A DNA stretch of 64,000 nucleotides from Micromonospora luteifusca (GTDB lineage: Bacteria > Actinomycetota > Actinomycetes > Mycobacteriales > Micromonosporaceae): positions 3,338,001 through 3,402,000 of the forward strand of contig NZ_JAFBBP010000001.1 of the NCBI RefSeq assembly GCF_016907275.1, in the 5' to 3' direction. Below are positions 1 through 64,000 of the stretch, in pieces. A program made the position numbers and the translations under genes. The notes under the pieces are model-generated. The model worked only from the letters and a program-made list of their open reading frames with translations. It was not told the DNA's origin and did no database searches. The first letter of the stretch is position 1; each line of letters starts with the position of its first letter.

Positions 1-227
1 GTGCGACCCCGTTCGCGGAGCTGGCCGATGTCGGCGCCACCGGCGAAGATGCCGGCCGCCCCACCGGTGAGCAGCAGTAGCCGTGGGCGCGCCTCCAACT
101 CGGCGCAGACCTGGTGCAGCTCGGCGATCAGGTCAGCGTCGATCGCGTTGCGCTTCTCCGGTCGGTCCAGGGTGACCACCAGCCGGTCCGGCCGCTCCTC
201 GATCCGCAGCCCACTCGTCGCGCTCAC
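1..227 (-). CDS. Enoyl-CoA hydratase/isomerase family protein, partial
   Basis: Only the first 75 codons are in the window; the gene runs off the left edge. The GTG start at 227 overlaps the stop of the upstream dehydrogenase (GTGA), so the two are translationally coupled. The visible part matches the crotonase fold: an N-terminal beta strand, LDRPEKRNAID near residue 20, and an AGGADI oxyanion-hole segment near residue 65. The pairing with a 3-hydroxyacyl-CoA dehydrogenase suggests consecutive beta-oxidation steps (hydration, then oxidation). The exact substrate cannot be read from the fragment. Confidence 0.85.
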   Translation of the reverse strand, partial: MSATSGLRIEERPDRLVVTLDRPEKRNAIDADLIAELHQVCAELEARPRLLLLTGGAAGIFAGGADIGQLRERGR

Positions 228-1084
228 TGCTTGACCCCGCCGCTCCACTGGTAGAAGCCGTGCCCGGACTTCTTACCCAGCCGCCCCGCGGCCACCATCT
301 CCACCAGCAGCGGCGGCGGCGCGAAGCGATCCCCGTACGCGGCCTGGAGCGTGCGGGCGATGTCCAGCCGCACGTCGAGGCCGACCAGGTCGGTGAGCTC
401 CAACGGGCCGATCGGGTGCCGGTAGCCCAGCACCATCGCCTTGTCGATGTCGGCCGGGCTGGCCACCCCGTCGGCGACCATCCGGATCGCCTCCAGCCCG
501 AGGGTGACCCCGAGCCGGGAGGTGGCGAAACCGGGCAGGTCGCGTACGACGACGGGGTCCTTGCCCAACCGGCCAGCGAGCGCGATGGCCGCCTCGGTGG
601 TCTCGTCGGCGGTGGCCGGGCCGACCACGATCTCGAGAAGCGCCATCGCCCAGACCGGGTTGAAGAAGTGCAGGCCGAGGAAGCGCTCGGGCGCGTCCAG
701 CTCGGCGGCCAGCTCACCGATGGCGATGCTGGAGGTGTTGCTGCCCAGTAGCGCCGGGTGCAGCGCGGCGGCATCACGCAGCACCGCCCGCTTCAGGTCG
801 AGCCGCTCCGGCACCGCCTCCACGATCACCTCGGGGGCGGGAGCCACCTCGGCGAGCGTTGGGCGCAGCGTGACCCGCTGCCGGTTCGCGGCGGCCTCGT
901 CGGCGCTCAACTTCCCGCGCTGCACAGCCCGCTCCCACAGCTCGGCGAGCCGGTTCAGCGCGGTCGCGCCCCGCTCAGGGTCCACCTCGACCAGTTCGAC
1001 GGCGTGCCCGGCCCCGGCCGCCACGTATGCGATGCCGAGCCCCATCGTGCCCGCACCGACGACCACGAAACGATCGCTCATCAC
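224..1084 (-). CDS. 3-hydroxyacyl-CoA dehydrogenase
   Basis: A 286-residue NAD-dependent L-3-hydroxyacyl-CoA dehydrogenase of the stand-alone (Hbd/PaaH-like) type. The Rossmann nucleotide loop GAGTMG is at residues 10-15, an acidic residue that selects NAD follows near 33 (EVDPE), SNTSS lies near 115 and the catalytic HFFNP histidine is His139; the C-terminal 3HCDH domain is complete. Length is normal for the family. It oxidises the product of the overlapping enoyl-CoA hydratase gene. An ATG also lies one codon inside the chosen start and cannot be excluded. Confidence 0.93.
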   Translation of the reverse strand: MMSDRFVVVGAGTMGLGIAYVAAGAGHAVELVEVDPERGATALNRLAELWERAVQRGKLSADEAAANRQRVTLRPTLAEVAPAPEVIVEAVPERLDLKRAVLRDAAALHPALLGSNTSSIAIGELAAELDAPERFLGLHFFNPVWAMALLEIVVGPATADETTEAAIALAGRLGKDPVVVRDLPGFATSRLGVTLGLEAIRMVADGVASPADIDKAMVLGYRHPIGPLELTDLVGLDVRLDIARTLQAAYGDRFAPPPLLVEMVAAGRLGKKSGHGFYQWSGGVKQ

Positions 1085-1256
1085 GCCTCCCTGTCCCGCC
1101 TGCCGACGCGCGGGGTCCCCGCCGCGCCGACCGGGGTGTTCCGCCCGCTCCGCTCGCTCATGGTGCGACCCTAGACAGCTCGACGACCCCGCTCATGCGT
1201 GGGGGAGCGCGGGATCGGGTAATGACGGCCCGTCAACCGAGGGAAGGACCACCGAC

Positions 1257-1544
1257 ATGAGCCAGGCACCGGAGAGCGTCACTGACGGGGAGATCGTGGA
1301 GACCCGGGGCGACGAGCGGGTCGAGCTGCTGCGCGCCGACACCAACAACGACGGCAAGACCGACGTGTGGGTGGTGGACACCGACGGCGACGGCAAGGCC
1401 GACCTGTTCCAGTTCGACACCGACGGTGACGGCAAGGTGGACATCACCATGGTCGACATCGACGAGGACGGCCAGCCGGACGAGGTGGTCGACGGCGACG
1501 GCGGCCTGCCGCCCGAGCAGCTTCCCCCGACCGTCCAGGTCTGA
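1257..1544 (+). CDS. Small EF-hand/dockerin-like calcium-binding repeat protein
   Basis: A 95-residue acidic protein preceded by a good ribosome site (GGGAAGGA). After about 25 residues it carries four tandem 11-12-residue units of the type DTNNDGKTDVW, DTDGDGKADLF, DTDGDGKVDIT and DIDEDGQPDEV. DxDxDG loops coordinate calcium in EF-hand and thrombospondin-3-like proteins. There is no signal peptide or membrane segment, so it is probably cytosolic. The function is not known; calcium buffering or sensing is a family-based guess. Confidence 0.7.
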   Translation: MSQAPESVTDGEIVETRGDERVELLRADTNNDGKTDVWVVDTDGDGKADLFQFDTDGDGKVDITMVDIDEDGQPDEVVDGDGGLPPEQLPPTVQV

Positions 1545-1551
1545 GCCGTAC

Positions 1552-1592
1552 GACGGCCCCTGCCCACCGCGATGCGGAGCGCGGGGGCCGTC
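1552..1592. terminator. Hairpin between convergent genes
   Basis: GACGGCCCC (1552-1560) pairs with GGGGCCGTC (1584-1592). It lies between the stop of the calcium-binding protein on the plus strand and the stop of the methyltransferase on the minus strand, so it can serve both. There is no T run, as is common in actinobacteria. Confidence 0.6.
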
Positions 1593-1594
1593 GC

Positions 1595-2383
1595 TCAGTC
1601 GGCGAGCCGCAGGGTGGCCAGGTAGTAGGGGGCGTCCCGGTCGTCCACATCGGTCAACCGCCAGCCGGTGCCGTGCACCAGCGAGGCGAACTCCTCCGCC
1701 GAGCAGACCAGATAGTCGAACCACTCGGTGCCCAGCTCCCGGTAGCGCAGCCGGAGGCGGAGCTGACCGCCGAGCCGGCCCCGACGGCGGTTGCGCTCGT
1801 GGTAGCCGGTGTGCAGCGGGTCGCGGGTGCCGTACGGGTCGGTGCCGTGCGCGATGATCTGCGCCCCCGGTCGGGCCAGCGCGGCGAGCGCGGCCAGGAA
1901 CCCGGGGGCACGTTCCCGGCCCTCGAACAGTCCGAGGTTGTTGCCGAGCAGCAGGAACGTGTCGTACTGCTGGCCGTCGGCGACGTGCGTGTCGACGGTG
2001 CCGTGCACCAACCGCCGGACGCCGCGACGCCGGCTCACCGCCAGCGCGCCCGCGGAGGTGTCCAGCCCGGTGACCGGCACACCGCGCTCCTGGAGCAGCA
2101 GCGCGATCCGGCCGGCGCCGGTGCCGATGTCGAGCGTCTCGCCGCGGACCCGGTCCACCGCCCGGTGGTCGTACGGCTGCCACTCCTGCGGCCCGTCCAG
2201 GTAGTGCGCGGCCGGCGCGCCATTGATGAGCCCGTCATCCCGTTCGATTATCTCGATGACCGGCCGAGGCAGTCGACCGCCGACCAACGGTCGGGGACCC
2301 ACCCCGGTGGCCACGGCCAGCGTGTCCCGCAGCAGTTCACCGATCACGTCACCGATTAGAGGATCACCTGTCACGACGTTCAC
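1595..2383 (-). CDS. SAM-dependent class I methyltransferase
   Basis: About 262 residues. Motif I of the Rossmann methyltransferase fold is clear (LDIGTGAGRIALLL, roughly residue 95), followed by an acidic ribose-binding strand end (VTGLDTS) and a GHGTDPYG-like post-motif. The C-terminal part, with YRELGTEWFDYLVCS, resembles methyltransferases with no fixed substrate assignment. GTG codons at 2383 and 2374 are both plausible starts; sequence upstream of 2383 reads as the shadow of the divergent PPOX gene. The substrate is unknown. Confidence 0.75.
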   Translation of the reverse strand: MNVVTGDPLIGDVIGELLRDTLAVATGVGPRPLVGGRLPRPVIEIIERDDGLINGAPAAHYLDGPQEWQPYDHRAVDRVRGETLDIGTGAGRIALLLQERGVPVTGLDTSAGALAVSRRRGVRRLVHGTVDTHVADGQQYDTFLLLGNNLGLFEGRERAPGFLAALAALARPGAQIIAHGTDPYGTRDPLHTGYHERNRRRGRLGGQLRLRLRYRELGTEWFDYLVCSAEEFASLVHGTGWRLTDVDDRDAPYYLATLRLAD

Positions 2384-2390
2384 GCTATCC

Positions 2391-2405
2391 GGCCACTCAG
2401 TGGCC
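2391..2405. promoter_or_regulatory. Perfect inverted repeat in the divergent promoter
   Basis: GGCCAC-TCA-GTGGCC sits between the divergent methyltransferase and PPOX starts, just upstream of the PPOX -10. It could be an operator controlling both genes; no regulator is encoded next to it. Confidence 0.4.
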
Positions 2406-2416
2406 CGCGCCGGTCG

Positions 2417-2422
2417 TATCCT
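2417..2422 (+). promoter_or_regulatory. Predicted -10 element giving a leaderless PPOX transcript
   Basis: TATCCT is followed by six bases and then the GTG start at 2429. Actinobacterial TANNNT -10 elements place transcription starts about seven bases downstream, so the GTG would be the first codon of a leaderless mRNA. No Shine-Dalgarno sequence is present. Confidence 0.6.
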
Positions 2423-2428
2423 GACGGC

Positions 2429-2818
2429 GTGACCACGTTGGACCGGCTGTCGGCCGAGAAGTACCTCCTGCTCACGACCTTCCGCAAGGACGGTCGGGCG
2501 GTGCCGACCCCGGTCTGGGCGGTCCGCGACGGCGAGGCGCTGGCGGTCTGGACCCGGGCCGATTCGGGCAAGGTCAAGCGGATCCGCAACAACGGCGAGG
2601 TGACCGTGGCGCCCTGCGACGTACGGGGCCGACCACACGGGGCGGAGGTGTCAGCGCGCGCCACGATCTATGGGGGTCGGGACACCGGTCGGGTCCGCGA
2701 CCTGCTCAAGCACAAGTACCGGCTGATCGGCCGGCTGAGCCTGCTGGGCAGCCGCTTACGCCGCGGCGAGGGCGGCACGGTCGGCATCCGTGTGACGCTG
2801 GCCGAGGGCCAGCGCTGA
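2429..2818 (+). CDS. PPOX class F420-dependent oxidoreductase
   Basis: A 129-residue split-barrel flavin/F420-binding protein resembling the Rv2061c-type PPOX subfamily: an N-terminal YLLLTTFRKDGRAVPTPVW segment, then WTRADSGKVKRIRNN and VTVAPCDVRG, which line the deazaflavin pocket in this fold. Members reduce small substrates with F420H2. The physiological substrate is not known. It stands alone, divergent from a methyltransferase, with a probable leaderless start. Confidence 0.82.
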   Translation: MTTLDRLSAEKYLLLTTFRKDGRAVPTPVWAVRDGEALAVWTRADSGKVKRIRNNGEVTVAPCDVRGRPHGAEVSARATIYGGRDTGRVRDLLKHKYRLIGRLSLLGSRLRRGEGGTVGIRVTLAEGQR

Positions 2819-2870
2819 GGCCGGCCTGGCCGAGGGCCCGCTGAGGCCGGTCTGCCGTCGGCCGAGCATG

Positions 2871-2902
2871 GAAAGGGGCGGCGGATCGAGATCCACCGCC
2901 CC
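2871..2902 (-). terminator. Terminator of bldC
   Basis: A 12-bp stem with one mismatch (GGGGCGG-c-GGATC pairing with GATCC-a-CCGCCCC) lies directly after the bldC stop; on the minus strand it is followed by TTTC. Confidence 0.65.
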
Positions 2903-2925
2903 TGACCGGAAAAAACTGGTGCCGT

Positions 2926-3135
2926 TCAGTCGCCCTGCCGCTGCTGCGGGATCTGGCCCTGCAGCAGCGCCCTGACCTCCGACTCGCGGTATCGACGGTG
3001 GCCACCCAGGGTGCGGATGGCGCTGAGCTTGCCCGCCTTTGCCCACCGGGTCACCGTCTTCGGGTCGACACGGAACATCGACGCCACCTCGGCCGGCGTG
3101 AGTAGCGGCTCTGGTTCGTGCGTTCGCGATGCCAT
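2926..3135 (-). CDS. bldC: BldC, developmental MerR-like DNA-binding protein
   Basis: A 69-residue winged-helix/MerR-type protein containing LTPAEVASMFRVDPKTVTRW and LGGHRRYRESEVRALL, near-identical (from memory) to Streptomyces BldC, which has no effector domain and binds DNA as head-to-tail oligomers. BldC holds back developmental genes during vegetative growth. The start follows GGAGGAGTGACC. The neighbours, a conserved hypothetical gene then valine dehydrogenase and DUF3073, match the remembered Streptomyces order. The long AT-richer upstream region suggests complex control. Confidence 0.95.
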   Translation of the reverse strand: MASRTHEPEPLLTPAEVASMFRVDPKTVTRWAKAGKLSAIRTLGGHRRYRESEVRALLQGQIPQQRQGD

Positions 3136-3386
3136 CGGTCACTCCTCCACATGTATAGACATCGGCCGGGGTCCCGCCGGCCGACGCGTCTCCCATGGTC
3201 CGGCTAGTCCCCGATGTCCGACATGGGCCGAACGGATGAAGGTCCCTAGACGGACGGATGAACCATGCCCGATTTTTACGACTTTTACACCGTAGAAACT
3301 ACCTTATTCGGACTCATGATCACGGTTCGTGATGCGTCAATTACGAGCACCCCTCACCTTGGGAGCACTTCTTGGGCGATATTGCC
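3136..3386. promoter_or_regulatory. bldC upstream region
   Basis: 251 bases without a convincing gene. The part at 3260-3345 is notably AT-rich for this genome and contains TATACA (minus strand) just upstream of the bldC ribosome site. It is most simply the bldC promoter and leader plus the 3' end of the next gene. Confidence 0.4.
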
Positions 3387-4322
3387 CTAGTTGCACCGCT
3401 CCAACAGCTGCACCGCGCGCCACCGGGCCACCAGTTTGTCGTACGCGGCGGACGCCTCCTCGGCCTCGCCGCGCGACAGCCCCGCCAGGCCGGCGGCGAC
3501 CAACTCCGGCGAGTCGTCCGCAGCGAGGGTGTCGTCGGAGAGCAGGTCGACCAGGCCGCCGTAGTCCAACTCGACCACCGATCGTGGATGGAACTCCTCC
3601 AGCCAGCGAGCCGCCTCCTCCACCGCCTCGGTGATCGGCGCCTCGCCCACCGACTTGCGCAGCACGGACAGCGCCCGTGACGAGCGGCGACGGGCCTTGG
3701 AGATCTCGGTGCGGTAGCGCAACGCCCGTCGGTCCGGCTGGGTGATCAGGTCCCGCTCGGCCGGGTCGAAGAGCACGAACCAGCGCAGCGGCACCCCCCA
3801 GGTGGCGATCTGCTCGTGCACCCGGGGCACCCCGTGCTCCAGAACCCGGGCGCCACTGCGCCAGTCGTCGACGACCGCCCTGGCCTGCCCCGCCAGCACC
3901 GGCGGCACGAAGGCGTCGGCCAGCACCGAGGGCACCCCGTCCCGGGCGCTGAGAGCCGCCTCAGCGACCCGGATCCGCAGGTTCCATGGGCAGACCAGCA
4001 GGCTGTCGTCCGTCTCCAGGACGTACGCCTCCTCCGGCAGGTCGGGCAGCCGGGTCCAGCCAGCGCCCAGCGCCTCGATCACCGCCGTCCGCTGCCGGCC
4101 GGGGCCCTCCACCGGGGCCACCGCCCGCCCTTCCGAGACATAGCGGCGCCAATAGCTCTGCCGGTCCCGGTCGAAGGCGGTCAACGGTTCGTACACGCGC
4201 AGGTAAGAAGCGAAGAGCGACGGCACGGCGCGATCCTCCCACGAACCGCCCCCGTACGCGGTCAGCGGCCGGACCACGCGCGCCGCAACGTGGGATGGCA
4301 GCGGCGCGTCGAGCGCCCTCAC
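3387..4322 (-). CDS. Conserved actinobacterial protein of unknown function
   Basis: A 311-residue soluble protein without signal peptide or membrane segments. It contains a tract typical of a conserved actinobacterial family next to bldC ([20 protein letters not shown] near residue 27 and [12 protein letters not shown] near 185) and an Arg-rich helix near 205. I cannot assign a biochemical role. The GTG start at 4322 is preceded by TAGTAT at a distance compatible with a leaderless transcript. It is divergent from vdh; constant linkage to bldC and vdh is the only functional clue. Confidence 0.7.
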
Positions 4323-4419
4323 GGCGGCCGATACTAGGCTCGATCAGACCGGCAGTATCCCCGCCGGGGTCCAACAGGTCCGCGCCCCACAAGGACGCAC
4401 ACCACTCCAGGAGCCAACC

Positions 4420-5502
4420 ATGGGTGTATTCGCGAGCACCGACGACTCGGTTTCGACCGGTCACGAACAGGTCGTGTTCTGCCAGGACAAGCAGAGCGGC
4501 CTGAAGGCGATCATCGGGATCTACTCCACCGCGCTGGGGCCGGCGCTCGGCGGCACCCGCTTCTACCCGTACGACAACGAGGACGCCGCCCTCGCCGACG
4601 TGCTCGACCTGTCGCGCGGGATGGCGTACAAGAACGCGCTCGCCGGGCTGGACCTGGGCGGTGGCAAGGCCGTCATCTGGGGCGACCCCGAGCAGATCAA
4701 GAGCGAGGCGTTGCTGCGAGCGTACGGCCGCTTCGTGGAGTCGCTGGGCGGCCGCTACTACACCGCCTGCGACGTCGGCACCTACGTGGCGGACATGGAC
4801 GTCGTGGCCCGGGAGACCCGCTACGTGACCGGGCGCAGCGTGGAGCACGGCGGTGCCGGCGACTCGTCGATCCTCACCGCCTGGGGCGTCTTCCAGGGCA
4901 TGCGGGCGGCCGCCGAGCATGTCTGGGGCACCCCGAGCCTGCGGGGCCGCCGGATCGGTGTGGCCGGGCTGGGCAAGGTTGGCAAATACCTCACCGGGCA
5001 CCTGCTGGACGATGGCGCCGAGGTGGTCGCCACTGACGTCAACCCGAAGGCGCTGGCGTGGGTACGCGCCAACCACCCGCAGGTCACCCTGGTCGACGAC
5101 GCGACCACGCTGGTCGCCGCGGACATCGACGTGTACGCGCCGTGCGCGCTGGGTGGCGCCCTGAACGACGACACCGTGCCGGCGCTGCGCGCCAAGGTGG
5201 TGGCCGGGGCGGCGAACAACCAGCTCGCCCACCCGGGCATCGAGAAGCTGCTGGCCGATCGGGGCATCCTCTACACCCCGGACTACGTGGTCAACGCGGG
5301 CGGTGTCATCCAGGTGGCCGACGAGATCGAGGGCTTCAACTTCGACCGGGCGAAGCTGCGGGCGACCCGGATCTACGACACCACCCGCGAGATCCTGCGC
5401 CTGGCTGACGCCGAGGGCGTGCCGCCGGCGGTGGCCGCCGACCGGCTCGCGGAACGGCGGATGGCGGATGTCGGCCGGCTGCGCGCGATCCACCTGCGCT
5501 GA
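4420..5502 (+). CDS. vdh: Valine/leucine dehydrogenase (Glu/Leu/Phe/Val dehydrogenase family)
   Basis: A 360-residue NAD-dependent amino-acid dehydrogenase that reversibly deaminates branched-chain amino acids to 2-oxo acids, feeding acyl-CoA precursors. The substrate lysine is in MAYKNAL (Lys71), the catalytic lysine in LGGGKAVI (Lys83), and the NAD fold has GLGKVG at 183-188. [14 protein letters not shown] near residue 290 is typical of leucine/valine enzymes. The gene is monocistronic with its own strong terminator. Assignment to valine rather than leucine or phenylalanine rests on remembered synteny with Streptomyces vdh beside bldC. Confidence 0.9.
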
Positions 5503-5508
5503 GCGTCC

Positions 5509-5548
5509 CCGGAGGCGGATCGACGGGATCCGCCTCCGGGCACCTTTT
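5509..5548 (+). terminator. Terminator of vdh
   Basis: A perfect 13-bp stem (CCGGAGGCGGATC / GATCCGCCTCCGG, loop GACGG) followed by CACCTTTTG: a textbook intrinsic terminator seven bases after the stop codon. Confidence 0.9.
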
Positions 5549-5802
5549 GTCGGCGCAGGCCAGTAAGCTGAAGTCGGGTCAACTTTGATGCGGTTTGTCC
5601 GGTGTCACGGGTGCTAACCGTTCCGCCCCTTACCCGGTACACTGGGTCACGGCCGGATCGACGCGACGCGCAGAGCCGGCTGACGGTAACCCGAGGTGCC
5701 GAACGGTGGCATCCCCATGTACCGTAAGAGCCACGAGAGATGCCTGACGTCATCGGGGCCCGCCTTCGGGCTGCCCCGCATTCTGTGCGAGGGGGTCGAG
5801 CC
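5549..5802 (+). promoter_or_regulatory. DUF3073 upstream region
   Basis: About 250 bases with no gene. TACACT near 5638 is a good -10 candidate, giving a roughly 155-base leader before the DUF3073 start. The leader has several short GC hairpins but nothing I recognise as a known riboswitch. Confidence 0.4.
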
Positions 5803-6018
5803 ATGGGGCGCGGCCGTGCTAAGGCCAAGCAGACAAAGGTGGCCCGGGAGTTGAAGTACCACTCCCCGAACACCGACCTCACCGCCTTGCAGCGAGAACT
5901 GGCGGGTGCTGGTAAGTCTGAGCACCACTTCGACGACGACTCTAAAGAGTTCGTCGACGACGATGATGAGGATCACGCGGACGACGATCCGGATCCCTGG
6001 GTCCGTCCGACCCGCTGA
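5803..6018 (+). CDS. DUF3073 domain protein
   Basis: A 71-residue protein. The basic start MGRGRAKAKQTKVARELKYH and the central SPNTDLTALQRELAG are diagnostic of the actinobacterial DUF3073 family; the tail is an Asp-rich tract (DDDDEDHADDDPDP). The chosen ATG follows a GAGGGGG ribosome site; a longer reading from 5740 lacks one and starts outside the conserved block. The function is unknown. The basic-head/acidic-tail layout suggests nucleic-acid or ribosome association, which is inference. It normally sits beside purM; here a RiPP cassette intervenes. Confidence 0.9.
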   Translation: MGRGRAKAKQTKVARELKYHSPNTDLTALQRELAGAGKSEHHFDDDSKEFVDDDDEDHADDDPDPWVRPTR

Positions 6019-6085
6019 CCTCTCGACGTAACTGAGCACGCGGTGAGTCCGCGTGCTCACGCACGTCCCGTGCAGGTGCAGCCGA

Positions 6086-6143
6086 CGATCAGGGGGCCTG
6101 ACCCGACCGGAGCCACTCCGGTCGCTCGACAGGCCCCCGATCG
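6086..6143. terminator. Nested bidirectional terminator
   Basis: CGATC (6086-6090) and GGGGGCCTG (6092-6100) pair with CAGGCCCCC (6130-6138) and GATCG (6139-6143), enclosing an inner ACCGGAG/CTCCGGT stem. It separates the convergent DUF3073 gene and the RiPP precursor gene and can terminate both. Confidence 0.8.
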
Positions 6144-6152
6144 TGGCTTCCG

Positions 6153-6380
6153 TCAGCGCGGGCGGTTGTTCCAGTTGTAGAACGTCGGAATGTTCTCGAA
6201 GTGGTTCCAGGCGCAGACCGCGCTGGCGCCGTCGCTTCCCGACACCTCGGAACGCAGCCGCCGTGCGTCCTCGGCCTCCTGCAGCAGCTCGACGAGCGCA
6301 GGACCCGCCTCTCGCACCCGTTCGATGACGCCGTCGTCCGCTTCGCGCTCAGGCCGCCGGTGACTGGTGATCTCGGGCAT
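6153..6380 (-). CDS. amcA: RiPP precursor peptide with repeated aromatic-x-Asn cyclophane motifs (AmcA-like)
   Basis: A 75-residue peptide with a strong ribosome site (GGAGGGAG). Residues 1-54 form a charged helical leader; residues 58-72 read W-N-H-F-E-N-I-P-T-F-Y-N-W-N-N, holding three aromatic-x-Asn triplets (F61-E-N63, F67-Y-N69, W70-N-N72) plus W58-N-H60. Radical-SAM/SPASM enzymes of the three-residue cyclophane class crosslink such triplets. From memory the pair corresponds to the families named AmcA (multiple-cyclophane RiPP) and AmcB (maturase). The gene overlaps the 3' end of the maturase gene by 32 bases. No protease or exporter is adjacent, so leader removal and export must use distant genes, or the product stays inside the cell. 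Confidence 0.82.
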   Translation of the reverse strand: MPEITSHRRPEREADDGVIERVREAGPALVELLQEAEDARRLRSEVSGSDGASAVCAWNHFENIPTFYNWNNRPR

Positions 6381-7485
6381 GCTCCAACACTCCCTCCAAT
6401 AGGCGGATCTTGCTGTTGCGGCAGTGCTCGGTCTCCGTGCCGTCAAAACGCCCCAGCTCGAAGTAACGGTTGGCGGCATGACCCCCGCCACAGAAGCCGA
6501 AGTACGGGCAGGACGCCCGGCACGCCTCCACCCCAGTCAGAAACTCTCCCACCCACGGCGTCGCCGCCGCCGCACCGTCGAGGATCTCCGCCAGTGGGGT
6601 CGTCAGCACGTTGCCGCTGCTGAAGTCGCCGTAGTGGGGGTCGGTGAAGCCGGCCAACTCCGGGGAGAGAACGGTCACCGAGCCGTCGTGCCCGATTGTC
6701 GGGATCGGGTCCAGTTGGCGCGGCAGCACCCCGTCCGCCGAGTTGTCGAGCACCGCCGCGGCGTAACGCAGCGACCACTCGATCTCGCGCAGGTGGATCC
6801 GGGGCTCCCGACGCCAGGCCGCGACCAACTCGGCCCAGAAGCCGGTCACCGCCGCCGGGTCGTGGCTGTTGTCGCGGGTGTTGACCCCTTCGGTCTCCTC
6901 GATGTTGATGCCCAACACGTCGCAGCCCAACTCGAGGAAGTAGTCGTACAGCTCGGTGGCGAGCCCCGGCTCCGGCCGGGACACCACGGCCAGCGCGGAG
7001 AAGGGCAGGCCATGCTGGCGCAGCGCGGCGACACCACGCAAAATCCGGTCGTACGCCGGCTGGCCGCCCCGGTTGACCCGGTCGCCGTTGCGCGCCCGGG
7101 GCCCGTCGACGCTCACGCTCACCCGCATCTCGTGTCGGGTGAAGAAGTCACACCAGTCGTCGTCGATCAGGGTGGCGTTGGTCTGCACGTGGTGCTCGAC
7201 CTCGGGCCCGAACGGCGCGATCAGGTCGGCCAGATGCTCCCGGCCGGCCGCCAGTGGCTCGCCGCCGTGCCACACCACCGAGAATCGGCCGGCCGCCGCC
7301 CAGGGGTTGACCGACGCCGCGACCGCCTCGGCCACCGACACCGGCATCCGACGATCCGCGGCACGAAACGGCAGGTAGCAGTACGTGCAGTCGAGATTGC
7401 AGAGGGTGGTTGGCTGCATGACGACGTACGACGGGACGGCGGCCAGACCGCGCATCCCGCTGAACGACTGTCCCCGAGCAGCCAT
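6349..7485 (-). CDS. amcB: Radical SAM/SPASM peptide maturase, cyclophane-forming (AmcB-like)
   Basis: A 378-residue enzyme. The radical-SAM cluster motif C29-N-L-D-C33-T-Y-C36 opens a complete barrel (HGGEPL, DGPRARNGDRVNRGG). The C-terminal SPASM region supplies the auxiliary Fe-S cysteines in ACRASC, YFGFCGGG and TEHC, with the ANRYFE signature seen in peptide-crosslinking maturases. Its probable substrate is the overlapping precursor, on whose aromatic-x-Asn triplets it would form C-C crosslinks. The ATG at 7485 follows GGAGGAGGG, which abuts a hairpin. Quinohaemoprotein or sactipeptide chemistry is less likely given the Cys-poor core peptide. Confidence 0.9.
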   Translation of the reverse strand: MAARGQSFSGMRGLAAVPSYVVMQPTTLCNLDCTYCYLPFRAADRRMPVSVAEAVAASVNPWAAAGRFSVVWHGGEPLAAGREHLADLIAPFGPEVEHHVQTNATLIDDDWCDFFTRHEMRVSVSVDGPRARNGDRVNRGGQPAYDRILRGVAALRQHGLPFSALAVVSRPEPGLATELYDYFLELGCDVLGINIEETEGVNTRDNSHDPAAVTGFWAELVAAWRREPRIHLREIEWSLRYAAAVLDNSADGVLPRQLDPIPTIGHDGSVTVLSPELAGFTDPHYGDFSSGNVLTTPLAEILDGAAAATPWVGEFLTGVEACRASCPYFGFCGGGHAANRYFELGRFDGTETEHCRNSKIRLLEGVLEHARDHQSPAA

Positions 7486-7494
7486 CGCCCTCCT

Positions 7495-7525
7495 CCGCCT
7501 AGCTTGAGCCCTTCAGGCTAGGCGG
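7495..7525 (-). promoter_or_regulatory. Hairpin abutting the maturase ribosome site
   Basis: On the minus strand CCGCCTAGC pairs with GCTAGGCGG, with a short extra TGA/TCA pair inside, and the 3' arm runs directly into AGGAGGG and the maturase ATG. There is no T tract. It may be a purM terminator or a structure that hides the ribosome site. Confidence 0.5.
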
Positions 7526-7581
7526 CACTGGCCACTCGGGTGAAGCCCTGATCAGGTGCCCGTACGATCACCAGAGCGTGA

Positions 7582-8736
7582 TCAGCCCCGGGTGTGCTGA
7601 CCGACCATCTGCACGTTGCCCGTGCCCTCGATGATCTCGCCGGCCTGCCACGCCTCGACCCCACGGCCGGTCAGCGTGGCCAGCGCCCGGTCAGCGTCCT
7701 CGGCCGACACGATCGCGAACATGCCGACGCCCATGTTGAAGGTCGACTCCATGTCCTGGTCGTCGATGCGACCCTTCGACTGAATCAGGTCGAAGATCGG
7801 CTGCGGCTTCCAGGTGGACCGGTTGACCACCGCGTCGACGTGCTCCGGCAGCACCCGGACCAGGTTGCCGGGGATACCGCCGCCGGTGATGTGCGACAAC
7901 GCCCGCACCTCGGCTTCGGCGATCAGCTTGAGGCAGTCCTTGGCGTAGATCTTGGTCGGGGTGAGCAGCTCCTCACCCAGGGTCCGCTGCCGACCGAAGT
8001 CGTCGATCACGATGTCCAGTCGCATCCGGGCAGCACCGAGCAGCACGTGCCGGACCAACGAGTATCCGTTGGAGTGCAGGCCGGACGAGCGCATGGCGAT
8101 CACCACGTCGCCCACCTCGACCCGCTCCGGGCTGAGGATGTCGGCTTCCTCGACCACGCCGACACCGGTCGCGGAGATGTCGTACTCGTCCGGGCGGAGC
8201 ACGCCGGGGTGCTCGGCGGTCTCCCCGCCCAGCAGCGCGCAGCCGGCGTAGCGGCAGCCGTCGGCGATGCCCGCGCCGATCTCGGCGACCTTGTCCGGCA
8301 CGACCTCGCCGGTGGCGATGTAGTCGAGCAGGAACAGCGGCTCGGCACCACAGGCCACCAGGTCGTCCACGACCATCGCGACCAGGTCGATGCCCACCGT
8401 GTCGTGAATGTCCATCTGCTGAGCGATCACCAGCTTGGTACCCACCCCGTCGGTGGACGACGCCAGGATCGGGCTCTTGTACTTCTTCGTGTCCAGTCGG
8501 AACAGGCCCGCGAAGCCACCGAGGTCACCGAGAACCTCCGGGCGGCGGGTCTGACGCACCTTCGACTTGAGCAGCTCCACCGCGCGGTCGCCCGCGTCGA
8601 TGGAGACCCCGGCGTCGGCGTACGAGACCGAGCGTTTGCGCGCCTGACGGCCAGCGCCGGCCGTCCAGGGCTGGCGGTCGCCGCCAGCGCCGGTCGGGCT
8701 GCTTCCTGCGCCGCTGCGCTCGGACACGTGCGTCAC
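7582..8736 (-). CDS. purM: Phosphoribosylformylglycinamidine cyclo-ligase
   Basis: A 384-residue enzyme that closes the imidazole ring (FGAM to AIR, ATP-dependent), step five of purine synthesis. SYADAGVSIDAGD opens the domain, STDGVGTKL marks the ATP/substrate region near residue 100, and CGAEPLFLLDYIATG and ALLGGETAEHPG are the conserved PurM boxes; GGGIPGNLVRVLP is near residue 290. The GTG at 8736 follows AAGGGGAG; the first 40 residues are a variable extension. It lies 59 bases behind purF in the same direction. Confidence 0.96.
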   Translation of the reverse strand: MTHVSERSGAGSSPTGAGGDRQPWTAGAGRQARKRSVSYADAGVSIDAGDRAVELLKSKVRQTRRPEVLGDLGGFAGLFRLDTKKYKSPILASSTDGVGTKLVIAQQMDIHDTVGIDLVAMVVDDLVACGAEPLFLLDYIATGEVVPDKVAEIGAGIADGCRYAGCALLGGETAEHPGVLRPDEYDISATGVGVVEEADILSPERVEVGDVVIAMRSSGLHSNGYSLVRHVLLGAARMRLDIVIDDFGRQRTLGEELLTPTKIYAKDCLKLIAEAEVRALSHITGGGIPGNLVRVLPEHVDAVVNRSTWKPQPIFDLIQSKGRIDDQDMESTFNMGVGMFAIVSAEDADRALATLTGRGVEAWQAGEIIEGTGNVQMVGQHTRG

Positions 8737-8795
8737 GGTTCTCCCCTTTGGTTCTCGGTGCCGCGCCGGCGGTGGCCGGGCCGCGCCGGTTGGTG

Positions 8796-10334
8796 CTACG
8801 GGCGGTTTGCGGTCACGCCACCCGGAGTGGCGACGGACGAGCCGTTGATGTGCGGAGCTTCCGGCGCCGAGTTGGCGACCCGTCGGCCCACCCCTTCGAG
8901 CACGTGCTTGCCGATCAGGTTGCCGGCCGGCAGCTCGATCGGGTACTCCCCATCGAAACACGCGCGACACAGCCGGGTCTTCGGCTGCTCGGTCGCGGCG
9001 ATCAGGCCAGTAAGCGAAACGTAACCCAGCGTGTCGGCGCCGATGGAACGCCGGATGCCGTCGTTGTCCAACCCGTTGGCCAGCAGTTCCGCCCGGGTGG
9101 CGAAGTCGATGCCGTAGAAGCACGGCCAGCTGACCGGCGGGGAGGAGATCCGGACGTGCACCTCCAGCGCCCCCGCCTCACGCAGCATCCGGACGATGGC
9201 GCGCTGGGTGTTGCCACGCACGATCGAGTCGTCCACGACCACCAACCGCTTGCCCCGGACGTTCTCCCGCAGCGGGTTGAGCTTGAGTCGGATGCCGAGC
9301 TGACGCAGGGTCTGCGACGGCTGGATGAAGGTGCGCCCCACGTACGGGTTCTTCATCAGGCCGGCACCGTAGGTGATGCCGGACGCCTCCGCGTAGCCGA
9401 TCGCGGCCGGGGTGCCTGACTCGGGCACCGGGATCACCAGGTCGGCCTCGACCGGGTGCTCCTTGGCCAACTGCCGACCGATCTGCACCCGCGCCGCGTG
9501 GACGTTGCGCCCGGCGATCGTGGCATCCGGGCGGGCGATGTAGACGTACTCGAAGAGGCAGCCCTTCGGCTCCGGTGCCGCGAACCGGGTGGAACGCAGC
9601 CCGTTCTCGTCGATCGCGATCAGCTCGCCCGGCTCGACCTCGCGCACCACGCTGGCACCGACGATGTCCAGCGCGGCGGTCTCACTGGCCACCACCCAGC
9701 CGCGCTCCAGGCGGCCGAGCACCAGCGGGCGGACGCCGTGCGGATCACGGGCCGCGTAGAGGGTCGACTCGTCCATGAAGACGAAGCTGAACGCGCCACG
9801 CAGCTGCGGCAGCACCTCCAGCGCGGCCGCTTCGACCGACAGATCCGGTCGACCGGCGAGCAACATCGTCACCAGGGAGGTGTCGTTGGTCGAACCGTCG
9901 GCGATCAGGCCACGCTCGGCGACCTCCTTCTCCAGCTCGGCCGTGTTCACAAGGTTGCCGTTGTGGGCCAGCGCGATGGTCGTGCCGGAGGTGGTCGACC
10001 GGATCGTCGGCTGGGCGTTCTCCCAGTTCGATGCGCCGGTGGTGGAGTAACGGGCGTGCCCGATCGCCAGGTGGCCGCGAAGGCTCGCCAGGGTGGGCTC
10101 GTCGAAGACCTGAGCCACCAGGCCCAGGTCCTTGTAGACCACCACACCGGAGCCATCGCTCACCGCGATGCCCGCTGCCTCCTGGCCCCGGTGCTGCAGG
10201 GCGTAGAGGCCGAAGTAGGTCAGATTGGCAACCTCTTCGCCGGGGGCCCAGACGCCGAAGACACCACAGGCGTCTTGCGGGCCAGGTCGTTGGGGGTCAA
10301 GGTCGTGGCTCAGCCGGCCGTCGCCTCGGGGCAC
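8796..10334 (-). CDS. purF: Amidophosphoribosyltransferase
   Basis: A 512-residue first committed enzyme of purine synthesis (PRPP plus glutamine to phosphoribosylamine). The N-terminal nucleophile is Cys23 in DACGVFGV, so a 22-residue propeptide must be removed. The PRPP loop VVVDDSIVRGNT is near residue 365, and cysteines in CFYGIDF and LCRACF fit the Fe-S cluster of the Bacillus-type enzyme. The start is GTG. The promoter region carries an ACTGTCA/TGACAGT inverted repeat over the predicted transcription start. Confidence 0.97.
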   Translation of the reverse strand: MPRGDGRLSHDLDPQRPGPQDACGVFGVWAPGEEVANLTYFGLYALQHRGQEAAGIAVSDGSGVVVYKDLGLVAQVFDEPTLASLRGHLAIGHARYSTTGASNWENAQPTIRSTTSGTTIALAHNGNLVNTAELEKEVAERGLIADGSTNDTSLVTMLLAGRPDLSVEAAALEVLPQLRGAFSFVFMDESTLYAARDPHGVRPLVLGRLERGWVVASETAALDIVGASVVREVEPGELIAIDENGLRSTRFAAPEPKGCLFEYVYIARPDATIAGRNVHAARVQIGRQLAKEHPVEADLVIPVPESGTPAAIGYAEASGITYGAGLMKNPYVGRTFIQPSQTLRQLGIRLKLNPLRENVRGKRLVVVDDSIVRGNTQRAIVRMLREAGALEVHVRISSPPVSWPCFYGIDFATRAELLANGLDNDGIRRSIGADTLGYVSLTGLIAATEQPKTRLCRACFDGEYPIELPAGNLIGKHVLEGVGRRVANSAPEAPHINGSSVATPGGVTANRP

Positions 10335-10407
10335 CTACCGCTCCCTCATGCTGGTCTGGACCGGCCGGGCGGGATCACGGGCGGATCCACACTCCCCTGC
10401 CGGGACC

Positions 10408-10430
10408 ACTGTCATCGCCTGACAGTGTAC
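10408..10430 (-). promoter_or_regulatory. purF promoter with operator-like inverted repeat
   Basis: TACACT (minus strand, 10425-10430) is a -10 candidate. Directly over the expected start point lies ACTGTCA-N5-TGACAGT (10408-10426), a perfect 7-bp dyad, suggesting repressor control of purF-purM. Confidence 0.5.
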
Positions 10431-10501
10431 GCGAAACGCCGTCAATACAGATAGTCACGATATCCCTGCTGAGCGTCACTCTGCGTGGGACGTCGGGGCG
10501 A

Positions 10502-10855
10502 TTAGAGGGGCAGATAGGCCGAGAGGTCCGCACGGACACCACTCACCTGGACGCGACCCTCGGTGACCGCCTCCGCCCAGCCGATCCTCCCGGTTGCCAA
10601 CTCCAACCAGGTGTCGGCAGCCATCTCGACCACGTTTGGCGGGTTTCCCCTGGTGTGTCGAGGTCCGGGTACGCACTGGATCGCACCGTATGGTGGGACA
10701 CGCACCTCCACCGATCGGCCGGGGGCGCGCTCCGCGAGGACGGCCAACAACGACCGGACCGCCTCTCGAAACACCGGCCGTTCGGGCGTACGCCCCTCAT
10801 CGAGCGCCAACAACACCGCCGTAACGGCAGCGGACTTACTGTGCGGAGAGGACAC
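10502..10855 (-). CDS. Small sterol-carrier-family protein
   Basis: A 117-residue protein ending with the sequence block shared by actinobacterial 'sterol carrier family' proteins (GNPPNVVEMAADTWLELATG and GRVQVSGVRADLSAYLPL), which form an SCP2/MDMPI-C-like fold. RVPPYGAIQC lies in the middle. The GTG at 10855 is preceded by TATCGT at six bases, so the transcript is probably leaderless. Its ligand is unknown. The position upstream of purF is one I remember from Streptomyces. Confidence 0.75.
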   Translation of the reverse strand: MSSPHSKSAAVTAVLLALDEGRTPERPVFREAVRSLLAVLAERAPGRSVEVRVPPYGAIQCVPGPRHTRGNPPNVVEMAADTWLELATGRIGWAEAVTEGRVQVSGVRADLSAYLPL

Positions 10856-10861
10856 GACGGG

Positions 10862-10867
10862 ACGATA
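10862..10867 (-). promoter_or_regulatory. Predicted -10 for a leaderless transcript
   Basis: TATCGT on the minus strand, then six bases, then GTG at 10855. No ribosome site intervenes. Confidence 0.55.
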
Positions 10868-11015
10868 CGACCCGCAGGCCGGACACCTGACGCTGGCCCT
10901 GGGTCGCGCCGATCCAGTCGGACAAGGCATAGTTGCCGACGGCGTATTCGAACCGTGATGTCCCCGGCCCGGCGCCCCGCCGGTCAGAGGGAAGTCAGCC
11001 CGGAAGGCGGTGGAC

Positions 11016-13118
11016 GTGTCAACACACCGACGTGCCTGGAAGCAGCGGGCCGGTGTGGTCGTAGCGCTGGTTGCCGGCGCTCTGCTCGCCGTCCCCGCCA
11101 CACCAGCTTTAGCCGCTCCCGACGTCACGGACGTTTCGGCATCGCCGAGCAGCGTCGAGGCCGGCAAGACCACGAAGATCAGCTACAAACTCGCCTTCGA
11201 AGACGGTGCCGAGCCGGCTGACATCAGTTTCAGCTCGAGCAACCCGAAGCTGACCTGCGTTGACGGGTGCTCCCGCGGCCGGGTGACGTCGAGTGGCACC
11301 TACGACGCCACCTTCAAACTCGCGGATGATGCGGGCAACGGCAACGCCAACATCACCGTGAAGGCCACGGACTCCAACGGCGCGATCAAGCAGAGTCAGG
11401 AGGGGTCGACCAGCGTCACGTTGGTGGGCAAGGCCGCCGAGCCGCCGCCAAAGCAGACCGTGAAGTCGATCTCCGGCAAGGTGGTCGCACAGGCCGACAG
11501 CAAGGCAGTGCCGAACGCGGTTGTGATGCTGCTGGACAGCACCGGCAAGACCTTCGACACCACCAGCGACGGCAGCGGCAACTTCCGCTTCACCGGCACC
11601 ACGGCCAACCCGATCGCACCGGGTCGGATCGACCTCGGTGCCACCTTTGACACCGTCGTGGCCAGGAAGACCATCAACGCCGCCGCCGGGCAGTCCATCA
11701 CCGGGCAACGGATCAGCCTCGCGATCAAGGTCGAGGTGACGCCCAGCGCCACCCCGTCCACCACCCCCGAGGCCACTCCCACCGAGGAGACGACCGAGGA
11801 AGGCGCGGAGGACCAGGCCACCGACGAGGAAAGCCCAGGTGCTCCGGCGAACGCCGCGACCAGCGAGGACAGCGGTGGCGGCGTGGCCGCGTACCTGATC
11901 ATTCTGCTCGGTGGCCTCCTGGTCGCCGCCGGTGTGGGCACGATCGTGCTGCTCTGGATCAAGCGCAAGGAGAGCGGCGGCGACGACGACGCTCCGGCGA
12001 CGGGTGGTGGCGGCGGTGTGGTGCCGCCGGCGCGCGGCGGATTCCGCGGCGCGGACGACCAGACCCGGATGGTGGGCGGACGGCCCGGCGGCGGGGCGGA
12101 CCCGACGATGGTCGGCGGTGCGGCGCTGAGCGAGGCGCCGACGATGATGCACCGCCCGGTGGTCGACGACGTTCCGCCGGACCCGTACGGTGCTCCGGCG
12201 CAGGCGTACGGCGGTGCGGGCCAGCAGGGTTGGGGCGGTGCCGGCTACGGCGAGGAGCCCGCACCCGGCGGGTACGGCGCCGGCGGCTACGGCAACGCCC
12301 CCGCGTCGGGTGGCGGCTACGGCAACGCGCCCGCCTCTGGCGGCGGCTACGGCGCTCCGGCAGGCGCCGAGGGCGGCTACGGTGACGGCTACGGTGCCGC
12401 CCCTGGTTCCGGCGCTGGCTACGGCGGCGCACCGGCCTCCGGTGGCTATGGCAACGCGCCCGCCTCCGGTGGCGGCTACGGGAGTCGTGACTACTCCGCC
12501 CCGGCCGGCACGGCGGCCTACCCGCCGGCTCCCGCTGGCGGCGCGGCCTACGGCGAGCGGTACGACGAGCCGACCGGCCGGTACACCGGCGACAGCACCC
12601 AGTACCCGGCTCCGGCCGACCCGTACGCCACCGGCGTCTACCAGCCGGAGCAGGGGCAGGGGTACGGCCAGCCCGACCCGGCCCCGTATGGCGGCCGGGC
12701 TGCCGAGCCGACCGCGGGATATGGCGGCCAGCAGGCCGGCGGGTACGACCAGGGCGGCTACGGCCAACCAGCCGGTGGGTACGAGCAGGGTGGCGGCTAC
12801 GGCCAGGAACCCCCGCAACCGGCCGGTGGCTACGGCCAGGAGCCCCCGCAGCAACGCGGCGGCTACGACGAGCGGGGCTACGACCAGGGCGGCTACGGCC
12901 AACCAGCCGGGTACGAGCAGGGCGGCGGCTACGGCCAGGAGCCCCCGCAACCGGCCGGTGGCTACGGCCAGGAACCTCCGCAGCAACGCGGCGGCTACGA
13001 CGAGCGAGGCTACGACCAGGGCGGCTACGGCCAACCAGCCGGCGGCCGGACCCGACCGGACACGCCGCCGCCGCCGACCGAGCGGGGCGGCCGACGCCTC
13101 GACTGGCTGGACGACTGA
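11016..13118 (+). CDS. Single-pass membrane protein with Ig-like exterior and Gly/Tyr/Gln repeat cytoplasmic tail
   Basis: About 700 residues. A signal peptide (RRAWKQRAGVVVALVAGALL, cleavage near ALA) leads into an Ig-like domain with a CVDGC disulfide candidate, then a carboxypeptidase-regulatory-like beta domain (SGKVVAQADSKAVPNAVVML), a Thr/Glu-rich linker and one transmembrane helix near 290-315. The remaining ~380 residues are disordered: TRMVGG, PTMVGG and PTMMHR threonine motifs, then GGYG units and a 45-residue repeat in two copies. GTG at 11016 is preferred over 11010 because it is eight bases from GGAAGG. The function is unknown; the tail looks prone to self-association or phosphorylation. 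Confidence 0.8.
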   Translation: MSTHRRAWKQRAGVVVALVAGALLAVPATPALAAPDVTDVSASPSSVEAGKTTKISYKLAFEDGAEPADISFSSSNPKLTCVDGCSRGRVTSSGTYDATFKLADDAGNGNANITVKATDSNGAIKQSQEGSTSVTLVGKAAEPPPKQTVKSISGKVVAQADSKAVPNAVVMLLDSTGKTFDTTSDGSGNFRFTGTTANPIAPGRIDLGATFDTVVARKTINAAAGQSITGQRISLAIKVEVTPSATPSTTPEATPTEETTEEGAEDQATDEESPGAPANAATSEDSGGGVAAYLIILLGGLLVAAGVGTIVLLWIKRKESGGDDDAPATGGGGGVVPPARGGFRGADDQTRMVGGRPGGGADPTMVGGAALSEAPTMMHRPVVDDVPPDPYGAPAQAYGGAGQQGWGGAGYGEEPAPGGYGAGGYGNAPASGGGYGNAPASGGGYGAPAGAEGGYGDGYGAAPGSGAGYGGAPASGGYGNAPASGGGYGSRDYSAPAGTAAYPPAPAGGAAYGERYDEPTGRYTGDSTQYPAPADPYATGVYQPEQGQGYGQPDPAPYGGRAAEPTAGYGGQQAGGYDQGGYGQPAGGYEQGGGYGQEPPQPAGGYGQEPPQQRGGYDERGYDQGGYGQPAGYEQGGGYGQEPPQPAGGYGQEPPQQRGGYDERGYDQGGYGQPAGGRTRPDTPPPPTERGGRRLDWLDD
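12741..13046 (+). repeat. Tandem coding repeat (135 and 132 bp, plus a partial third unit)
   Basis: Units start at 12741, 12876 and 13008 and encode GYDQGGYGQPAG, YEQGGGYGQEPPQPAGG, then YGQEPPQQRGGYDER. The second unit lacks one glycine codon; the third stops after GGYGQPAGG. Near-identical DNA implies recent duplication and probable length variation between strains. Confidence 0.9.
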
Positions 13119-13135
13119 CCGACCACAGCGCACGG

Positions 13136-13167
13136 AAACGGTCACCCGGAGATCCGGGTGACCGTTT
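13136..13167. terminator. Bidirectional terminator
   Basis: A perfect 15-bp stem (AAACGGTCACCCGGA / TCCGGGTGACCGTTT, loop GA) between the repeat protein and the convergent phosphosulfolactate phosphatase gene. Confidence 0.85.
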
Positions 13168-13256
13168 CGCTGTCACGAGATGTGCTCGCGGTCGTTGGAG
13201 TTGGGGCGGGCTGGCGCCACAGGGCCGACCGGTGCCGGCGCTGCTGCCCGCGTTGC

Positions 13257-14048
13257 TCAAGCAGCGGAGAAGACACCCTGGTGGAGCACAGGTACGACGT
13301 CCGACACGGCGATCCGGACGGCGACGTCCACGTCCTCGGCGAAGCCGCTCTCGGTCAACTCCCGCCCGGAAACACTGCCGCGCACCGCAGCGGGCACATC
13401 CGGAGTGCTCGCCAACGCGGCAAGTGCCATGGCCGCCTCCACGGACAGCCCGCCCGGCACGCCGGAGAGAGCGTCCAGCACCGAGGCGGCACCGAGCTGG
13501 TCCTCCACCGATGGGCGCAACGATCCGTCCGGCCACCGTTCGCCCGAGGCGATCACGCCGATCGGAGCATCCACCGTGCCGTACCCCTGGCGGCGCAGCC
13601 AACGCCCGACGGCGCGGGCGTTGCGCAGGCACGCCGCGAACACCGGCAGGCCGGTGGCGCTGGCGGCGGCGCTGATGGCGGAGCCGTTCGGCGAGGGCAG
13701 CACCAGGTCCGCCACCACCGGTGCGCTGCTCAACGCCGCAGGTGAGAGTGACCACGGATGTTCCGCGGTCGTCCGCCGACGACCGACCGCGGCGACCGCG
13801 CCGACCCGCAGCGCGTAGTCGGCGGCCTGCTCACCCCACGGGAACGGGTGCACCCGCATGCCACGGGCGACCGCGACCTCCACGGCGGTGGTGAACGACA
13901 ACACGTCCACCACCACCAGCGCCGCGCAGACCCGACCGAGCTCGGCCGCCCCGGTCAGCCCCCAGTCGAACCGGGCACCGGAACCGGGTTGGCCGTAGAC
14001 GGCAGCCGCCAACGCCTCAGCGCTCGTCAGGCGACGGCTCGGTGCCAC
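13257..14048 (-). CDS. 2-phosphosulfolactate phosphatase (ComB) family protein
   Basis: About 263 residues of the ComB fold: [22 protein letters not shown] near residue 35, [10 protein letters not shown] near 115 and [23 protein letters not shown] near 160, all characteristic of this phosphatase family. Archaeal ComB makes sulfolactate in coenzyme M synthesis; actinobacterial members have no proven substrate. The GTG at 14048 overlaps the 3' end of purL by 32 bases, so it is probably co-transcribed with purL; a later unrecognised start is possible. Confidence 0.75.
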
Positions 14049-16692
14049 CGGAATCAGACCCGCCCTGGTCGGCGGTGGTCGGCTGCTCCGACTCGACCGG
14101 CTCGACCGCACCGGTCTGCGGGACCGGACCGGCCGAGGCGATCGGCTCGGAGACCACTGCCGCCACGTCAACGGGCTCGTCCTGTGCGACCGGCAGCGGG
14201 ACGGCCTCGACCGCACCCGCCACGCCAGCGGCCGGCGCCGGCACCTCGACGGCCGCCGAACCCCCGAAGAGGCGAGGAAGCGTCTCGGTGTGCGCGGCGC
14301 GCAGCTCGTCCAGACCGATCCGGAACTGACCGTGCACCTCGAGTGCGCCGCCGGACGGGTCGGTGATGCCGATCAGCTCGAACGGCACCCCCCGCTCGGC
14401 GCAGAGCGCCGCGAACGCCTTGTCGTGGCCCCGGGGCACCGACACCAGCGCCCGCGTGGCGGACTCGCTGAACAGGTAGACGAACGGCATCGAGCCCTCG
14501 GCGAACTGCTCCGGCACCGCGACCCGGGCACCGACGCCGCGACGCAGGCAGGACTCGACGAGGCTCTGTGCGAGGCCGCCGTCGGAGAGGTCGTGTGCCG
14601 AGCTGAGGTGACCGACGCGGGCCGCCTCGGACAGCAGGTCGGCGAGCGTCTTCTCCCGCGCGAGATCGACCTGCGGCGGGATACCGCCGAGGTGCTCGTG
14701 CGTCACCCAGGCCCACTCCGAGCCGGACAGCTCCACGTTCGTCTCGCCGAGCAGGTAGAGCTGGTCGTGGTCGCCACCGGCGCGCGGGACGAAGCCCATC
14801 GGCACCCGGTCGGCGACGTTGTCCAGCACGCCCAGCACACCGACCACCGGGGTCGGGTGGATGGCCGCCGCGCCGGTCTGGTTGTAGAAGCTGACGTTGC
14901 CGCCGGTCACCGGGATGCCCAGCTCCAGGCAGCCGTCCGCCAGGCCGCGCACGGCCTCGGCGAACTGCCACATCACGCCCGGGTCCTCCGGCGAACCGAA
15001 GTTGAGGCAGTTGGTCACGGCGATCGGCTTCGCGCCGGTCACCGCCACGTTCCGGTACGCCTCGGCCAGGGCCAGCTTGGTGCCGTTGTACGGGTCGAGT
15101 CGGGCGTACCGACCGTTACCGTCCAACGACAGTGCCACGCCGAGACCGGTCCGCTCGTCGATCCGGATCACGCCGCCGTCCTCCGGCTGGGCGAGCACGG
15201 TGTTGCCCAGCACGTAGCGGTCGTACTGCTCGGTGACCCAGGTCTTGTCTGCCAGGTTGGGCGACGCGATCATGCGCAGCACGGTCTCCCGCAGCGCCTC
15301 CGGGTCGGCCGGGCGGGGCAGCGTCTCGGCCCGGTCGGCCTGGAGCAGGATCAGGTCAGCCGGCTCGCGCATCGGCCGGGCGTAGACCGGGCCGTCGTCC
15401 ACGAGCGAACCCGGCGGCACGTCGACGACCAGGTGGTCCTGCCAGGTGATCGCCAGTCGACCGGGGCGGCCGTCCGGCTCCGGTGCGGTGACCTCACCGA
15501 TCGCGGTGGCCAGCACGCCCCACTTCTCGCAGGTCTTGAGCACCGCGTCGAGCTTGTCCGGCTCGACGACCAGCAGCATCCGCTCCTGGGACTCGCTGGC
15601 CAGGATCTCGTGCGGGTCCATCGAGGGCTCGCGCAGCGGCACCCGCTCCAGCCAGACCCGCATGCCGGTGCCGGCAGCGGCGGCGGTCTCGGTGAGCGCG
15701 CAGGTCAGACCGGCGCCACCAAGGTCCTGGATGCCGACCACCAGTTGACCGTCGTACAGCTCGAGGCACGCCTCGATCAGCAGCTTCTCGGTGAACGGGT
15801 CACCGACCTGCACGGCGGGGCGGCGCGCCTCGCTGCCCTCGTCGAAGGTGGCGCTGGCCAGCACCGAGACGCCGCCGATGCCATCCCGGCCGGTCTTGGC
15901 GCCCATCAGCACGACAACGTTGCCCGGGCCGGCGGCGGCCTTGTTCTGCAGCCGGCTGACCGGCAGCACGCCCAGGCAGAGCGCGTTGAGCAGCGGGTTG
16001 CCCTGGTAAGAGGGGTCGAAGACCAACTCACCACCGATGTTGGGCAGGCCCAGGCAGTTGCCGTAGCCACCGACGCCGGCGACCACACCGGTGAGCACCC
16101 GGGCGGTGTCCGGGTGGTCCGCGGCACCGAAGCGCAGCGGGTCCATCACCGCGACCGGGCGGGCGCCCATGGCGAGAATGTCCCGGACGATGCCACCAAC
16201 GCCGGTCGCCGCACCCTGGTACGGCTCGACGAAGCTCGGGTGGTTGTGCGACTCGACCTTGAAGGTGACCGCCAGCTCGTCGGAGACCTGCACGACACCG
16301 GCGTTCTCGCCGATACCGGCGAGCAGCCGGTCGCTGTGCGGGGCCTTCTCACCGAACTGGCGCAGGTGCACCTTGCTCGACTTGTAGGAGCAGTGCTCGC
16401 TCCACATGATCGAGTACATCGCGAGCTCGGACTGCGTGGGCCGGCGGCCGAGGATCTGCCGGATCCGGTCGTACTCGTCGTCGCGCAAACCCAGCTCGGT
16501 GTACGGCTGGAGCTCGCCCGGGGTCCCGCCGGCGCGCGGCACGGTGTCCACGCCCTCGGTCCAGACGGCGGCGGCCGGCTCGACGGGAGCGGTCGCCGGC
16601 GCGACGGACTGCGCCAGGCTCGACTCGGCCGGCTGCGCCGGGGCGGAGTACGCCTCCGGCGTGTCGCGTACCGGGTCCGGATGGGTGGTCAT
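14017..16692 (-). CDS. purL: Phosphoribosylformylglycinamidine synthase subunit PurL
   Basis: An 891-residue small-type PurL that uses ATP and ammonia from PurQ to convert FGAR to FGAM. The [12 protein letters not shown] motif (near residue 115), [22 protein letters not shown] and the IQDLGGAGL box are intact. It is longer than the usual ~750 residues because of a 60-residue Ala/Pro-rich head and a roughly 90-residue Pro/Val/Glu-rich disordered tail. The ATG follows GGAGAGG. Together with purQ and purS it encodes the three-part FGAM synthase. Confidence 0.96.
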
Positions 16693-16714
16693 GACCTCTC
16701 CTCGCTGCTGGCGC

Positions 16715-17398
16715 TCACGCTGGCGCCCCCACCAGGTGCTTGAGGACCGACGTGAAGAACCCCAGGCCGTCCAACGACGGGCCGGTGAGCTCCTCCACCG
16801 CGTGCTCGGGGTGCGGCATGATGCCGACCACGTTGCCCGCGGCGTTGGTGATCGCGGCGATGTCGCGCTGCGACCCGTTGGGGTTGCCGCCGACATAGCG
16901 GGCAACCACTCGTCCTTCGGCTTCGAGCTGATCCAGCGTCGCGGTGTCCGCGACGTAGCAGCCCTCGCCGTTCTTGACCGGGATGAGCACCTCTTGGCCG
17001 GGCTGGAACGCGTTGGTCCACGCGGTGCCGGCCGACTCGATGCGCAGGACCTGGTCCCGGTTGCGGAAGTGCAGGTGCTGGTTGCGGGTGAGCGCCCCGG
17101 GCAGCAGGTGCGCCTCGCACAGGATCTGGAAGCCGTTGCAGATGCCGAGCACCGGCAGGCCACCCTGGGCGGCGTCCACGATCGTCTCCATCACCGGGGC
17201 AAACCGGGCGATGGCGCCGCAACGCAGGTAGTCACCGTAGGAGAAGCCGCCGGGCAGGACGACCGCGTCAACCCCGTGCAGATCCGGGTCACCGTGCCAG
17301 AGCCGGACCGGCTCAGCGCCGGCGATCCGGACGGCCCGGGCCGCGTCCCCGTCGTCGAGCGAGCCAGGGAAGGTGACCACACCGACCCGGGCGGTCAC
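16715..17398 (-). CDS. purQ: Phosphoribosylformylglycinamidine synthase subunit PurQ (glutaminase)
   Basis: A 227-residue class I glutamine amidotransferase. The nucleophile Cys87 lies in LGICNGFQ and the His196/Glu198 pair in [20 protein letters not shown] is the PurQ-specific loop. It supplies ammonia to PurL through a channel. The GTG start overlaps the purS stop (GTGA), and purL follows after 22 bases, so purS-purQ-purL form one operon. Confidence 0.97.
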
Positions 17399-17658
17399 GA
17401 GCGGGCGTCCGCGGTCTCGTCGGCCTCGACCACGCGGATGGTGAAGTCCTCGATGACCGGGTTGGCGAGCAGTTTGTCGGCAATCTCCCGAGCACGGTCC
17501 AGGTCCGGTTCACCGGTGAACTCGATCTCGATCCGCCTGCCGATCCGAACCGAGGCGACATCACCGACGCCGAGCCGGGGCAGCGCGTTTGCGACGGCCT
17601 GGCCCTGCGGATCGAGGATCTCGGGCTTGAGCATGACGTCGACGACGACGCGAGGCAC
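17395..17658 (-). CDS. purS: Phosphoribosylformylglycinamidine synthase subunit PurS
   Basis: An 87-residue linker subunit that joins PurL and PurQ and stabilises the ammonia channel. [20 protein letters not shown] and the [10 protein letters not shown] strand are typical. The GTG at 17658 is preceded by AGGAG. It is the first gene of purS-purQ-purL. The C-terminus has a short acidic extension. Confidence 0.95.
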
Positions 17659-18013
17659 TGGGCACTCCTGACTGTGTACGCAGTTGGGTGCCGACCCACA
17701 ACGGGCGAGCGCAGCCAGCGTACCTGGCAGATATCGCCGCGGGCGCACCGGCCGGGTGCAGTCCAGGCAGTGATCGACACTACCGACGCCCAGGGTGACC
17801 CAACAGGCGCGACAGGTGGCCTCAGCAGGACATACACGGCGCAACGGGTGGCCGAATCGTTACATTGGGCGATGTCGATCCGTATCTTGATAACGATGGC
17901 CTCGGGCCCTATCGTACATCGACGTAAGTCGATTTGAGCGCCGGCGGGAACCCCCGCTGCCGCCCTTCCGCACCCGGCGACCCCGGGTCCGCCCCGTCCA
18001 AGGAGTCCACCCG
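17659..18013. promoter_or_regulatory. Divergent intergenic region between purS and a secreted protease
   Basis: 355 bases. It must hold the purS promoter (minus) and the protease promoter (plus). The AT-richer part around 17870-17935 contains a 6-bp dyad, ATCGAC-GTAA-GTCGAT (17918-17933), upstream of the protease. I see no gene or known RNA. Confidence 0.45.
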
Positions 18014-18697
18014 ATGCGCATCCGCCCCCTGCTCGTCGTACTCAGCACCGCGTTGGTCGGCGCCCTCGGCGCCGCGTCCAGCGCGTCCGCCGCCCCACCC
18101 GGCCCGCAACCCATCATCGGCGGCAGCACCGTCTCGTCCGCGCCCTGGGCCGCCGCGGTGCTGAGCAACGGCTCGTTCACCTGCTCCGGCAGCGTCATCG
18201 CCTCGCAGTGGGTGCTCACCGCCCGGCACTGCATCAGCGGCACCATGTCGGTCCGGGTCGGCAGCGTCTACCGCGCCTCGGGCGGGGTCACCCGCACGGT
18301 CAGCGCCACCTACACCCGCAACGACCTCGCCCTCATGCGGCTCTCCAGCACCGTCAGCACCTCGACGGTGACCCTGGCCAGCAGCAACCCGCCCATCAAC
18401 TCGACGAACTCGATCTACGGGTGGGGCATGACCTGCTACAGCGGCTGCTCCGCGTCCAGCCAACTGAAGACCGCCACGGTGCGGGTGACCAGCAACAGCG
18501 TCACCGACGCGTACGGGGGGCAGGCGATCCGCAGCACCGAGATCAGCGGTAACGCCTGGCGGGGCGACTCGGGTGGCCCGCAGTTCTACAACGGGCAGCA
18601 GGTCGGTGTCGCCTCCACCGCCGACGGCTACAGCATCCAGAACTACGGCAGCGTTGCGTACAACCGGGCCTGGATCACCTCGGTGGCCGGTGTCTGA
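18014..18697 (+). CDS. Secreted trypsin-like serine protease
   Basis: A 227-residue S1 (chymotrypsin-fold) protease. A Sec signal peptide (LLVVLSTALVGALGAASS) ends near residue 26; the mature chain follows after a short pro-segment at IIGG. Catalytic residues are His72 (TARHC), Asp104 (RNDLALMRL) and Ser186 (RGDSGGP). At ~190 residues the mature form is compact, like streptogrisins, with two likely disulfides. The AAGGAG ribosome site is good. It probably degrades extracellular protein; the specificity pocket cannot be assigned with confidence. Confidence 0.93.
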   Translation: MRIRPLLVVLSTALVGALGAASSASAAPPGPQPIIGGSTVSSAPWAAAVLSNGSFTCSGSVIASQWVLTARHCISGTMSVRVGSVYRASGGVTRTVSATYTRNDLALMRLSSTVSTSTVTLASSNPPINSTNSIYGWGMTCYSGCSASSQLKTATVRVTSNSVTDAYGGQAIRSTEISGNAWRGDSGGPQFYNGQQVGVASTADGYSIQNYGSVAYNRAWITSVAGV

Positions 18698-18826
18698 CGG
18701 TTAGCGCCTCACGCGGTGCGGATGGCCGGCTGAGTGCCGGCCGTCCGCGCCGCGTCGTTTTGCAGCATCCGATCAGGTGAACAATGCACCCGATCGGGTC
18801 GCGCCACTCCTGACAGCATCGGAACC

Positions 18827-19285
18827 GTGCTGGTCGTGACGACAGAGCAACTGCCCGGCTATGAGATCCGCCAGATTCTCGGTGAGGTGGTGTCATCGAT
18901 GGCCAGGACGCGCAACCCGTACCGCGAGGGAGTCAAGAACCTGCGCGGTGGCGCGTACGACCCGCTGGCCCCGGACAACCTGACCCGCTGGCGCACCGAC
19001 TCGGTGTCCCGGCTCGGCGAGGAGGCCCTGCGGCTCGGCGCGAACGCGGTGATCGGCATGCGGTTCGACAGCCGGGACTGCGGCGAGATGTGGATGGAGA
19101 TCTGCGCGTACGGAACGGCAGTGGTCGCCGTACCCAAGATGCCCGAAGTCATGCCGGCCGACCAGCCGGCGGTCGCTGCGGGGACCGCGGAGGTCGCGGG
19201 CTTCACCGGGTCTCCCGGCGGCATCGCCGAACCAGCCAGCGCCCCCAACCTCAGAACCGCCGCAGAAACCCCAACCGGCGACTAA
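18827..19285 (+). CDS. YbjQ/UPF0145 (heavy-metal-binding-like) domain protein
   Basis: About 152 residues. The YbjQ pattern is clear: TTEQLPGYEIRQILGEV, then RNPYREGVKNLRGG, then LGEEALRLGANAVIGMRFD. The fold is pentameric; heavy-metal binding was proposed from structure only. A roughly 45-residue Pro/Ala-rich tail follows. The GTG at 18827 (another at 18836) lacks a ribosome site; CAGCAT seven bases upstream hints at a leaderless message. After the stop comes a C-rich tract and a long palindrome. Confidence 0.8.
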   Translation: MLVVTTEQLPGYEIRQILGEVVSSMARTRNPYREGVKNLRGGAYDPLAPDNLTRWRTDSVSRLGEEALRLGANAVIGMRFDSRDCGEMWMEICAYGTAVVAVPKMPEVMPADQPAVAAGTAEVAGFTGSPGGIAEPASAPNLRTAAETPTGD

Positions 19286-19337
19286 CCACCCACCACCCCA
19301 CCCACCACCCACCCCATCCCAGCCCCACCCCGACCTG

Positions 19338-19398
19338 GTTGATCATGAGGTTATTGCCCGACGTCTCGGCGTGTCGTGGCAATAACCTCATGATCAAC
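19338..19398. repeat. Intergenic palindromic element, copy 1
   Basis: Perfect 21-bp arms (19338-19358 and 19378-19398; arm begins GTTGATCATGAGGTTATTGC) around a 19-base spacer containing CGGCGTGTCG. It lies between the convergent YbjQ and purB genes; on each strand the stop codon is followed by a C-rich, G-poor tract that leads into the hairpin. A second copy with the same arms is at 45818 and a variant at 46930. Confidence 0.9.
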
Positions 19399-19437
19399 AG
19401 GGGATAGGGGGGTGGGGGCCGGGGGGAGGGGGGCGGG

Positions 19438-20871
19438 TTAGAGGATGGGGGGTGGGGAGTAGGTGGCGGCGTTGGGGTGGGTTTGGACCACCTTGGTGAT
19501 GCGGCGGGTTATCGCGGCCACCTGGGCGGGAGCGGCGCCGACGAATGCGCTGCGGTCGGCGACCAGGGTGTCGATGTCGGCGCGGGAGAGGCCGAGTCGG
19601 CCGTCCGCCGCCAACCGGTCGAACAGGTCGTTCTCCGGCGAGCCCTTCTCGCGCATCGCCAGGGCCACCGCGACCGCGTGCTCCTTGATCACCTCGTGGG
19701 CGACCTCGCGGCCGACGCCACGCCGGACCGCCGCCACCAGGATCTTCGTGGTGGCCAGGAACGGCAGGAACCGCTCCAGCTCCCGGTTGATCACTGCCGG
19801 GTACGCGCCGAACTCGTCGAGCACGGTGAGGAACGTCTGGAAAAGCCCGTCCGCAGCGAAGAACGCGTCCGGCAGGGCCACCCGGCGGACCACCGAGCAG
19901 GACACGTCCCCCTCGTTCCACTGGTCACCGGCCAGCTCGCCGACCATCGACAGGTAACCCCGGATGATCACCGCGAAACCGTTCACCCGCTCCGACGAGC
20001 GGGTGTTCATCTTGTGCGGCATCGCGCTGGAGCCGACCTGACCCGGCTTGAAGCCCTCGGTCGCCAACTCCTGGCCGACCATCAGCCGGATCGTGGTGGC
20101 CAGCGACGACGGCGCGGCGGCGGTCTGGGCCAGGGCGGCCAGCACGTCGAAGTCCAGCGAGCGCGGGTAGACCTGCCCGACGCTGTCCAGCACTCGGGAG
20201 AAGCCCAGGTGCTCGGCGACCCGCCGCTCCAACTCGGCCACCTTGTCGGCGTCGCCGTCGAAGAGGTCCAACTGGTCGGCGGCCGTGCCGACCGGCCCCT
20301 TGATCCCACGCAGCGGGTAGCGGGCGATCAACTCTTCCAGCCGCTCGTACGCGATCAGCAGCTCCTCCGCCGCCGACGCGAAGCGCTTGCCGAGCGTGGT
20401 GGCCTGCGCCGCCACGTTGTGCGAACGGCCGGTCATGACCAGCTCGGAGTGCTCGTGGGCCAGCCAGGCCAAGCGGGCGAGGGTGGCCACCACCCGGTCC
20501 CGGATCAGCTCCAGCGAGGCGCGCACCTGGAGCTGCTCGACGTTCTCGGTGAGGTCCCGCGAGGTCATCCCCTTGTGCACGTGCTCGTGCCCGGCGAGCG
20601 CGCTGAACTCCTCGATCCGGGCCTTCACGTCATGCCGGGTGACCCGTTCCCGCTCCGCGATCGAGGCAAGGTCGACCTGGTCGAGCACCCGCTCGTACGC
20701 CTCGACCACACCGTCCGGCACCGGCACGCCCAGGTCGCGCTGAGCGCGTAGCACGGCGAGCCAGAGCCGCCGCTCCATCCGGACCTTCTCCTCCGGAGAC
20801 CAGAGGGCGACCAATTCGGGCGAGGCGTACCGGTTGGCCAGCACGTTGGGGATCGTCGTCACGTACCTCAT
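19438..20871 (-). CDS. purB: Adenylosuccinate lyase
   Basis: A 477-residue member of the fumarase/aspartase superfamily that cleaves SAICAR and adenylosuccinate. The signature loop GSSAMPHKMNTRSSERV (near residue 290) carries the flexible catalytic serine region; TGRSHNVAAQATTLGKR holds the catalytic His. Nearly all the length is conserved. GTG three codons inside the ATG is an alternative start. The gene is monocistronic, with the palindromic element downstream. Confidence 0.96.
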   Translation of the reverse strand: MRYVTTIPNVLANRYASPELVALWSPEEKVRMERRLWLAVLRAQRDLGVPVPDGVVEAYERVLDQVDLASIAERERVTRHDVKARIEEFSALAGHEHVHKGMTSRDLTENVEQLQVRASLELIRDRVVATLARLAWLAHEHSELVMTGRSHNVAAQATTLGKRFASAAEELLIAYERLEELIARYPLRGIKGPVGTAADQLDLFDGDADKVAELERRVAEHLGFSRVLDSVGQVYPRSLDFDVLAALAQTAAAPSSLATTIRLMVGQELATEGFKPGQVGSSAMPHKMNTRSSERVNGFAVIIRGYLSMVGELAGDQWNEGDVSCSVVRRVALPDAFFAADGLFQTFLTVLDEFGAYPAVINRELERFLPFLATTKILVAAVRRGVGREVAHEVIKEHAVAVALAMREKGSPENDLFDRLAADGRLGLSRADIDTLVADRSAFVGAAPAQVAAITRRITKVVQTHPNAATYSPPPIL

Positions 20872-20922
20872 TGTCCCGCACCCGCAGGCCTCCAGCCGAA
20901 CCGGGCCGGGTTGCCGGGGCCG

Positions 20923-23298
20923 TCAGGGGCGACTGACCTCGTAGACCGTGACCGAGCCGGCGACCAGCCGAACCTCGACCAGCCGGGCCAGGTCCGGCGA
21001 CACCACGCCCGCCCTGGCGTCGGCGAACAGCCACCGGACCCCGTGCTGCGTCCGGAGCCGCTCCAGGTCGGCGGTGGTCGGCGTGGTGAACACCCGGTCG
21101 TTGAACGCGAGCAGTTCCTGATCGGGGAAGTTCTGCCGGGCGTACCCCAGGTTGTCGACGCCGTGCGCGGCCACGACCGCGTCGGTGTAGCCCCAGCTCT
21201 CCACCACCGTGCGGTGGCCGCCCAGACCGGTCACCCAGAACGCCCGGGCATCGCAGTGCGGGGTGGTTCGCACCGGCCGGCAGTGCACGTTGGTGGCGAC
21301 CACGTCGTCGTCGGCGGCGTGCTCGTCCAGCCACAACGCCGCGCGCAGCTCGTCGACGGTCAGCGCGTACGGCTGCGGCCCGGTCGCCGGCACCGGCTCG
21401 GTCAACACCGAGCGGACGACCCCGCCCACGGCGACGGCGCCGCTGGCACCGAGCATCGCGGCGGTGACCCCCGCCACCGCGATCGTCACCGCCCGCCGAC
21501 GGCCGCCCGGTGCCGGGACGCGCCGCCGCCACAGGGCGGCCACCCCGACGGCGAGCGCGGCGGCCACCGCCACGAACAGCGCGTACCGGACCGCCGACGC
21601 ACCGAGCACCCGGAGCCATCCCTCGATGGTCGAGGTGTAGGGGGTGCCGGGTCGGGCGATCTTCGGCCACGCGAAACCCACCACCGTGCCGGCGGTGGCC
21701 AGCGCCGCCACCGCGCCGGCCACGGCGGGCACCACCAGCACCGGCCAGGGTGCCCGGGCCACGGCGAGCGACCAGGCGGTCAACACCGCGCCGACCGGGA
21801 TGACACCCATCCAGAAGTAGATCTGGCTGATCGACGGGTGCTGGAAAACCCAGGTGGTGGCAGCTCCGGCGAGCACCGTGCCGGCGAGCAGCCAGACGGC
21901 CGCGTCGGCCCGGTGCTCCCGCTCGACGAGCAGGCTCATGCCCACCCACCGTGGCGCCTGACCCAGCACCCACCAGGCGACCACGGAGAACGCCAGCAGC
22001 CAGCCGATGGCACCGCCGTCGTTGATGCCCGGCGGCAGCGGCGCATCCGGCCAGATTCCGTCGCCCCCACCGAGCGTTTCGGAGTACGGGCCGATGAAGT
22101 GCAGCAACGCCAACGCCTGCACGCGCAGCGTCGAGGCCCCACCACCGGCGAACAGCCGGAAACCGAGCGCCATCGCCGCCACCAGACAGGCCAACGCCAC
22201 CAGGGCGGGCCGCGGCACCCGCCGCTCCCGCCACCAGAACACGACCGCGGTGAGACCCAGGCCGGCGATCAGCGGTGGCAACGCACTGGACTTCGCACCC
22301 GCACAGACCAGGCCGAGGACCGGCACCAGCGCCCAGGCCGGGCCGAGGGACCGCCCTCGCGCCACGTCGACACAGAGCCCGACGAGCAGCAGCAACGGCA
22401 CCAGCACGTACGTCTGGGACGGGCTGGCGTACGACAGCGGCATCTCACCGGACGCGCCCACCGCCGAGCCGAGCGTGACCGTCGTCCCGACGAAGCCGGC
22501 GACGGCGACCACCGGGCCGGCCCAGACGGCACCACTCAGGTCGCGGGCGAGCCCGCCCGCGAGCACCGCCGCCGTACCGATCACCGGCACCAGCCAGAGT
22601 CGCAGCAGCACCGTTGTGGGCGCGATGTCGGTGATCATGCTGGCGCTGGCGATGTGCGCGTCGGAGAGGTAGTGGTAACGCAGCCCCTCCCCCGCGACGT
22701 GCGGCAACTCGAACGGCATCGCCCGGGTCAGCTCCTGCACCAGCCCCAGGTGGTAGAGCAGGTCCTGGTAGTAGCCGCCGTACACCGGGGGCAGCGGCAC
22801 CATCCGCCACTGGACGTACCCCCAGGCCACCACCACCAGCAGCGCCGCACCCATCGCCCAGTGCCACAGGACCGGCAGCGGTCGGCGCTCGCGGACCCGC
22901 CAGTGCCGGCGTAGCCCGGGGACGGCGGCGAACGCGAGGATCACGGGCAGCGGCCACCAGCGCAGCAGGGACTGCTGGCCGGCCGCCGCGGCCAGCGCCC
23001 AGGCGACGATCTCGAGCAGCAGGCCGGTGGCCGCGCCGTAGGCGAGGTCCTCCGGCAGGTTGCCCCGGCTGCCGCGCAGTGCGCGGTGCACCAGGGTCCC
23101 GGGGAGCACCAGCGCGAACACCCAGTACGCGGAGAACCGGGCGAGGTCAGGGGTTGGCACGTCGCCGCGGGACCAGACCAGGAGCAGGGCGGCGATGACG
23201 AGCGCCCACGGGAGCGTGGTGAGTACCGGCAGGAGGGGGTTCCGACGCGTCACCGGTGCCGAGGTGTCGACCCGCTCGACCAGCAGGGTGTCAGCCAC
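20923..23298 (-). CDS. Large polytopic membrane protein, probable GT-C-like glycosyltransferase
   Basis: About 791 residues with some 14 hydrophobic helices and a C-terminal extracytoplasmic domain of ~200 residues (from roughly residue 590) containing CRPVRTTPHC. The topology resembles GT-C polyprenol-dependent sugar transferases. It overlaps by 8 bases the 3' end of a GtrB/DPM-like GT2 gene that would make the lipid-linked donor, a common pairing for cell-envelope glycosylation. No catalytic motif is certain, so the transferase call is inference. Confidence 0.6.
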   Translation of the reverse strand: MADTLLVERVDTSAPVTRRNPLLPVLTTLPWALVIAALLLVWSRGDVPTPDLARFSAYWVFALVLPGTLVHRALRGSRGNLPEDLAYGAATGLLLEIVAWALAAAAGQQSLLRWWPLPVILAFAAVPGLRRHWRVRERRPLPVLWHWAMGAALLVVVAWGYVQWRMVPLPPVYGGYYQDLLYHLGLVQELTRAMPFELPHVAGEGLRYHYLSDAHIASASMITDIAPTTVLLRLWLVPVIGTAAVLAGGLARDLSGAVWAGPVVAVAGFVGTTVTLGSAVGASGEMPLSYASPSQTYVLVPLLLLVGLCVDVARGRSLGPAWALVPVLGLVCAGAKSSALPPLIAGLGLTAVVFWWRERRVPRPALVALACLVAAMALGFRLFAGGGASTLRVQALALLHFIGPYSETLGGGDGIWPDAPLPPGINDGGAIGWLLAFSVVAWWVLGQAPRWVGMSLLVEREHRADAAVWLLAGTVLAGAATTWVFQHPSISQIYFWMGVIPVGAVLTAWSLAVARAPWPVLVVPAVAGAVAALATAGTVVGFAWPKIARPGTPYTSTIEGWLRVLGASAVRYALFVAVAAALAVGVAALWRRRVPAPGGRRRAVTIAVAGVTAAMLGASGAVAVGGVVRSVLTEPVPATGPQPYALTVDELRAALWLDEHAADDDVVATNVHCRPVRTTPHCDARAFWVTGLGGHRTVVESWGYTDAVVAAHGVDNLGYARQNFPDQELLAFNDRVFTTPTTADLERLRTQHGVRWLFADARAGVVSPDLARLVEVRLVAGSVTVYEVSRP

Positions 23299-24328
23299 GG
23301 GCGCTGACCGCCGGTCCGAAGTTCGACGTACGCGCGTCGTCGTCGAACCGGCCCCGCGCGACCGTCTCGGCGGCCGGTGTCCCGTCGAGGGAGTCGAACC
23401 CGACGTGGAAGGCCGGCCGGTTCTGCACGGTGGCGTAGATCCGGCCGACGTATTCGCCCAGGAGGCCGAGGCAGACCAACTGCACCCCACTGAGCAGCAG
23501 CACCGCGACGAACATCGAGGTCCAGCCGGGGATCGTGGTGCCGGAGACGTGGGCGACCATGCCGAACACGATCAGCGCGAGACAGAGCAGGAAACTCGAC
23601 ATCCCCAACCAGGTGGCGATTCGCAGTGGCGCGGCCGAGAAGTTGGCCGTGCTCTCCCAGGCCAGGGCCACCATCCGGCGCAGCGGATACTTCGTCTCCC
23701 CGGCGGCCCGTGCCGCGCGGTCATAGCGCACCTCGGCGCTGGGGAAGCCGAGCGACGGCACCAGCAGCCGGTAGACCGGGGCGCGTTCGGGCAGCTGGCG
23801 CAGCACCTCGATCACGTCCCGGCTGAGCAACCGGAAGTCACCGGCCTGGGCGGGCAGCTCCGCCCCGACGAGCCGGCGCATCACCCAGTAGTAGCCCCGG
23901 GCGGTGTTGCGCTTGAAGATCGTGTCGGTGCTGCGGTCGGCGCGGACGCCGTAGACGACGTCCACACCGTCCTCGCGGGCCACCCGGAGCATCTCGGCGA
24001 TGGTCTCCGGCGGATCCTGGAGGTCGGCGTCGAGGCTGACCACCCACTGGCCGACGGCACGGTGGAGGCCAGCGGTCAGCGCCGCCTGGTGGCCGCTGTT
24101 GCGCCGCAGCCGGAGCACCCGCAGTTGTGGCCAGTCCCGACCGTGGTCGAAGAGCACCGACACGGTGTCGTCCCGGCTGCCGTCGTCGACGGCGACCACC
24201 TCGTAGTCGACGGCGAGTGCGTCCAGCACCGGTCGCAGCCGGGCGACCAGGGCCGGGATGACCGCGGTCTCGTTGAACATTGGGATGACCACCGAGAGGG
24301 TGGTCATCCGTGGGACGACGGACTCCAT
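23291..24328 (-). CDS. GT2 polyprenyl-phosphate glycosyltransferase (GtrB/DPM1-like)
   Basis: About 345 residues. The GT-A domain has VVIPMFNE, a VAVDDGSRDDT nucleotide-sugar site and the metal-binding DADLQDPPE, then two transmembrane helices near 240-305, as in GtrB enzymes that transfer a sugar from UDP or GDP to polyprenyl phosphate on the inner leaflet. The product is probably used by the overlapping polytopic protein. ATG codons at 24328 and 24307 are both possible; the conserved domain begins right after the second. Confidence 0.87.
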   Translation of the reverse strand: MESVVPRMTTLSVVIPMFNETAVIPALVARLRPVLDALAVDYEVVAVDDGSRDDTVSVLFDHGRDWPQLRVLRLRRNSGHQAALTAGLHRAVGQWVVSLDADLQDPPETIAEMLRVAREDGVDVVYGVRADRSTDTIFKRNTARGYYWVMRRLVGAELPAQAGDFRLLSRDVIEVLRQLPERAPVYRLLVPSLGFPSAEVRYDRAARAAGETKYPLRRMVALAWESTANFSAAPLRIATWLGMSSFLLCLALIVFGMVAHVSGTTIPGWTSMFVAVLLLSGVQLVCLGLLGEYVGRIYATVQNRPAFHVGFDSLDGTPAAETVARGRFDDDARTSNFGPAVSARG

Positions 24329-24486
24329 CGTGTTACGGCCCCGTTCCGCACGCAGGAGCGATCGGTTCCGCACCCAGGGCGCGGCACCGATCACGATCGC
24401 GTGGTAAACCCTCCACCAGCGGGCCGACTCCTGAACGGGCCGTTAACGCCTACTGGCGGGCGCCCCCATAAGGGACGATCCGCCGG

Positions 24487-25778
24487 TCAGCGTTCCAGGA
24501 TCGCTGTCACACCCTGGCCACCGGCCGCGCAGATCGAGATCAGTCCACGCCCGCTGCCCCGCTCGGCCAGCAGCTTGGCCAGGGTCGCCACGATCCGCCC
24601 GCCGGTGGCGGCGAACGGGTGACCGGCAGCCAGCGAGGAGCCGTTCACGTTGAGCCGGTCGGTGTCGATCGCGCCCAGCGGCGCGTCCAGGCCGAGGCGG
24701 TCCTTGCAGAACTCCGGCGACTCCCAGGCGGCGAGGGTGGCCAGCACCTGCGACGCGAACGCCTCGTGGATCTCGTAGTAGTCGAAATCCTGCAGCGTCA
24801 GCCCGGCCCGGGCCAGCATCCGTGGCACCGCGTACGCGGGGGCCATCAACAGCCCTTCGTCGCCGTGCACGAAGTCCACCGCCGCCGTCTCCGACCAGCT
24901 GAACCAGGCCAGCACCGGCAGGTTGTGCGCCGCCGCCCACTCCTCGCTGGCAAGCAGCACGGTGGACGCGCCGTCGGTGAGCGGTGAGGAGTTGCCGGCG
25001 GTCATCGTGGCGCGCTCGGCGTCCGAGCCGCGGGTCCGAAGACCGGCTTGAGCGAGCCGAGCTTTTCCAGGCTGGTGTCGGGGCGGAGGTTCGCATCGCG
25101 GGTCAGCCCCAGGTACGGCGTCATCAGGTCGTCGAAGAAGTTCCGCTCGTACGCGGCGGCCAGCCGCTGGTGGGAGCGCAGCGCCAACTCGTCCTGGGAG
25201 CGTCGGTCGATCTGCCAGTGCAGCGCGGTCCGGGCGGCATGGTCACCCATGGACAGGCCGGTACGCGGTTCGGCGTTGCGTGGGATCTCCGGCTTGAACG
25301 GCTGGAGTGGGCGCAGTTTCGCCGCGACCTTGAGCCGTTCGCCCAGCGTGCGGGCCGAGTTGAGCTTGAGCAGCGTGCGCCGCATCTCCTCGTTGACCGC
25401 GAGCGGCGCGTCGGAGGTGGTGTCGACACCGCCGGCGATGCCCACGTCGAGCTGACCGAGGGCGATCTTGTTGGCGACCAGGATCGCCGCCTCCAGGCCG
25501 GTGCCGCAGGCCTGCTGGATGTCGTACGCCGGGGTGTGCGGGTCGAGCCGGGAGCCGAGGATCACCTCGCGGGTGAGGTTGTAGTCGCGGGAGTGCTTGA
25601 GCACCGCCCCGGTGACGACCTCGCCGACCCGCTGCCCGGCCAGCCCGTACCTGGCGATCAGGCCGTCCAGTGCGGCGCCGAGCAGGTCCGAGTTGGACGC
25701 GTCCGCGTAGCGGGAGTTGGACCGGGCGAAGGGGATGCGGTTGCCCCCGATGATCCCGACCCGCCGGATGCTCTGCAC
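24487..25778 (-). pseudogene. fadA2: FadA2-like acetyl-CoA acetyltransferase, split by a frameshift
   Basis: The reading begins at GTG 25778 after a perfect AGGAGG and runs 258 residues to a stop at 25002; the remaining thiolase sequence continues in another frame to 24487 (ATG 25005 starts MTAGNSSPLTDGAS). Both halves are well conserved: nucleophile QQACGTG in the first, NGSSLAAGHPFAATGGR and CAAGGQG in the second. Insertion of one base near 25035, in a GG before ACCC, would restore a ~430-residue enzyme. This is a recent single-base loss or a sequencing error. It is divergent from fabG4, as in the mycobacterial Rv0243/Rv0242c/Rv0241c locus. Confidence 0.85.
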
Positions 25779-25807
25779 GATCCGCCTCCTCGACGTGTGT
25801 TGCTCGA

Positions 25808-25827
25808 ACCCTACTCGCCAGTAGGCT
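25808..25827. promoter_or_regulatory. Divergent promoter with TetR-type operator
   Basis: CCTACT-CGCC-AGTAGG (25810-25825) is a perfect dyad overlapping the fabG4 -10 TAGGCT (25822-25827; six bases before ATG, so leaderless) and the thiolase -10 TAGGGT (minus strand, 25808-25813). Closely similar half-sites lie in the tetR promoter at 37664-37694. Confidence 0.65.
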
Positions 25828-25833
25828 ACGCCC

Positions 25834-27198
25834 ATGACCGACAGGTACGCGAGCTTCGTCCAATCGGCCGCCGGCCGCGCGCTGGTCAAGCGCCTCGGGC
25901 TGCCGGACCCGCCCCGACTGCGCCGGCACCATCCCGGCGATCCGTTGCTGCCCGGGCCGGCCCTGCTCGGTGCGGCCACCGGCGGCCGGCTCGCCGAGCC
26001 CATCAGCAAGATCCTGACCAGCGCCGGGGTCGAGCTGGCCGACCCGGTCGCCGACACCGCCCCCGACGACAACCCGCGGCGGTACGGCGCACTGCTCTTC
26101 GACGCCACCGGGATCACCGATTCCACCGACCTGCGCCAGCTCTACGACTTCTTTCACCCGCAGGCCCGGGCGCTGCTGCCCAGCGGTCGGGTGATCGTGC
26201 TGGGCACACCTCCGCAGGAGTGCGGGTCGCCCCGCGAGGCGACCGCCCAACGTGCTCTGGAAGGCCTGGTCCGCAGCATCGGCAAGGAGTTCGGTCGGGG
26301 CACCACCGCGCAACTCGTCCACGTGACCCGCGCCGAGAGTGGCATCCTCACGAGCCTGGAGTCGACCCTCCGATTTCTCCTGTCCGGGCGCTCCGCGTAC
26401 GTCTCGGGGCAGGTCATCCGGGTCGGCGCCGGCACGGCGAGTGCCCCGGCCGACTGGAACCGCCCACTCGACGGGCAGGTCGTGCTGGTGACCGGTGCCG
26501 CGCGCGGGATCGGTGCGGCGCTGGCGAAGGTGCTGGCCCGCGACGGCGCGCAGGTCGTAGCGCTGGACGTCCCAGCCGCCGGGGACGCACTCGCGGCAGT
26601 GGCGAACGACATCGGCGGCACGGCCGTGCAGCTCGACCTGACCGCACCGGACGCACCGACCCGGCTCGCCGACCACCTGGCCAGCCGACACGGCCGGGTC
26701 GACGTGGTGGTGCACAACGCCGGCATCACCCGGGACAAGACGCTCGGCCGGATGGACGCCGACCGGTGGGACCAGGTCATCGACGTCAACCTCTCCAGCC
26801 AGGAGCGGATCAACGACGTGCTGCTGGAGCGGGCGCTGATCCCGACCGGCGGACGGATCGTCTCGGTCTCCTCGATCGCCGGGATCGCCGGCAACCGGGG
26901 GCAGACCAACTACGCCACCAGCAAGGCCGGCGTGATCGGGTTGGTCGACTCACTCGCCCCGGCCCTGCGCGAGCGGGGAATCAGCGTCAACGCGGTGGCC
27001 CCCGGCTTCATCGAGACGCGGCTGACCGCGCGCATCCCGCTGGTGGTCCGCGAGGCTGGCCGGCGGATGAACAGCCTGGCCCAGGGCGGGTTGCCGGTGG
27101 ACGTGGCCGAGACGATCGGCTGGTTGGCCTGGCCGGCCAGCGGTGCGGTCAGCGGAAACGTGGTCCGGGTCTGCGGCCAGAGCCTGCTGGGGGCGTGA
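25834..27198 (+). CDS. fabG4: High-molecular-weight 3-oxoacyl reductase (FabG4-like)
   Basis: A 454-residue protein of the HMW-FabG type. Residues 1-200 are a flavodoxin-like, degenerate Rossmann domain; residues 210-454 are a full SDR with the NAD(H) loop TGAARGIG, HNAGITRDK, a catalytic Ser in VSVSSIAG and YATSK (Tyr and Lys). FabG4 homologues reduce 3-oxoacyl-CoA with NADH. The gene overlaps the htdX-like gene (TGATG) and is divergent from a thiolase, giving three successive steps of acyl-chain metabolism. Confidence 0.9.
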   Translation: MTDRYASFVQSAAGRALVKRLGLPDPPRLRRHHPGDPLLPGPALLGAATGGRLAEPISKILTSAGVELADPVADTAPDDNPRRYGALLFDATGITDSTDLRQLYDFFHPQARALLPSGRVIVLGTPPQECGSPREATAQRALEGLVRSIGKEFGRGTTAQLVHVTRAESGILTSLESTLRFLLSGRSAYVSGQVIRVGAGTASAPADWNRPLDGQVVLVTGAARGIGAALAKVLARDGAQVVALDVPAAGDALAAVANDIGGTAVQLDLTAPDAPTRLADHLASRHGRVDVVVHNAGITRDKTLGRMDADRWDQVIDVNLSSQERINDVLLERALIPTGGRIVSVSSIAGIAGNRGQTNYATSKAGVIGLVDSLAPALRERGISVNAVAPGFIETRLTARIPLVVREAGRRMNSLAQGGLPVDVAETIGWLAWPASGAVSGNVVRVCGQSLLGA

Positions 27199-28154
27199 TG
27201 GGCACTCGGAGGCAGCCGGACGACGACCTCTCCCTGCACGAGCTGATCGACGGCCCGACGGAGACACTGTCGGCGGAGACGCGAGCCGCGGCACTCCGGC
27301 CGGAGCCCGGCGGTCGCGACCGGGTCGAACTGCCTCGGATGCCGGCGGCCGGGGCGCTCTACCGGCGGGCGTTGCTCGGCGCGCTGCCCGGCCTGGGCGG
27401 CGGGCGACGCGGACCCGGCCTGCCGGGCGTCGAGTTGGCCGTGGGCGGGGTGACCGTCGACCGGGCGCGGTTGGCCGACTACGACCGGGTCTGCGGGTTC
27501 CGGCTCACCGACCGTCTGCCGGGCACATTTCCGCACGTCATGGGCTTCCCGTTGGCGCTGCGCCTGATGACCGCGCCGGGCTTCCCCATCCCGCTGATCG
27601 GCCTGGTGCACGTCGGCAACCGGATCACCACACACCGCCCGATCACCGCCGACGAGACCCTCGACTTCACCACGTACGCGCAGAACCTGCGCCCGCACGA
27701 CCGGGGGCGGCAGGTGGACGTGGTGCTGGTCGGCTCGGTCGACGGGGAGGAGGTGTGGCGCGGTGTCTCGACGTACCTCGGCCGGGAACGCAAGCCTGGC
27801 GGGGGCGACCGGAGTGGACGCCCCGAGGCGCCGGCCGGCACGTCCCGCTGGCGGGTGGAGCCCCGGGTCGGCACGGAGTACGCGCGGGTCTCCGGCGACC
27901 ACAACCCGATCCACACGTCCCGGCTCGGGGCACGGCTGTTCGGCTTCCGCCGGCCGATCGCGCACGGGATGTGGAGCAAGGCGCGCTGCCTGGCCGCACT
28001 GGAGAACCGGTTGCCGGACGCCTACACCGTCGAGGTCGCCTTCAAGCTGCCCGTACCGCTACCGAGCACAGTGAGCTTCGCTCTCCTGCCGGACAGCGGC
28101 TTCGCCCTGCACGACTCGCACGGTCGACCGCACCTGGCGGGTCTGGTGCGCTGA
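27198..28154 (+). CDS. htdX: MaoC-like (R)-3-hydroxyacyl dehydratase (HtdX-like)
   Basis: About 318 residues with an N-terminal hot-dog half and a C-terminal MaoC hydratase domain whose motif VSGDHNPIHTS...RPIAHGMWS (near residues 235-260) carries the Asp/His dyad. Family members hydrate or dehydrate (R)-3-hydroxyacyl thioesters. The ATG overlaps the fabG4 stop, so the two are translationally coupled. Mycobacterial HtdX occupies the same position next to FabG4. Confidence 0.85.
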   Translation: MGTRRQPDDDLSLHELIDGPTETLSAETRAAALRPEPGGRDRVELPRMPAAGALYRRALLGALPGLGGGRRGPGLPGVELAVGGVTVDRARLADYDRVCGFRLTDRLPGTFPHVMGFPLALRLMTAPGFPIPLIGLVHVGNRITTHRPITADETLDFTTYAQNLRPHDRGRQVDVVLVGSVDGEEVWRGVSTYLGRERKPGGGDRSGRPEAPAGTSRWRVEPRVGTEYARVSGDHNPIHTSRLGARLFGFRRPIAHGMWSKARCLAALENRLPDAYTVEVAFKLPVPLPSTVSFALLPDSGFALHDSHGRPHLAGLVR

Positions 28155-28166
28155 GTCGCCCCTTGG

Positions 28167-28180
28167 CAGGTGCACACCTG
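28167..28180. repeat. Perfect 14-bp palindrome
   Basis: CAGGTG-CA-CACCTG lies 12 bases after the htdX stop and 50 bases before the nrtR-like start. It may be an operator or part of the htdX terminator. Confidence 0.4.
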
Positions 28181-28192
28181 TGCGCTAAGTTG

Positions 28193-28223
28193 TTCTCAGA
28201 GCGAGATATTCTCAGAATGAGAG
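28193..28223 (+). promoter_or_regulatory. Tandem operators over the promoter of the four-gene operon
   Basis: TTCTCA-GAG-CGAGAT (28193-28207) and TTCTCA-GAA-TGAGAG (28209-28223; dyad TCTCA-GAA-TGAGA) are two similar sites whose starts are 16 bp apart. A -10 candidate TATTCT (28207-28212) lies between and inside them, so a bound repressor would block initiation. The nearest regulator is the Nudix protein encoded immediately downstream. Confidence 0.6.
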
Positions 28224-28230
28224 AGACGCG

Positions 28231-28983
28231 ATGAACGAGCAGGATTTCCTGGCCGCGTACGACCCCGGGGCCTACCCGTCGGTCGCCGTGACCGTCGACG
28301 TGGTGGCGCTGACCATCCGCGACGGCGCACTGCACCTGCTGCTGATCCAGCGCGGTCAGCCGCCCTTCGAGGGCCACTGGGCGCTGCCCGGCGGCTTCGT
28401 CCACCCCGACGAGGACCTGACCGCCGGCGCCCGACGGGAGCTGGCCGAGGAGACCGGGCTCGGGGGCGTTCGGCTGCGCCGCGTACACCTGGAGCAGTTG
28501 AGCAGCTATGGCGCCCCCGACCGCGACCCGCGGATGCGCGTCGTCTCGGTCGCCCACCTCGCGTTCGCCCCCGACCTGCCGGACCCGGCCGCCGGCACCG
28601 ATGCCGACGCGGCGATCTGGCTGCCGGTGACCGCGCTGACCAGCCGGCAGCTCGCCTTCGACCACAGCCGGATCATCGACGACGGGTTGGAGCGAGCGCG
28701 GTCGAAGCTGGAATACACCCCGCTCGCCACGCGATTCCTCGCCGCCGAGTTCACGATCAGCGAGCTGCGCGCCGTCTACGAGACGGTCTGGGGTCACCCT
28801 CTGCACGCCGGCAACTTCCACCGCAAGGTGCTCTCGGTGCCGGGCTTCGTGGAGAGCACGGGCACCAGCACCGAGCGCGGTGGCGCCCGGGGCGGCCCCC
28901 GCGCCCGGCTCTACCGGGCCGGCGACGCCCGGCTGCTGCACCCGGCGCTGCTGCGCCCCGCCCGTGAGGAGACGGTGCGGTGA
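28231..28983 (+). CDS. NrtR-like Nudix-domain transcriptional regulator
   Basis: A 250-residue protein. The Nudix fold (residues ~15-150) has an intact box: Gly55, Glu61, R69-E-L-x-E-E-x-G-L77. The C-terminal half contains the winged-helix signature of the NrtR group (FTISELRAVYETVWG then NFHRKVLS). NrtR proteins bind ADP-ribose or related nucleotides and regulate NAD genes; because the Nudix box is intact, hydrolysis is also possible. A ~30-residue Gly/Arg tail is additional. It is the first gene of a four-gene coupled operon and probably controls it through the tandem TTCTCA sites. Confidence 0.82.
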   Translation: MNEQDFLAAYDPGAYPSVAVTVDVVALTIRDGALHLLLIQRGQPPFEGHWALPGGFVHPDEDLTAGARRELAEETGLGGVRLRRVHLEQLSSYGAPDRDPRMRVVSVAHLAFAPDLPDPAAGTDADAAIWLPVTALTSRQLAFDHSRIIDDGLERARSKLEYTPLATRFLAAEFTISELRAVYETVWGHPLHAGNFHRKVLSVPGFVESTGTSTERGGARGGPRARLYRAGDARLLHPALLRPAREETVR

Positions 28984-29954
28984 GGACAGCGGCGGCCATC
29001 GGCTTGGTCGCGGCGGCCCGCACCGACGCCGACCTGTTCGGCACGGACCAGCCGGCCCGGCGCTACCGCGAGCTGGTCGCGGCCCTGCACCCCGACCGCC
29101 TGCCGGCCGACCCGACGGTACGCGCCGAAGCCCTCGACGCGTTCATCCACGTCACCACCCGGTGGCAGGCCCGGCAGGTCACCGTCCTCGGCGACTACCG
29201 CCTCGGCACGCCGGCCCACTCGGGCGACCTGGCCGACCTCTACGACGTCGGTGCCGACCAACTGCTCAAGCTCCCCCGACGGCCCACCGATAACGACCTG
29301 ATGGCCCGCGAGGCGCACGCCCTGCGCACCATCGCCGAGCGTGGCGACCCCCGCTACCTGCCGTACGTGCCCCGGCTGGTCGACGAATTCGCACACCGCG
29401 ACACCGCGACCGGCGCCGAACGGCGGATCAACGTGCTCGCCACCGCGCCCGGCCTGCACGACCTCGACGAGGTGCGGCGCGCGTACCCCGACGGGTTGGA
29501 CGCCCGGGACGTGGCCTGGATGTGGCGGCGGCTGCTGGTGGTGCTCGGCCTGGCCCACCGGGCGGGCGTGGTGCACGGCGCGGTCGTGCCCCGCCACGTG
29601 CTCATCGAACCGGACGCCCACGGCGTGGTGCTTGTCGACTGGTGCTTCTCCGCCCCTGTCGGGAGCACGGTCCCGGCGCTGGTGCCCGGCCACGACGCGG
29701 GGTGGTATCCGGAGGAGGTCCGCCGGAAGCGGCCCTGCGGGCCGGGCACCGACATCGCGATGGCCAGCCGCTGCATGAGCTGGCTGATGGGGCCGCGCGC
29801 ACCCCGCGAGCTGCACGCCTTCGCGCAGGGCTGCTGGCAACTCTCCCTGGGCTCGCGGCCCGACGACGCCTGGCGCCTGCTGCGCGAACTCAACCAGGTG
29901 CTGGACCGGCTCTACGGGCCACGCACCTTCCGACCCTTCACCCTCACCCCCTAA
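28980..29954 (+). CDS. J-domain plus pseudokinase-like protein
   Basis: A 324-residue protein. Residues ~18-65 resemble a short J-domain, with YRELVAALHPDR holding His37-Pro-Asp39, the motif that stimulates Hsp70 ATPases. Residues ~70-310 look like a protein-kinase fold: a Gly-containing loop, a candidate lysine (LLKLPR, Lys97), the catalytic-loop equivalent VVHGAVVPRHVLI, where HRD is replaced by HGA, and a metal Asp in VLVDW (Asp220). Loss of the catalytic Asp argues for a pseudokinase scaffold. It overlaps the nrtR-like stop (GTGA). Partners are unknown. Confidence 0.65.
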   Translation: MRTAAAIGLVAAARTDADLFGTDQPARRYRELVAALHPDRLPADPTVRAEALDAFIHVTTRWQARQVTVLGDYRLGTPAHSGDLADLYDVGADQLLKLPRRPTDNDLMAREAHALRTIAERGDPRYLPYVPRLVDEFAHRDTATGAERRINVLATAPGLHDLDEVRRAYPDGLDARDVAWMWRRLLVVLGLAHRAGVVHGAVVPRHVLIEPDAHGVVLVDWCFSAPVGSTVPALVPGHDAGWYPEEVRRKRPCGPGTDIAMASRCMSWLMGPRAPRELHAFAQGCWQLSLGSRPDDAWRLLRELNQVLDRLYGPRTFRPFTLTP

Positions 29955-29963
29955 GGAGCTGTC

Positions 29964-30923
29964 ATGGGCAGTGGAATCTGGTCCACCGACGTGTACGACG
30001 CCGCCGACCGCTACCGGCGCTCCACCGGCCGCAGCGCGTTCTCCTACAGCGACAGTGGAGCGCGCACCGTGCACCCCGCGCTCGACCCGCGGGACGCGAT
30101 GCGCGAGAGCCGCGACTCCGACGAGCACCCCCGGTCGACGCCCGTCGCGGTGCTGTTCGACGTGACCGGCTCGATGGGCAACGTGCCACGCGTCCTGCAG
30201 ACCAAGCTGCCGCAGCTGCTCGGGCTGCTGCAACGGCAGGGCTACGCCAGCGACCCGCAGATCATGTTCGGAGCGATCGGTGACGCCACCTGCGACCGGG
30301 TGCCGTTGCAGGTGGGCCAGTTCGAGTCGGACAACCGAATGGACGACGACCTCGGCCGGATCGTGCTGGAGGGCGGTGGCGGCGGGCAGATGAGCGAGTC
30401 GTACGAGTTGGCCATGTACTTCATGGCCCGGCACACCCGCACCGACAGTTGGGAGAAGCGCGGTCGGCGCGGCTACCTGTTCATCATCGGCGACGAACTG
30501 GCGTACCTGCGCGTCAAGGCCCGCGAGGTGGCCGGCCTGATCGGCGACGATCTCTCCGAGGACGTGCCGCTGCGGCAGGTCGTCGACGAGGTGACCCGCT
30601 GCTGGGACACCTACTACCTGCTCCCCGCCGGCAGCCACTACGCCGGCAACGCCAAGGTGCTCGACTTCTGGCGGGACCTGCTCGGGCAGAACACCGTCGT
30701 GCTCGACGACCTCGACGCGGTCTGCGAGACCATCGCGCTCACCATCGGCCTCGGCGAGCAGGCCATCGACCTGGACGAGGGCCTACGCGACCTGGACCGC
30801 GCCGGCTCTGGTGCCACCGGCACCGTGTCGAAGGCGCTGGCGCGTCTCGACCGGGGGCGGCGGGCCGAGGTGTCCACGCTGCCGGCGTTCCGCGACACCG
30901 CCGGTGGGGTGACCCGGCTGTGA
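29964..30923 (+). CDS. vWA-domain protein with MIDAS motif
   Basis: A 319-residue soluble protein starting MGSGIWSTDVYDAADRYRR, then a von Willebrand A fold from residue ~58. The MIDAS motif is D66-V-T68-G-S70-M, with a second acidic loop (GDATCDR) and GGGGGQMSESYELAMYF near 140. It has no signal peptide or membrane helix, so it is an intracellular vWA, probably a metal-dependent protein-interaction module. A strong AAGGAG ribosome site lies nine bases after the pseudokinase stop; its own stop overlaps the purA-like start. Confidence 0.8.
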   Translation: MGSGIWSTDVYDAADRYRRSTGRSAFSYSDSGARTVHPALDPRDAMRESRDSDEHPRSTPVAVLFDVTGSMGNVPRVLQTKLPQLLGLLQRQGYASDPQIMFGAIGDATCDRVPLQVGQFESDNRMDDDLGRIVLEGGGGGQMSESYELAMYFMARHTRTDSWEKRGRRGYLFIIGDELAYLRVKAREVAGLIGDDLSEDVPLRQVVDEVTRCWDTYYLLPAGSHYAGNAKVLDFWRDLLGQNTVVLDDLDAVCETIALTIGLGEQAIDLDEGLRDLDRAGSGATGTVSKALARLDRGRRAEVSTLPAFRDTAGGVTRL

Positions 30924-32182
30924 GGCACGTGGCGGTGGTCGACCTCGGCTACGGCGACGCCGGCAAGGGCACGGTGGTGGACTGGCTCTGCGCCACCCGC
31001 CCAGTGCACACGGTGGTGCGCTTCAACGGGGGCGCGCAGGCGGCGCACAACGTCGTGCTGCGCGATGGGCGGCACCACACGTTCGCGCAGTTCGGCGCCG
31101 GCACGTTCCATCCCGGTGTCCGTACGCACCTCTCGCGACACGTGGTGGTGGACCCGCTGGCACTGGCCGCCGAGGCCGACCACCTCGCCACCGTCGGGGT
31201 GCCCGACGCGCTCGACCGGCTGACCATCGACCGGGATGCGCTGCTCGCCACCCCGTACCACCGGGCCGCCAACCGGGCCCGGGAGATCGCCCGGGGAGCC
31301 GACCGGCACGGCTCCTGCGGGCTGGGGGTGGGCGAGACCGTCGCGTACGGTCTCGCTCACCCCGCCGACGCGCCCCGGGTCGGCGACTGCCGCCGCCCGG
31401 CGCTGCTGCGCCGCCGGCTGACCGCCCTGCGGGACCGGCTGACCGCCGAACTGGGCCCGCTGGACGCGCCACCGATCGAGGACTGCCTGCCCGCGTTCAC
31501 CGGGTTCGCCGGGCGGGTCGCGATCGTCGATGAGAGCTGGCTGGTCGGGGCGTTGCACGCCGGGACCTGCGTCTTCGAGGGCGCGCAGGGGGTGCTGCTC
31601 GACGAGTGGCACGGCTTCCACCCGTACACCACCTGGAGCACCACCACGTTCGCCAACGTCGACAGCCTGCTCGCCGAGGCGGGCCGCCCCGGCGACGTGA
31701 CCCGGATCGGGGTGCTCCGGGTGGTCACCACCCGGCACGGCCCCGGCCCGCTGGTGACCGAGGACCCGGCGCTGCCATTCGCCGACCCGCACAACCCGAC
31801 GAACCCGTGGCAGGGCCGGTTCCGGTTCGGCCACTTTGACGCGGTCGCCCACCGGTACGCCCTCGCCGCAGCCGGCGGGGTCGACGGCCTGGCGCTGACC
31901 CACCTCGACCTCGCCGGCCCCGACCTGCGGATCTGCCGCCGCTACGACACCACCGACCGGCTCACCCCGGGCCCGCCCGGCGACCTCGACCGGCAGGCCG
32001 CGCTCACCGCCCGCCTGCTGCGCTCCCGCCCGGTGTACGACGACCCGCCGGCGGACTGGGCGGAGGCGGTCCGCACGGAGCTGGACACACCGGTGGTGCT
32101 GACCTCGCACGGCCCCACCGCCGACGACAAGAAGACGATCGGCCCGCTGCTCGCCCCACCGGCCCTGGTCCGCTCAGCCTGA
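30920..32182 (+). CDS. Diverged adenylosuccinate-synthetase paralogue
   Basis: A 420-residue PurA-fold protein, clearly different from the genuine PurA at 47039. Asp13 and the GTP loop are kept as GYGDAGKGT (canonical GDEGKGK) and His43 aligns with the catalytic His (GGAQAAHN). The IMP-binding loop is changed to HGSCGLGVGE, the [14 protein letters not shown] box reads DEWHGFHPYTTWSTTT, and the Asp-binding TTGRxRR loop reads WQGRFRFGHFD. GTP-dependent ligation of an amino acid to a purine-like oxo group is plausible, but the substrate is probably not plain IMP. Phage PurZ shows that this fold can switch nucleotide. Last gene of the operon. Confidence 0.75.
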   Translation: MRHVAVVDLGYGDAGKGTVVDWLCATRPVHTVVRFNGGAQAAHNVVLRDGRHHTFAQFGAGTFHPGVRTHLSRHVVVDPLALAAEADHLATVGVPDALDRLTIDRDALLATPYHRAANRAREIARGADRHGSCGLGVGETVAYGLAHPADAPRVGDCRRPALLRRRLTALRDRLTAELGPLDAPPIEDCLPAFTGFAGRVAIVDESWLVGALHAGTCVFEGAQGVLLDEWHGFHPYTTWSTTTFANVDSLLAEAGRPGDVTRIGVLRVVTTRHGPGPLVTEDPALPFADPHNPTNPWQGRFRFGHFDAVAHRYALAAAGGVDGLALTHLDLAGPDLRICRRYDTTDRLTPGPPGDLDRQAALTARLLRSRPVYDDPPADWAEAVRTELDTPVVLTSHGPTADDKKTIGPLLAPPALVRSA

Positions 32183-32193
32183 CTCCTGCGGTC

Positions 32194-32688
32194 CTACCGT
32201 GGTGGCGCGTCGACATCCGCCTGACGCGGTTCGCGGTCCTGGTCGAGCACGCTCACCGGACGTTCGAAGAACGTCTCCAGCACGACGATGGCCTGTGTGC
32301 CGGTTACCCCGTCGATGCCGAAGATGCGGCGCAGCGCCGCTTGCAGGTCTTCGGTGGTCGCGGTACGGATCTTCACCAGCAGTGCTGCCGCGCCAGCGAT
32401 GACGTGCGCTTCCTGGATCTCGGGTATGGCCACAAGCACGTCACGGGTAGGGGCGTCCCCCATCCACGAGTTGGCGTTGACCATCACGAAGGCCGAGACG
32501 CCGCGGTCCACGGCGGCCGGATCGACGTCGATGGTGGTCCGGCGGATCACGCCGCGTTCGCGCAGCTTGCGCACCCGGTCGTGGGCCGAGCCGGCGGACA
32601 GGCCCACCGCCTTGCCCAGCGTCGCGTAGGACTGGGTCGCGTCGTGCTGCAGGTGTGCCAGCAGCGCCCGGTCGATGTCGTCCACCAC
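32194..32688 (-). CDS. Lrp/AsnC family transcriptional regulator
   Basis: A 164-residue feast/famine regulator: an N-terminal winged helix (LAHLQHDATQSYATLGKAVG, then RVRKLRERGVI) and a C-terminal RAM ligand-binding domain (VKIRTATTEDLQAALRRI, GVTGTQAIVVLETFF). Such proteins form octamers that wrap DNA in response to amino acids. It is divergent from an SMP-30/gluconolactonase gene across a short AT-rich gap that it probably controls. Its 3' end meets the purA-like gene 11 bases away. Confidence 0.92.
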   Translation of the reverse strand: MVDDIDRALLAHLQHDATQSYATLGKAVGLSAGSAHDRVRKLRERGVIRRTTIDVDPAAVDRGVSAFVMVNANSWMGDAPTRDVLVAIPEIQEAHVIAGAAALLVKIRTATTEDLQAALRRIFGIDGVTGTQAIVVLETFFERPVSVLDQDREPRQADVDAPPR

Positions 32689-32739
32689 TCGCGCATCCTC
32701 GAATGTGATTTAGCTATTAAACGTGTTGACCATATCAGG

Positions 32740-32765
32740 TTCGGCAGTCATATGCTTTTGCCGAA
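32740..32765. promoter_or_regulatory. Inverted repeat in the Lrp/SMP-30 divergent promoter
   Basis: TTCGGCA (32740-32746) and TGCCGAA (32759-32765) flank 12 AT-rich bases inside the most AT-rich gap of this region. A likely Lrp-type binding site. Confidence 0.5.
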
Positions 32766-32792
32766 TAATGATCCGAAGCCGGGAGGCACGCG

Positions 32793-33716
32793 ATGGTCGA
32801 CACTGTTCCGGCTGAGTTCCACCTGCTGGACGAGCGGTTCCGCAACTGCGACGGCGACTTCGTGGTCGAACGGCTGCACACCGGCGCACGTAAGACCGAA
32901 GGGCCGGCGTATTTCCCGGCTGGCCGCTATTTGGTGTGGAGCGACATCCCCAACGACCGGCTGCTGCGCTGGGACGAGACCACCGGCGCCGTCGGCGTCT
33001 ACCGCCATGGCTCGGGCTACGCCAATGGCAACACCGTGGACCGCCAGGGCCGGCTTGTCACGTGCGAGCAGGGCAACCGGCGGGTCACTCGTACCGAGCA
33101 CGACGGCACAGTCACAGTGCTCGCCGACCACTTCGATGGCAAGCGGCTCAACAGTCCCAACGACGTGGTCGTCCGCGCCGATGGGACGATCTGGTTCACC
33201 GATCCGAGTTACGGCATCCAGGGTGACTACGAGGGCAACAAGGGCGACAGCGAGTTCGGCGGCGCCTGTTACGTGTTCCGCCTGGACCCCGCCACGGGCG
33301 ACATGCGCATCGTGGCGACCGACTTCTGCCGCCCCAACGGCCTGGCGTTCTCGGCGGACGAGCAGCAGCTCTACATCGTGGACACTCGGCAGGATCCCAG
33401 TCACATCCGCGTCTTCGATGTCCTGGCCGACGGCACCCTCGACAACGGGAAGATCTTCGCTGAGTGTGACTTCGGCCGCTTCGACGGCCTCCGTCTCGAC
33501 GACGCCGGGCGAGTGTGGGTCGCGGCCTGGGACGGCGTGCACTGCTTCGACCCCGACGGCACCCTCATCGGCAAACTGCTGCTGCCCGAACCGGTAGCCA
33601 ACCTCACGTTCGGTGGCCCGAAACGCAACCACCTGTTCATCACCGCCGGTGCCTCGGTGTACACGCTGCGAGTCACCTTCAACGGCGCCCACTACCCCGC
33701 GGCGGCGATTGGCTGA
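32793..33716 (+). CDS. SMP-30/gluconolactonase/LRE family hydrolase
   Basis: A 307-residue six-bladed beta-propeller. Motifs are those of lactonases binding one divalent metal: TEGPAYFPAGRYLVWSDIP (metal Glu), LNSPNDVVVRADGTIWFTDP (Asn/Asp region), RPNGLAFSADEQQLYIVDT, and FDGLRLDDAGRVWVAAWDG. It probably hydrolyses a sugar lactone such as gluconolactone. It lacks a signal peptide. Control by the divergent Lrp protein suggests catabolic induction. A GGGAGG ribosome site precedes the ATG. Confidence 0.9.
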   Translation: MVDTVPAEFHLLDERFRNCDGDFVVERLHTGARKTEGPAYFPAGRYLVWSDIPNDRLLRWDETTGAVGVYRHGSGYANGNTVDRQGRLVTCEQGNRRVTRTEHDGTVTVLADHFDGKRLNSPNDVVVRADGTIWFTDPSYGIQGDYEGNKGDSEFGGACYVFRLDPATGDMRIVATDFCRPNGLAFSADEQQLYIVDTRQDPSHIRVFDVLADGTLDNGKIFAECDFGRFDGLRLDDAGRVWVAAWDGVHCFDPDGTLIGKLLLPEPVANLTFGGPKRNHLFITAGASVYTLRVTFNGAHYPAAAIG

Positions 33717-33777
33717 CCGGTCGGCGCAAAGTCGGCGAAGCGCCACCGACCGTCGTCGAGCCGCCGAGCATGGGGGC

Positions 33778-34398
33778 ATGGACGCCCTGCTCGACCTCCT
33801 CCGTGGGACGGTCACGTCGCCGTGGGTGTACCTGGTGATCTTCGGGCTCACCGCGGTCGACGCGTTCTTCCCGGCGGTGCCGGGCGAGGCCGCGGTGATC
33901 ACCGCGGGGGTGCTCGCGGCGGACGGCGGGCACCCCGACCTGGTCCTGGTGATCGTGAGCGCCGCCGTCGGCGCGCTCGTCGGCGACCACGTCTCCTACG
34001 CCATCGGGCGGGGCGGAGGTGCCCGCCGGCTTTCCCGGCTGCCCGTCGGCAGCCGCCGACGGGCCAGCTCCGAGTGGGCCCGCCGGGCGGTGGACCGGCG
34101 CGGCGGGATCATCCTGACCACCAGCCGGTACGTGCCCGGCGGGCGGACCGCCGTCACCCTGACCATGGGCGCGGTGCGCTATCCCCGCCGGGCGTTCCTG
34201 CTGTACGACAGCATCGGGACGGTCACCTGGGCGGTGTACTGCGGGCTGCTCGGCTACTTCGGCGGGCTGGCCTTCGAACGTGACCCGGCGAAGGGGGTGC
34301 TGGTCGGCGTGGGGCTTGCGGTGGTCGTCACGTTCGGCCTGGAGGGGATCCGGTGGCTGCGTCGTCGAGCGCACCGCCGGGCCGCTTCCCGCCGCTGA
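33778..34398 (+). CDS. DedA/VTT family membrane protein (copy 1)
   Basis: A 206-residue polytopic protein: SPWVYLVIFGLTAVDAFFPAVPGE near residue 15 is the re-entrant/VTT start, GDHVSYAIGRGGG follows, and RYVPGGRTAVTLTMGAVRYP is the conserved Arg/Gly motif. DedA proteins act in lipid-carrier recycling or proton-dependent flipping of undecaprenyl or phosphatidylethanolamine lipids. Its close paralogue lies at 36379 on the other side of a two-component system. No ribosome site is obvious. Confidence 0.88.
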   Translation: MDALLDLLRGTVTSPWVYLVIFGLTAVDAFFPAVPGEAAVITAGVLAADGGHPDLVLVIVSAAVGALVGDHVSYAIGRGGGARRLSRLPVGSRRRASSEWARRAVDRRGGIILTTSRYVPGGRTAVTLTMGAVRYPRRAFLLYDSIGTVTWAVYCGLLGYFGGLAFERDPAKGVLVGVGLAVVVTFGLEGIRWLRRRAHRRAASRR

Positions 34399-34418
34399 CC
34401 GGCGTGGCGGCGGGCACG

Positions 34419-35060
34419 TCACAGCAGGTCGGCGTCGTACACCAGGATGGCCAACTGCACCCGGTTGCCCACATGGAGTTTCGCCAGCGCCCGGCTGACG
34501 TGCGCCTTCACGGTGGACTCGCTCATCGTCAACCGCCGGGCGATCTCCGCGTTGCCGTGCCCGCGCGCCACCTCCCGGACGATCTGCAACTCCCGGACGG
34601 TGAGCGGTGCGAGCCGTTCGCGGGCCGCGTCCCGGCGGGCCGGACCACGCTCGGCGAAAGAGTCGATCAAACGCCGGGTGACCGTCGGGGCGAGCATGGC
34701 GTTCCCGGCGGCCACCGTGCGGACGGCGGCGGCCAGGTCGCGGGGCGGGGTGTCCTTGAGCAGGAAGCCGACCGCGCCGACCCGGAGCGCCCGGTGCACG
34801 TACTCGTCGAGGTCGAAGGTGGTCAACATGATCACCTTCGCGCCGGCGGCGATCACCTCCGGCGCGGCGGTCAGCCCGTCGACACCCGGCATCCGCACGT
34901 CGAGCAGCACCACGTCGGGACGTAACCGGTGGGCCTGCTCCAGCGCGCCGGCACCGTCCGCCGCCTCACCGACGACCGTGATGTCCTCCGCCGCCTCCAG
35001 GATCAGCCGCAACCCGGCGCGGACCAGTTGCTCGTCGTCGACCACCACCACCCGAATCAC
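34419..35060 (-). CDS. LuxR-family response regulator
   Basis: A 213-residue NarL-type regulator. The receiver domain has acidic residues at VVDDEQL, the phospho-acceptor Asp in VVLLDVRMPG (near residue 53) and KDTPPRDL at the C-terminal lysine site. The LuxR helix-turn-helix is LTVRELQIVREVARGHGNAEIARRL with an SESTVKAHVSR recognition helix. Its start overlaps the histidine kinase stop (ATGA), so they form a coupled pair. Targets are unknown; the flanking dedA genes are candidates. Confidence 0.94.
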   Translation of the reverse strand: MIRVVVVDDEQLVRAGLRLILEAAEDITVVGEAADGAGALEQAHRLRPDVVLLDVRMPGVDGLTAAPEVIAAGAKVIMLTTFDLDEYVHRALRVGAVGFLLKDTPPRDLAAAVRTVAAGNAMLAPTVTRRLIDSFAERGPARRDAARERLAPLTVRELQIVREVARGHGNAEIARRLTMSESTVKAHVSRALAKLHVGNRVQLAILVYDADLL

Positions 35061-36208
35061 GCCACACCCGCCAGCGGGATCAGGGCCCGGACCAGGAAGC
35101 CGCCGTCCACGGACCTCGCCTCCAGCCGGCCGCCGAGCAGCTCCACCCGCTCCCGCAGCCCGAGCAGCCCCTGCCCGGCACCGGGCAGCGCCACCCCGCC
35201 CTCGGACGGTCCGTTACGGACCAGCACCTCCAGCCCATCGGGCAGGTAGCGCAGGCAGACGACAGTCTCGGCGTCGCCCGCATGCTTGCGCACGTTGGTC
35301 AACGCCTCCCGGACCACCCGGTACGCCGTGCGCCCCACCGTCGCCGGTAGCGCCGACGCGACACCCTCGTCCCGCCGGCACACCCGCAGCCCGGCGGTAC
35401 GGGACTCCCCGATCAGCTCGTCGAGCGCGTCGAGCCCGCGCTCGGGCACCACGGCCGGACCGGCCTGTCGCAGCACGCCCAGCACCTCGCGCAGGTCGGT
35501 GAGCGCCTGCCGACCGGTGGTACGGATCAGCGCGGCTGCCTCGACGGTCGCCGGCTCCACGGCGGTCACCTCCAGCGCCCCGGCATGGACCACCATCAAC
35601 GAGACCCGGTGCGCCACCACGTCGTGCATCTCCCGGGCGATCCGGGTCCGCTCCTCGGCACGGACCCGGTCGGCGCGGGCCTCCTGCTCACGTTCCAACC
35701 GCTCGGCCCGGTCCCGCAGGGCGGCGAGTGTGTCCCGGCGTGCCCGCACCCAGAGGCCGAAGACCAGCGGAAGCCCGACCAGTGAAACGCCGAGCATCAG
35801 CACGTTGCCGCTGGCCGCGGTGGTCATCCGGCGCACGCCGCCCACCTCCAGCCCGATCAGCACCCCGCCGGCCTGCACCACGGCCGCACCGGCGAGGAAG
35901 CCGGCGAGCCGCCGACCACGCAGCCGCAGACCCGCCTGGTAGGAGGCGACCACGCCGGCTGCTGCGGCGGCGAGCACCAGCCAGCCGACCGCCGCGGCCA
36001 GGAACAACGGCCAGCGGCGGGTCCGGAGCATGCCGGCAGCCCAACCGGAGAGCAGCGCGAGTACCAGTGCGACGGCACCCGGGAGCGGCGAGCGGACCCC
36101 GATGTCACCGGTCGCGCTGGCCCAGACCGCCGCCGCGACCGTTACGGCGAGCAGCAGCGGGCCGTACCGTTGGACGACTCGCCGCAGGGCGGCGGCGCTG
36201 GAGGCCAC
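35057..36208 (-). CDS. Sensor histidine kinase (HisKA_3 type)
   Basis: About 383 residues. An N-terminal membrane part with roughly six helices lacks a large extracytoplasmic sensor, suggesting intramembrane sensing. The dimerisation helix carries the phospho-His in IAREMHDVVAHRVS, and the ATPase domain has the N box (REALTNVRKHAGD) and G box (GAGQGLLGLRERV). GTG at 36208 follows TACGCT by six bases, a leaderless arrangement; another GTG seven codons upstream is possible. This layout resembles envelope-stress sensors of the LiaS/DesK type. Confidence 0.92.
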   Translation of the reverse strand: MASSAAALRRVVQRYGPLLLAVTVAAAVWASATGDIGVRSPLPGAVALVLALLSGWAAGMLRTRRWPLFLAAAVGWLVLAAAAAGVVASYQAGLRLRGRRLAGFLAGAAVVQAGGVLIGLEVGGVRRMTTAASGNVLMLGVSLVGLPLVFGLWVRARRDTLAALRDRAERLEREQEARADRVRAEERTRIAREMHDVVAHRVSLMVVHAGALEVTAVEPATVEAAALIRTTGRQALTDLREVLGVLRQAGPAVVPERGLDALDELIGESRTAGLRVCRRDEGVASALPATVGRTAYRVVREALTNVRKHAGDAETVVCLRYLPDGLEVLVRNGPSEGGVALPGAGQGLLGLRERVELLGGRLEARSVDGGFLVRALIPLAGVA

Positions 36209-36214
36209 GCAGCG

Positions 36215-36220
36215 AGCGTA
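36215..36220 (-). promoter_or_regulatory. Predicted -10 for a leaderless kinase transcript
   Basis: TACGCT on the minus strand, six bases before GTG 36208. If transcription starts at this G, the upstream GTG at 36229 cannot be used. Confidence 0.5.
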
Positions 36221-36378
36221 GGGCTCCACGGCCGGGTCGGCCCACCCCGCGCCGCCGGACCCGGGTGAGCTGGGGGAAGACCCCTACCCGTCGTCCGGGC
36301 CGGCCGATACCTAAGTAGTGGCGCCCGCCTGACCTCTGGGCGATGGCAGGAGTCGCCGCCCACATCAGCATCGGGACC

Positions 36379-37038
36379 ATGGATCTACTCAACCTGCTGC
36401 ACGAGACGATGTCCTCGCCCTGGGTGTACCTGGCGATCTTCGCGATCGCGGTGCTCGACGGTTTCTTTCCCGTGGTGCCGAGCGAGACGGCAGTGATCAC
36501 GGCAGGGGTGTTCGCGGCTTCCGGCGCGCCGTACCTGCCCGCGGTGATCCTGGTGGCCGCCGCCGGGGCGCTGGTCGGCGACCACATCTCGTACGCCATC
36601 GGACGGGCCGGTGGAGCGCGACTGCTCGACCGGCTGCCGCCCGACGGTCGACGCCGGGCCGCCGCCGACTGGGCCCGCCGGGGGATCGCGACGCGCGGCG
36701 GCCTGATCCTCACCGTGGCCCGCTACGTGCCGGGCGGTCGGACGGCGGTCACCCTCACCATGGGCGCGGTGCACTATCCCCGGCGACGGTTCCTGGCGTT
36801 CGACGCGCTCGCCGCCGGATCGTGGGGGCTCTACTCCGCGCTGGTCGGATACGTCGGCGGGCTGGCCTTCGAGCAGGACCCGCTCCGCGGTCTCCTGCTG
36901 GGTCTGGGCCTCGCCCTGACGGTGACGTTGATCGTCGAGGTGGTTCGTTGGCTCCGCGGGCATCCGGAGCGGGCCGGCGAGCCGGGCACCGACGCGGTCT
37001 CCGCCGGGACCGTCAGTCGGCAGGCGGGCGCCAGGTGA
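36379..37038 (+). CDS. DedA/VTT family membrane protein (copy 2)
   Basis: A 219-residue paralogue of the protein at 33778, sharing SPWVYLxIF, FFPxVPxExAVITAGV, ALVGDHxSYAIGR and RYVPGGRTAVTLTMGAV. The two copies flank a two-component system, a sign of local duplication. The ATG at 36379 matches the start of the paralogue and is preceded by CAGCATCGGGACC, very like the region before the YbjQ start. Its 3' end overlaps the convergent tetR gene by 26 bases. Confidence 0.87.
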   Translation: MDLLNLLHETMSSPWVYLAIFAIAVLDGFFPVVPSETAVITAGVFAASGAPYLPAVILVAAAGALVGDHISYAIGRAGGARLLDRLPPDGRRRAAADWARRGIATRGGLILTVARYVPGGRTAVTLTMGAVHYPRRRFLAFDALAAGSWGLYSALVGYVGGLAFEQDPLRGLLLGLGLALTVTLIVEVVRWLRGHPERAGEPGTDAVSAGTVSRQAGAR

Positions 37039-37651
37039 CGCCGTGCAGGAGTTGGGCGGCACCGAGCCAGGCCACGTTCATCATCCGGGTGGCGGTCTTC
37101 TCCGGGTCCGCCTCCGGGTGGTCCGCGAGCCAGTCGGCCAGCGACTCGGTCGCGCCGACCAGGGCGTACGCGACGACCTCAAGGTCGATGGCGGCGAGCT
37201 CGCGGCCCTCGGCGCGCAGTGCGTGATCGAGCATCCCGGCGACGACCTCGACCAGCCGGGCGCGCATGGTGGCCAACTCGCTGGCGAACGGCTGCTCGCC
37301 GCGGGCCTGCCGGTAGAGCACCGCCCAGCCGTCGCGGTGCGCGCCCACGAAGCCGAAGAACGCCCGCAGCCCCCGCCAGAGCCGAATGTCCGCCGGCAGG
37401 TCGGGTGCGGCCGCACCGGCGATGGCCTGCATCATCCGGGTGCCCTCCCGGTGCAGGCAGGCGACGAAGAGCTCCTCCTTGGTGCCGAGGTACGCGTACA
37501 CCATGGGTTTGGAGATGCCGGCATCCTCCGCGATCTCGTCCATGCTGGCGGCGTGGAAGCCGCGCCGGGAGAAGACCTTCACGGCCGCATCGAGCATCTG
37601 CTGCTCGCGGACGGCACGTGGCAGGCGCTTGAAGGCGGGAACGGTGGGCAC
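37013..37651 (-). CDS. TetR family transcriptional regulator
   Basis: A 212-residue repressor. The N-terminal helix-turn-helix reads LDAAVKVFSRRGFHAASMDEIAEDAGISKPMVYAYLGTKEELF; the C-terminal ligand-binding domain is unclassified. The GTG start is six bases after TATGCT (leaderless), and CTACTCG-type dyads lie right upstream, between tetR and the SCP2/acyl-CoA dehydrogenase operon. It probably represses itself and those lipid genes, and perhaps the fabG4/fadA2 locus 12 kb away, where the same half-site occurs. Confidence 0.9.
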   Translation of the reverse strand: MPTVPAFKRLPRAVREQQMLDAAVKVFSRRGFHAASMDEIAEDAGISKPMVYAYLGTKEELFVACLHREGTRMMQAIAGAAAPDLPADIRLWRGLRAFFGFVGAHRDGWAVLYRQARGEQPFASELATMRARLVEVVAGMLDHALRAEGRELAAIDLEVVAYALVGATESLADWLADHPEADPEKTATRMMNVAWLGAAQLLHGVTWRPPAD

Positions 37652-37657
37652 CTTGCG

Positions 37658-37694
37658 AGCATACCTACTCGTGCGTAGGGTTACGCGCGAGTAG
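37658..37694. promoter_or_regulatory. tetR/SCP2 divergent promoter with two CTACTCG-type dyads
   Basis: TATGCT (37658-37663, minus strand) is the tetR -10. Site 1, CCTACTCGTGCGTAGG (37664-37679), and site 2, TTACGCGCGAGTAG (37681-37694), are adjacent dyads. Their half-sites match CTACTCGCCAGTAG at the fabG4 promoter. Confidence 0.65.
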
Positions 37695-37718
37695 CCAATC
37701 TTCCGGAAGGCACACCTG

Positions 37719-38171
37719 ATGACTGACTTCGACCCGGCCAGCCTCTCCAATGTCGGCCCCAAGGAGTTCGCCCAGCTGGTCAAGTCCACCCCGGACGACA
37801 AAATCGCCCAGGTGATGTCCGGTGACCTGCGCGGCAAGATCCTGGGCGAGGTCTTCGGCCGGATGCCGTCGCTGTTCCGTGCGGACCGGGCCGGCTCCAC
37901 CAACGCGGTCATCCACTGGGTCATCACCGGTCGTCCCGACGGCGGCAGCGACACCTACGAGGTGGTCATCGCCGACGGCAAGTGCGACGTGAACGAGACC
38001 CCACAGCACGACCCGAAGCTGAGCCTCACCATGGGCCCGGTCGAGTTCCTGAAGATCGTCTCCGGTGGCGCCAACCCGGTGATGATGTTCATGACCGGCA
38101 AGCTGAAGGCAAAGGGCGACCTCGGCCTCGCCGCCAACATCGCCAACCTGTTCGACATCCCCAAGGCCTGA
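37719..38171 (+). CDS. SCP2 sterol/lipid-binding domain protein
   Basis: A 150-residue SCP2-fold protein: a helical N-terminus (GPKEFAQLVKSTPDDKIAQVMSG), a central beta-sheet (AVIHWVITGRPDGGSDTYEVVIADGKC) and the hydrophobic-tunnel end LTMGPVEFLKIVSGGANPVMMFMTGKLKAKGD. It probably carries acyl-CoA or a sterol-like ligand to the acyl-CoA dehydrogenase encoded two bases downstream. GGAAGG precedes the ATG. It is divergent from and probably repressed by the TetR protein. Confidence 0.9.
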   Translation: MTDFDPASLSNVGPKEFAQLVKSTPDDKIAQVMSGDLRGKILGEVFGRMPSLFRADRAGSTNAVIHWVITGRPDGGSDTYEVVIADGKCDVNETPQHDPKLSLTMGPVEFLKIVSGGANPVMMFMTGKLKAKGDLGLAANIANLFDIPKA

Positions 38172-38172
38172 C

Positions 38173-39387
38173 ATGGCTGAGTTCTCGCTCGACCTGAACG
38201 AGGAACAGCGGGATCTACGCGACTGGGTGCACGGCTTCGCCGCCGAGGTCGTGCGCCCAGCCGCCGCCGAGTGGGACGAACGCGAGGACACCCCGTGGCC
38301 GGTGATCCAGGAAGCCGCCAAGGTCGGCCTCTACGGCTTCGAATTCCTCGCCACCTGCTGGGCCGACCCGACCGGACTCTCCCTGCCGATCGCCAGCGAG
38401 GAGCTCTTCTGGGGTGACGCCGGCATCGGGCTGAGCATCTTCGGCACCTCACTCGCCGTCGCCGCCATCTACGGCGCCGGCACCCCCGATCAGATGATCG
38501 AGTGGGTGCCACAGTGCTTCGGCGACGTCGACTCGCCGGCCGTCGCCGCGTTCTGCACGAGTGAGCCGGAAGCCGGCTCGGACGTCGGCGCGATGCGCAC
38601 CCGGGCCGTCTACGACGAGGCCACCGACGAGTGGGTGCTGAGCGGGCAGAAGGCGTACGCCACCAACGGCGGGATCGCCGGAGTGCAGGTGGTCACCGCC
38701 TCGGTCGACCCCACGCTCGGCTCCCGGGGCCAGGCGGCGTTCGTCGTACCACCGGGCACCCCCGGCCTGGCCGCGACCCGCAAGCTGCGCAAACTCGGCC
38801 TGCGCGCGTCACACACCGCCGATGTCTTCCTCGACGGGGTACGCGTGCCCGGCCGCTGCCTGCTCGGCGGGCGGGACGCCCTGCTGGAACGCCTCGACCG
38901 GGCCCGCTCCGGACAGCGGGCCACCGGGCAGGCCGCGATGCGTACCTTCGAGCTGTCTCGACCCACGGTCGGCGCGCAGGCACTCGGCGTGGCCCGGGCC
39001 GCCTACGAGTACGCCCTGGACTACGCGAAGGACCGCATCCAGTTCGGACGGCCGATCATCGAGAACCAGGCCGTCGCGTTCGCGCTGGCCGACATGCGGA
39101 TGGAGATCGACGCGGCGCGGCTGCTCGTCTGGCGCGCGTCGTGGATGGGCCGCAACAACCGCCCGTTCACCGGGGGCGAGGGGTCGATGTCCAAGCTCAA
39201 GGCCGGTGAGGTGGCGGTGTCGGTCACCGAGAAGGCGGTGCAACTGCTCGGCGGAGCGGGCTTCGTGCGCGACCACCCGGTCGAACGCTGGTACCGCGAC
39301 GCCAAGATCTACACCATCTTCGAGGGCACCTCGGAAATCCAGCGGCTGGTCATCTCCCGGGCGATCTCCGGGATGCAGATCCGGTGA
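38173..39387 (+). CDS. Acyl-CoA dehydrogenase
   Basis: A 404-residue FAD flavoprotein performing the first beta-oxidation step. Substrate and FAD motifs are intact (AFCTSEPEAGSDVGAMRTRA near residue 120 and WVLSGQKAYATNG near 155), as is the C-terminal IFEGTSEIQRLVISRAI; the catalytic acid is expected in the preceding GGAGFVRDHPVERWYRD region. The start is one base after the SCP2 stop, so they are co-translated. Chain-length preference cannot be read. Confidence 0.93.
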   Translation: MAEFSLDLNEEQRDLRDWVHGFAAEVVRPAAAEWDEREDTPWPVIQEAAKVGLYGFEFLATCWADPTGLSLPIASEELFWGDAGIGLSIFGTSLAVAAIYGAGTPDQMIEWVPQCFGDVDSPAVAAFCTSEPEAGSDVGAMRTRAVYDEATDEWVLSGQKAYATNGGIAGVQVVTASVDPTLGSRGQAAFVVPPGTPGLAATRKLRKLGLRASHTADVFLDGVRVPGRCLLGGRDALLERLDRARSGQRATGQAAMRTFELSRPTVGAQALGVARAAYEYALDYAKDRIQFGRPIIENQAVAFALADMRMEIDAARLLVWRASWMGRNNRPFTGGEGSMSKLKAGEVAVSVTEKAVQLLGGAGFVRDHPVERWYRDAKIYTIFEGTSEIQRLVISRAISGMQIR

Positions 39388-39564
39388 CCGCCGGCGCCCT
39401 GCGGCGCACCGTCGCCGGAGTCCACGATCTGTGCCGTCTTCGTCACCCCACGCCCTCGCGAACTGGGCCTTCAGCCGCACCCAGTGCATGATCAAGGGAA
39501 GAACGCCCTGATGGACGGGTCACCCAGTCGCCCGTCCGCGCACCGCCCGTAGGAGGTCTGCGGC

Positions 39565-41127
39565 ATGGACCTGCCGTTCATCGTTGCCACGCTGACTCGT
39601 CGCGGGCTGCTCATGCCGGGCAGCCCGATCCGGATCGCCTCGCAGCTCAACGCGTTGCGCACCTGGGGGTGGAGCCTGGCCGGCGAGCTACGCCAGGCAG
39701 CTGCCCGGGACCCCGGCCGGCTGGCGGTCATCGACGAGGACGGCACCGAGCTGACCTACCAGGACCTCCTCGACCGGGCCGAACGGATGGCCCGGTCGAT
39801 GCGGGCCGGGCTCGGCGTACAGGCCGGCGACCGGATCGGCGTGCTCTGCCGCAACCACCACGGGCTGATCGAGACGATCGTCGCGGCCACCCTGCTGGGT
39901 GTGGACGCGGTCCTGGTCAACACCGGGCTCTCCGCCGCCCAACTGGTCACCGTCGCCGAGGAGCAGCGGCTCCGACTGCTGGTGCACGACGACGAGTTCG
40001 CCGAGCGGGTCCTCGGCCTCCCCGCCGAACTGCCCCGCCTCGACGAACGCGCCCGCGAGGAGTTGGTCGCCGGGGCACTCCCGGGCGAGTTGCACCCTCC
40101 GGAGCGCGACGGCCGGATCATCGTGCTCACCTCGGGCACCACCGGGGCACCCAAGGGCGCCCGACGGCCCACACCCAGCGGTTTCGGCCCGCTGGTGTCC
40201 ATCATCGATCGCATCCCGCTGCACACCCGCGACCGGGTGATGATCACGGCGCCGATCTTCCATACCTGGGGATTTGCCGCTCTCCAGGTCTGTTTCGCGC
40301 TACGGGCCACCATCGTGTTGCAGCGCCGCTTCGACCCGGCCGCCACGCTCGCCGCCCTGGTCGACCACCGGTGCGACGCGCTGTTCGCCGTACCGGTGAT
40401 GGTGCAGCGGCTGCTGGAGGTACCCGCGCCAGACCCACGCCCGCCGCTCAAGGTCGTCGCGGTCAGCGGTTCGGCGCTGCCCGGTGGGCTTGCACCAAAG
40501 TTCATGGACGTCTACGGAGATGTCCTCTACAACCTCTACGGCTCCACCGAGGTCTCCTGGGCCTCCATCGCCGGTCCCCAGGATCTGCGCGAGGCACCCA
40601 CGACGGCTGGTCGACCACCGCACGGGACCCGGCTCGAGATGCTCGACGACAACGGGCAGCCGGTGGCGGACGGACAGGTCGGGCGGATCTTCGTCGGCAA
40701 CGAGATGCTGTTCGAGGGGTACACCTCCGGTGCCAGCCGGGAGATCCGCGACGGGTTGCTCGACACCGGTGACCTCGGCCGACTCAACCCCGACGGGCTG
40801 CTCTTCGTCGACGGCCGGGCCGACGACATGATCGTCTCCGGTGGTGAGAACGTCTTCCCGTCCGAGGTGGAGGACCTGCTCGCCCAGTTGCCACAGGTCC
40901 GCGAAGCGGCCGTGATCGGCGTGCCCGACCCCGAGTACGGCCAGCGACTGTCCGCGTTCCTCGCCCTGCATCCCAACGAGACCCTCGACCCCGAGGCGGT
41001 ACGCGAGTACGTCCGGCACTACCTGGCCCGGTTCTCCGTCCCGCGGGACGTGATCTTCGTGAAATACCTGCCCCGTAACGCCACCGGCAAGGTGCTCAGC
41101 CGAGAGCTACGCCGCTACTACGGCTGA
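39565..41127 (+). CDS. Long-chain acyl-CoA synthetase (FadD-like)
   Basis: A 520-residue adenylate-forming ligase. Core motifs are complete: A3 LTSGTTGAPKGARRP (near 190), A5 YGSTE, A7 LLDTGDLGRLNPDG, A8 VDGRADDMIVSGGENVFPSEVE, and A10 NATGKVLSR with the catalytic lysine. An N-terminal hydrophobic stretch (FIVATLTRRGLLMPG) fits membrane-associated fatty-acyl ligases resembling mycobacterial FadD12. It activates fatty acids for the neighbouring dehydrogenase. The start follows GTAGGAGG. Confidence 0.92.
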   Translation: MDLPFIVATLTRRGLLMPGSPIRIASQLNALRTWGWSLAGELRQAAARDPGRLAVIDEDGTELTYQDLLDRAERMARSMRAGLGVQAGDRIGVLCRNHHGLIETIVAATLLGVDAVLVNTGLSAAQLVTVAEEQRLRLLVHDDEFAERVLGLPAELPRLDERAREELVAGALPGELHPPERDGRIIVLTSGTTGAPKGARRPTPSGFGPLVSIIDRIPLHTRDRVMITAPIFHTWGFAALQVCFALRATIVLQRRFDPAATLAALVDHRCDALFAVPVMVQRLLEVPAPDPRPPLKVVAVSGSALPGGLAPKFMDVYGDVLYNLYGSTEVSWASIAGPQDLREAPTTAGRPPHGTRLEMLDDNGQPVADGQVGRIFVGNEMLFEGYTSGASREIRDGLLDTGDLGRLNPDGLLFVDGRADDMIVSGGENVFPSEVEDLLAQLPQVREAAVIGVPDPEYGQRLSAFLALHPNETLDPEAVREYVRHYLARFSVPRDVIFVKYLPRNATGKVLSRELRRYYG

Positions 41128-41151
41128 ATGCGCCGATCAAGGCTGAAGCTG

Positions 41152-41529
41152 TCACCAGCTGGTGGCGTCAGGATGAGGTGGCTGCCACCGCCATTGGCTG
41201 ATCTTAAAGTTGTCCCCAGAATTAGCGCCAAGATTGAAGACGCCAATGTGAACGCGGTCGATCGAATGGTGATCAGCCAACTGTTGGGCCGCTGCGTCGA
41301 CTATCGCGGATCGGTCCTCGGGCGCATTCGGCAGGTGGTCCATGACGAGGGCAAGGTAACCTGCTTTGGCTAGTCGCTCCGCATGCAGTTGCAGTCGCGA
41401 ACTGTCTACGCCAGAACCCGTGACGAGCACCGCCGTGATCGCAGCCGCGTTCCGCCTGTCGGAGGCCCAGAGGCGCCCCGACAGCGGGACGTCGCCTACC
41501 AGCAACTGCAACTGTTTCGAGTTGGCCAT
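41152..41529 (-). pseudogene. Truncated alpha/beta-hydrolase remnant
   Basis: A 125-codon reading from ATG 41529. AITAVLVTGSGVDSSRLQLHAERLAKAGYLALVMDH matches the N-terminal half of alpha/beta hydrolases; the following helix and strand (AAQQLADHHSIDRVHIGVF) reach the nucleophile-elbow position, where the G-x-S-x-G motif is lost (FNLGANSG), and the rest is absent. Base composition is AT-richer than the flanking genes. It sits at the island edge, 24 bases after the acyl-CoA ligase stop. Confidence 0.55.
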
Positions 41530-41689
41530 ATCGTGCGACCTTTCACTAACCGACCACGGCACCATTCGGGCGAGCGCGGTGGCTGCTCAACATTTTTCAG
41601 TTGCGCCTCCAACACCCATATGTCGTGGCTGGAACAACGCGGGGTTGCCTCCTCGAGGGCACAACTTCACCTGACTGGCCCCGACGATT

Positions 41690-41945
41690 TCACGACTGCT
41701 ACGTCATCGGCGACGACCAGCGACAGGGTGTCGCCCGCCGGCACCCGAGCGCGGCAAACACTCTGGCCGCGCTCACGCCGATCCGCTCGGACGGGGCACC
41801 GATCTACGCGATCCTGGACAACCTGCCCGCCCCACAAAGGCGCCACAATCCGGACCTGGGCGGCCCGGAACAGGGTCGAACTCTGCATCACCCCGGCCTA
41901 CGCCAGCCTGACCCCAACAATGCGGATGTTCGTGGTCAAGGCACC
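41690..41945 (+). pseudogene. IS630-type transposase remnant A
   Basis: Two frames together give the IS630 catalytic core: APIYAILDNLPA in one frame (around 41795-41830), then KGATIRTWAARNRVELCITP and AYAS in the next (about 41831-41910). Intact IS630 enzymes continue with W-x-N-P-I-E; here the third acidic residue and the C-terminus are missing. It is a frameshifted, non-functional relic. Confidence 0.65.
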
Positions 41946-41955
41946 AGCGCCTCTG

Positions 41956-42278
41956 TCAGCCCGGGATCGTGATCCGACCCTCGATCGCGGCGGCGGCGAT
42001 GTCGATCCGGTGCTGCGAGCCGGCCAGGCCCACCCCGTCCACCAGCGCGTACGCGGCATCCCGCGCAGAGGCCAGGTCCGGGCCGGTGGCCGTACCGCAG
42101 AGGACCCGGCCGCCGGCGGACAGCAACGCGCCGTCGCTGGCCGGACGGGCGGTGCCGGCGTGGATGATGCCCAGGCGGTCCGCGCCGGTGATGACATCAC
42201 CGGTGCGCGGTGCATCCGGGTAGCGCCCTCGGAGGCGAGCACCACGGTCACGGCGCTGCCGTCGCGCCAACGCAGCTG
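41956..42278 (-). pseudogene. Duplicated purD 3' fragment
   Basis: Encodes the last ~85 residues of PurD almost unchanged ([50 protein letters not shown]) with a stop at the equivalent place, preceded by a frameshifted further ~20 codons. It cannot be a functional enzyme. The intact gene ends 2.58 kb away at 44533. Confidence 0.85.
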
Positions 42279-42323
42279 ACCGCCCCGGAACCGTCGGCGA
42301 AAACCGGCGAGTCCCGGGGCGGT
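42279..42323 (-). terminator. Terminator of the anti-sigma-like gene
   Basis: ACCGCCCCGG (42279-42288) pairs with CCGGGGCGGT (42314-42323), with an inner CCG/CGG stem, 12 bases after the stop at 42335. It also marks the island side of the purD fragment. Confidence 0.65.
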
Positions 42324-42334
42324 GACCGCGTCCG

Positions 42335-43534
42335 TCAGTCGACCATCAGCGAAGGCCGCCAGTCCGGCTTGGCCCCGGCGAGGTCGAGGCGCTGGAACAG
42401 ACCCTTCGTGCCCTGCTCATCGAGCGTGCCGCGGTGCGCGTCGATGCGGACCACCATCCCCCGCACGTCGAGCACGTCCAGCCTCTCCATCCAGCTCGGA
42501 TCAGCGGCAGCGTAGAAGGCCGCCTGATGACCGTCGATGGTGGTGTTCGGCGGCTCGTGTAACAGCTTCCCGTTCAACTCGGCCCGGATCTTGTCGGTCA
42601 TCACGACGTACGGGGAGAAGCTGACGTCCAGCGTCTTCGCCCACTGCGTACCGGGGTTCGCGGTGGGGGGTTCGGCGCTGTAACTGACGCTGGCGTACCA
42701 CCGCCAGCCGTCCGGGGTCAGCGGCCCGTTCACGGTGGCATAGATCAGCCGCAGGTTCTGCGGCACCCCCATCACCTGGGCCGGCATCTGCACCCGCTCG
42801 GTCGTACTGAACCTGAGCTTCTGCGCCACGTGCAGGGCGATCTCGCGGGCATCCTGCCCCGCCGCCCAGGGTGAGACATCGACTGCGGCCCAGCCGTCCG
42901 GGGCGTACTGCCAGCGGAGCGAGAGCCGGTCAGTGCCGTCGACGTCGTACAGGGTGAAGGTCGCCGCTGCGCCCCGCACATCGGGCGCGGGCGCCGTACT
43001 CACGGTGGGTGCCCGTTGGTCGATGCCCATGACCTGCGGCGCCGGCGGCGTCACCCCCTTCGGATAGAGATGGACCGAAACCCCTCCCCAGTTCTGCGGA
43101 TCGCCGGCATGCCCGTTCAGAAAGACACCCAGGCCACCGGTCTGCGACAGACCCGCCCCGTACTGCAGACTGGCGAGGCCCGACGGCAACCAACCGAACC
43201 GAACGTACTGAACGGTCGGGTCGATCGTCTCCAACGCGGCCGGGATCCGGGACGCGTCGGGCGACGTCACCTCCCCGGTGTACGGCTCCAGCGGAGCCAG
43301 GGCGCCGACCATCTCCAGCGACGGCGGCGACGACCGGTCCGGCGCGACCAGACCCGGCACCGTGACAGCGCCGACGGCCACCGCGACCACCGCCAGCGCG
43401 GCACCCGCACTGCGCGCGTACCAGCGCTGCCGCCGCCCGGCGATCATCGCCCGTTCGATGTTCACAGCGGACGGCTTCTCGGCCGCCTCGACCTCGGCGC
43501 GCATCAACCGCGCCACATCCATGTCCTCGATCAT
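42335..43534 (-). CDS. Membrane-anchored partner of a SigE-type sigma factor (anti-sigma-like)
   Basis: About 399 residues. A short cytoplasmic head (DVARLMRAEVEAAEKPSAVNIERAM) precedes one transmembrane helix (near 45-65) and a ~330-residue exported domain with no recognisable enzyme motif (LPSGLASLQYGAG, VSVHLYPKG, WRWYASVSYSAEPP). The layout fits the one-TM proteins coupled to actinobacterial SigE-type sigma genes. The start (ATG 43534 with GGGAG; TTG 43540 also possible) overlaps or abuts the sigma stop. Anti-sigma function is inferred from context. Confidence 0.65.
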   Translation of the reverse strand: MIEDMDVARLMRAEVEAAEKPSAVNIERAMIAGRRQRWYARSAGAALAVVAVAVGAVTVPGLVAPDRSSPPSLEMVGALAPLEPYTGEVTSPDASRIPAALETIDPTVQYVRFGWLPSGLASLQYGAGLSQTGGLGVFLNGHAGDPQNWGGVSVHLYPKGVTPPAPQVMGIDQRAPTVSTAPAPDVRGAAATFTLYDVDGTDRLSLRWQYAPDGWAAVDVSPWAAGQDAREIALHVAQKLRFSTTERVQMPAQVMGVPQNLRLIYATVNGPLTPDGWRWYASVSYSAEPPTANPGTQWAKTLDVSFSPYVVMTDKIRAELNGKLLHEPPNTTIDGHQAAFYAAADPSWMERLDVLDVRGMVVRIDAHRGTLDEQGTKGLFQRLDLAGAKPDWRPSLMVD

Positions 43535-43536
43535 CG

Positions 43537-44121
43537 TCAACTCCCGTGGGCCAACACGTTGGTCGGCGTGCCACTCGCCTTGCCGGTCGGCATGGTGGTC
43601 GGCACGTCAGTTCGGACGGGGGCGAGCAGTCCGCGCAGCGTCGCCAGCCCCTTGGCGGTCTGGCTCTTGACGGTGCCCGGCGCGCAGCCCAGCGCCTGCG
43701 CCGTCTCCTCCACCGTCAGGTCCTGGAAGAACCGCAGCACCAGGACGGCCCGCTGCCGCGGCGCGACCTGGCGCAGTGCCGCCACCAGATCGAGCCGGTC
43801 CGTGGCATCCGGGGCGGTCGGCGCGGGCCGCTCCGGCAACAGGTCGGTGAGCAGCACCCGAGCCCAGCCGCGTCGCCGCTCGTCGATCAATCGCCGCATC
43901 AGCATCGTCCGGACCAGTGCATTCAGGTTGTCGGCCCGCCGAGCCCGGGACCAGTTGCGGTACAACTCGGTGAGCACCCGCTGCACGATGTCGTCGCCCT
44001 GATGCCAGTCACCGCACATCAGGTACGCCGTCCGGCGCCACTGCGGCAGGCCAACGCGTACGCACTCGGTGTACTCGGCGTCGGCCGCAGACCGCTCGAC
44101 CGATCTCCGGCTCAGCGGCAT
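43537..44121 (-). CDS. SigE-family ECF RNA polymerase sigma factor
   Basis: About 194 residues with sigma region 2 (YLMCGDWHQGDDIVQRVLTELYRNW, LNALVRTMLMRRLIDERRR) and region 4 (LRQVAPRQRAVLVLRFFQDLTVEETAQALGCAPGTVKSQTAKGLATL). The C-terminal ~30 residues are a Pro/Thr-rich tail. The ATG at 44121 follows GGAGGACAGG. It is coupled to the downstream membrane protein and lies inside a repeat-bounded island. A second such factor is at 56807. Confidence 0.9.
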   Translation of the reverse strand: MPLSRRSVERSAADAEYTECVRVGLPQWRRTAYLMCGDWHQGDDIVQRVLTELYRNWSRARRADNLNALVRTMLMRRLIDERRRGWARVLLTDLLPERPAPTAPDATDRLDLVAALRQVAPRQRAVLVLRFFQDLTVEETAQALGCAPGTVKSQTAKGLATLRGLLAPVRTDVPTTMPTGKASGTPTNVLAHGS

Positions 44122-44219
44122 CCTCGGACCTGTCCTCCCACCGGCCACCAACAGCACGGTGATCGTCCGCAAACCCGCATCTCCACTCCTCCCGTCGCTG
44201 TGCCTCCGACACCGCTAAG

Positions 44220-44520
44220 TCGTGACCGGAGCAACGCCGGGTTGCCCCTCGGGGGCGACAACCTCACCAGACTGGCTCATCTTCGGCACGCACAGGCCCG
44301 CCACCCGTTCCGACGGCAGGCTCGACCAGGTCGGCGATGGATCGACACGCCATGCGGATTGTCGGCGGGCCGTCCGGCCGTGGCGGTGGCAGTTCGTGCA
44401 CGGGTGCGGCTACGACGATGTACGTGATCGTGGACAACCTGCAAGGGTGGCCCGGAACCGGGTCCAATCCTCCATCAACCCGACCCACATCGGACGTTCG
44501 CGGTCGGCGCACCAGCCCAC
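44220..44520 (+). pseudogene. IS630-type transposase remnant B
   Basis: TTMYVIVDNLQ (near 44405) followed in another frame by RVARNRVQSSINPTHIGRS corresponds to IYVILDNL...WAARNRVEL of IS630 transposases. It is more decayed than copy A and has no open frame across the domain. Confidence 0.5.
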
Positions 44521-44851
44521 CGATGCGGAGACTCAGCTCGGGATCGTGATCCGGTTCTCGATCGCGGCGGCGGCGATGTCGATGCGGTGCTGCGAGCCAG
44601 CCAGCTCCACCCCATCCACCAGCGCGTACGCGGCGTCCCGAGCGGAGGCCAGGTCGGGGCCGGTGGCCGTACCGCAGAGGACCCGGCCGCCGGCGGAGAG
44701 CAACGCGCCGTCGCTGGCCCGCCGGGCGGTGCCGGCGTGGATGATGCCCGGGCGGTCCGCACCGGTGATGACGTCACCGGTGTGCGGTGCGGCCGGGTAG
44801 CCGGGAGAGGCGAGCACCACGGTGACCGCGCTGCCGTCGCGCCATTGCAGC
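44220..44851. repeat. Right direct repeat (copy B) of the purD-IS630 unit
   Basis: Counterpart of 41633-42278, overlapping the functional 3' end of purD. It includes a second decayed transposase stretch (44220-44520). Confidence 0.75.
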
Positions 44852-45783
44852 GGCGGATGCTCGGCCAGCGTGCCGGTGGCCGCCGCATGCAGCAACCCAC
44901 CCAGCGGGGTCTCCAGCAACGCGAGCACGACCTGGGTCTCCGGGTCACCGAAGCGCGCGTTGAACTCGATCACCCGAGGGCCGGCTGCGGTGATCGCGAG
45001 CCCGACGTAGAGCAGGCCAGCAAACGGGGTACCCCGACGGCGCAACTCGGCCAGAGTGGGGTGGACCACGTCACGCATGACGTCGTCGACCAGGCCGGAC
45101 GGGGTCCAGGCCAGCGGTGCGTACGCTCCCATGCCGCCGGTGTTCGGCCCGGTGTCGCCGTCGCCGAGCCGCTTGAAGTCCTGAGCCGGCAGCAGCGGCA
45201 ATGCCGCCTCCCCGTCGGTGACCACGAAGAGGCTGACCTCAGGGCCGTCGAGGAACTCCTCGACCACGACCCGCCCACACTCGGCGGCGTGCGCCAACGC
45301 GGCAGACCGGTCGTCAGTCACCAACACGCCCTTGCCGGCGGCAAGACCGTCGTCCTTCACCACGTACGGGGCACCGAACTCGTCCAACGCCCGGGCGGTG
45401 CTCTCCTCGTCCGTGCAGACGTACGCGCGGGCGGTCGGCACGCCGGCGGCGGTCATCACGTCCTTGGCGAACGCCTTGGAACCCTCCAGCCGAGCGGCCT
45501 CACCAGAAGGGCCGAACACGGCGATCCCCTTGGCGCGTACCGCGTCGGCGACCCCGGCGACAAGCGGCGCCTCAGGCCCGATCACCACCAGGTCGGCAGC
45601 GGTCTCCACGGCCAACGCCGCCACCGCGGCTGGATCGGAAGCGTTCACGGCCCGCAACTCGGCAAGGCCGGCGATTCCAGGGTTACCCGGCGCAGCAACG
45701 AGCGTCGAAACAGCCGGATCGCTTACCAACCCGAGCGCGAGCGCATGCTCCCGCCCGCCACCACCCACCAAAAGAACCCGCAC
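44533..45783 (-). CDS. purD: Phosphoribosylamine-glycine ligase (GARS)
   Basis: A 416-residue ATP-grasp enzyme for step two of purine synthesis (PRA plus glycine to GAR). [19 protein letters not shown] begins the N-domain, ATP-grasp motifs include [16 protein letters not shown] and [18 protein letters not shown], and the metal-binding [13 protein letters not shown] box is near residue 285. The C-terminal ~85 residues are duplicated at 41956. The gene is full-length, so integration or duplication next to it preserved function. Confidence 0.97.
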
Positions 45784-45817
45784 GACCCCGCATCCTACTG
45801 CCCACCGCCCCAGCCCA

Positions 45818-45878
45818 GTTGATCATGAGGTTATTGCCCGCGCAGCCGGCGTGTCGCCGCAATAACCTCATGATCAAC
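45818..45878. repeat. Intergenic palindromic element, copy 2
   Basis: Perfect 20-bp arms (45818-45837 and 45859-45878), the same sequence as copy 1, around a spacer that again contains CGGCGTGTCG. It lies between the purD start and the 3' end of the AbiEi-like gene; on the minus strand it follows that gene's stop codon and a C-rich tract (45879-45909). Confidence 0.9.
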
Positions 45879-45909
45879 GGTGGGGTGGGGGGTGGGGTGG
45901 GGTGGGGTG

Positions 45910-46839
45910 TTAGCGGCGGCGGGGGGCGGTCATTGCTTGACGGACGGTCCATGGGATGTAGTCGGGCCGGAGGGTGTCCGACCAGGTGAAACGAAGGACG
46001 GTCCAGCCGGCGTTGACCAAGCGATTCTGACGGCGTCGGTCGGCGAAGACCGCTTCCGGAACAGCATGGGGGCCACGACCGTCGGCCTCGGCGATGATCC
46101 GGGGACCACGTCAACCGAGATCGCCGACACCGAGCAGAAAGCCATCGTCGTCGCGGATCTCGAGTTGCAGTGCGTCAGGCGGCACTCCGCCGTCGACACA
46201 GCGGAGCCGGGCGCGCGTCTCAAGCGGCGACTGCGCCCGCCCATCCGACTCGGCCAGATAGCCACGAGCCGCGATCGCGCCGCGCCGCCCGCGGATGAGA
46301 CGCGGAACGGAGAGGAGGTCGTCGGTGGTTACGAGCCCACGATTCAACGCCGAGTCCAGCACGCTGACCGCCGAGAAACGATCAACTCGCAGGATCAGGT
46401 CGGCAAGGGTACGCAGCGGCTCGGTAGCGGTGATTCCGCCCACCCGGACAAGGTGCTCGGGCGGGATGACCAACTGATGGACCACCACCTCCGGATGGGC
46501 AAGGTGGGCCCGCCTGGCGATCGGACCAGGCACCGACAGTTCGATGACCTCGCTGCCCCGTAGCCCAGCCAGCCCGTGCAGTTCGGCGGCCGTCGCGAGC
46601 ACTGCGGTGGCCGCAGGGCCGAAGGAAGCTACCGCCGCCCTGATCCGCGCTCGTCGGGGCACCCCGTCGTACAGGTCGGCGTCCACGAGATAACTGCCAC
46701 GCGCCACGACCCGCCACCGACCAGCCCTGCAGAGCCGTTGCACCTCGTGCGTGCTGAGGCCGGCGGCTCGCGCCTGCCTGATCGTCACAATCCCGTCGCG
46801 GGCGGCCGCGACCCGCCGCACAACGTCCAAGGCATCCAC
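45910..46839 (-). pseudogene. AbiEi-antitoxin-like/DUF559 protein interrupted by a TGA codon
   Basis: The reading from GTG 46839 has an N-terminal winged-helix domain (ARDGIVTIRQARAAGLSTHEVQRLCRAGRWRVVARG) of the AbiEi antitoxin type. It stops at TGA 46111-46113 after DGFLLGVGDLG. The same frame continues for 66 codons with RGPRIIAEADGR, AVFADRRRQNRLVNAGWTVLRFTW and IPWTVRQAM to TAA 45910, completing a Vsr/DUF559 endonuclease-like domain. The stop stands where homologues have Trp (TGG to TGA). The product is a 242-residue fragment lacking the nuclease end. No toxin gene is adjacent. Confidence 0.75.
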
Positions 46840-46929
46840 CCGGCCACCCTGGCCGAACCCAAAGCCTGAAACCCCCCCCTGTGGACAACCACCCGGCGCC
46901 TGTGGATAACCCAGCGGACGGCACGCATC

Positions 46930-46984
46930 GATCATGGAGTTATAGCCACGACACGCCGCAGCGAGTGGCTATAACTCCATGATC
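46930..46984. repeat. Intergenic palindromic element, copy 3 (variant)
   Basis: Perfect 20-bp arms GATCATGGAGTTATAGCCAC (46930-46949) and complement (46965-46984). The arms differ from copies 1 and 2 at compensating positions on both sides, and the spacer carries the reverse complement of CGGCGTGTCG. It lies downstream of purA after a C-rich tract. Confidence 0.9.
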
Positions 46985-47038
46985 AACGCGAGTGGGGGTG
47001 GGGTGGGGTGGGGTGGGGGTGGGGGTGGGGCAGCGGTG

Positions 47039-49508
<2,470 letters not shown>

Positions 49509-49605
49509 CCCCTGGGCTGCGCCGAGCGGGCGGGCCTCGTCTGCGCCGACAGCCCTTCGGGGGCGGATGGGGCCTATCCTCGCAGGAGGACTGGGGAGGG
49601 CCGTA

Positions 49606-51846
49606 ATGGACGAGAACGCCGACCGGGCGCAGATGCACGGCCAGCAGCCGGTGCCAGAGCGGGACGTGGAGCCGCTGTGGCCACCGGATCCGGCCGACCG
49701 GGGCGCGGGTAACGCCGTACCGCCCTGGGCGGCGGTCGCCCATCAGCAGGGTGCGCCGTCGCCGGTATCGCCTGGGCCGGTGACACCGCCGGTGGCCGCG
49801 CCGTCGACTGGCCGACCGCCGGTTCCCGGGCAACCCGGGGCCCCGGCCCAGCCGCCGCCTTCTCCGTCCGACTACCCGTCGCTCACCGGTGCCGTCCCGC
49901 CGCCCGGGGGCTGGGGTGTCAGCGGCCCGTCCGGCAACGTGTCGGGCTGGGCGCCGCCGCAGCCGAGTTGGCCACCGCCGGCCGCGCCAGCCGCCGCCTC
50001 GACACCGCCCGCGCCACCGGCAACCGGCACGCCACCCGCGCCACCGGCAACGGGCACGCCACCGGCGAACGGCACGCCGCCCGCGCGGCCGGCGGTCGGT
50101 GCTCCCGAGAGCGCCGGCGGCCCAGGTGGCACCGGGATCCCCGCCTCGCCGACGAGCGCTGCGGCATCGAACACCGCCCCCGCGCCGACGGACCGTCAAC
50201 CGGAGGCGGCACGCGGCGCGACAGGCACCGCGGCCGGGGCTGACCAGGTGCAGACCGGTGGTCGGGGTGCGAACGCCGTCCCACCGATCCCACCGGGTGG
50301 CGTCGACCTGGACCTGCCGTTCACCCTGGACCATCCCACCGCAGCCGACACGCCCGCCGACCGCCCGACCGGCGCGGGCGCTGCCTCGGCAGACTCCGCG
50401 ACGGCCGGATCGGCGCCTCAGCCTGGCGGGACCGGGGAGGACGGGGCCGTCGGCGGAGCGGCGCGGCCGGCCAGCGAGTCGCCGTGGGCGCAGCCGCCGC
50501 AACGCCCCGCTGGGACGCCCGCACCGGCCCACGACGAGGCCGCCACCGCGACGCCCCCGCTCCCCGCCCCGCCCGGGCCCTTCCCGCCGCACGTCGGCCC
50601 TGGGCCTGTGCACCCCGGTCCGTCGTTCACCCCGATGATCCCTGGTCAGGCCGGCCCTGGGCACATCCCGCCCCCGCCAGACCTGACCCAGTTCAACAAT
50701 CTGCCGCAGCAGCCTCCCGCGCAGGCCGGGCCGGCGACCCCACCGCCCGGGCCGTTTCCGCCGTCGCCGGGTTGGTACCCGCCGCCGTGGCAGCAGGGCC
50801 CGGCCGGTGTCCCGCCCGGGCAGCCTTATCCGGAGGCCGAGGGAGTGACCCGGGTGCCCGCCGCCGGGTATCCGGAGGCCCCCGCGTATCCGGACGCGAG
50901 TTGGACACCGGAGGCCCCAGCGGTACCGACGGCCGAGGACTTCAGCCGGCGTCGGCAGGTCCGACCCGCCGATCCGGTGGCCACCACGGGTGTTCGCGCG
51001 GTGGTCAACAAGATGGGCCTGCTGCGGCTCGCGCCCGGTCGGCACGAGCAGGAGCGCAAGCGGGACATCGAGATGGTGCGCCGCAACTTCGGCGGGCTGC
51101 GGCAGGTGACCGTGGTCAACCCGAAGGGCGGAGCCGGTAAGACGGTGGCCATCCTGCTGCTCGCGATGACGTTCGGCCAGAAGCGCGGTGGCTACGTGCT
51201 GGCCTGGGACAACAACGAGACCCAGGGCACCCTCGGGATGCGCGCCCAGCAGGATTTCCACTCCCGCACGGTGCGGGACATGCTGCGTGACCTCGGCCAG
51301 TTCCAGGGCGCGCAGGGCCGGGTCGGTGACCTGTCGCAGTACGTCCGCTCGCAGGGCGAGGGAATGTTCGACGTGTTGGCCTCGGACGAGTCGGCCACCG
51401 GTGGCGAGATGCTGACCGCCGCCGCGTTCGCCGAGATCCGCGAGGTGGTCAGCCGGTTCTACAAGTTGATTTTCGTGGACACCGGCAACAACGTCCGGGC
51501 GCAGAACTGGCAGGCCTCGATGGACGCCACCGATCAGTTGGTGGTCACCATGTCGGCTCGTAACGACTCGGCGGAGACCGCCGCCCGGATGCTCGACCAT
51601 CTGGAGCAGAGCGGCCGGCAACGGCTGGTCCGCCAGGCCGTGACGGTGGTGTCGATGCCGCCGTCCCGTAAGGAGATCGACCTGCCGGCCATCCAGGAGC
51701 ACTTCGCGGCCCGCACCCGGGCGGTGCTGCTGGCCCCGTACGAGCGGCTCATCGACAGTGGCGAGCCGATCCGGTACGGCGGGCTGTCCTCGGCCACCCG
51801 CGATGCCTGGCTGAAGATCGCCGCAGCAGTCGCCGAAGGGCTGTAA
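49606..51846 (+). CDS. MinD/ParA-like ATPase with a very long proline-rich N-terminus (EspI-like layout)
   Basis: 746 residues. The first ~470 are low-complexity Pro/Ala/Gly/Thr, including TPPAPPATG repeats near residues 140-165. The C-terminal ~250 form a SIMIBI ATPase: deviant Walker A VNPKGGAGKT (506-513), a FVDTGNN switch and a NDSAETAARMLDHL region. The architecture recalls mycobacterial EspI and related type-VII-secretion or polar ATPases; no ESX gene is present here. GGGAGGG precedes the ATG. A role in polar growth or secretion is inference. Confidence 0.8.
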   Translation: MDENADRAQMHGQQPVPERDVEPLWPPDPADRGAGNAVPPWAAVAHQQGAPSPVSPGPVTPPVAAPSTGRPPVPGQPGAPAQPPPSPSDYPSLTGAVPPPGGWGVSGPSGNVSGWAPPQPSWPPPAAPAAASTPPAPPATGTPPAPPATGTPPANGTPPARPAVGAPESAGGPGGTGIPASPTSAAASNTAPAPTDRQPEAARGATGTAAGADQVQTGGRGANAVPPIPPGGVDLDLPFTLDHPTAADTPADRPTGAGAASADSATAGSAPQPGGTGEDGAVGGAARPASESPWAQPPQRPAGTPAPAHDEAATATPPLPAPPGPFPPHVGPGPVHPGPSFTPMIPGQAGPGHIPPPPDLTQFNNLPQQPPAQAGPATPPPGPFPPSPGWYPPPWQQGPAGVPPGQPYPEAEGVTRVPAAGYPEAPAYPDASWTPEAPAVPTAEDFSRRRQVRPADPVATTGVRAVVNKMGLLRLAPGRHEQERKRDIEMVRRNFGGLRQVTVVNPKGGAGKTVAILLLAMTFGQKRGGYVLAWDNNETQGTLGMRAQQDFHSRTVRDMLRDLGQFQGAQGRVGDLSQYVRSQGEGMFDVLASDESATGGEMLTAAAFAEIREVVSRFYKLIFVDTGNNVRAQNWQASMDATDQLVVTMSARNDSAETAARMLDHLEQSGRQRLVRQAVTVVSMPPSRKEIDLPAIQEHFAARTRAVLLAPYERLIDSGEPIRYGGLSSATRDAWLKIAAAVAEGL

Positions 51847-51850
51847 CCCG

Positions 51851-51884
51851 CCGACGGCCGGCCCGGAGTCGGGCCGGCCGTCGG
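51851..51884. terminator. Bidirectional terminator
   Basis: A perfect 15-bp stem (CCGACGGCCGGCCCG / CGGGCCGGCCGTCGG, loop GAGT) between the MinD-like gene and the convergent DUF3151 gene. Confidence 0.85.
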
Positions 51885-51891
51885 AGCGGGG

Positions 51892-52320
51892 TCAGTTGCT
51901 GGCCAGCGCGTCCGCGGCTTCCGGGTCGCAGTCACGCAGGAACTGGGCACAGCGGGCCGCCTCGTCGGCCTCGCCGATCTCGTCAGCGGCCCGGGACAGC
52001 ACGTAGAGGCAGCGGAGGAAGCCCCGGTTGGGCTCGTGCGACCAGGGCACCGGCCCGTGCCCCTTCCAGCCGCTGCGGCGCAACTGGTCGAGGCCACGGT
52101 GGTAGCCAGTGCGTGCGTAGGCGTACGCCGTCACCACCTGGCCCTGGGCGAACGACCGGGCCGCGAGCTCGGCCCAGCCCGCGCTGTAGGTCGGGAAGCC
52201 GGCCGCCACGCTGGCGAACGCCTCATCGGTGCCAGCCTCGTCGGCGGCGGCCAGGGCGGCGTCGGCCTCGTCGTTCGCGGGCAGGCGGGTGGCCGGTGGC
52301 TCTGGCAAAAGGTTCTGCAT
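51892..52320 (-). CDS. DUF3151 domain protein
   Basis: A 142-residue actinobacterial protein recognised by MQNLLPEPPATRLP at the start and YAYARTGYHRGLDQLRRSGWKGHGPVPW in the middle, with GFLRCLYVLSRAADEIGEADEAARC resembling a TPR-like helical pair. The function is unknown. It is usually found near fba, as here, with only the LOG gene between. ATG 52320 matches the conserved start. Confidence 0.85.
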   Translation of the reverse strand: MQNLLPEPPATRLPANDEADAALAAADEAGTDEAFASVAAGFPTYSAGWAELAARSFAQGQVVTAYAYARTGYHRGLDQLRRSGWKGHGPVPWSHEPNRGFLRCLYVLSRAADEIGEADEAARCAQFLRDCDPEAADALASN

Positions 52321-52476
52321 CGCCCCATTCAACCCGCTGGACAGGGCGACACGCGAGCGGGTCGGCCGACGCGTCCGGCTGAACGGCTGAGGAGTTGGTC
52401 ACGCCTGCGGCCTATGCCGCCGCCAGGTGTTTTCCACTACAACTAATGGTCCGGAGCCTCCCCAGGAACCGGTAAG

Positions 52477-52510
52477 CAGGAGCCCGGTGGCCATGGCCAC
52501 CGGGCTCCTG
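52477..52510. repeat. 34-bp perfect palindrome between divergent genes
   Basis: CAGGAGCCCGGTGGCCA and its exact complement meet with no loop at CCATGG; AACCG/CGGTT extends it outward imperfectly. It lies 156 bases from the DUF3151 start and 58 bases before the LOG gene start, where a terminator is not expected. Confidence 0.7.
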
Positions 52511-52568
52511 TCGGTTGCACCCCAGGGCCGAGGTTTGACCGGCCCCGGCGGACGGGCAGGATGGCCCG

Positions 52569-53762
52569 GTGCCGACCCCACCTCCAGCGGATGTCATCGA
52601 GCCGCAGCTGCACACCGACGAGATCCAGACGCGCGACGAGTTCGATCGACAGTTGGCCACCGGCCGACTGACCGGGCTCACCGTGCAGGGCCTGCGCCTC
52701 GACCTGGCGCCGGTGCCCGACCTGACCGGCGTGGAGGTCGCCGGCACCCTCTTCGTGGGCTGCCGGTTCGCCTCCCGGGACGTCGGGGCCGACCTGGTCC
52801 GGCGTGGTGCGAACGTGGTGCCACCGTTCTCGGGGCTGCCGTACCCGACCCAGCCTGCGCACCTCTACACCCCGGAGGACCTGGCCGCCGGGTTCGCCGA
52901 GGGCGGGTTCACCGGGATGTACGACACCCGGGTGTACGACCACTACCGGGCGCACGGGGGTGCGCTGCCGGACGTCAAGGAGGCGCTGGGTCAGCGGCTG
53001 CACGACCACGGCGTGGACAACGCGCTGGCCGACGCCACCCGGGTCTGGCTGGCCCGACACGGGCCGCAGTCGGTGGTGGGCATCATGGGTGGGCACGCCG
53101 TGCGGCGCGGCAGCCCGGCGTACCGGATGGCCGCCGTGCTGGGTTGGGAGCTGGCGCGGGCCGACCGGCTGGTGGTGACCGGCGGCGGTCCCGGGGTGAT
53201 GGAGGCGGCGAACCTCGGTGCCTACCTGGCGGATCGCTCGGCGACCGAGTTGACCGAGGCGATCGACCTACTGGCCACCGCGCCCGACTTCACCGACCAC
53301 CACCGCTACACGGCCACCGCGCTGGAGGTGCGACAGCGGTACGCGGGCGTGCCCCGGCCGCGCGGCGCCGACCTCGGTTGGGCGCGGGCCGGCGGGCTGG
53401 CCATCCCGACCTGGCTGTACGGGCACGAACCGGCGAACCTGTTTGCCGGGCGGATCGCCAAGTACTTCTCGAACGCCATCCGGGAGGACACCATCCTGCG
53501 ACTCGCCCGGGGCGGCATCGTCTTCGCCCCGGGTCGGGCGGGCACGGTGCAGGAGGTGTTCCAGGCGGCCACCAAGACCTATTACGGCACCGACGGCGCC
53601 AGCGGCGCGTACATCTTCCTGGACCGTGACTACTGGACCCGGGAGCTGCCGGTGGAGGCGTTGTTGCGTCCGCTGCTGGCCGCGTCCCCGTTCGGTGACC
53701 TGTCCTCGACGATCCACCTCACCGACGACGTACGCGAAGCCGTCCGCCTGCTGACGACCTGA
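52569..53762 (+). CDS. LOG-family Rossmann protein
   Basis: A 397-residue protein whose C-terminal two-thirds has the lysine-decarboxylase-like/LOG fold: IMGGHAVRRGSPAYRMAAVLG, VTGGGPGVMEAANLGAYLAD and APGRAGTVQEVFQAA, which correspond to the family's GGGxxGxMxA and PGGxGTxxE motifs. LOG enzymes are nucleotide 5'-monophosphate phosphoribohydrolases; this long subfamily is uncharacterised. The GTG at 52569 lacks a ribosome site; CAGGAT six bases upstream may be a -10 (leaderless). Confidence 0.8.
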   Translation: MPTPPPADVIEPQLHTDEIQTRDEFDRQLATGRLTGLTVQGLRLDLAPVPDLTGVEVAGTLFVGCRFASRDVGADLVRRGANVVPPFSGLPYPTQPAHLYTPEDLAAGFAEGGFTGMYDTRVYDHYRAHGGALPDVKEALGQRLHDHGVDNALADATRVWLARHGPQSVVGIMGGHAVRRGSPAYRMAAVLGWELARADRLVVTGGGPGVMEAANLGAYLADRSATELTEAIDLLATAPDFTDHHRYTATALEVRQRYAGVPRPRGADLGWARAGGLAIPTWLYGHEPANLFAGRIAKYFSNAIREDTILRLARGGIVFAPGRAGTVQEVFQAATKTYYGTDGASGAYIFLDRDYWTRELPVEALLRPLLAASPFGDLSSTIHLTDDVREAVRLLTT

Positions 53763-53816
53763 ACAACGACGACGGCCGGCTCCCCGTGCGGGGAACCGGC
53801 CGTCGGTGGGACGTTG

Positions 53817-53819
<3 letters not shown>
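53762..53819. terminator. Bidirectional terminator
   Basis: GACGGCCGG-C-TCCCC (53771-53785) pairs with GGGGA-A-CCGGCCGTC (53790-53804), and outer AACAACG/CGTTGTT extends the stem. It separates the LOG gene and fba. Confidence 0.85.
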
Positions 53820-54842
<1,023 letters not shown>

Positions 54843-54985
54843 GTGATGCGCTCCTTACTTACCACTCTCGGCCGTGCTGGCCGCTGTTGTTCATTCGTGC
54901 GCCGGACCGCTCTGTCCTCCGCCCGGCAGTATCCCGCAGGTGCGGTGCGCCGGAAAAACCGACCCGGGTGCTGGCCGGGATCCAG

Positions 54986-55360
54986 TCACCGGTCGTCCGG
55001 CACGATGACACTGATCAGCCAGGTGACCACAGTCATCACGATCGCTCCCCAGAACGCCGCCCAGAAACCGTCCACCTCGAACGGCAGGTCGAGCCCGCGG
55101 GCGATCCGGTCGGTCAGCAGGAACAGCAGAGCATTGACCACCAGTGCGAACAGACCCAGGGTCAGCAGGTAGAACACGCATCCGACGACTTTGATCACCG
55201 GCTTGAGCACCGCGTTGATCACACCGAAGATCAGTGCCACCACGATCAGGGTGAGGACGGTGTTTCCACCCGAGCGGCCGTGCACGTCGACCCCGGGCAC
55301 GATGAGCGTGGTTATCCACAACGCGACCGCGGTGATCGCCAGTCGAATGAGGAAGCCCAC
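54986..55360 (-). CDS. Phage-holin-family (superfamily IV) membrane protein
   Basis: A 124-residue protein with four hydrophobic helices (FLIRLAITAVALWITTLIVPG, TVLTLIVVALIFGVINAVLKPV, FYLLTLGLFALVVNALLFLLT, FWAAFWGAIVMTVVTWLISV). This is the chromosomal 'phage holin family' common in bacteria, not evidence of a prophage. GTG 55360 lies behind CAGGATGGTGCC, either a ribosome site or a leaderless promoter. The function is unknown. Confidence 0.85.
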   Translation of the reverse strand: MGFLIRLAITAVALWITTLIVPGVDVHGRSGGNTVLTLIVVALIFGVINAVLKPVIKVVGCVFYLLTLGLFALVVNALLFLLTDRIARGLDLPFEVDGFWAAFWGAIVMTVVTWLISVIVPDDR

Positions 55361-55484
55361 GGCACCATCCTGGCATCGGGTTGCGTCGCCGAGGGCTGAT
55401 TCCGCCCACTCCACTTCCGGGCGCGGTGCCGACCCAGCCCGTACGGTGGGTGGGAACCGTGCCCCGAGACCCCCGGGAGGAACC

Positions 55485-55697
55485 ATGGGTCAGCCCGATG
55501 AGGAGTTCACCCCCGGCGACCACCTCGCCCCGGACGAACGTGACCCCGAGGCCGACCCGGCCGACGCTGCCGAGCAGGCCGCGGTGGCCGGCCCGGCCGA
55601 CACCGACAGCGAGCCGCACCGCGGCCTGGAGGTCGACGACTGGGACGCCATGGAGCAGGCCCGGGTGGTCACCGTGGACGAGGACGACTACCGCTGA
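55485..55697 (+). CDS. Small acidic protein of unknown function
   Basis: A 70-residue, strongly acidic protein (MGQPDEEFTPGDHL...) with the conserved-looking C-terminus LEVDDWDAMEQARVVTVDEDDYR. An excellent GGGAGG ribosome site supports it as a real gene. No family is recognised. Confidence 0.65.
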   Translation: MGQPDEEFTPGDHLAPDERDPEADPADAAEQAAVAGPADTDSEPHRGLEVDDWDAMEQARVVTVDEDDYR

Positions 55698-55730
55698 CCC
55701 CGTCGCAGGGTCGACTGCCCGCCTCGTGCC

Positions 55731-56804
55731 TCATCGGACGGCGTTGACCTGCTCCGGGTGCTGCGCCACCCACTGCGCCAACCGATCCTCGCTCAGCGCG
55801 GCGAGGAACGCCGGGCCCTGCTTCGGGTCCAGCCGCAGCCGCCAGGCGCTGCCGGCCGGCGGACCGACCGGCGGACCGACCGGGAGGCTGAGCCCCACCG
55901 GGTCGACGCTCTTGAGCTCGGGGAGCACCCGCAGCAGCCTGGTCAGTGGCAGGCCATCGTCGTCGACCGTCAGGCCCTTGCCGGCGGCCGACAACAGCGC
56001 GGTGAGCCGGACCGGGTTGCTCAGCACGTCCTGCGCGACCGCTCGCCGGATCAGCCCGGCGACATAGCGCTGGGCGTTACGGTCCCGGTCGAACGCACCG
56101 TCGGGCAGGTACCGCCGTTGCCGCAGCAGGTCGACCGAGGCAGCCCCGTCGAGCCGCTGACAACCGGCTGGAAAGATCCGGCGACTGTGCGAGGACCGGA
56201 CCTCGTTCGGTAGGCAGACCTCCACCCCGTCCACGGCCTCGGTGATCCGGCGCAGCCCCGCGAAGGTCAGCACCGCGCCAGCGTCGACGCGTACCCCGGT
56301 CAGGTCGGCGACCACCTGGCGGGTCCGGTCGTAGCCGGCGTCCAGGTCGGGCCGGGGTTGGCCGGCACCGTCGAAGAACGCCGTGTTGATTTTGTCGTTT
56401 CCCCGGCCGGGGACCGACACCTCCAAATCGCGGGGCAACGAGATGAGGTACGGCCGGCTCCGGTCCGCCGGAATGTGCACCAGCAGGATGGAGTCCGCCA
56501 ACCGGGAGGGCGGGTCCTCGCCGAAGCCGTCCACGCCGACCAGCAGGATGTTCAGCGCCCCGGACTGCGCGCCAGCCGGTTGACCGAACAACAACGAGCC
56601 CTCTACCGGCCGATCGGGGCGCAGCTGCGGCACGCCGACTCCGAGCGCGGCGAGCAGGGCGAGCGTGACGCCAGCGACTTGGAACCGCTGCCGGCGGCGA
56701 CGGCGGGTGGCGGCGAGCCGGTCGATCGCGGCCCGCAGCGCGCCGGTCGACGGGGCCAACGGCTCGTGCCGGACGAACGCGGCGCGCAGGTCGTCCTCAA
56801 TCAT
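55731..56804 (-). CDS. LytR-CpsA-Psr (LCP) family protein
   Basis: A 357-residue protein with a cytoplasmic head containing a basic RRRRRQR stretch, one transmembrane helix (near 42-60) and an extracytoplasmic LCP domain: NILLVGVDGFGEDPPSRLADSILL, ISLPRDLEV, KINTAFFDGAGQ and LRQRRYLPDGAFDRDRNAQRYV with the Arg residues that bind polyprenyl pyrophosphate. LCP enzymes attach glycopolymers to peptidoglycan. It starts two bases after the upstream sigma gene, so sigma factor and cell-wall ligase are co-expressed. The N-terminal head may act on the sigma factor. Confidence 0.88.
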   Translation of the reverse strand: MIEDDLRAAFVRHEPLAPSTGALRAAIDRLAATRRRRRQRFQVAGVTLALLAALGVGVPQLRPDRPVEGSLLFGQPAGAQSGALNILLVGVDGFGEDPPSRLADSILLVHIPADRSRPYLISLPRDLEVSVPGRGNDKINTAFFDGAGQPRPDLDAGYDRTRQVVADLTGVRVDAGAVLTFAGLRRITEAVDGVEVCLPNEVRSSHSRRIFPAGCQRLDGAASVDLLRQRRYLPDGAFDRDRNAQRYVAGLIRRAVAQDVLSNPVRLTALLSAAGKGLTVDDDGLPLTRLLRVLPELKSVDPVGLSLPVGPPVGPPAGSAWRLRLDPKQGPAFLAALSEDRLAQWVAQHPEQVNAVR

Positions 56805-56806
56805 GT

Positions 56807-57286
56807 TCACGCCTCCACGTACTCGGCCCGGAGCGTGGTCAGGGCCCGGGAGATGGATGAACGAACGGTTCCGACGGCACAGCCGAGGATGTCGGCGATC
56901 TCGACATCGGGCAGGTCTTCGTAGTAGCGCAGCACCAGGGCGGCCCGCTGCCGACGCGGCAGCCGGGACAGCCAGGACCAGATCTGGTCCCGGTCCACCG
57001 CGGACTGGGCGTGGTCGGTGGCCACCGGCACCGTCGCGTCGGGCTCCCCGCGCAACAGCACCCGGCGGACCCACGAGCCGCGCCGCCAGTCGACGTACTG
57101 GTTGGTGAGCATCCGGCGTACGTAACGCTCGGGTGAGTCCGCCCGGGCGACCCGGCGCCAGTTGAGCTGGACTCGGACCATGGTCTCCTGGACCAGATCC
57201 TGAGCCTGGTGCGGATCGCCGGTGAGCATCACCGCGTACCGCAGTAGCGGGGCCAGCCGCGTGTCCGCGAACTCCTCGTACGTCAC
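56807..57286 (-). CDS. SigE-family ECF RNA polymerase sigma factor
   Basis: About 159 residues with regions 2 (LLRYAVMLTGDPHQAQDLVQETMVRVQLNW, YVRRMLTNQYVDWRR) and 4 (LSRLPRRQRAALVLRYYEDLPDVEIADILGCAVGTVRSSISRALTTL). GTG 57286 follows TGGAGG. It is directly coupled to an LCP gene, suggesting a cell-envelope regulon. Confidence 0.92.
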   Translation of the reverse strand: MTYEEFADTRLAPLLRYAVMLTGDPHQAQDLVQETMVRVQLNWRRVARADSPERYVRRMLTNQYVDWRRGSWVRRVLLRGEPDATVPVATDHAQSAVDRDQIWSWLSRLPRRQRAALVLRYYEDLPDVEIADILGCAVGTVRSSISRALTTLRAEYVEA

Positions 57287-57417
57287 TGCACCTCCAGGGG
57301 CTCCTGCCATTGATGACGGGAGCGGACCGACCGAACATTGCAGCGGCAGCGCGCCAGCGGGTGGTGAGGGTCGGTCCGGCGCGGCCGGGGCCCCGGGCTT
57401 CGGTACCCTTTGTGGCC

Positions 57418-58233
57418 GTGGACACAGCTGAGAAGACTCGCGCGCTCATGGAGAGCGTCGCCCTGAACCCGCTCGATCCCAAGGATCTGTTGCAGACCTT
57501 CGGGCTGATCGGCGTGTGGGTGATCCTCTTCGCCGAGACCGGCCTGCTGGTGGGCTTCTTCTTCCCTGGTGACTCGCTGCTGTTTCTCGCCGGTGTGGCC
57601 GCGTCGCCGGTGGCGGACGCGATCTTCGGCGACGGCACTCGCCTCTCCTTGGCTGGCCTGCTGATCGGCGGGCCGATCTGCGCGGTCGCCGGCGCCCAGC
57701 TGGGGCACTGGCTCGGCGGCCGGTACGGCCGGCCCATGTTCGAGCGGCCGAACTCCCGACTCTTCAAGAAGGAGTACGTGGAGAAGGCCGAGTACTACTT
57801 CGACAAGTTCGGCCCGGCGAAGGCCGTGGTGCTGGCGCGCTTCATTCCGATCGTCCGGACGTTCCTCAACCCGGTCGCCGGCGCGCTCGGCATGCCGGCC
57901 CGGAAGTTCCTGCTCTGGAACATCGTCGGTGCGGTGCTCTGGGTGGACGGCATCCTGCTGATCGGCTACCTGCTGGCCGAGCAGATCTATGACGCCATCG
58001 GCGACAAGATCGACCACTACATCCTGCCGGTGGTGGCCCTGATCATCGTGATCTCGGTGCTGCCGATCTTCTTCGAGTTCCTCCGCGACCGGCGGGCTCG
58101 TAAGCGCGGCGAAGCGGTCGCGGTGGTCGCGGCGGCCAGCGCCGCTGGCGCGGTGGAAGCGGCTCGCGAGACGTTCGACAACGACACGCACCAGCACGGC
58201 CGCCACCGCCCGGAGCACGGCCAGGACCACTGA
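57418..58233 (+). CDS. DedA/VTT family membrane protein (third, distant)
   Basis: About 271 residues. It contains the VTT core FAETGLLVGFFFPGDSLLFLAGV, GAQLGHWLGGRYG, and RFIPIVRTFLNPVAGALGMPARKFLLWNIVGAVLW, and a His-rich C-terminal tail (HQHGRHRPEHGQDH). It is closer to classic DedA than the pair at 33778/36379. GTG 57418 lies eight bases after TACCCT, near-leaderless; GTG 57412 and ATG 57448 are alternatives. Confidence 0.87.
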   Translation: MDTAEKTRALMESVALNPLDPKDLLQTFGLIGVWVILFAETGLLVGFFFPGDSLLFLAGVAASPVADAIFGDGTRLSLAGLLIGGPICAVAGAQLGHWLGGRYGRPMFERPNSRLFKKEYVEKAEYYFDKFGPAKAVVLARFIPIVRTFLNPVAGALGMPARKFLLWNIVGAVLWVDGILLIGYLLAEQIYDAIGDKIDHYILPVVALIIVISVLPIFFEFLRDRRARKRGEAVAVVAAASAAGAVEAARETFDNDTHQHGRHRPEHGQDH

Positions 58234-58246
58234 ACGCAGATACGAC

Positions 58247-58280
58247 GACGGCCGGCCCCCTGGTGAGGGGGTCGGCCGTC
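58247..58280. terminator. Bidirectional terminator
   Basis: GACGGCCGGCCCCCT (58247-58261) pairs with AGGGGGTCGGCCGTC (58266-58280), allowing one G-T pair, between the DedA gene and the convergent arsR gene. Confidence 0.85.
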
Positions 58281-58402
58281 GGCATGTCGAGCCCGACCTC
58301 CGGCGGTGCGGCCGGGGACGAGCAGGTGTTACCCACCGATGGCGCCACCCCTGGCTCGCCACCGGACGTCGTCCCGGCGCGGGACGACGTGCAGCGCCTA
58401 CG

Positions 58403-58780
58403 TCAGCGGGCCTTCTTGGTGGCCCGCTTACGCGGCGGGGTCAGCAGGTCGGCGATCGTCGCGATCGCACTCGGGACCAGGCTGTAGTACGCCCAGACAC
58501 CGCGCTTCTCCCGCTGCAGCAAGCCAGCCTCGGTGAGGATGCGCAGGTGATGACTGACCGTCGGCTGAGAGAGGCCGAGCGGCGCCGTCAGGTCACAGAC
58601 GCACGCCTCACCCTCGGGGGCCGACTGGATCAGGCTGAGCAGCCGCAGCCGAGCAGGATCCGCAAGGGCCTTGAGGACCCCGGCAAGACGCTCGGCATCG
58701 GCACGTTCGATCGGCTCGCCGTTAAGCGGCGAGATCTGAGGCATAGTCATTTCGGCCAACGCAGTTCCCACGTATTCCAT
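58403..58780 (-). CDS. ArsR/SmtB family transcriptional regulator
   Basis: A 125-residue winged-helix repressor: LKALADPARLRLLSLIQ, a possible metal site in EACVCDLT, the recognition region LGLSQPTVSHHLRILTEAGLL and KRGVWAYYSL. The CVC pair resembles the arsenic/cadmium ELCVCDL motif, but no metal efflux gene adjoins it. ATG 58780 has a ribosome site that is too close; ATG 58750 or 58744 may be the true start. A basic Lys/Arg tail is unusual. Confidence 0.88.
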   Translation of the reverse strand: MEYVGTALAEMTMPQISPLNGEPIERADAERLAGVLKALADPARLRLLSLIQSAPEGEACVCDLTAPLGLSQPTVSHHLRILTEAGLLQREKRGVWAYYSLVPSAIATIADLLTPPRKRATKKAR

Positions 58781-58837
58781 CCTTCCACCAGCAGCATCGA
58801 TCCGCCTGCATATCAGCAGATCCGAATCGGCAAACTT

Positions 58838-59377
58838 TTACGCCACAAGGCCGAGGTCAGCCAACGTATAGGCCGCCCGGTAAGGCAATCCGGCGGCTCG
58901 CACCGCGTCGCCGGCGCCTCGATCAACAATAACCGCCACGCCCACGACTTCCGCCCCGGCCTCACGAAGCGCCTCGACAGCGGTCAACACACTTCCGCCC
59001 GTCGTGGACGTATCCTCCACCGCCAACACCCGGCGGCCGGCCACCTCCGGTCCCTCGATCCGCCGCTGCAGACCGTGCGCCTTGCCCGTTTTGCGCACCA
59101 CAAAGGCGTCCAGGGCCCGGCCGGTCGGAGCGGCGGCGTGAAGCATCGAGAGCGCGACAGGGTCCGCGCCCAGGGTGAGGCCCCCGACGGCTTCGTACTC
59201 CCAGTCGGCGGTGAGGTCGAGCAACACCCGGCCGACCAAAGGAGCGGCCTGGTGATGGAGCGTGACGCGCCGCAGATCCACGTACCAATCTGCCTCCCGC
59301 CCCGAGGAGAGCACGACCCGTCCGTGGACCACAGCCAGGTCGGTAATGAATTTACGCAGGTCGTCGTGGTCCCCCAT
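58838..59377 (-). CDS. pyrE: Orotate phosphoribosyltransferase
   Basis: A 179-residue enzyme making OMP from orotate and PRPP. GREADWYVDLRRVTLH is near residue 26, VVRKTGKAHG in the middle, and the PRPP loop LAVEDTSTTGGSVLTAVE near residue 118. Length and motifs are normal for the actinobacterial form. Upstream it is separated from an SDR gene by about 170 bases. Confidence 0.95.
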   Translation of the reverse strand: MGDHDDLRKFITDLAVVHGRVVLSSGREADWYVDLRRVTLHHQAAPLVGRVLLDLTADWEYEAVGGLTLGADPVALSMLHAAAPTGRALDAFVVRKTGKAHGLQRRIEGPEVAGRRVLAVEDTSTTGGSVLTAVEALREAGAEVVGVAVIVDRGAGDAVRAAGLPYRAAYTLADLGLVA

Positions 59378-59546
59378 GGCGATAGAGGTTACTGCGCAAG
59401 TCTGAACGCCGCGTGCGGGGTCCACCCTGATCAGGCCAGCGAGGGACCGATGATTGGCGATGTTCGACTACGCTCAGCGACCGGCCTGACAGCGGGGTGC
59501 CAGCGGCGCACCGACGGCCCTCGGCGACCGGCGGGCCTGTCGCGGC

Positions 59547-60356
59547 TCAGTGCTCGTCGCGACCGATCCGGCCGCGGGTGTCCCGCGCGACCGCCTGGAG
59601 CAACCGGCGCGGCGCATGGCGCATGCCGGCGACGACCACCTTGTACTTCCATGCCGGGACGCTGACCATCTTGCCTTTTCGCAGGTCACGCAGGGCCTCG
59701 TCGACCACATCCTCGGCCCGCAGCCACAGCCACTCGGGCGTCTTGGACATGTTGATGCCGGCCCGTTGGTGAAACTCGGTGCGGGTGTAACCGGGACAGA
59801 GGGCCATCACCCGAACACCGAACGGCCGCGCCGACAGACCAACGGACTCGCTGAAGTTGGTGACCCACGCCTTGCTGGCCGAGTACGTCGATCCGGGCAT
59901 CGCCGTGCCGAACCCGGCGACCGAAGAGACATTTATCACTGCCCCATTCCGCCGTTCGGTCATCGGTCGCAGTGCCGCCAGGGTCAGCCGCATGACCGCG
60001 TGCACGTTGAGTCGCAGCAGACGCGCCTCATCCTCCGCGGTGGAGCGCAGAAACGGTTTGTTCAGGCTGATCCCGGCGTTGTTGACCAGCAGGTGCACCG
60101 GGCTGCCGTCGGTGAGTCGCTGCTCCACGACGGCGCAGCCGTCGTCGGTGGACAGATCCGCCGGGATCGTCTCCACCTCGCGGCCGTACGTGGAACCCAA
60201 CTCGCCGGCCAGCTCGGTCAAACGGGCCGCGTCGCGGGCGACCAGCACCAGCTGCCAACCGTCGGCGGCCAGCCGCCGGGTGAACGCCGCGCCGATGCCG
60301 GCGGTGGCTCCGGTGATCAGGGCTCGGCGCTCGGCAGTCGTGGGGTCGAGCGGCAC
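59547..60356 (-). CDS. Short-chain dehydrogenase/reductase
   Basis: A 269-residue classical SDR: TGATAGIGAAF nucleotide loop, NNAGI, a catalytic Ser in VINVSSVAG and YSASK. The C-terminus has a basic amphipathic stretch (RKGKMVSVPAWKYKVVVAGMRHAPRRLL), typical of membrane-associated SDRs acting on lipophilic substrates. The substrate is unknown. Confidence 0.9.
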   Translation of the reverse strand: MPLDPTTAERRALITGATAGIGAAFTRRLAADGWQLVLVARDAARLTELAGELGSTYGREVETIPADLSTDDGCAVVEQRLTDGSPVHLLVNNAGISLNKPFLRSTAEDEARLLRLNVHAVMRLTLAALRPMTERRNGAVINVSSVAGFGTAMPGSTYSASKAWVTNFSESVGLSARPFGVRVMALCPGYTRTEFHQRAGINMSKTPEWLWLRAEDVVDEALRDLRKGKMVSVPAWKYKVVVAGMRHAPRRLLQAVARDTRGRIGRDEH

Positions 60357-60366
60357 GGGGCGGTCC

Positions 60367-61032
60367 TCACCTGGGCGGGTACGGGGGCGCGGGCGGCGCC
60401 GACGGGGGCTGGTGCGGGGCGGGCGTGAACGCGGGTGGTGCGGATGGCATGGTCGGCGCGGTCGAGCGGCGGTGACCGAACCAGGTGTTGGCCGCCGGCA
60501 GGACCAGCAGCGTAGCTACTACAAGGTAACCGAGCCCCTGCCCGACGGAAAGCCCGGCGTTGAGCGGGATCCACCACGAGGGGTACGAGTCGCCGATCAG
60601 GCCCAGCAACTCGGCGAGCGACTGGTCGTTCGCGCCCAGTTGCAGTGGCGCGGCCCGTTCACCGATGAGCACCGCGACGCTGCAGCAACCGCCCAGCAGG
60701 CCGAGCCCGCTGACCACCCAGGTGGCCACCCGAGCACCGTTGCGGCCGGCCAGCAGCCCGAGGGCCAGGCCGGCGAGCACCGGCGCGGAGAGCGCAGCCA
60801 CCACCGCCGACAGCACGGCGGACGCGCGGAGCAGGGTCACCACGTCGTCGATCTGCTCCGAACTCGCCGTGGTGTCGTGGGCGGCGGAACGGAACGCGTC
60901 GGCCGTTCCGCCCAACACCACCAGGTCGACCACGGTGTACACGAGCGCACCGACCGCCATCACCAACAGCACGGACGCGGCCGACAGGACGACGGCGGGC
61001 CGGCGGGCCGGTGCCGATTCTGGGTTCGACAC
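60367..61032 (-). CDS. Four-TM membrane protein, paralogue 1
   Basis: A 221-residue protein with four transmembrane helices and a Pro-rich cytoplasmic tail. It shares GRNGARVATWVVSGLGLLGGCC and LPAANTWFGH with the two proteins at 61105 and 62636, identifying a local paralogous family. The function is unknown. Confidence 0.75.
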   Translation of the reverse strand: MSNPESAPARRPAVVLSAASVLLVMAVGALVYTVVDLVVLGGTADAFRSAAHDTTASSEQIDDVVTLLRASAVLSAVVAALSAPVLAGLALGLLAGRNGARVATWVVSGLGLLGGCCSVAVLIGERAAPLQLGANDQSLAELLGLIGDSYPSWWIPLNAGLSVGQGLGYLVVATLLVLPAANTWFGHRRSTAPTMPSAPPAFTPAPHQPPSAPPAPPYPPR

Positions 61033-61104
61033 GACGAATCCCTCCGGTAGGCGTCGGGTTGCAACCTACTCGGAGGGATCGTCGGCGTCGTGCTTATCGA
61101 GCGG

Positions 61105-61875
61105 TCAACTCGTCGACGGCGGGGTCGACCCGGGCCGGTCCGCGGGCGGCGTGTCGTCCGGCCGGTTCGCGGCCGGTGGCGGCGGGTAGCTCGGCTCCCC
61201 ACTCGACGGATAGCCCGGCTCACCGGGTGCCTGCGGATAGCCCGGCTGACCGGGGGCCTGCGGGTGTCCCGGGTAGCTGGCGCCCGGGGTCGGCGGCTCC
61301 CAGGCCGCGGTCGTCTTGCGGAAGAACGGGTTGGCCTTCGGCAGCGCCAGCAGGATCAGCGCCGTGACCAGAGCGATCAAGCTGATCACGCCCAGCAGGA
61401 TGCTGACCGGGTTGACCCAGGAGGGCAGAGCCTCCTCCATCCGGCGCTGGAGCTCCTCGCCGCTCGGCCCGTTGCCGCCCGTCTCCCCGCCGGTGGTCAT
61501 GCCACCGGCCGCCCCGCTGAGCAGGCCGGCACCGACGCAGCAGACCATGATGCCGCCGACGATCCAGGTGGTGATCCGGGCGCCGTTGCGGCCCTGGTTG
61601 TTGAAGATGGCCAGGACGGCCAGGACGACCGCGAACAGCAGCAGCAGCACGCTGCTGGCGAGACCGACGGCGAAGAAGACATCCGCCACCTGGTCGGCGT
61701 TGTCGACGGTGCTGGCCGCGTACGCGTCGCGGATGGCGTCACGCGTCTTACCGAGGGTGCTGAGCGTGATGATCAGGCTGATCACCTGGCACGCCAGGAA
61801 CAGGTAGAGCAGGTAGCTGGAAATCGACACAATGGATGGCCGCTGACGCGCTGGCGTGTTCTGGGAATCGACCAC
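61105..61875 (-). CDS. Four-TM membrane protein, paralogue 2
   Basis: A 256-residue protein of the same family: GRNGARITTWIVGGIMVCC, LPSWVNPVSILLGVISLIALV, LPKANPFFRK and a C-terminal tail with repeated PGYPxxPGxP. The tail resembles substrates for proline-directed or WW-like interactions. The function is unknown. Confidence 0.75.
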   Translation of the reverse strand: MVDSQNTPARQRPSIVSISSYLLYLFLACQVISLIITLSTLGKTRDAIRDAYAASTVDNADQVADVFFAVGLASSVLLLLFAVVLAVLAIFNNQGRNGARITTWIVGGIMVCCVGAGLLSGAAGGMTTGGETGGNGPSGEELQRRMEEALPSWVNPVSILLGVISLIALVTALILLALPKANPFFRKTTAAWEPPTPGASYPGHPQAPGQPGYPQAPGEPGYPSSGEPSYPPPPAANRPDDTPPADRPGSTPPSTS

Positions 61876-61968
61876 GATTCTCCTTCCCTAAGATCGCGCC
61901 CACACCGTATCGACAACCGGCCACTTCGGCATGCCGTGGCAAGCCCGGCACGCGCACCCGGTCCGGGT

Positions 61969-62553
61969 TCAGCGCTCCCCAGGCGTTGGGCGGGTCGTCA
62001 GGTCAGCGCGGTCGAGCAGGTCACCACGGGCCACCCTCCAGCCCTCTTCGCCGTACGCCTCGAAGGAGAGCCGCGCGGAGCCACCGGACTGGTAGTCGTG
62101 GTAGCGCATGGTGCCGGCCGACGGCAGCCCGGTCTCTCCGATGGCGGTGTAGCGCGCCTGCCCGGTCTCGGCCCAGGTGTAGCGCAGTCCGCCGAGGTCG
62201 ATGGTCGGGGCGCCGGGGGTGACGGTCGCGCCAGGCTGGGCCGTCCAGAGCACCAGTTCCACTTCGGGGCCGTCCTCCACGGAGAGCCGGTGGTGGGTGC
62301 CGGAGCCGTCGTCGAGCAGGTGCTGCACCCAACTCCAGTCCCCCTCGACCAGACGGATGGTGCCGCTGACCGCGTACTCCCGCTCGCGAATGCGCACACG
62401 GTCGCCCGGGGTCAGGCGGAGCGGGCCGCCGCGCGGCGTCTCCGCCGGCTGGCCGGTGGCCCGGCTCGTCGCCCGCCGCCGGGCCCGCACGACGACCACG
62501 GCCACCACGAGTACGACAACAGCCGCCACCAGGCACGTCACCAGCGCTTCCAC
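61969..62553 (-). CDS. DUF4178 domain protein with N-terminal membrane anchor
   Basis: A 194-residue protein: one transmembrane helix (LVTCLVAAVVVLVVAVVVV), then a DUF4178-like beta domain (LRLTPGDRVRIREREYAVSGTIRL near residue 45, WSWVQHLLDDGSG and YHDYQSGGSARLSFEAYGEEGW). DUF4178 proteins often accompany PspA, DUF350 and spermidine-synthase-like genes; none is seen here. It lies between paralogous four-TM proteins. Confidence 0.78.
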   Translation of the reverse strand: MEALVTCLVAAVVVLVVAVVVVRARRRATSRATGQPAETPRGGPLRLTPGDRVRIREREYAVSGTIRLVEGDWSWVQHLLDDGSGTHHRLSVEDGPEVELVLWTAQPGATVTPGAPTIDLGGLRYTWAETGQARYTAIGETGLPSAGTMRYHDYQSGGSARLSFEAYGEEGWRVARGDLLDRADLTTRPTPGER

Positions 62554-62635
62554 CCGACCACCTCCCCAGGTACGTCGGCGCAGACGGTAACAACCCTCGG
62601 CACCAGGAAGGCCCGCGCTGTGGCCGACAGCTCAG

Positions 62636-63490
62636 CTAGCGAAGGTGGTCGGGTGCGTCCTCCGGAGGGGCCGCCGTCGGCCCGGTCGGCCCTGGCGAGG
62701 TGCCCGGCGCTCCCGGCGTCAGGTGCGCGGCCGGGTCGGGGCAGATCAGGTAGCCGGGTGGGAGCGGCTGACTCGGCGGCAGGAAGCCCGGCACGAGCGG
62801 AGCTGTCGGGTATCCGTAACCGGTCGGGACGTAGGTGGGCACGGGCATCACCCAGGCCGGGCCGGGCAGCGCCTCGTTCGCGGTGCGCGGCACGAACCAG
62901 CGGTTCGCCGGCGGCAGCGCCAGCAGCAGGACCACGGCCACGGAGAGGGTCAGAACGGTGAGCACGCCCAGGCCGGCCGCGGGGATGAACAGGGCGTCCC
63001 AGGACTCGTTGCCGGAGTAGAGCGTGTCGAAGAACGTCGAGGTTTCCCACTCTTCGTCCCAATCCGCTGGCGGCTCCGCCGAGGTCTCCGGAATGGTCAG
63101 CAGGGGCACGAGAAACCCTCCGGAGCAGCACTGCGCGACGCAGACCAGCAGTTGCGTGCCACTGGCGACGAAGACCAGGATCCGCGCGACGTTGCCGCCC
63201 CGCCGGACCGGGACGGCGGTGACCGCCAGCCATACCGCGAGCAGCACCGCCGGTACGCCGAGGATCAGCGCCATCGCCACGTTGCGCTGCCGCTCGCCTG
63301 TCACCTCGTCCGGGTCGGCGTCCGGCACCAGCCGCACCGCGCGGTCGATCTGGCCATCGAAGTGCACCGCATCGGCCACGGACAGCGCGGCCAGGCCGAG
63401 CAGCACCAGCACCGCGGCCAGTTGCAGCCAGAAGGCGATGGTCACGGTGGCCGGGCGGGGCGGACGCGGCGCGGTGGCGGGCGGGCTCAT
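62636..63490 (-). CDS. Four-TM membrane protein, paralogue 3
   Basis: A 284-residue protein with four helices, an extracytoplasmic Trp/Asp/Glu-rich loop (PADWDEEWETSTFFDT) and a Pro/Tyr-rich tail. GGNVARILVFVASGTQLLVCVAQCC and LPPANRWFVPR align with paralogues 1 and 2. The function is unknown. Confidence 0.75.
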   Translation of the reverse strand: MSPPATAPRPPRPATVTIAFWLQLAAVLVLLGLAALSVADAVHFDGQIDRAVRLVPDADPDEVTGERQRNVAMALILGVPAVLLAVWLAVTAVPVRRGGNVARILVFVASGTQLLVCVAQCCSGGFLVPLLTIPETSAEPPADWDEEWETSTFFDTLYSGNESWDALFIPAAGLGVLTVLTLSVAVVLLLALPPANRWFVPRTANEALPGPAWVMPVPTYVPTGYGYPTAPLVPGFLPPSQPLPPGYLICPDPAAHLTPGAPGTSPGPTGPTAAPPEDAPDHLR

Positions 63491-63559
63491 GACTCGCAAC
63501 GTACGACGCGTTGTCGACGACCGGCAGCACCGATCGGGCAACACCGACCGGCGAATGGA

Positions 63560-63940
63560 TCATGCTGCGGCGAGCCGCCGACTGGCGTACGTGCCCAGGG
63601 TTTCCCGGTCCATCACGCAGCCGACGAAGGTGGTGAACTCGCTCGGGTCGTCCCGCAGCGACGTCCAGGCCGCGCGGGCCGCCGCCGGGTCGACCCGCTC
63701 CAGCAGCGTGGCCGCGTACGCCCGGCCGGCGGGTGTGCCGTCGGCCAGCACCCGGTCGAGCTGGCGGCGTGTCTCCTCGGGGTGGTCGTCGAGGGCGGCG
63801 GAGACCCGCTCGTACGCCTCGGTCACCGGCAACAGCGTGCCCGCGATCCCCACCCCACCAAAGGCGAGCGTGTCCGCCGCCACCAACTCGTCGACGGCCG
63901 CGCCCAATTCGCGCTCCCAAGCCTTCCGCATGCCAAACAT
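63560..63940 (-). CDS. Small helical protein of unknown function
   Basis: A 126-residue, Ala/Leu/Arg-rich protein predicted to be all-helical ([49 protein letters not shown]). A HEAT-like or immunity-protein-like fold is possible, but no family is recognised. The ATG is preceded by GGAAAGG. Confidence 0.6.
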   Translation of the reverse strand: MFGMRKAWERELGAAVDELVAADTLAFGGVGIAGTLLPVTEAYERVSAALDDHPEETRRQLDRVLADGTPAGRAYAATLLERVDPAAARAAWTSLRDDPSEFTTFVGCVMDRETLGTYASRRLAAA

Positions 63941-63977
63941 GTCTCCACCCTTTCCCCGTCCGCCCCCACTCCACCCT

Positions 63978-64000
63978 GTTAATCAAGAGGTTTGCGCCAT
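63978..64000. repeat. Possible left arm of a fourth palindromic element, cut by the window edge
   Basis: GTTAATCAAGAGGTTTGCGC follows a C-rich tract (63953-63976), matching the architecture of the palindromes at 19338 and 45818. The other arm would lie outside the window. Confidence 0.45.

Follow-up and report, generated by a model that had tools for sequence, protein, structure and literature searches.

In TerY-P triads, a vWA protein adjoins a kinase or a chaperone. MoxR-vWA pairs have a comparable neighbourhood, with the vWA protein next to a chaperone or kinase, and jumbo-phage DNAJ proteins are predicted to recruit host HSP70 (PMC7824862). In predicted ADP-ribose conflict systems, a Nudix regulator is combined with a vWA protein that is called a peptide-binding chaperone (PMC9503650, section 31). 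In addition, phages carry relatives of the adenylosuccinate synthetase PurA, such as PurZ of the 2-aminoadenine phages, and PMC12884076 (section 24) describes 147 phage PurZ proteins in which Ser replaces the catalytic Asp13. In this work, a four-gene operon of Micromonospora luteifusca that resembles each of these systems in part is described, for which no description was found in open papers.

The operon lies in a window of 64,000 nucleotides, the whole stretch of DNA that was analysed (contig NZ_JAFBBP010000001.1, positions 3,338,001 to 3,402,000). As the original prediction stated, it consists of four overlapping or near-touching genes, in the order NrtR-type regulator, J-domain pseudokinase (J/pk), vWA protein and diverged PurA-like protein (Table 1), and a separate, true purA is present in the same genome. 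Lack of co-occurrence, which had been named as refuting the prediction, was not found in the neighbourhood survey, and the module is co-inherited: all four genes occur together in 76 of the 80 related actinobacterial loci compared (the best 80 of 325 confirmed relatives), and therefore the neighbourhood is not due to chance. In these 80 loci, the NrtR-like gene is present in 78, the J/pk gene in 76 and the vWA gene in 78, and because only the best candidates per genome were scored, counts from the genome search are lower bounds. No fifth gene conserved beyond the family level was seen among the 19 actinobacterial loci whose flanks were compared, 7 of which are listed. Within families the flanks are conserved, since among the loci listed a Thermomonospora locus (L063) has several flanking frames in common with three to four Actinomadura loci. 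Genes flanking the operon in the window, mostly thiolase, SDR and hotdog genes located before it, recur in 45 loci of the Micromonospora group (L047 and L050 being the exceptions, and contig ends cutting some) and in 3 Asanoa loci, which leaves residence of the operon in a prophage unsupported.

Table 1. Features of the operon, in positions of the window.
Feature	Position	Strand	Basis
Tandem operator, two CTC-N5-GAG dyads with a 16-bp period, upstream of gene 1	28195..28221	+	
NrtR-like regulator, Nudix sensor and NrtR winged helix	28231..28983	+	Pfam NUDIX and NrtR_WHD, both above their cut-offs
Intact Nudix box, residues 55-76	28393..28458	+	Translation
J-domain/pseudokinase (J/pk)	28980..29954	+	Fold search matches kinases and J-PKA chimeras
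J-domain HPD motif, residues 37-39	29088..29096	+	
HGA where kinases have HRD, residues 199-201, without the catalytic Asp	29574..29582	+	
vWA protein, near-obligate neighbour of the PurA-like gene	29964..30923	+	Predicted model resembles integrin I domains
N-terminal tail Met-Gly-x3-[Trp/Phe/Tyr], residues 1-6	29964..29981	+	
MIDAS D-x-T-x-S, residues 66-70	30159..30173	+	
Probable PurA-like ligase, fails PurA and PurZ tests	30920..32182	+	PF00709, E 1.5e-57
GTP loop GDAGKG, catalytic Asp13 and Lys16	30953..30970	+	
HGSCG at PurA IMP loop, Thr129 to Cys133	31307..31321	+	
RHG at PurA Arg272-Val273, Val to His	31733..31741	+	
WQG at PurA aspartate loop, Thr300-Thr301-Gly302	31808..31816	+	

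The PurA-like protein belongs to the same sequence family as PurA and matches phrog_1211. It was predicted that its GTP loop and catalytic Asp and His survive while the IMP and aspartate loops are rewritten, and this holds in the module rows, which were counted without the canonical PurA L001. The GTP loop GDxGKG is shared with PurA, and Asp13 (141/141 aligned rows), Lys16 (142/142), His41 (144/144), Gln224, Thr239 and Asp333 are kept. In contrast to PurA, Thr129 is replaced by Cys (138 of 144 rows), Val273 by His (139/139 aligned rows), Thr300-Thr301 by Trp-Gln (Gln in 139/139 aligned rows, with Trp, Phe or Tyr before it in 137) and Lys331 by His, Cys or Asn. The TTGRxRR loop of PurA has thus given way to a WQGxFR-type aspartate loop that is one residue shorter. 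The protein scores 146.7 bits against the 402 needed for the NCBIfam PurA equivalog PRK01117.1, 112.3 against 395.55 for TIGR00184, and 36.6 against 300 for the NCBIfam PurZ model. Because both scores and residues fail, assignment to plain PurA or to PurZ was rejected. Like PurZ, it is a phage-borne PurA relative, but it keeps the Asp13 that is Ser in PurZ (PMC12884076). Judged by its residues, the PurA-like protein probably acts as a ligase; a GTP-binding switch would retain many of the same residues.

Copies of the module are also found outside chromosomes. With the PurA-like protein alone as the query, 77 of 80 IMG/VR loci had a vWA gene no more than 6 kb from the PurA-like gene, and 50 had a J/pk gene (the best 80 of 208 confirmed relatives), where contigs may hold mislabelled cellular DNA, the two IMG/VR scans have many contigs in common, and the profile used for this neighbour count and later included the canonical PurA L001. 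The vWA and PurA-like pair is also present in isolated Mycobacterium (Bxz1-type), Rhizobium and Vibrio phages, where the PurA-like copies are annotated as adenylosuccinate synthetase, and on plasmids of actinobacteria and proteobacteria. Four phage or plasmid loci (L120, L150, L151 and L268) have a vWA gene with no PurA-like gene in reach, and three of these four vWA proteins keep the Met-Gly start. The vWA protein is a near-obligate partner of the PurA-like gene, phages dispense more readily with J/pk and NrtR, and a vWA-PurA core common to many phages points to a biochemical module. In a quick tree, the PurA-like proteins form their own clade and the chromosomal copies nest among viral ones; this tree has a weak outgroup (only 3 of the 20 candidates for canonical PurA passed the filter), and 45 of its 117 inner branches are under 80.

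The vWA protein matches phrog_2971, a family of unknown function, and none of 17 vWA members matched any Pfam vWA family at E up to 1. The predicted MIDAS vWA identity was nevertheless upheld by the integrin-I-like model and by the MIDAS D, T and S, which are kept in 144/144 aligned rows. Of 7999 scored candidates, clustered at 90%, at least 7274 match the family with an E value of 0.001 or below. Its N-terminal tail pattern, which by definition needs Gly2, is present in 250 of 257 vWA proteins (112 non-redundant rows were taken from the 250) and also in 40 of the 44 loci without J/pk. The seven exceptions comprise two partial proteins, three that still start with Met-Gly and two with Ile-Gly (L134 and L231), which have no usual start codon at that position. 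The tail block carries 3.12 bits including the start Met and, by arithmetic, about 2.7 without it, level with the folded-core blocks. In the predicted model, the tail has low pLDDT and lies outside the matched fold; Gly2 is near-invariant at this flexible N-terminus.

J/pk matches phrog_3043, annotated as 'kinase' (E 3e-42), and the J motif fused to a kinase fold without the HRD Asp was also found as predicted. HPD is present in 81/81 aligned bacterial rows, and 32 of the 34 other rows aligned keep its His; the window protein misses the Pfam DnaJ cut-off (12 vs 27.8 bits), and 14 of 17 members match this model at E up to 1 (best 0.00024). Ala occupies the Asp site of HRD in 86/86 bacterial and 34 of 42 other rows, the catalytic Asp is kept in 1 of 128 rows, and the protein-kinase test failed.

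The regulator matches AraR and Nudix-family structures by profile and fails the NCBIfam NtrR equivalog test (137.4 vs 400 bits needed). It shares the Nudix domain and NrtR winged helix with NrtR and AraR regulators and differs from them in its intact Nudix box, predicted at the outset and with E61, R69, E73, E74 and G76 invariant in 17 aligned rows, and in its tandem CTC-N5-GAG operator, of which the sole exact match in its own 7.16-Mb genome is at this operon. The operator is present in 77/77 usable upstream regions, window included (L071, with a misplaced start, and L011, at a contig edge, were left out, and gene 1 is absent from L055 and L064); all 12 fixed bases agree in 71 of these regions and the other 6 have one mismatch, compared to never fewer than 2 misses in 385 shuffles. 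From this sequence pattern, we infer that NrtR binds the tandem operator. A wider regulon was rejected, as 6 one-mismatch sites in the own genome are no excess over 7 for a reversed-pattern control. No operator with up to one mismatch was found in 13 plasmid and phage loci. The NrtR-like gene is downstream or divergent in 7 of 8 plasmid loci read and leads the operon in chromosomes, which gives three arrangements.

Like the ARG-centred ADP-ribose conflict systems, the module combines a Nudix-HTH regulator with a vWA protein, but it has a putative PurA-like ligase and no ADP-ribosylglycohydrolase, Macro or phosphatase among its four conserved genes, and none of the four proteins matched a Pfam ADP-ribosylglycohydrolase family (compared with section 31 of PMC9503650). 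As in TerY-P triads and MoxR-vWA pairs, its vWA gene adjoins a kinase/chaperone-type gene; in contrast, PP2C and MoxR are absent from the four conserved genes, the kinase has lost its catalytic Asp and the partner is PurA-like (MoxR-vWA: PMC7824862).

The best explanation, to which we give an even chance as a whole mechanism, is that actinobacterial chromosomes captured a ligase module shared with phages, which there came under the control of an NrtR-type autorepressor of its own. This reading is built on the observed gene content, co-inheritance, phage sharing, quick-tree nesting, operator sequence, kept and lost residues and conserved tail, from which we infer the chemistry, protein contacts, ligand and chaperone role. 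As a GTP-dependent ligase, the PurA-like protein would probably phosphorylate a purine-type substrate at its 6-oxygen, and an amine other than free aspartate would then probably displace this group. The flexible glycine tail of its near-obligate vWA partner probably reaches the ligase active site, where it may either provide the accepting amine or help to form the substrate pocket. J/pk, which many phage loci lack, probably brings in host Hsp70 for folding or loading of the vWA-ligase pair, and NrtR would repress the operon until the level of a small ligand increases, one that its family suggests to be ADP-ribose-like. As for purpose, the lead guess is that the module aids large phages past a nucleotide-based host barrier. 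A rather doubtful, more specific version is a purine-protein conjugate, in which the alpha-amine of vWA Gly2, after Met removal, would replace aspartate and be joined by the ligase to C6 of a purine nucleotide, making the vWA protein a nucleotide carrier used by phages and captured by actinobacteria.

It is also conceivable, but unlikely, that the vWA and PurA-like proteins form a nucleotide-gated switch or chaperone pair with no ligase and no purine product, in which GTP binding drives a conformational change and vWA and J/pk act on peptides or on proteins that are damaged. The replaced PurA substrate loops, the pseudokinase nature of J/pk, the peptide-binding chaperone role given to vWA proteins (PMC9503650) and the predicted HSP70 recruitment by jumbo-phage DNAJ proteins (PMC7824862) are consistent with this. 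However, a pure switch is disfavoured because, beyond the GTP loop, it would need neither of the universally kept Asp13 and His41.

To a similar degree, we consider it improbable that the module acts in NAD/ADP-ribose conflict, detoxifying or remaking an ADP-ribose or NAD derivative, with cells using it against phages and phages against NAD-consuming defences. The NrtR-type regulator of cell-borne copies, a NADAR gene near the module in Vibrio phage phiKT1024 and the Nudix regulator with vWA chaperone of predicted ADP-ribose systems (PMC9503650) argue for it, as does NAMPT, which recurs near the module in phages and plasmids more often than any other additional family (10 of 104 loci, against at most 5 for each of the rest). 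Against an RtcB control, however, NAMPT showed no significant excess (10/97 vs 3/71 loci, p 0.24), and the NAD link through it was therefore rejected; single-protein scans with Thy1, terminase and NAMPT were so specific (2, 1 and 5 loci) that they could not serve as controls. In the reverse view, 61 NAMPT loci held the PurA-like gene in 3 cases and the vWA gene in 2. PADLOC likewise gave no match for vWA or PurA-like and weak ones for the NrtR-like and J/pk proteins (MkoA and PD-T4-6 kinases, candidate PDC-S07); absences in structure searches were not counted as evidence.

Finally, an ordinary second PurA or PurZ supplying adenylosuccinate or 2-aminoadenine nucleotides fits the PF00709 match and the phage annotations but is very improbable, given scores far below both cut-offs, IMP and aspartate loops replaced across the family, Asp13 where phage PurZ has Ser (PMC12884076) and a real purA already in the genome. 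Of the original interpretation, the co-inherited module, the NrtR-type regulator and the PurA paralogue with rewritten substrate loops are supported, and the ADP-ribose ligand, the stress or defence role, the aminoacylated purine product and a scaffold-only J/pk and vWA stay conjectural. It overlooked the occurrence of the vWA-PurA pair in phages, the lesser weight of J/pk and NrtR there, and the vWA protein as near-obligate partner with its near-invariant N-terminus.

A purine-ligase fold with rewritten loops and its vWA partner thus occur in isolated phages that infect three host genera, in many viral contigs from metagenomes, on plasmids and in actinobacterial chromosomes. The module is directly testable, being a small operon under operator control in a genus that can be cultured, and a new nucleotide or protein-nucleotide conjugate, should the ligase produce one, would be new chemistry for phage-host biology.

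The genes for the NrtR-like regulator, J-domain/pseudokinase (J/pk), vWA protein and PurA-like protein are packed as tightly as first noted, with GTGA overlaps joining genes 1-2 and 3-4 and a 9-bp gap between genes 2 and 3. The host genome, a single contig of 7.16 Mb, encodes two PF00709 matches, the PurA-like protein and canonical PurA, confirming that a separate, genuine purA is present. Two DedA-like membrane protein genes (named by eye) flank a two-component pair at 33760-37038 of the window.

Window coordinates of the operon genes and the canonical purA
Feature	Coordinates	Strand	Family match
NrtR-like	28231-28983		
J/pseudokinase	28980-29954		
vWA	29964-30923		
PurA-like	30920-32182		PF00709
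Canonical purA	47069-48316	minus	PF00709

A contig scan with the PurA-like protein resulted in 325 confirmed relatives, the best 80 of which were analysed; within these, every relative with at least 90% identity is from Micromonospora. PurA-like was present in 80 of these loci, vWA and NrtR in 78 each and J/pk in 76, and the complete set was observed in 76/80. The four genes therefore do co-occur across other genomes, contrary to the refuting outcome set beforehand, which was a lack of co-occurrence. In the four incomplete loci, J/pk was not found (L034, L047) or the contig begins at the last gene (L055, L064). Spacing of at most 30 bp was observed at the three junctions in 69, 71 and 58 of the 76 complete sets, respectively. 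No fifth gene is as widely common as the four among 19 compared loci (7 printed), and recurring flanks are confined to Thermomonospora-Actinomadura and Micromonospora-Asanoa groupings. The distribution of the vWA gene is patchy, with at least 82/150 genomes of the host's own taxonomic family, 32/295 of the class and 2/296 of the phylum. At one chromosomal locus (L058), the NrtR-like frame continues past the point where it normally stops and shares 248 bases with gene 2, perhaps because of an assembly frameshift.

Gene 1 is preceded by CTC-N5-GAG dyads spaced 16 bp apart. All 12 fixed bases of this tandem operator are matched in 71 of 77 upstream regions, with one miss in the other six; the best of 385 shuffled controls still had at least two misses. 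The only exact match in the host genome lies at the operon. The most natural reading of this conserved operator is that the NrtR-like protein controls its own operon.

The module is also found in phages. IMG/VR was scanned with both vWA and PurA-like profiles, with many contigs common to both. The vWA profile identified 52 loci, with PurA-like in 49 and J/pk in 38. With the PurA-like profile, 208 loci were confirmed; in the best 80, vWA lies within 6 kb of PurA-like in 77 and J/pk is present in 50, and two of the three vWA-less loci are at contig edges. A phage and plasmid set of 144 loci, reduced to 104 non-redundant ones, contains vWA in 101, PurA-like in 100, J/pk in 68 and NrtR-like in 14; among the viral loci, an NrtR-profile match is rare (7/97 non-redundant). 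Capsid and terminase genes close to some loci support the viral nature of those loci. GenBank phage records with vWA (n=207) are from phages of Mycobacterium (188), Rhizobium (10), Vibrio (6) and others (3). The gene order in Gizmo (Bxz1 species) is kinase, vWA, small gene, PurA-like, and vWA is followed by PurA-like in Vibrio phages phiKT1024 and Va1 and Rhizobium phage RHph_Y65. In PHROGs, the J/pk family is labelled kinase, the vWA family unknown and the PurA-like family '2-aminooxy adenylosuccinate synthetase'. The last name, that of phrog_1211, is matched by a non-PurZ family, and the label looks misleading.

Several viral loci contain further genes. In six contigs (L117, L121, L124, L127, L128, L196), NrtR and a NAMPT-like gene cluster with vWA, PurA-like and J/pk, and L124 additionally holds Nuc_deoxyrib_tr, dNMP-kinase-like and cytidylyltransferase-like genes. 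In a Vibrio phage (L154, 6195-14074), the genes flanking the vWA-PurA pair include one for NADAR and one with the annotation TROVE. In a Rhizobium phage (L158, 2237-6245), phosphoesterase, PRTase_3 and Nudix genes lie a few kb upstream of the pair; the PRTase_3 is reminiscent of Ter-type nucleoside-like metabolite clusters.

On plasmids, 21 records with vWA were obtained and eight loci were read, seven of which have an NrtR-like gene. It lies downstream in two Rhodococcus loci and Tsukamurella, and is divergent in Acetobacter, Agrobacterium, R. leguminosarum and Rhodovulum; the Variovorax locus has none within reach. The Rhodovulum locus (L268) has NrtR-like, J/pk and vWA genes close to an IS3 transposase, with no PurA-like gene within reach. 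The three placements of the NrtR-like gene, leading in chromosomes and downstream or divergent on plasmids, are good evidence for a functional link between this regulator and the module in cells.

A quick tree of 120 rows places the module PurA-like proteins in a single clade against three canonical PurA sequences (SH-aLRT 100), and viral rows are spread across this whole clade. Nested within it, 20 chromosomal, three actinobacterial plasmid and five viral rows group together with support 98. We read this nesting as capture of the chromosomal module from a pool of phages or mobile elements; the main reservation is that the outgroup is weak.

The vWA N-terminus, Met-Gly-x3-[Trp/Phe/Tyr], is present at the start codon in 250 of 257 vWA proteins, and a Shine-Dalgarno-like site precedes 236 of these 250 starts. 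The seven others comprise two partial sequences, three that still start Met-Gly and two Ile-Gly. The first six residues carry about 2.7 bits once the start Met is excluded, on a par with the core blocks of the protein (2.5-2.8), yet this tail falls outside the matched fold and has very low confidence (34) in the predicted structure. The pattern is retained in 40 of 44 loci lacking J/pk, indicating that J/pk is not the reason for its conservation. Since the PurA-like putative ligase is the only near-obligate neighbour of vWA, it is proposed that the tail would enter this ligase. Contrary to this proposal, three vWA proteins without PurA-like in reach still start with Met-Gly.

No account of the module was found in the open PMC papers searched, PMC9503650 and PMC7824862 among them. 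PMC12884076 covers 481 viral PF00709 proteins and a PurZ group of 151 sequences, and leaves the other viral ones undescribed. The gene lists seen include a kinase and a PurA-like gene in phage Pinkcreek (PMC9476963), and, in Vi01-like phages (PMC10892097), both a vWA protein and a putative adenylosuccinate synthase, which may be kin of this pair. The four-gene operon is confirmed, and the original interpretation is supported in part, including the view that the genes form a co-inherited unit. The module is real, widespread and shared with phages, and its proposed chemistry and purpose are testable.
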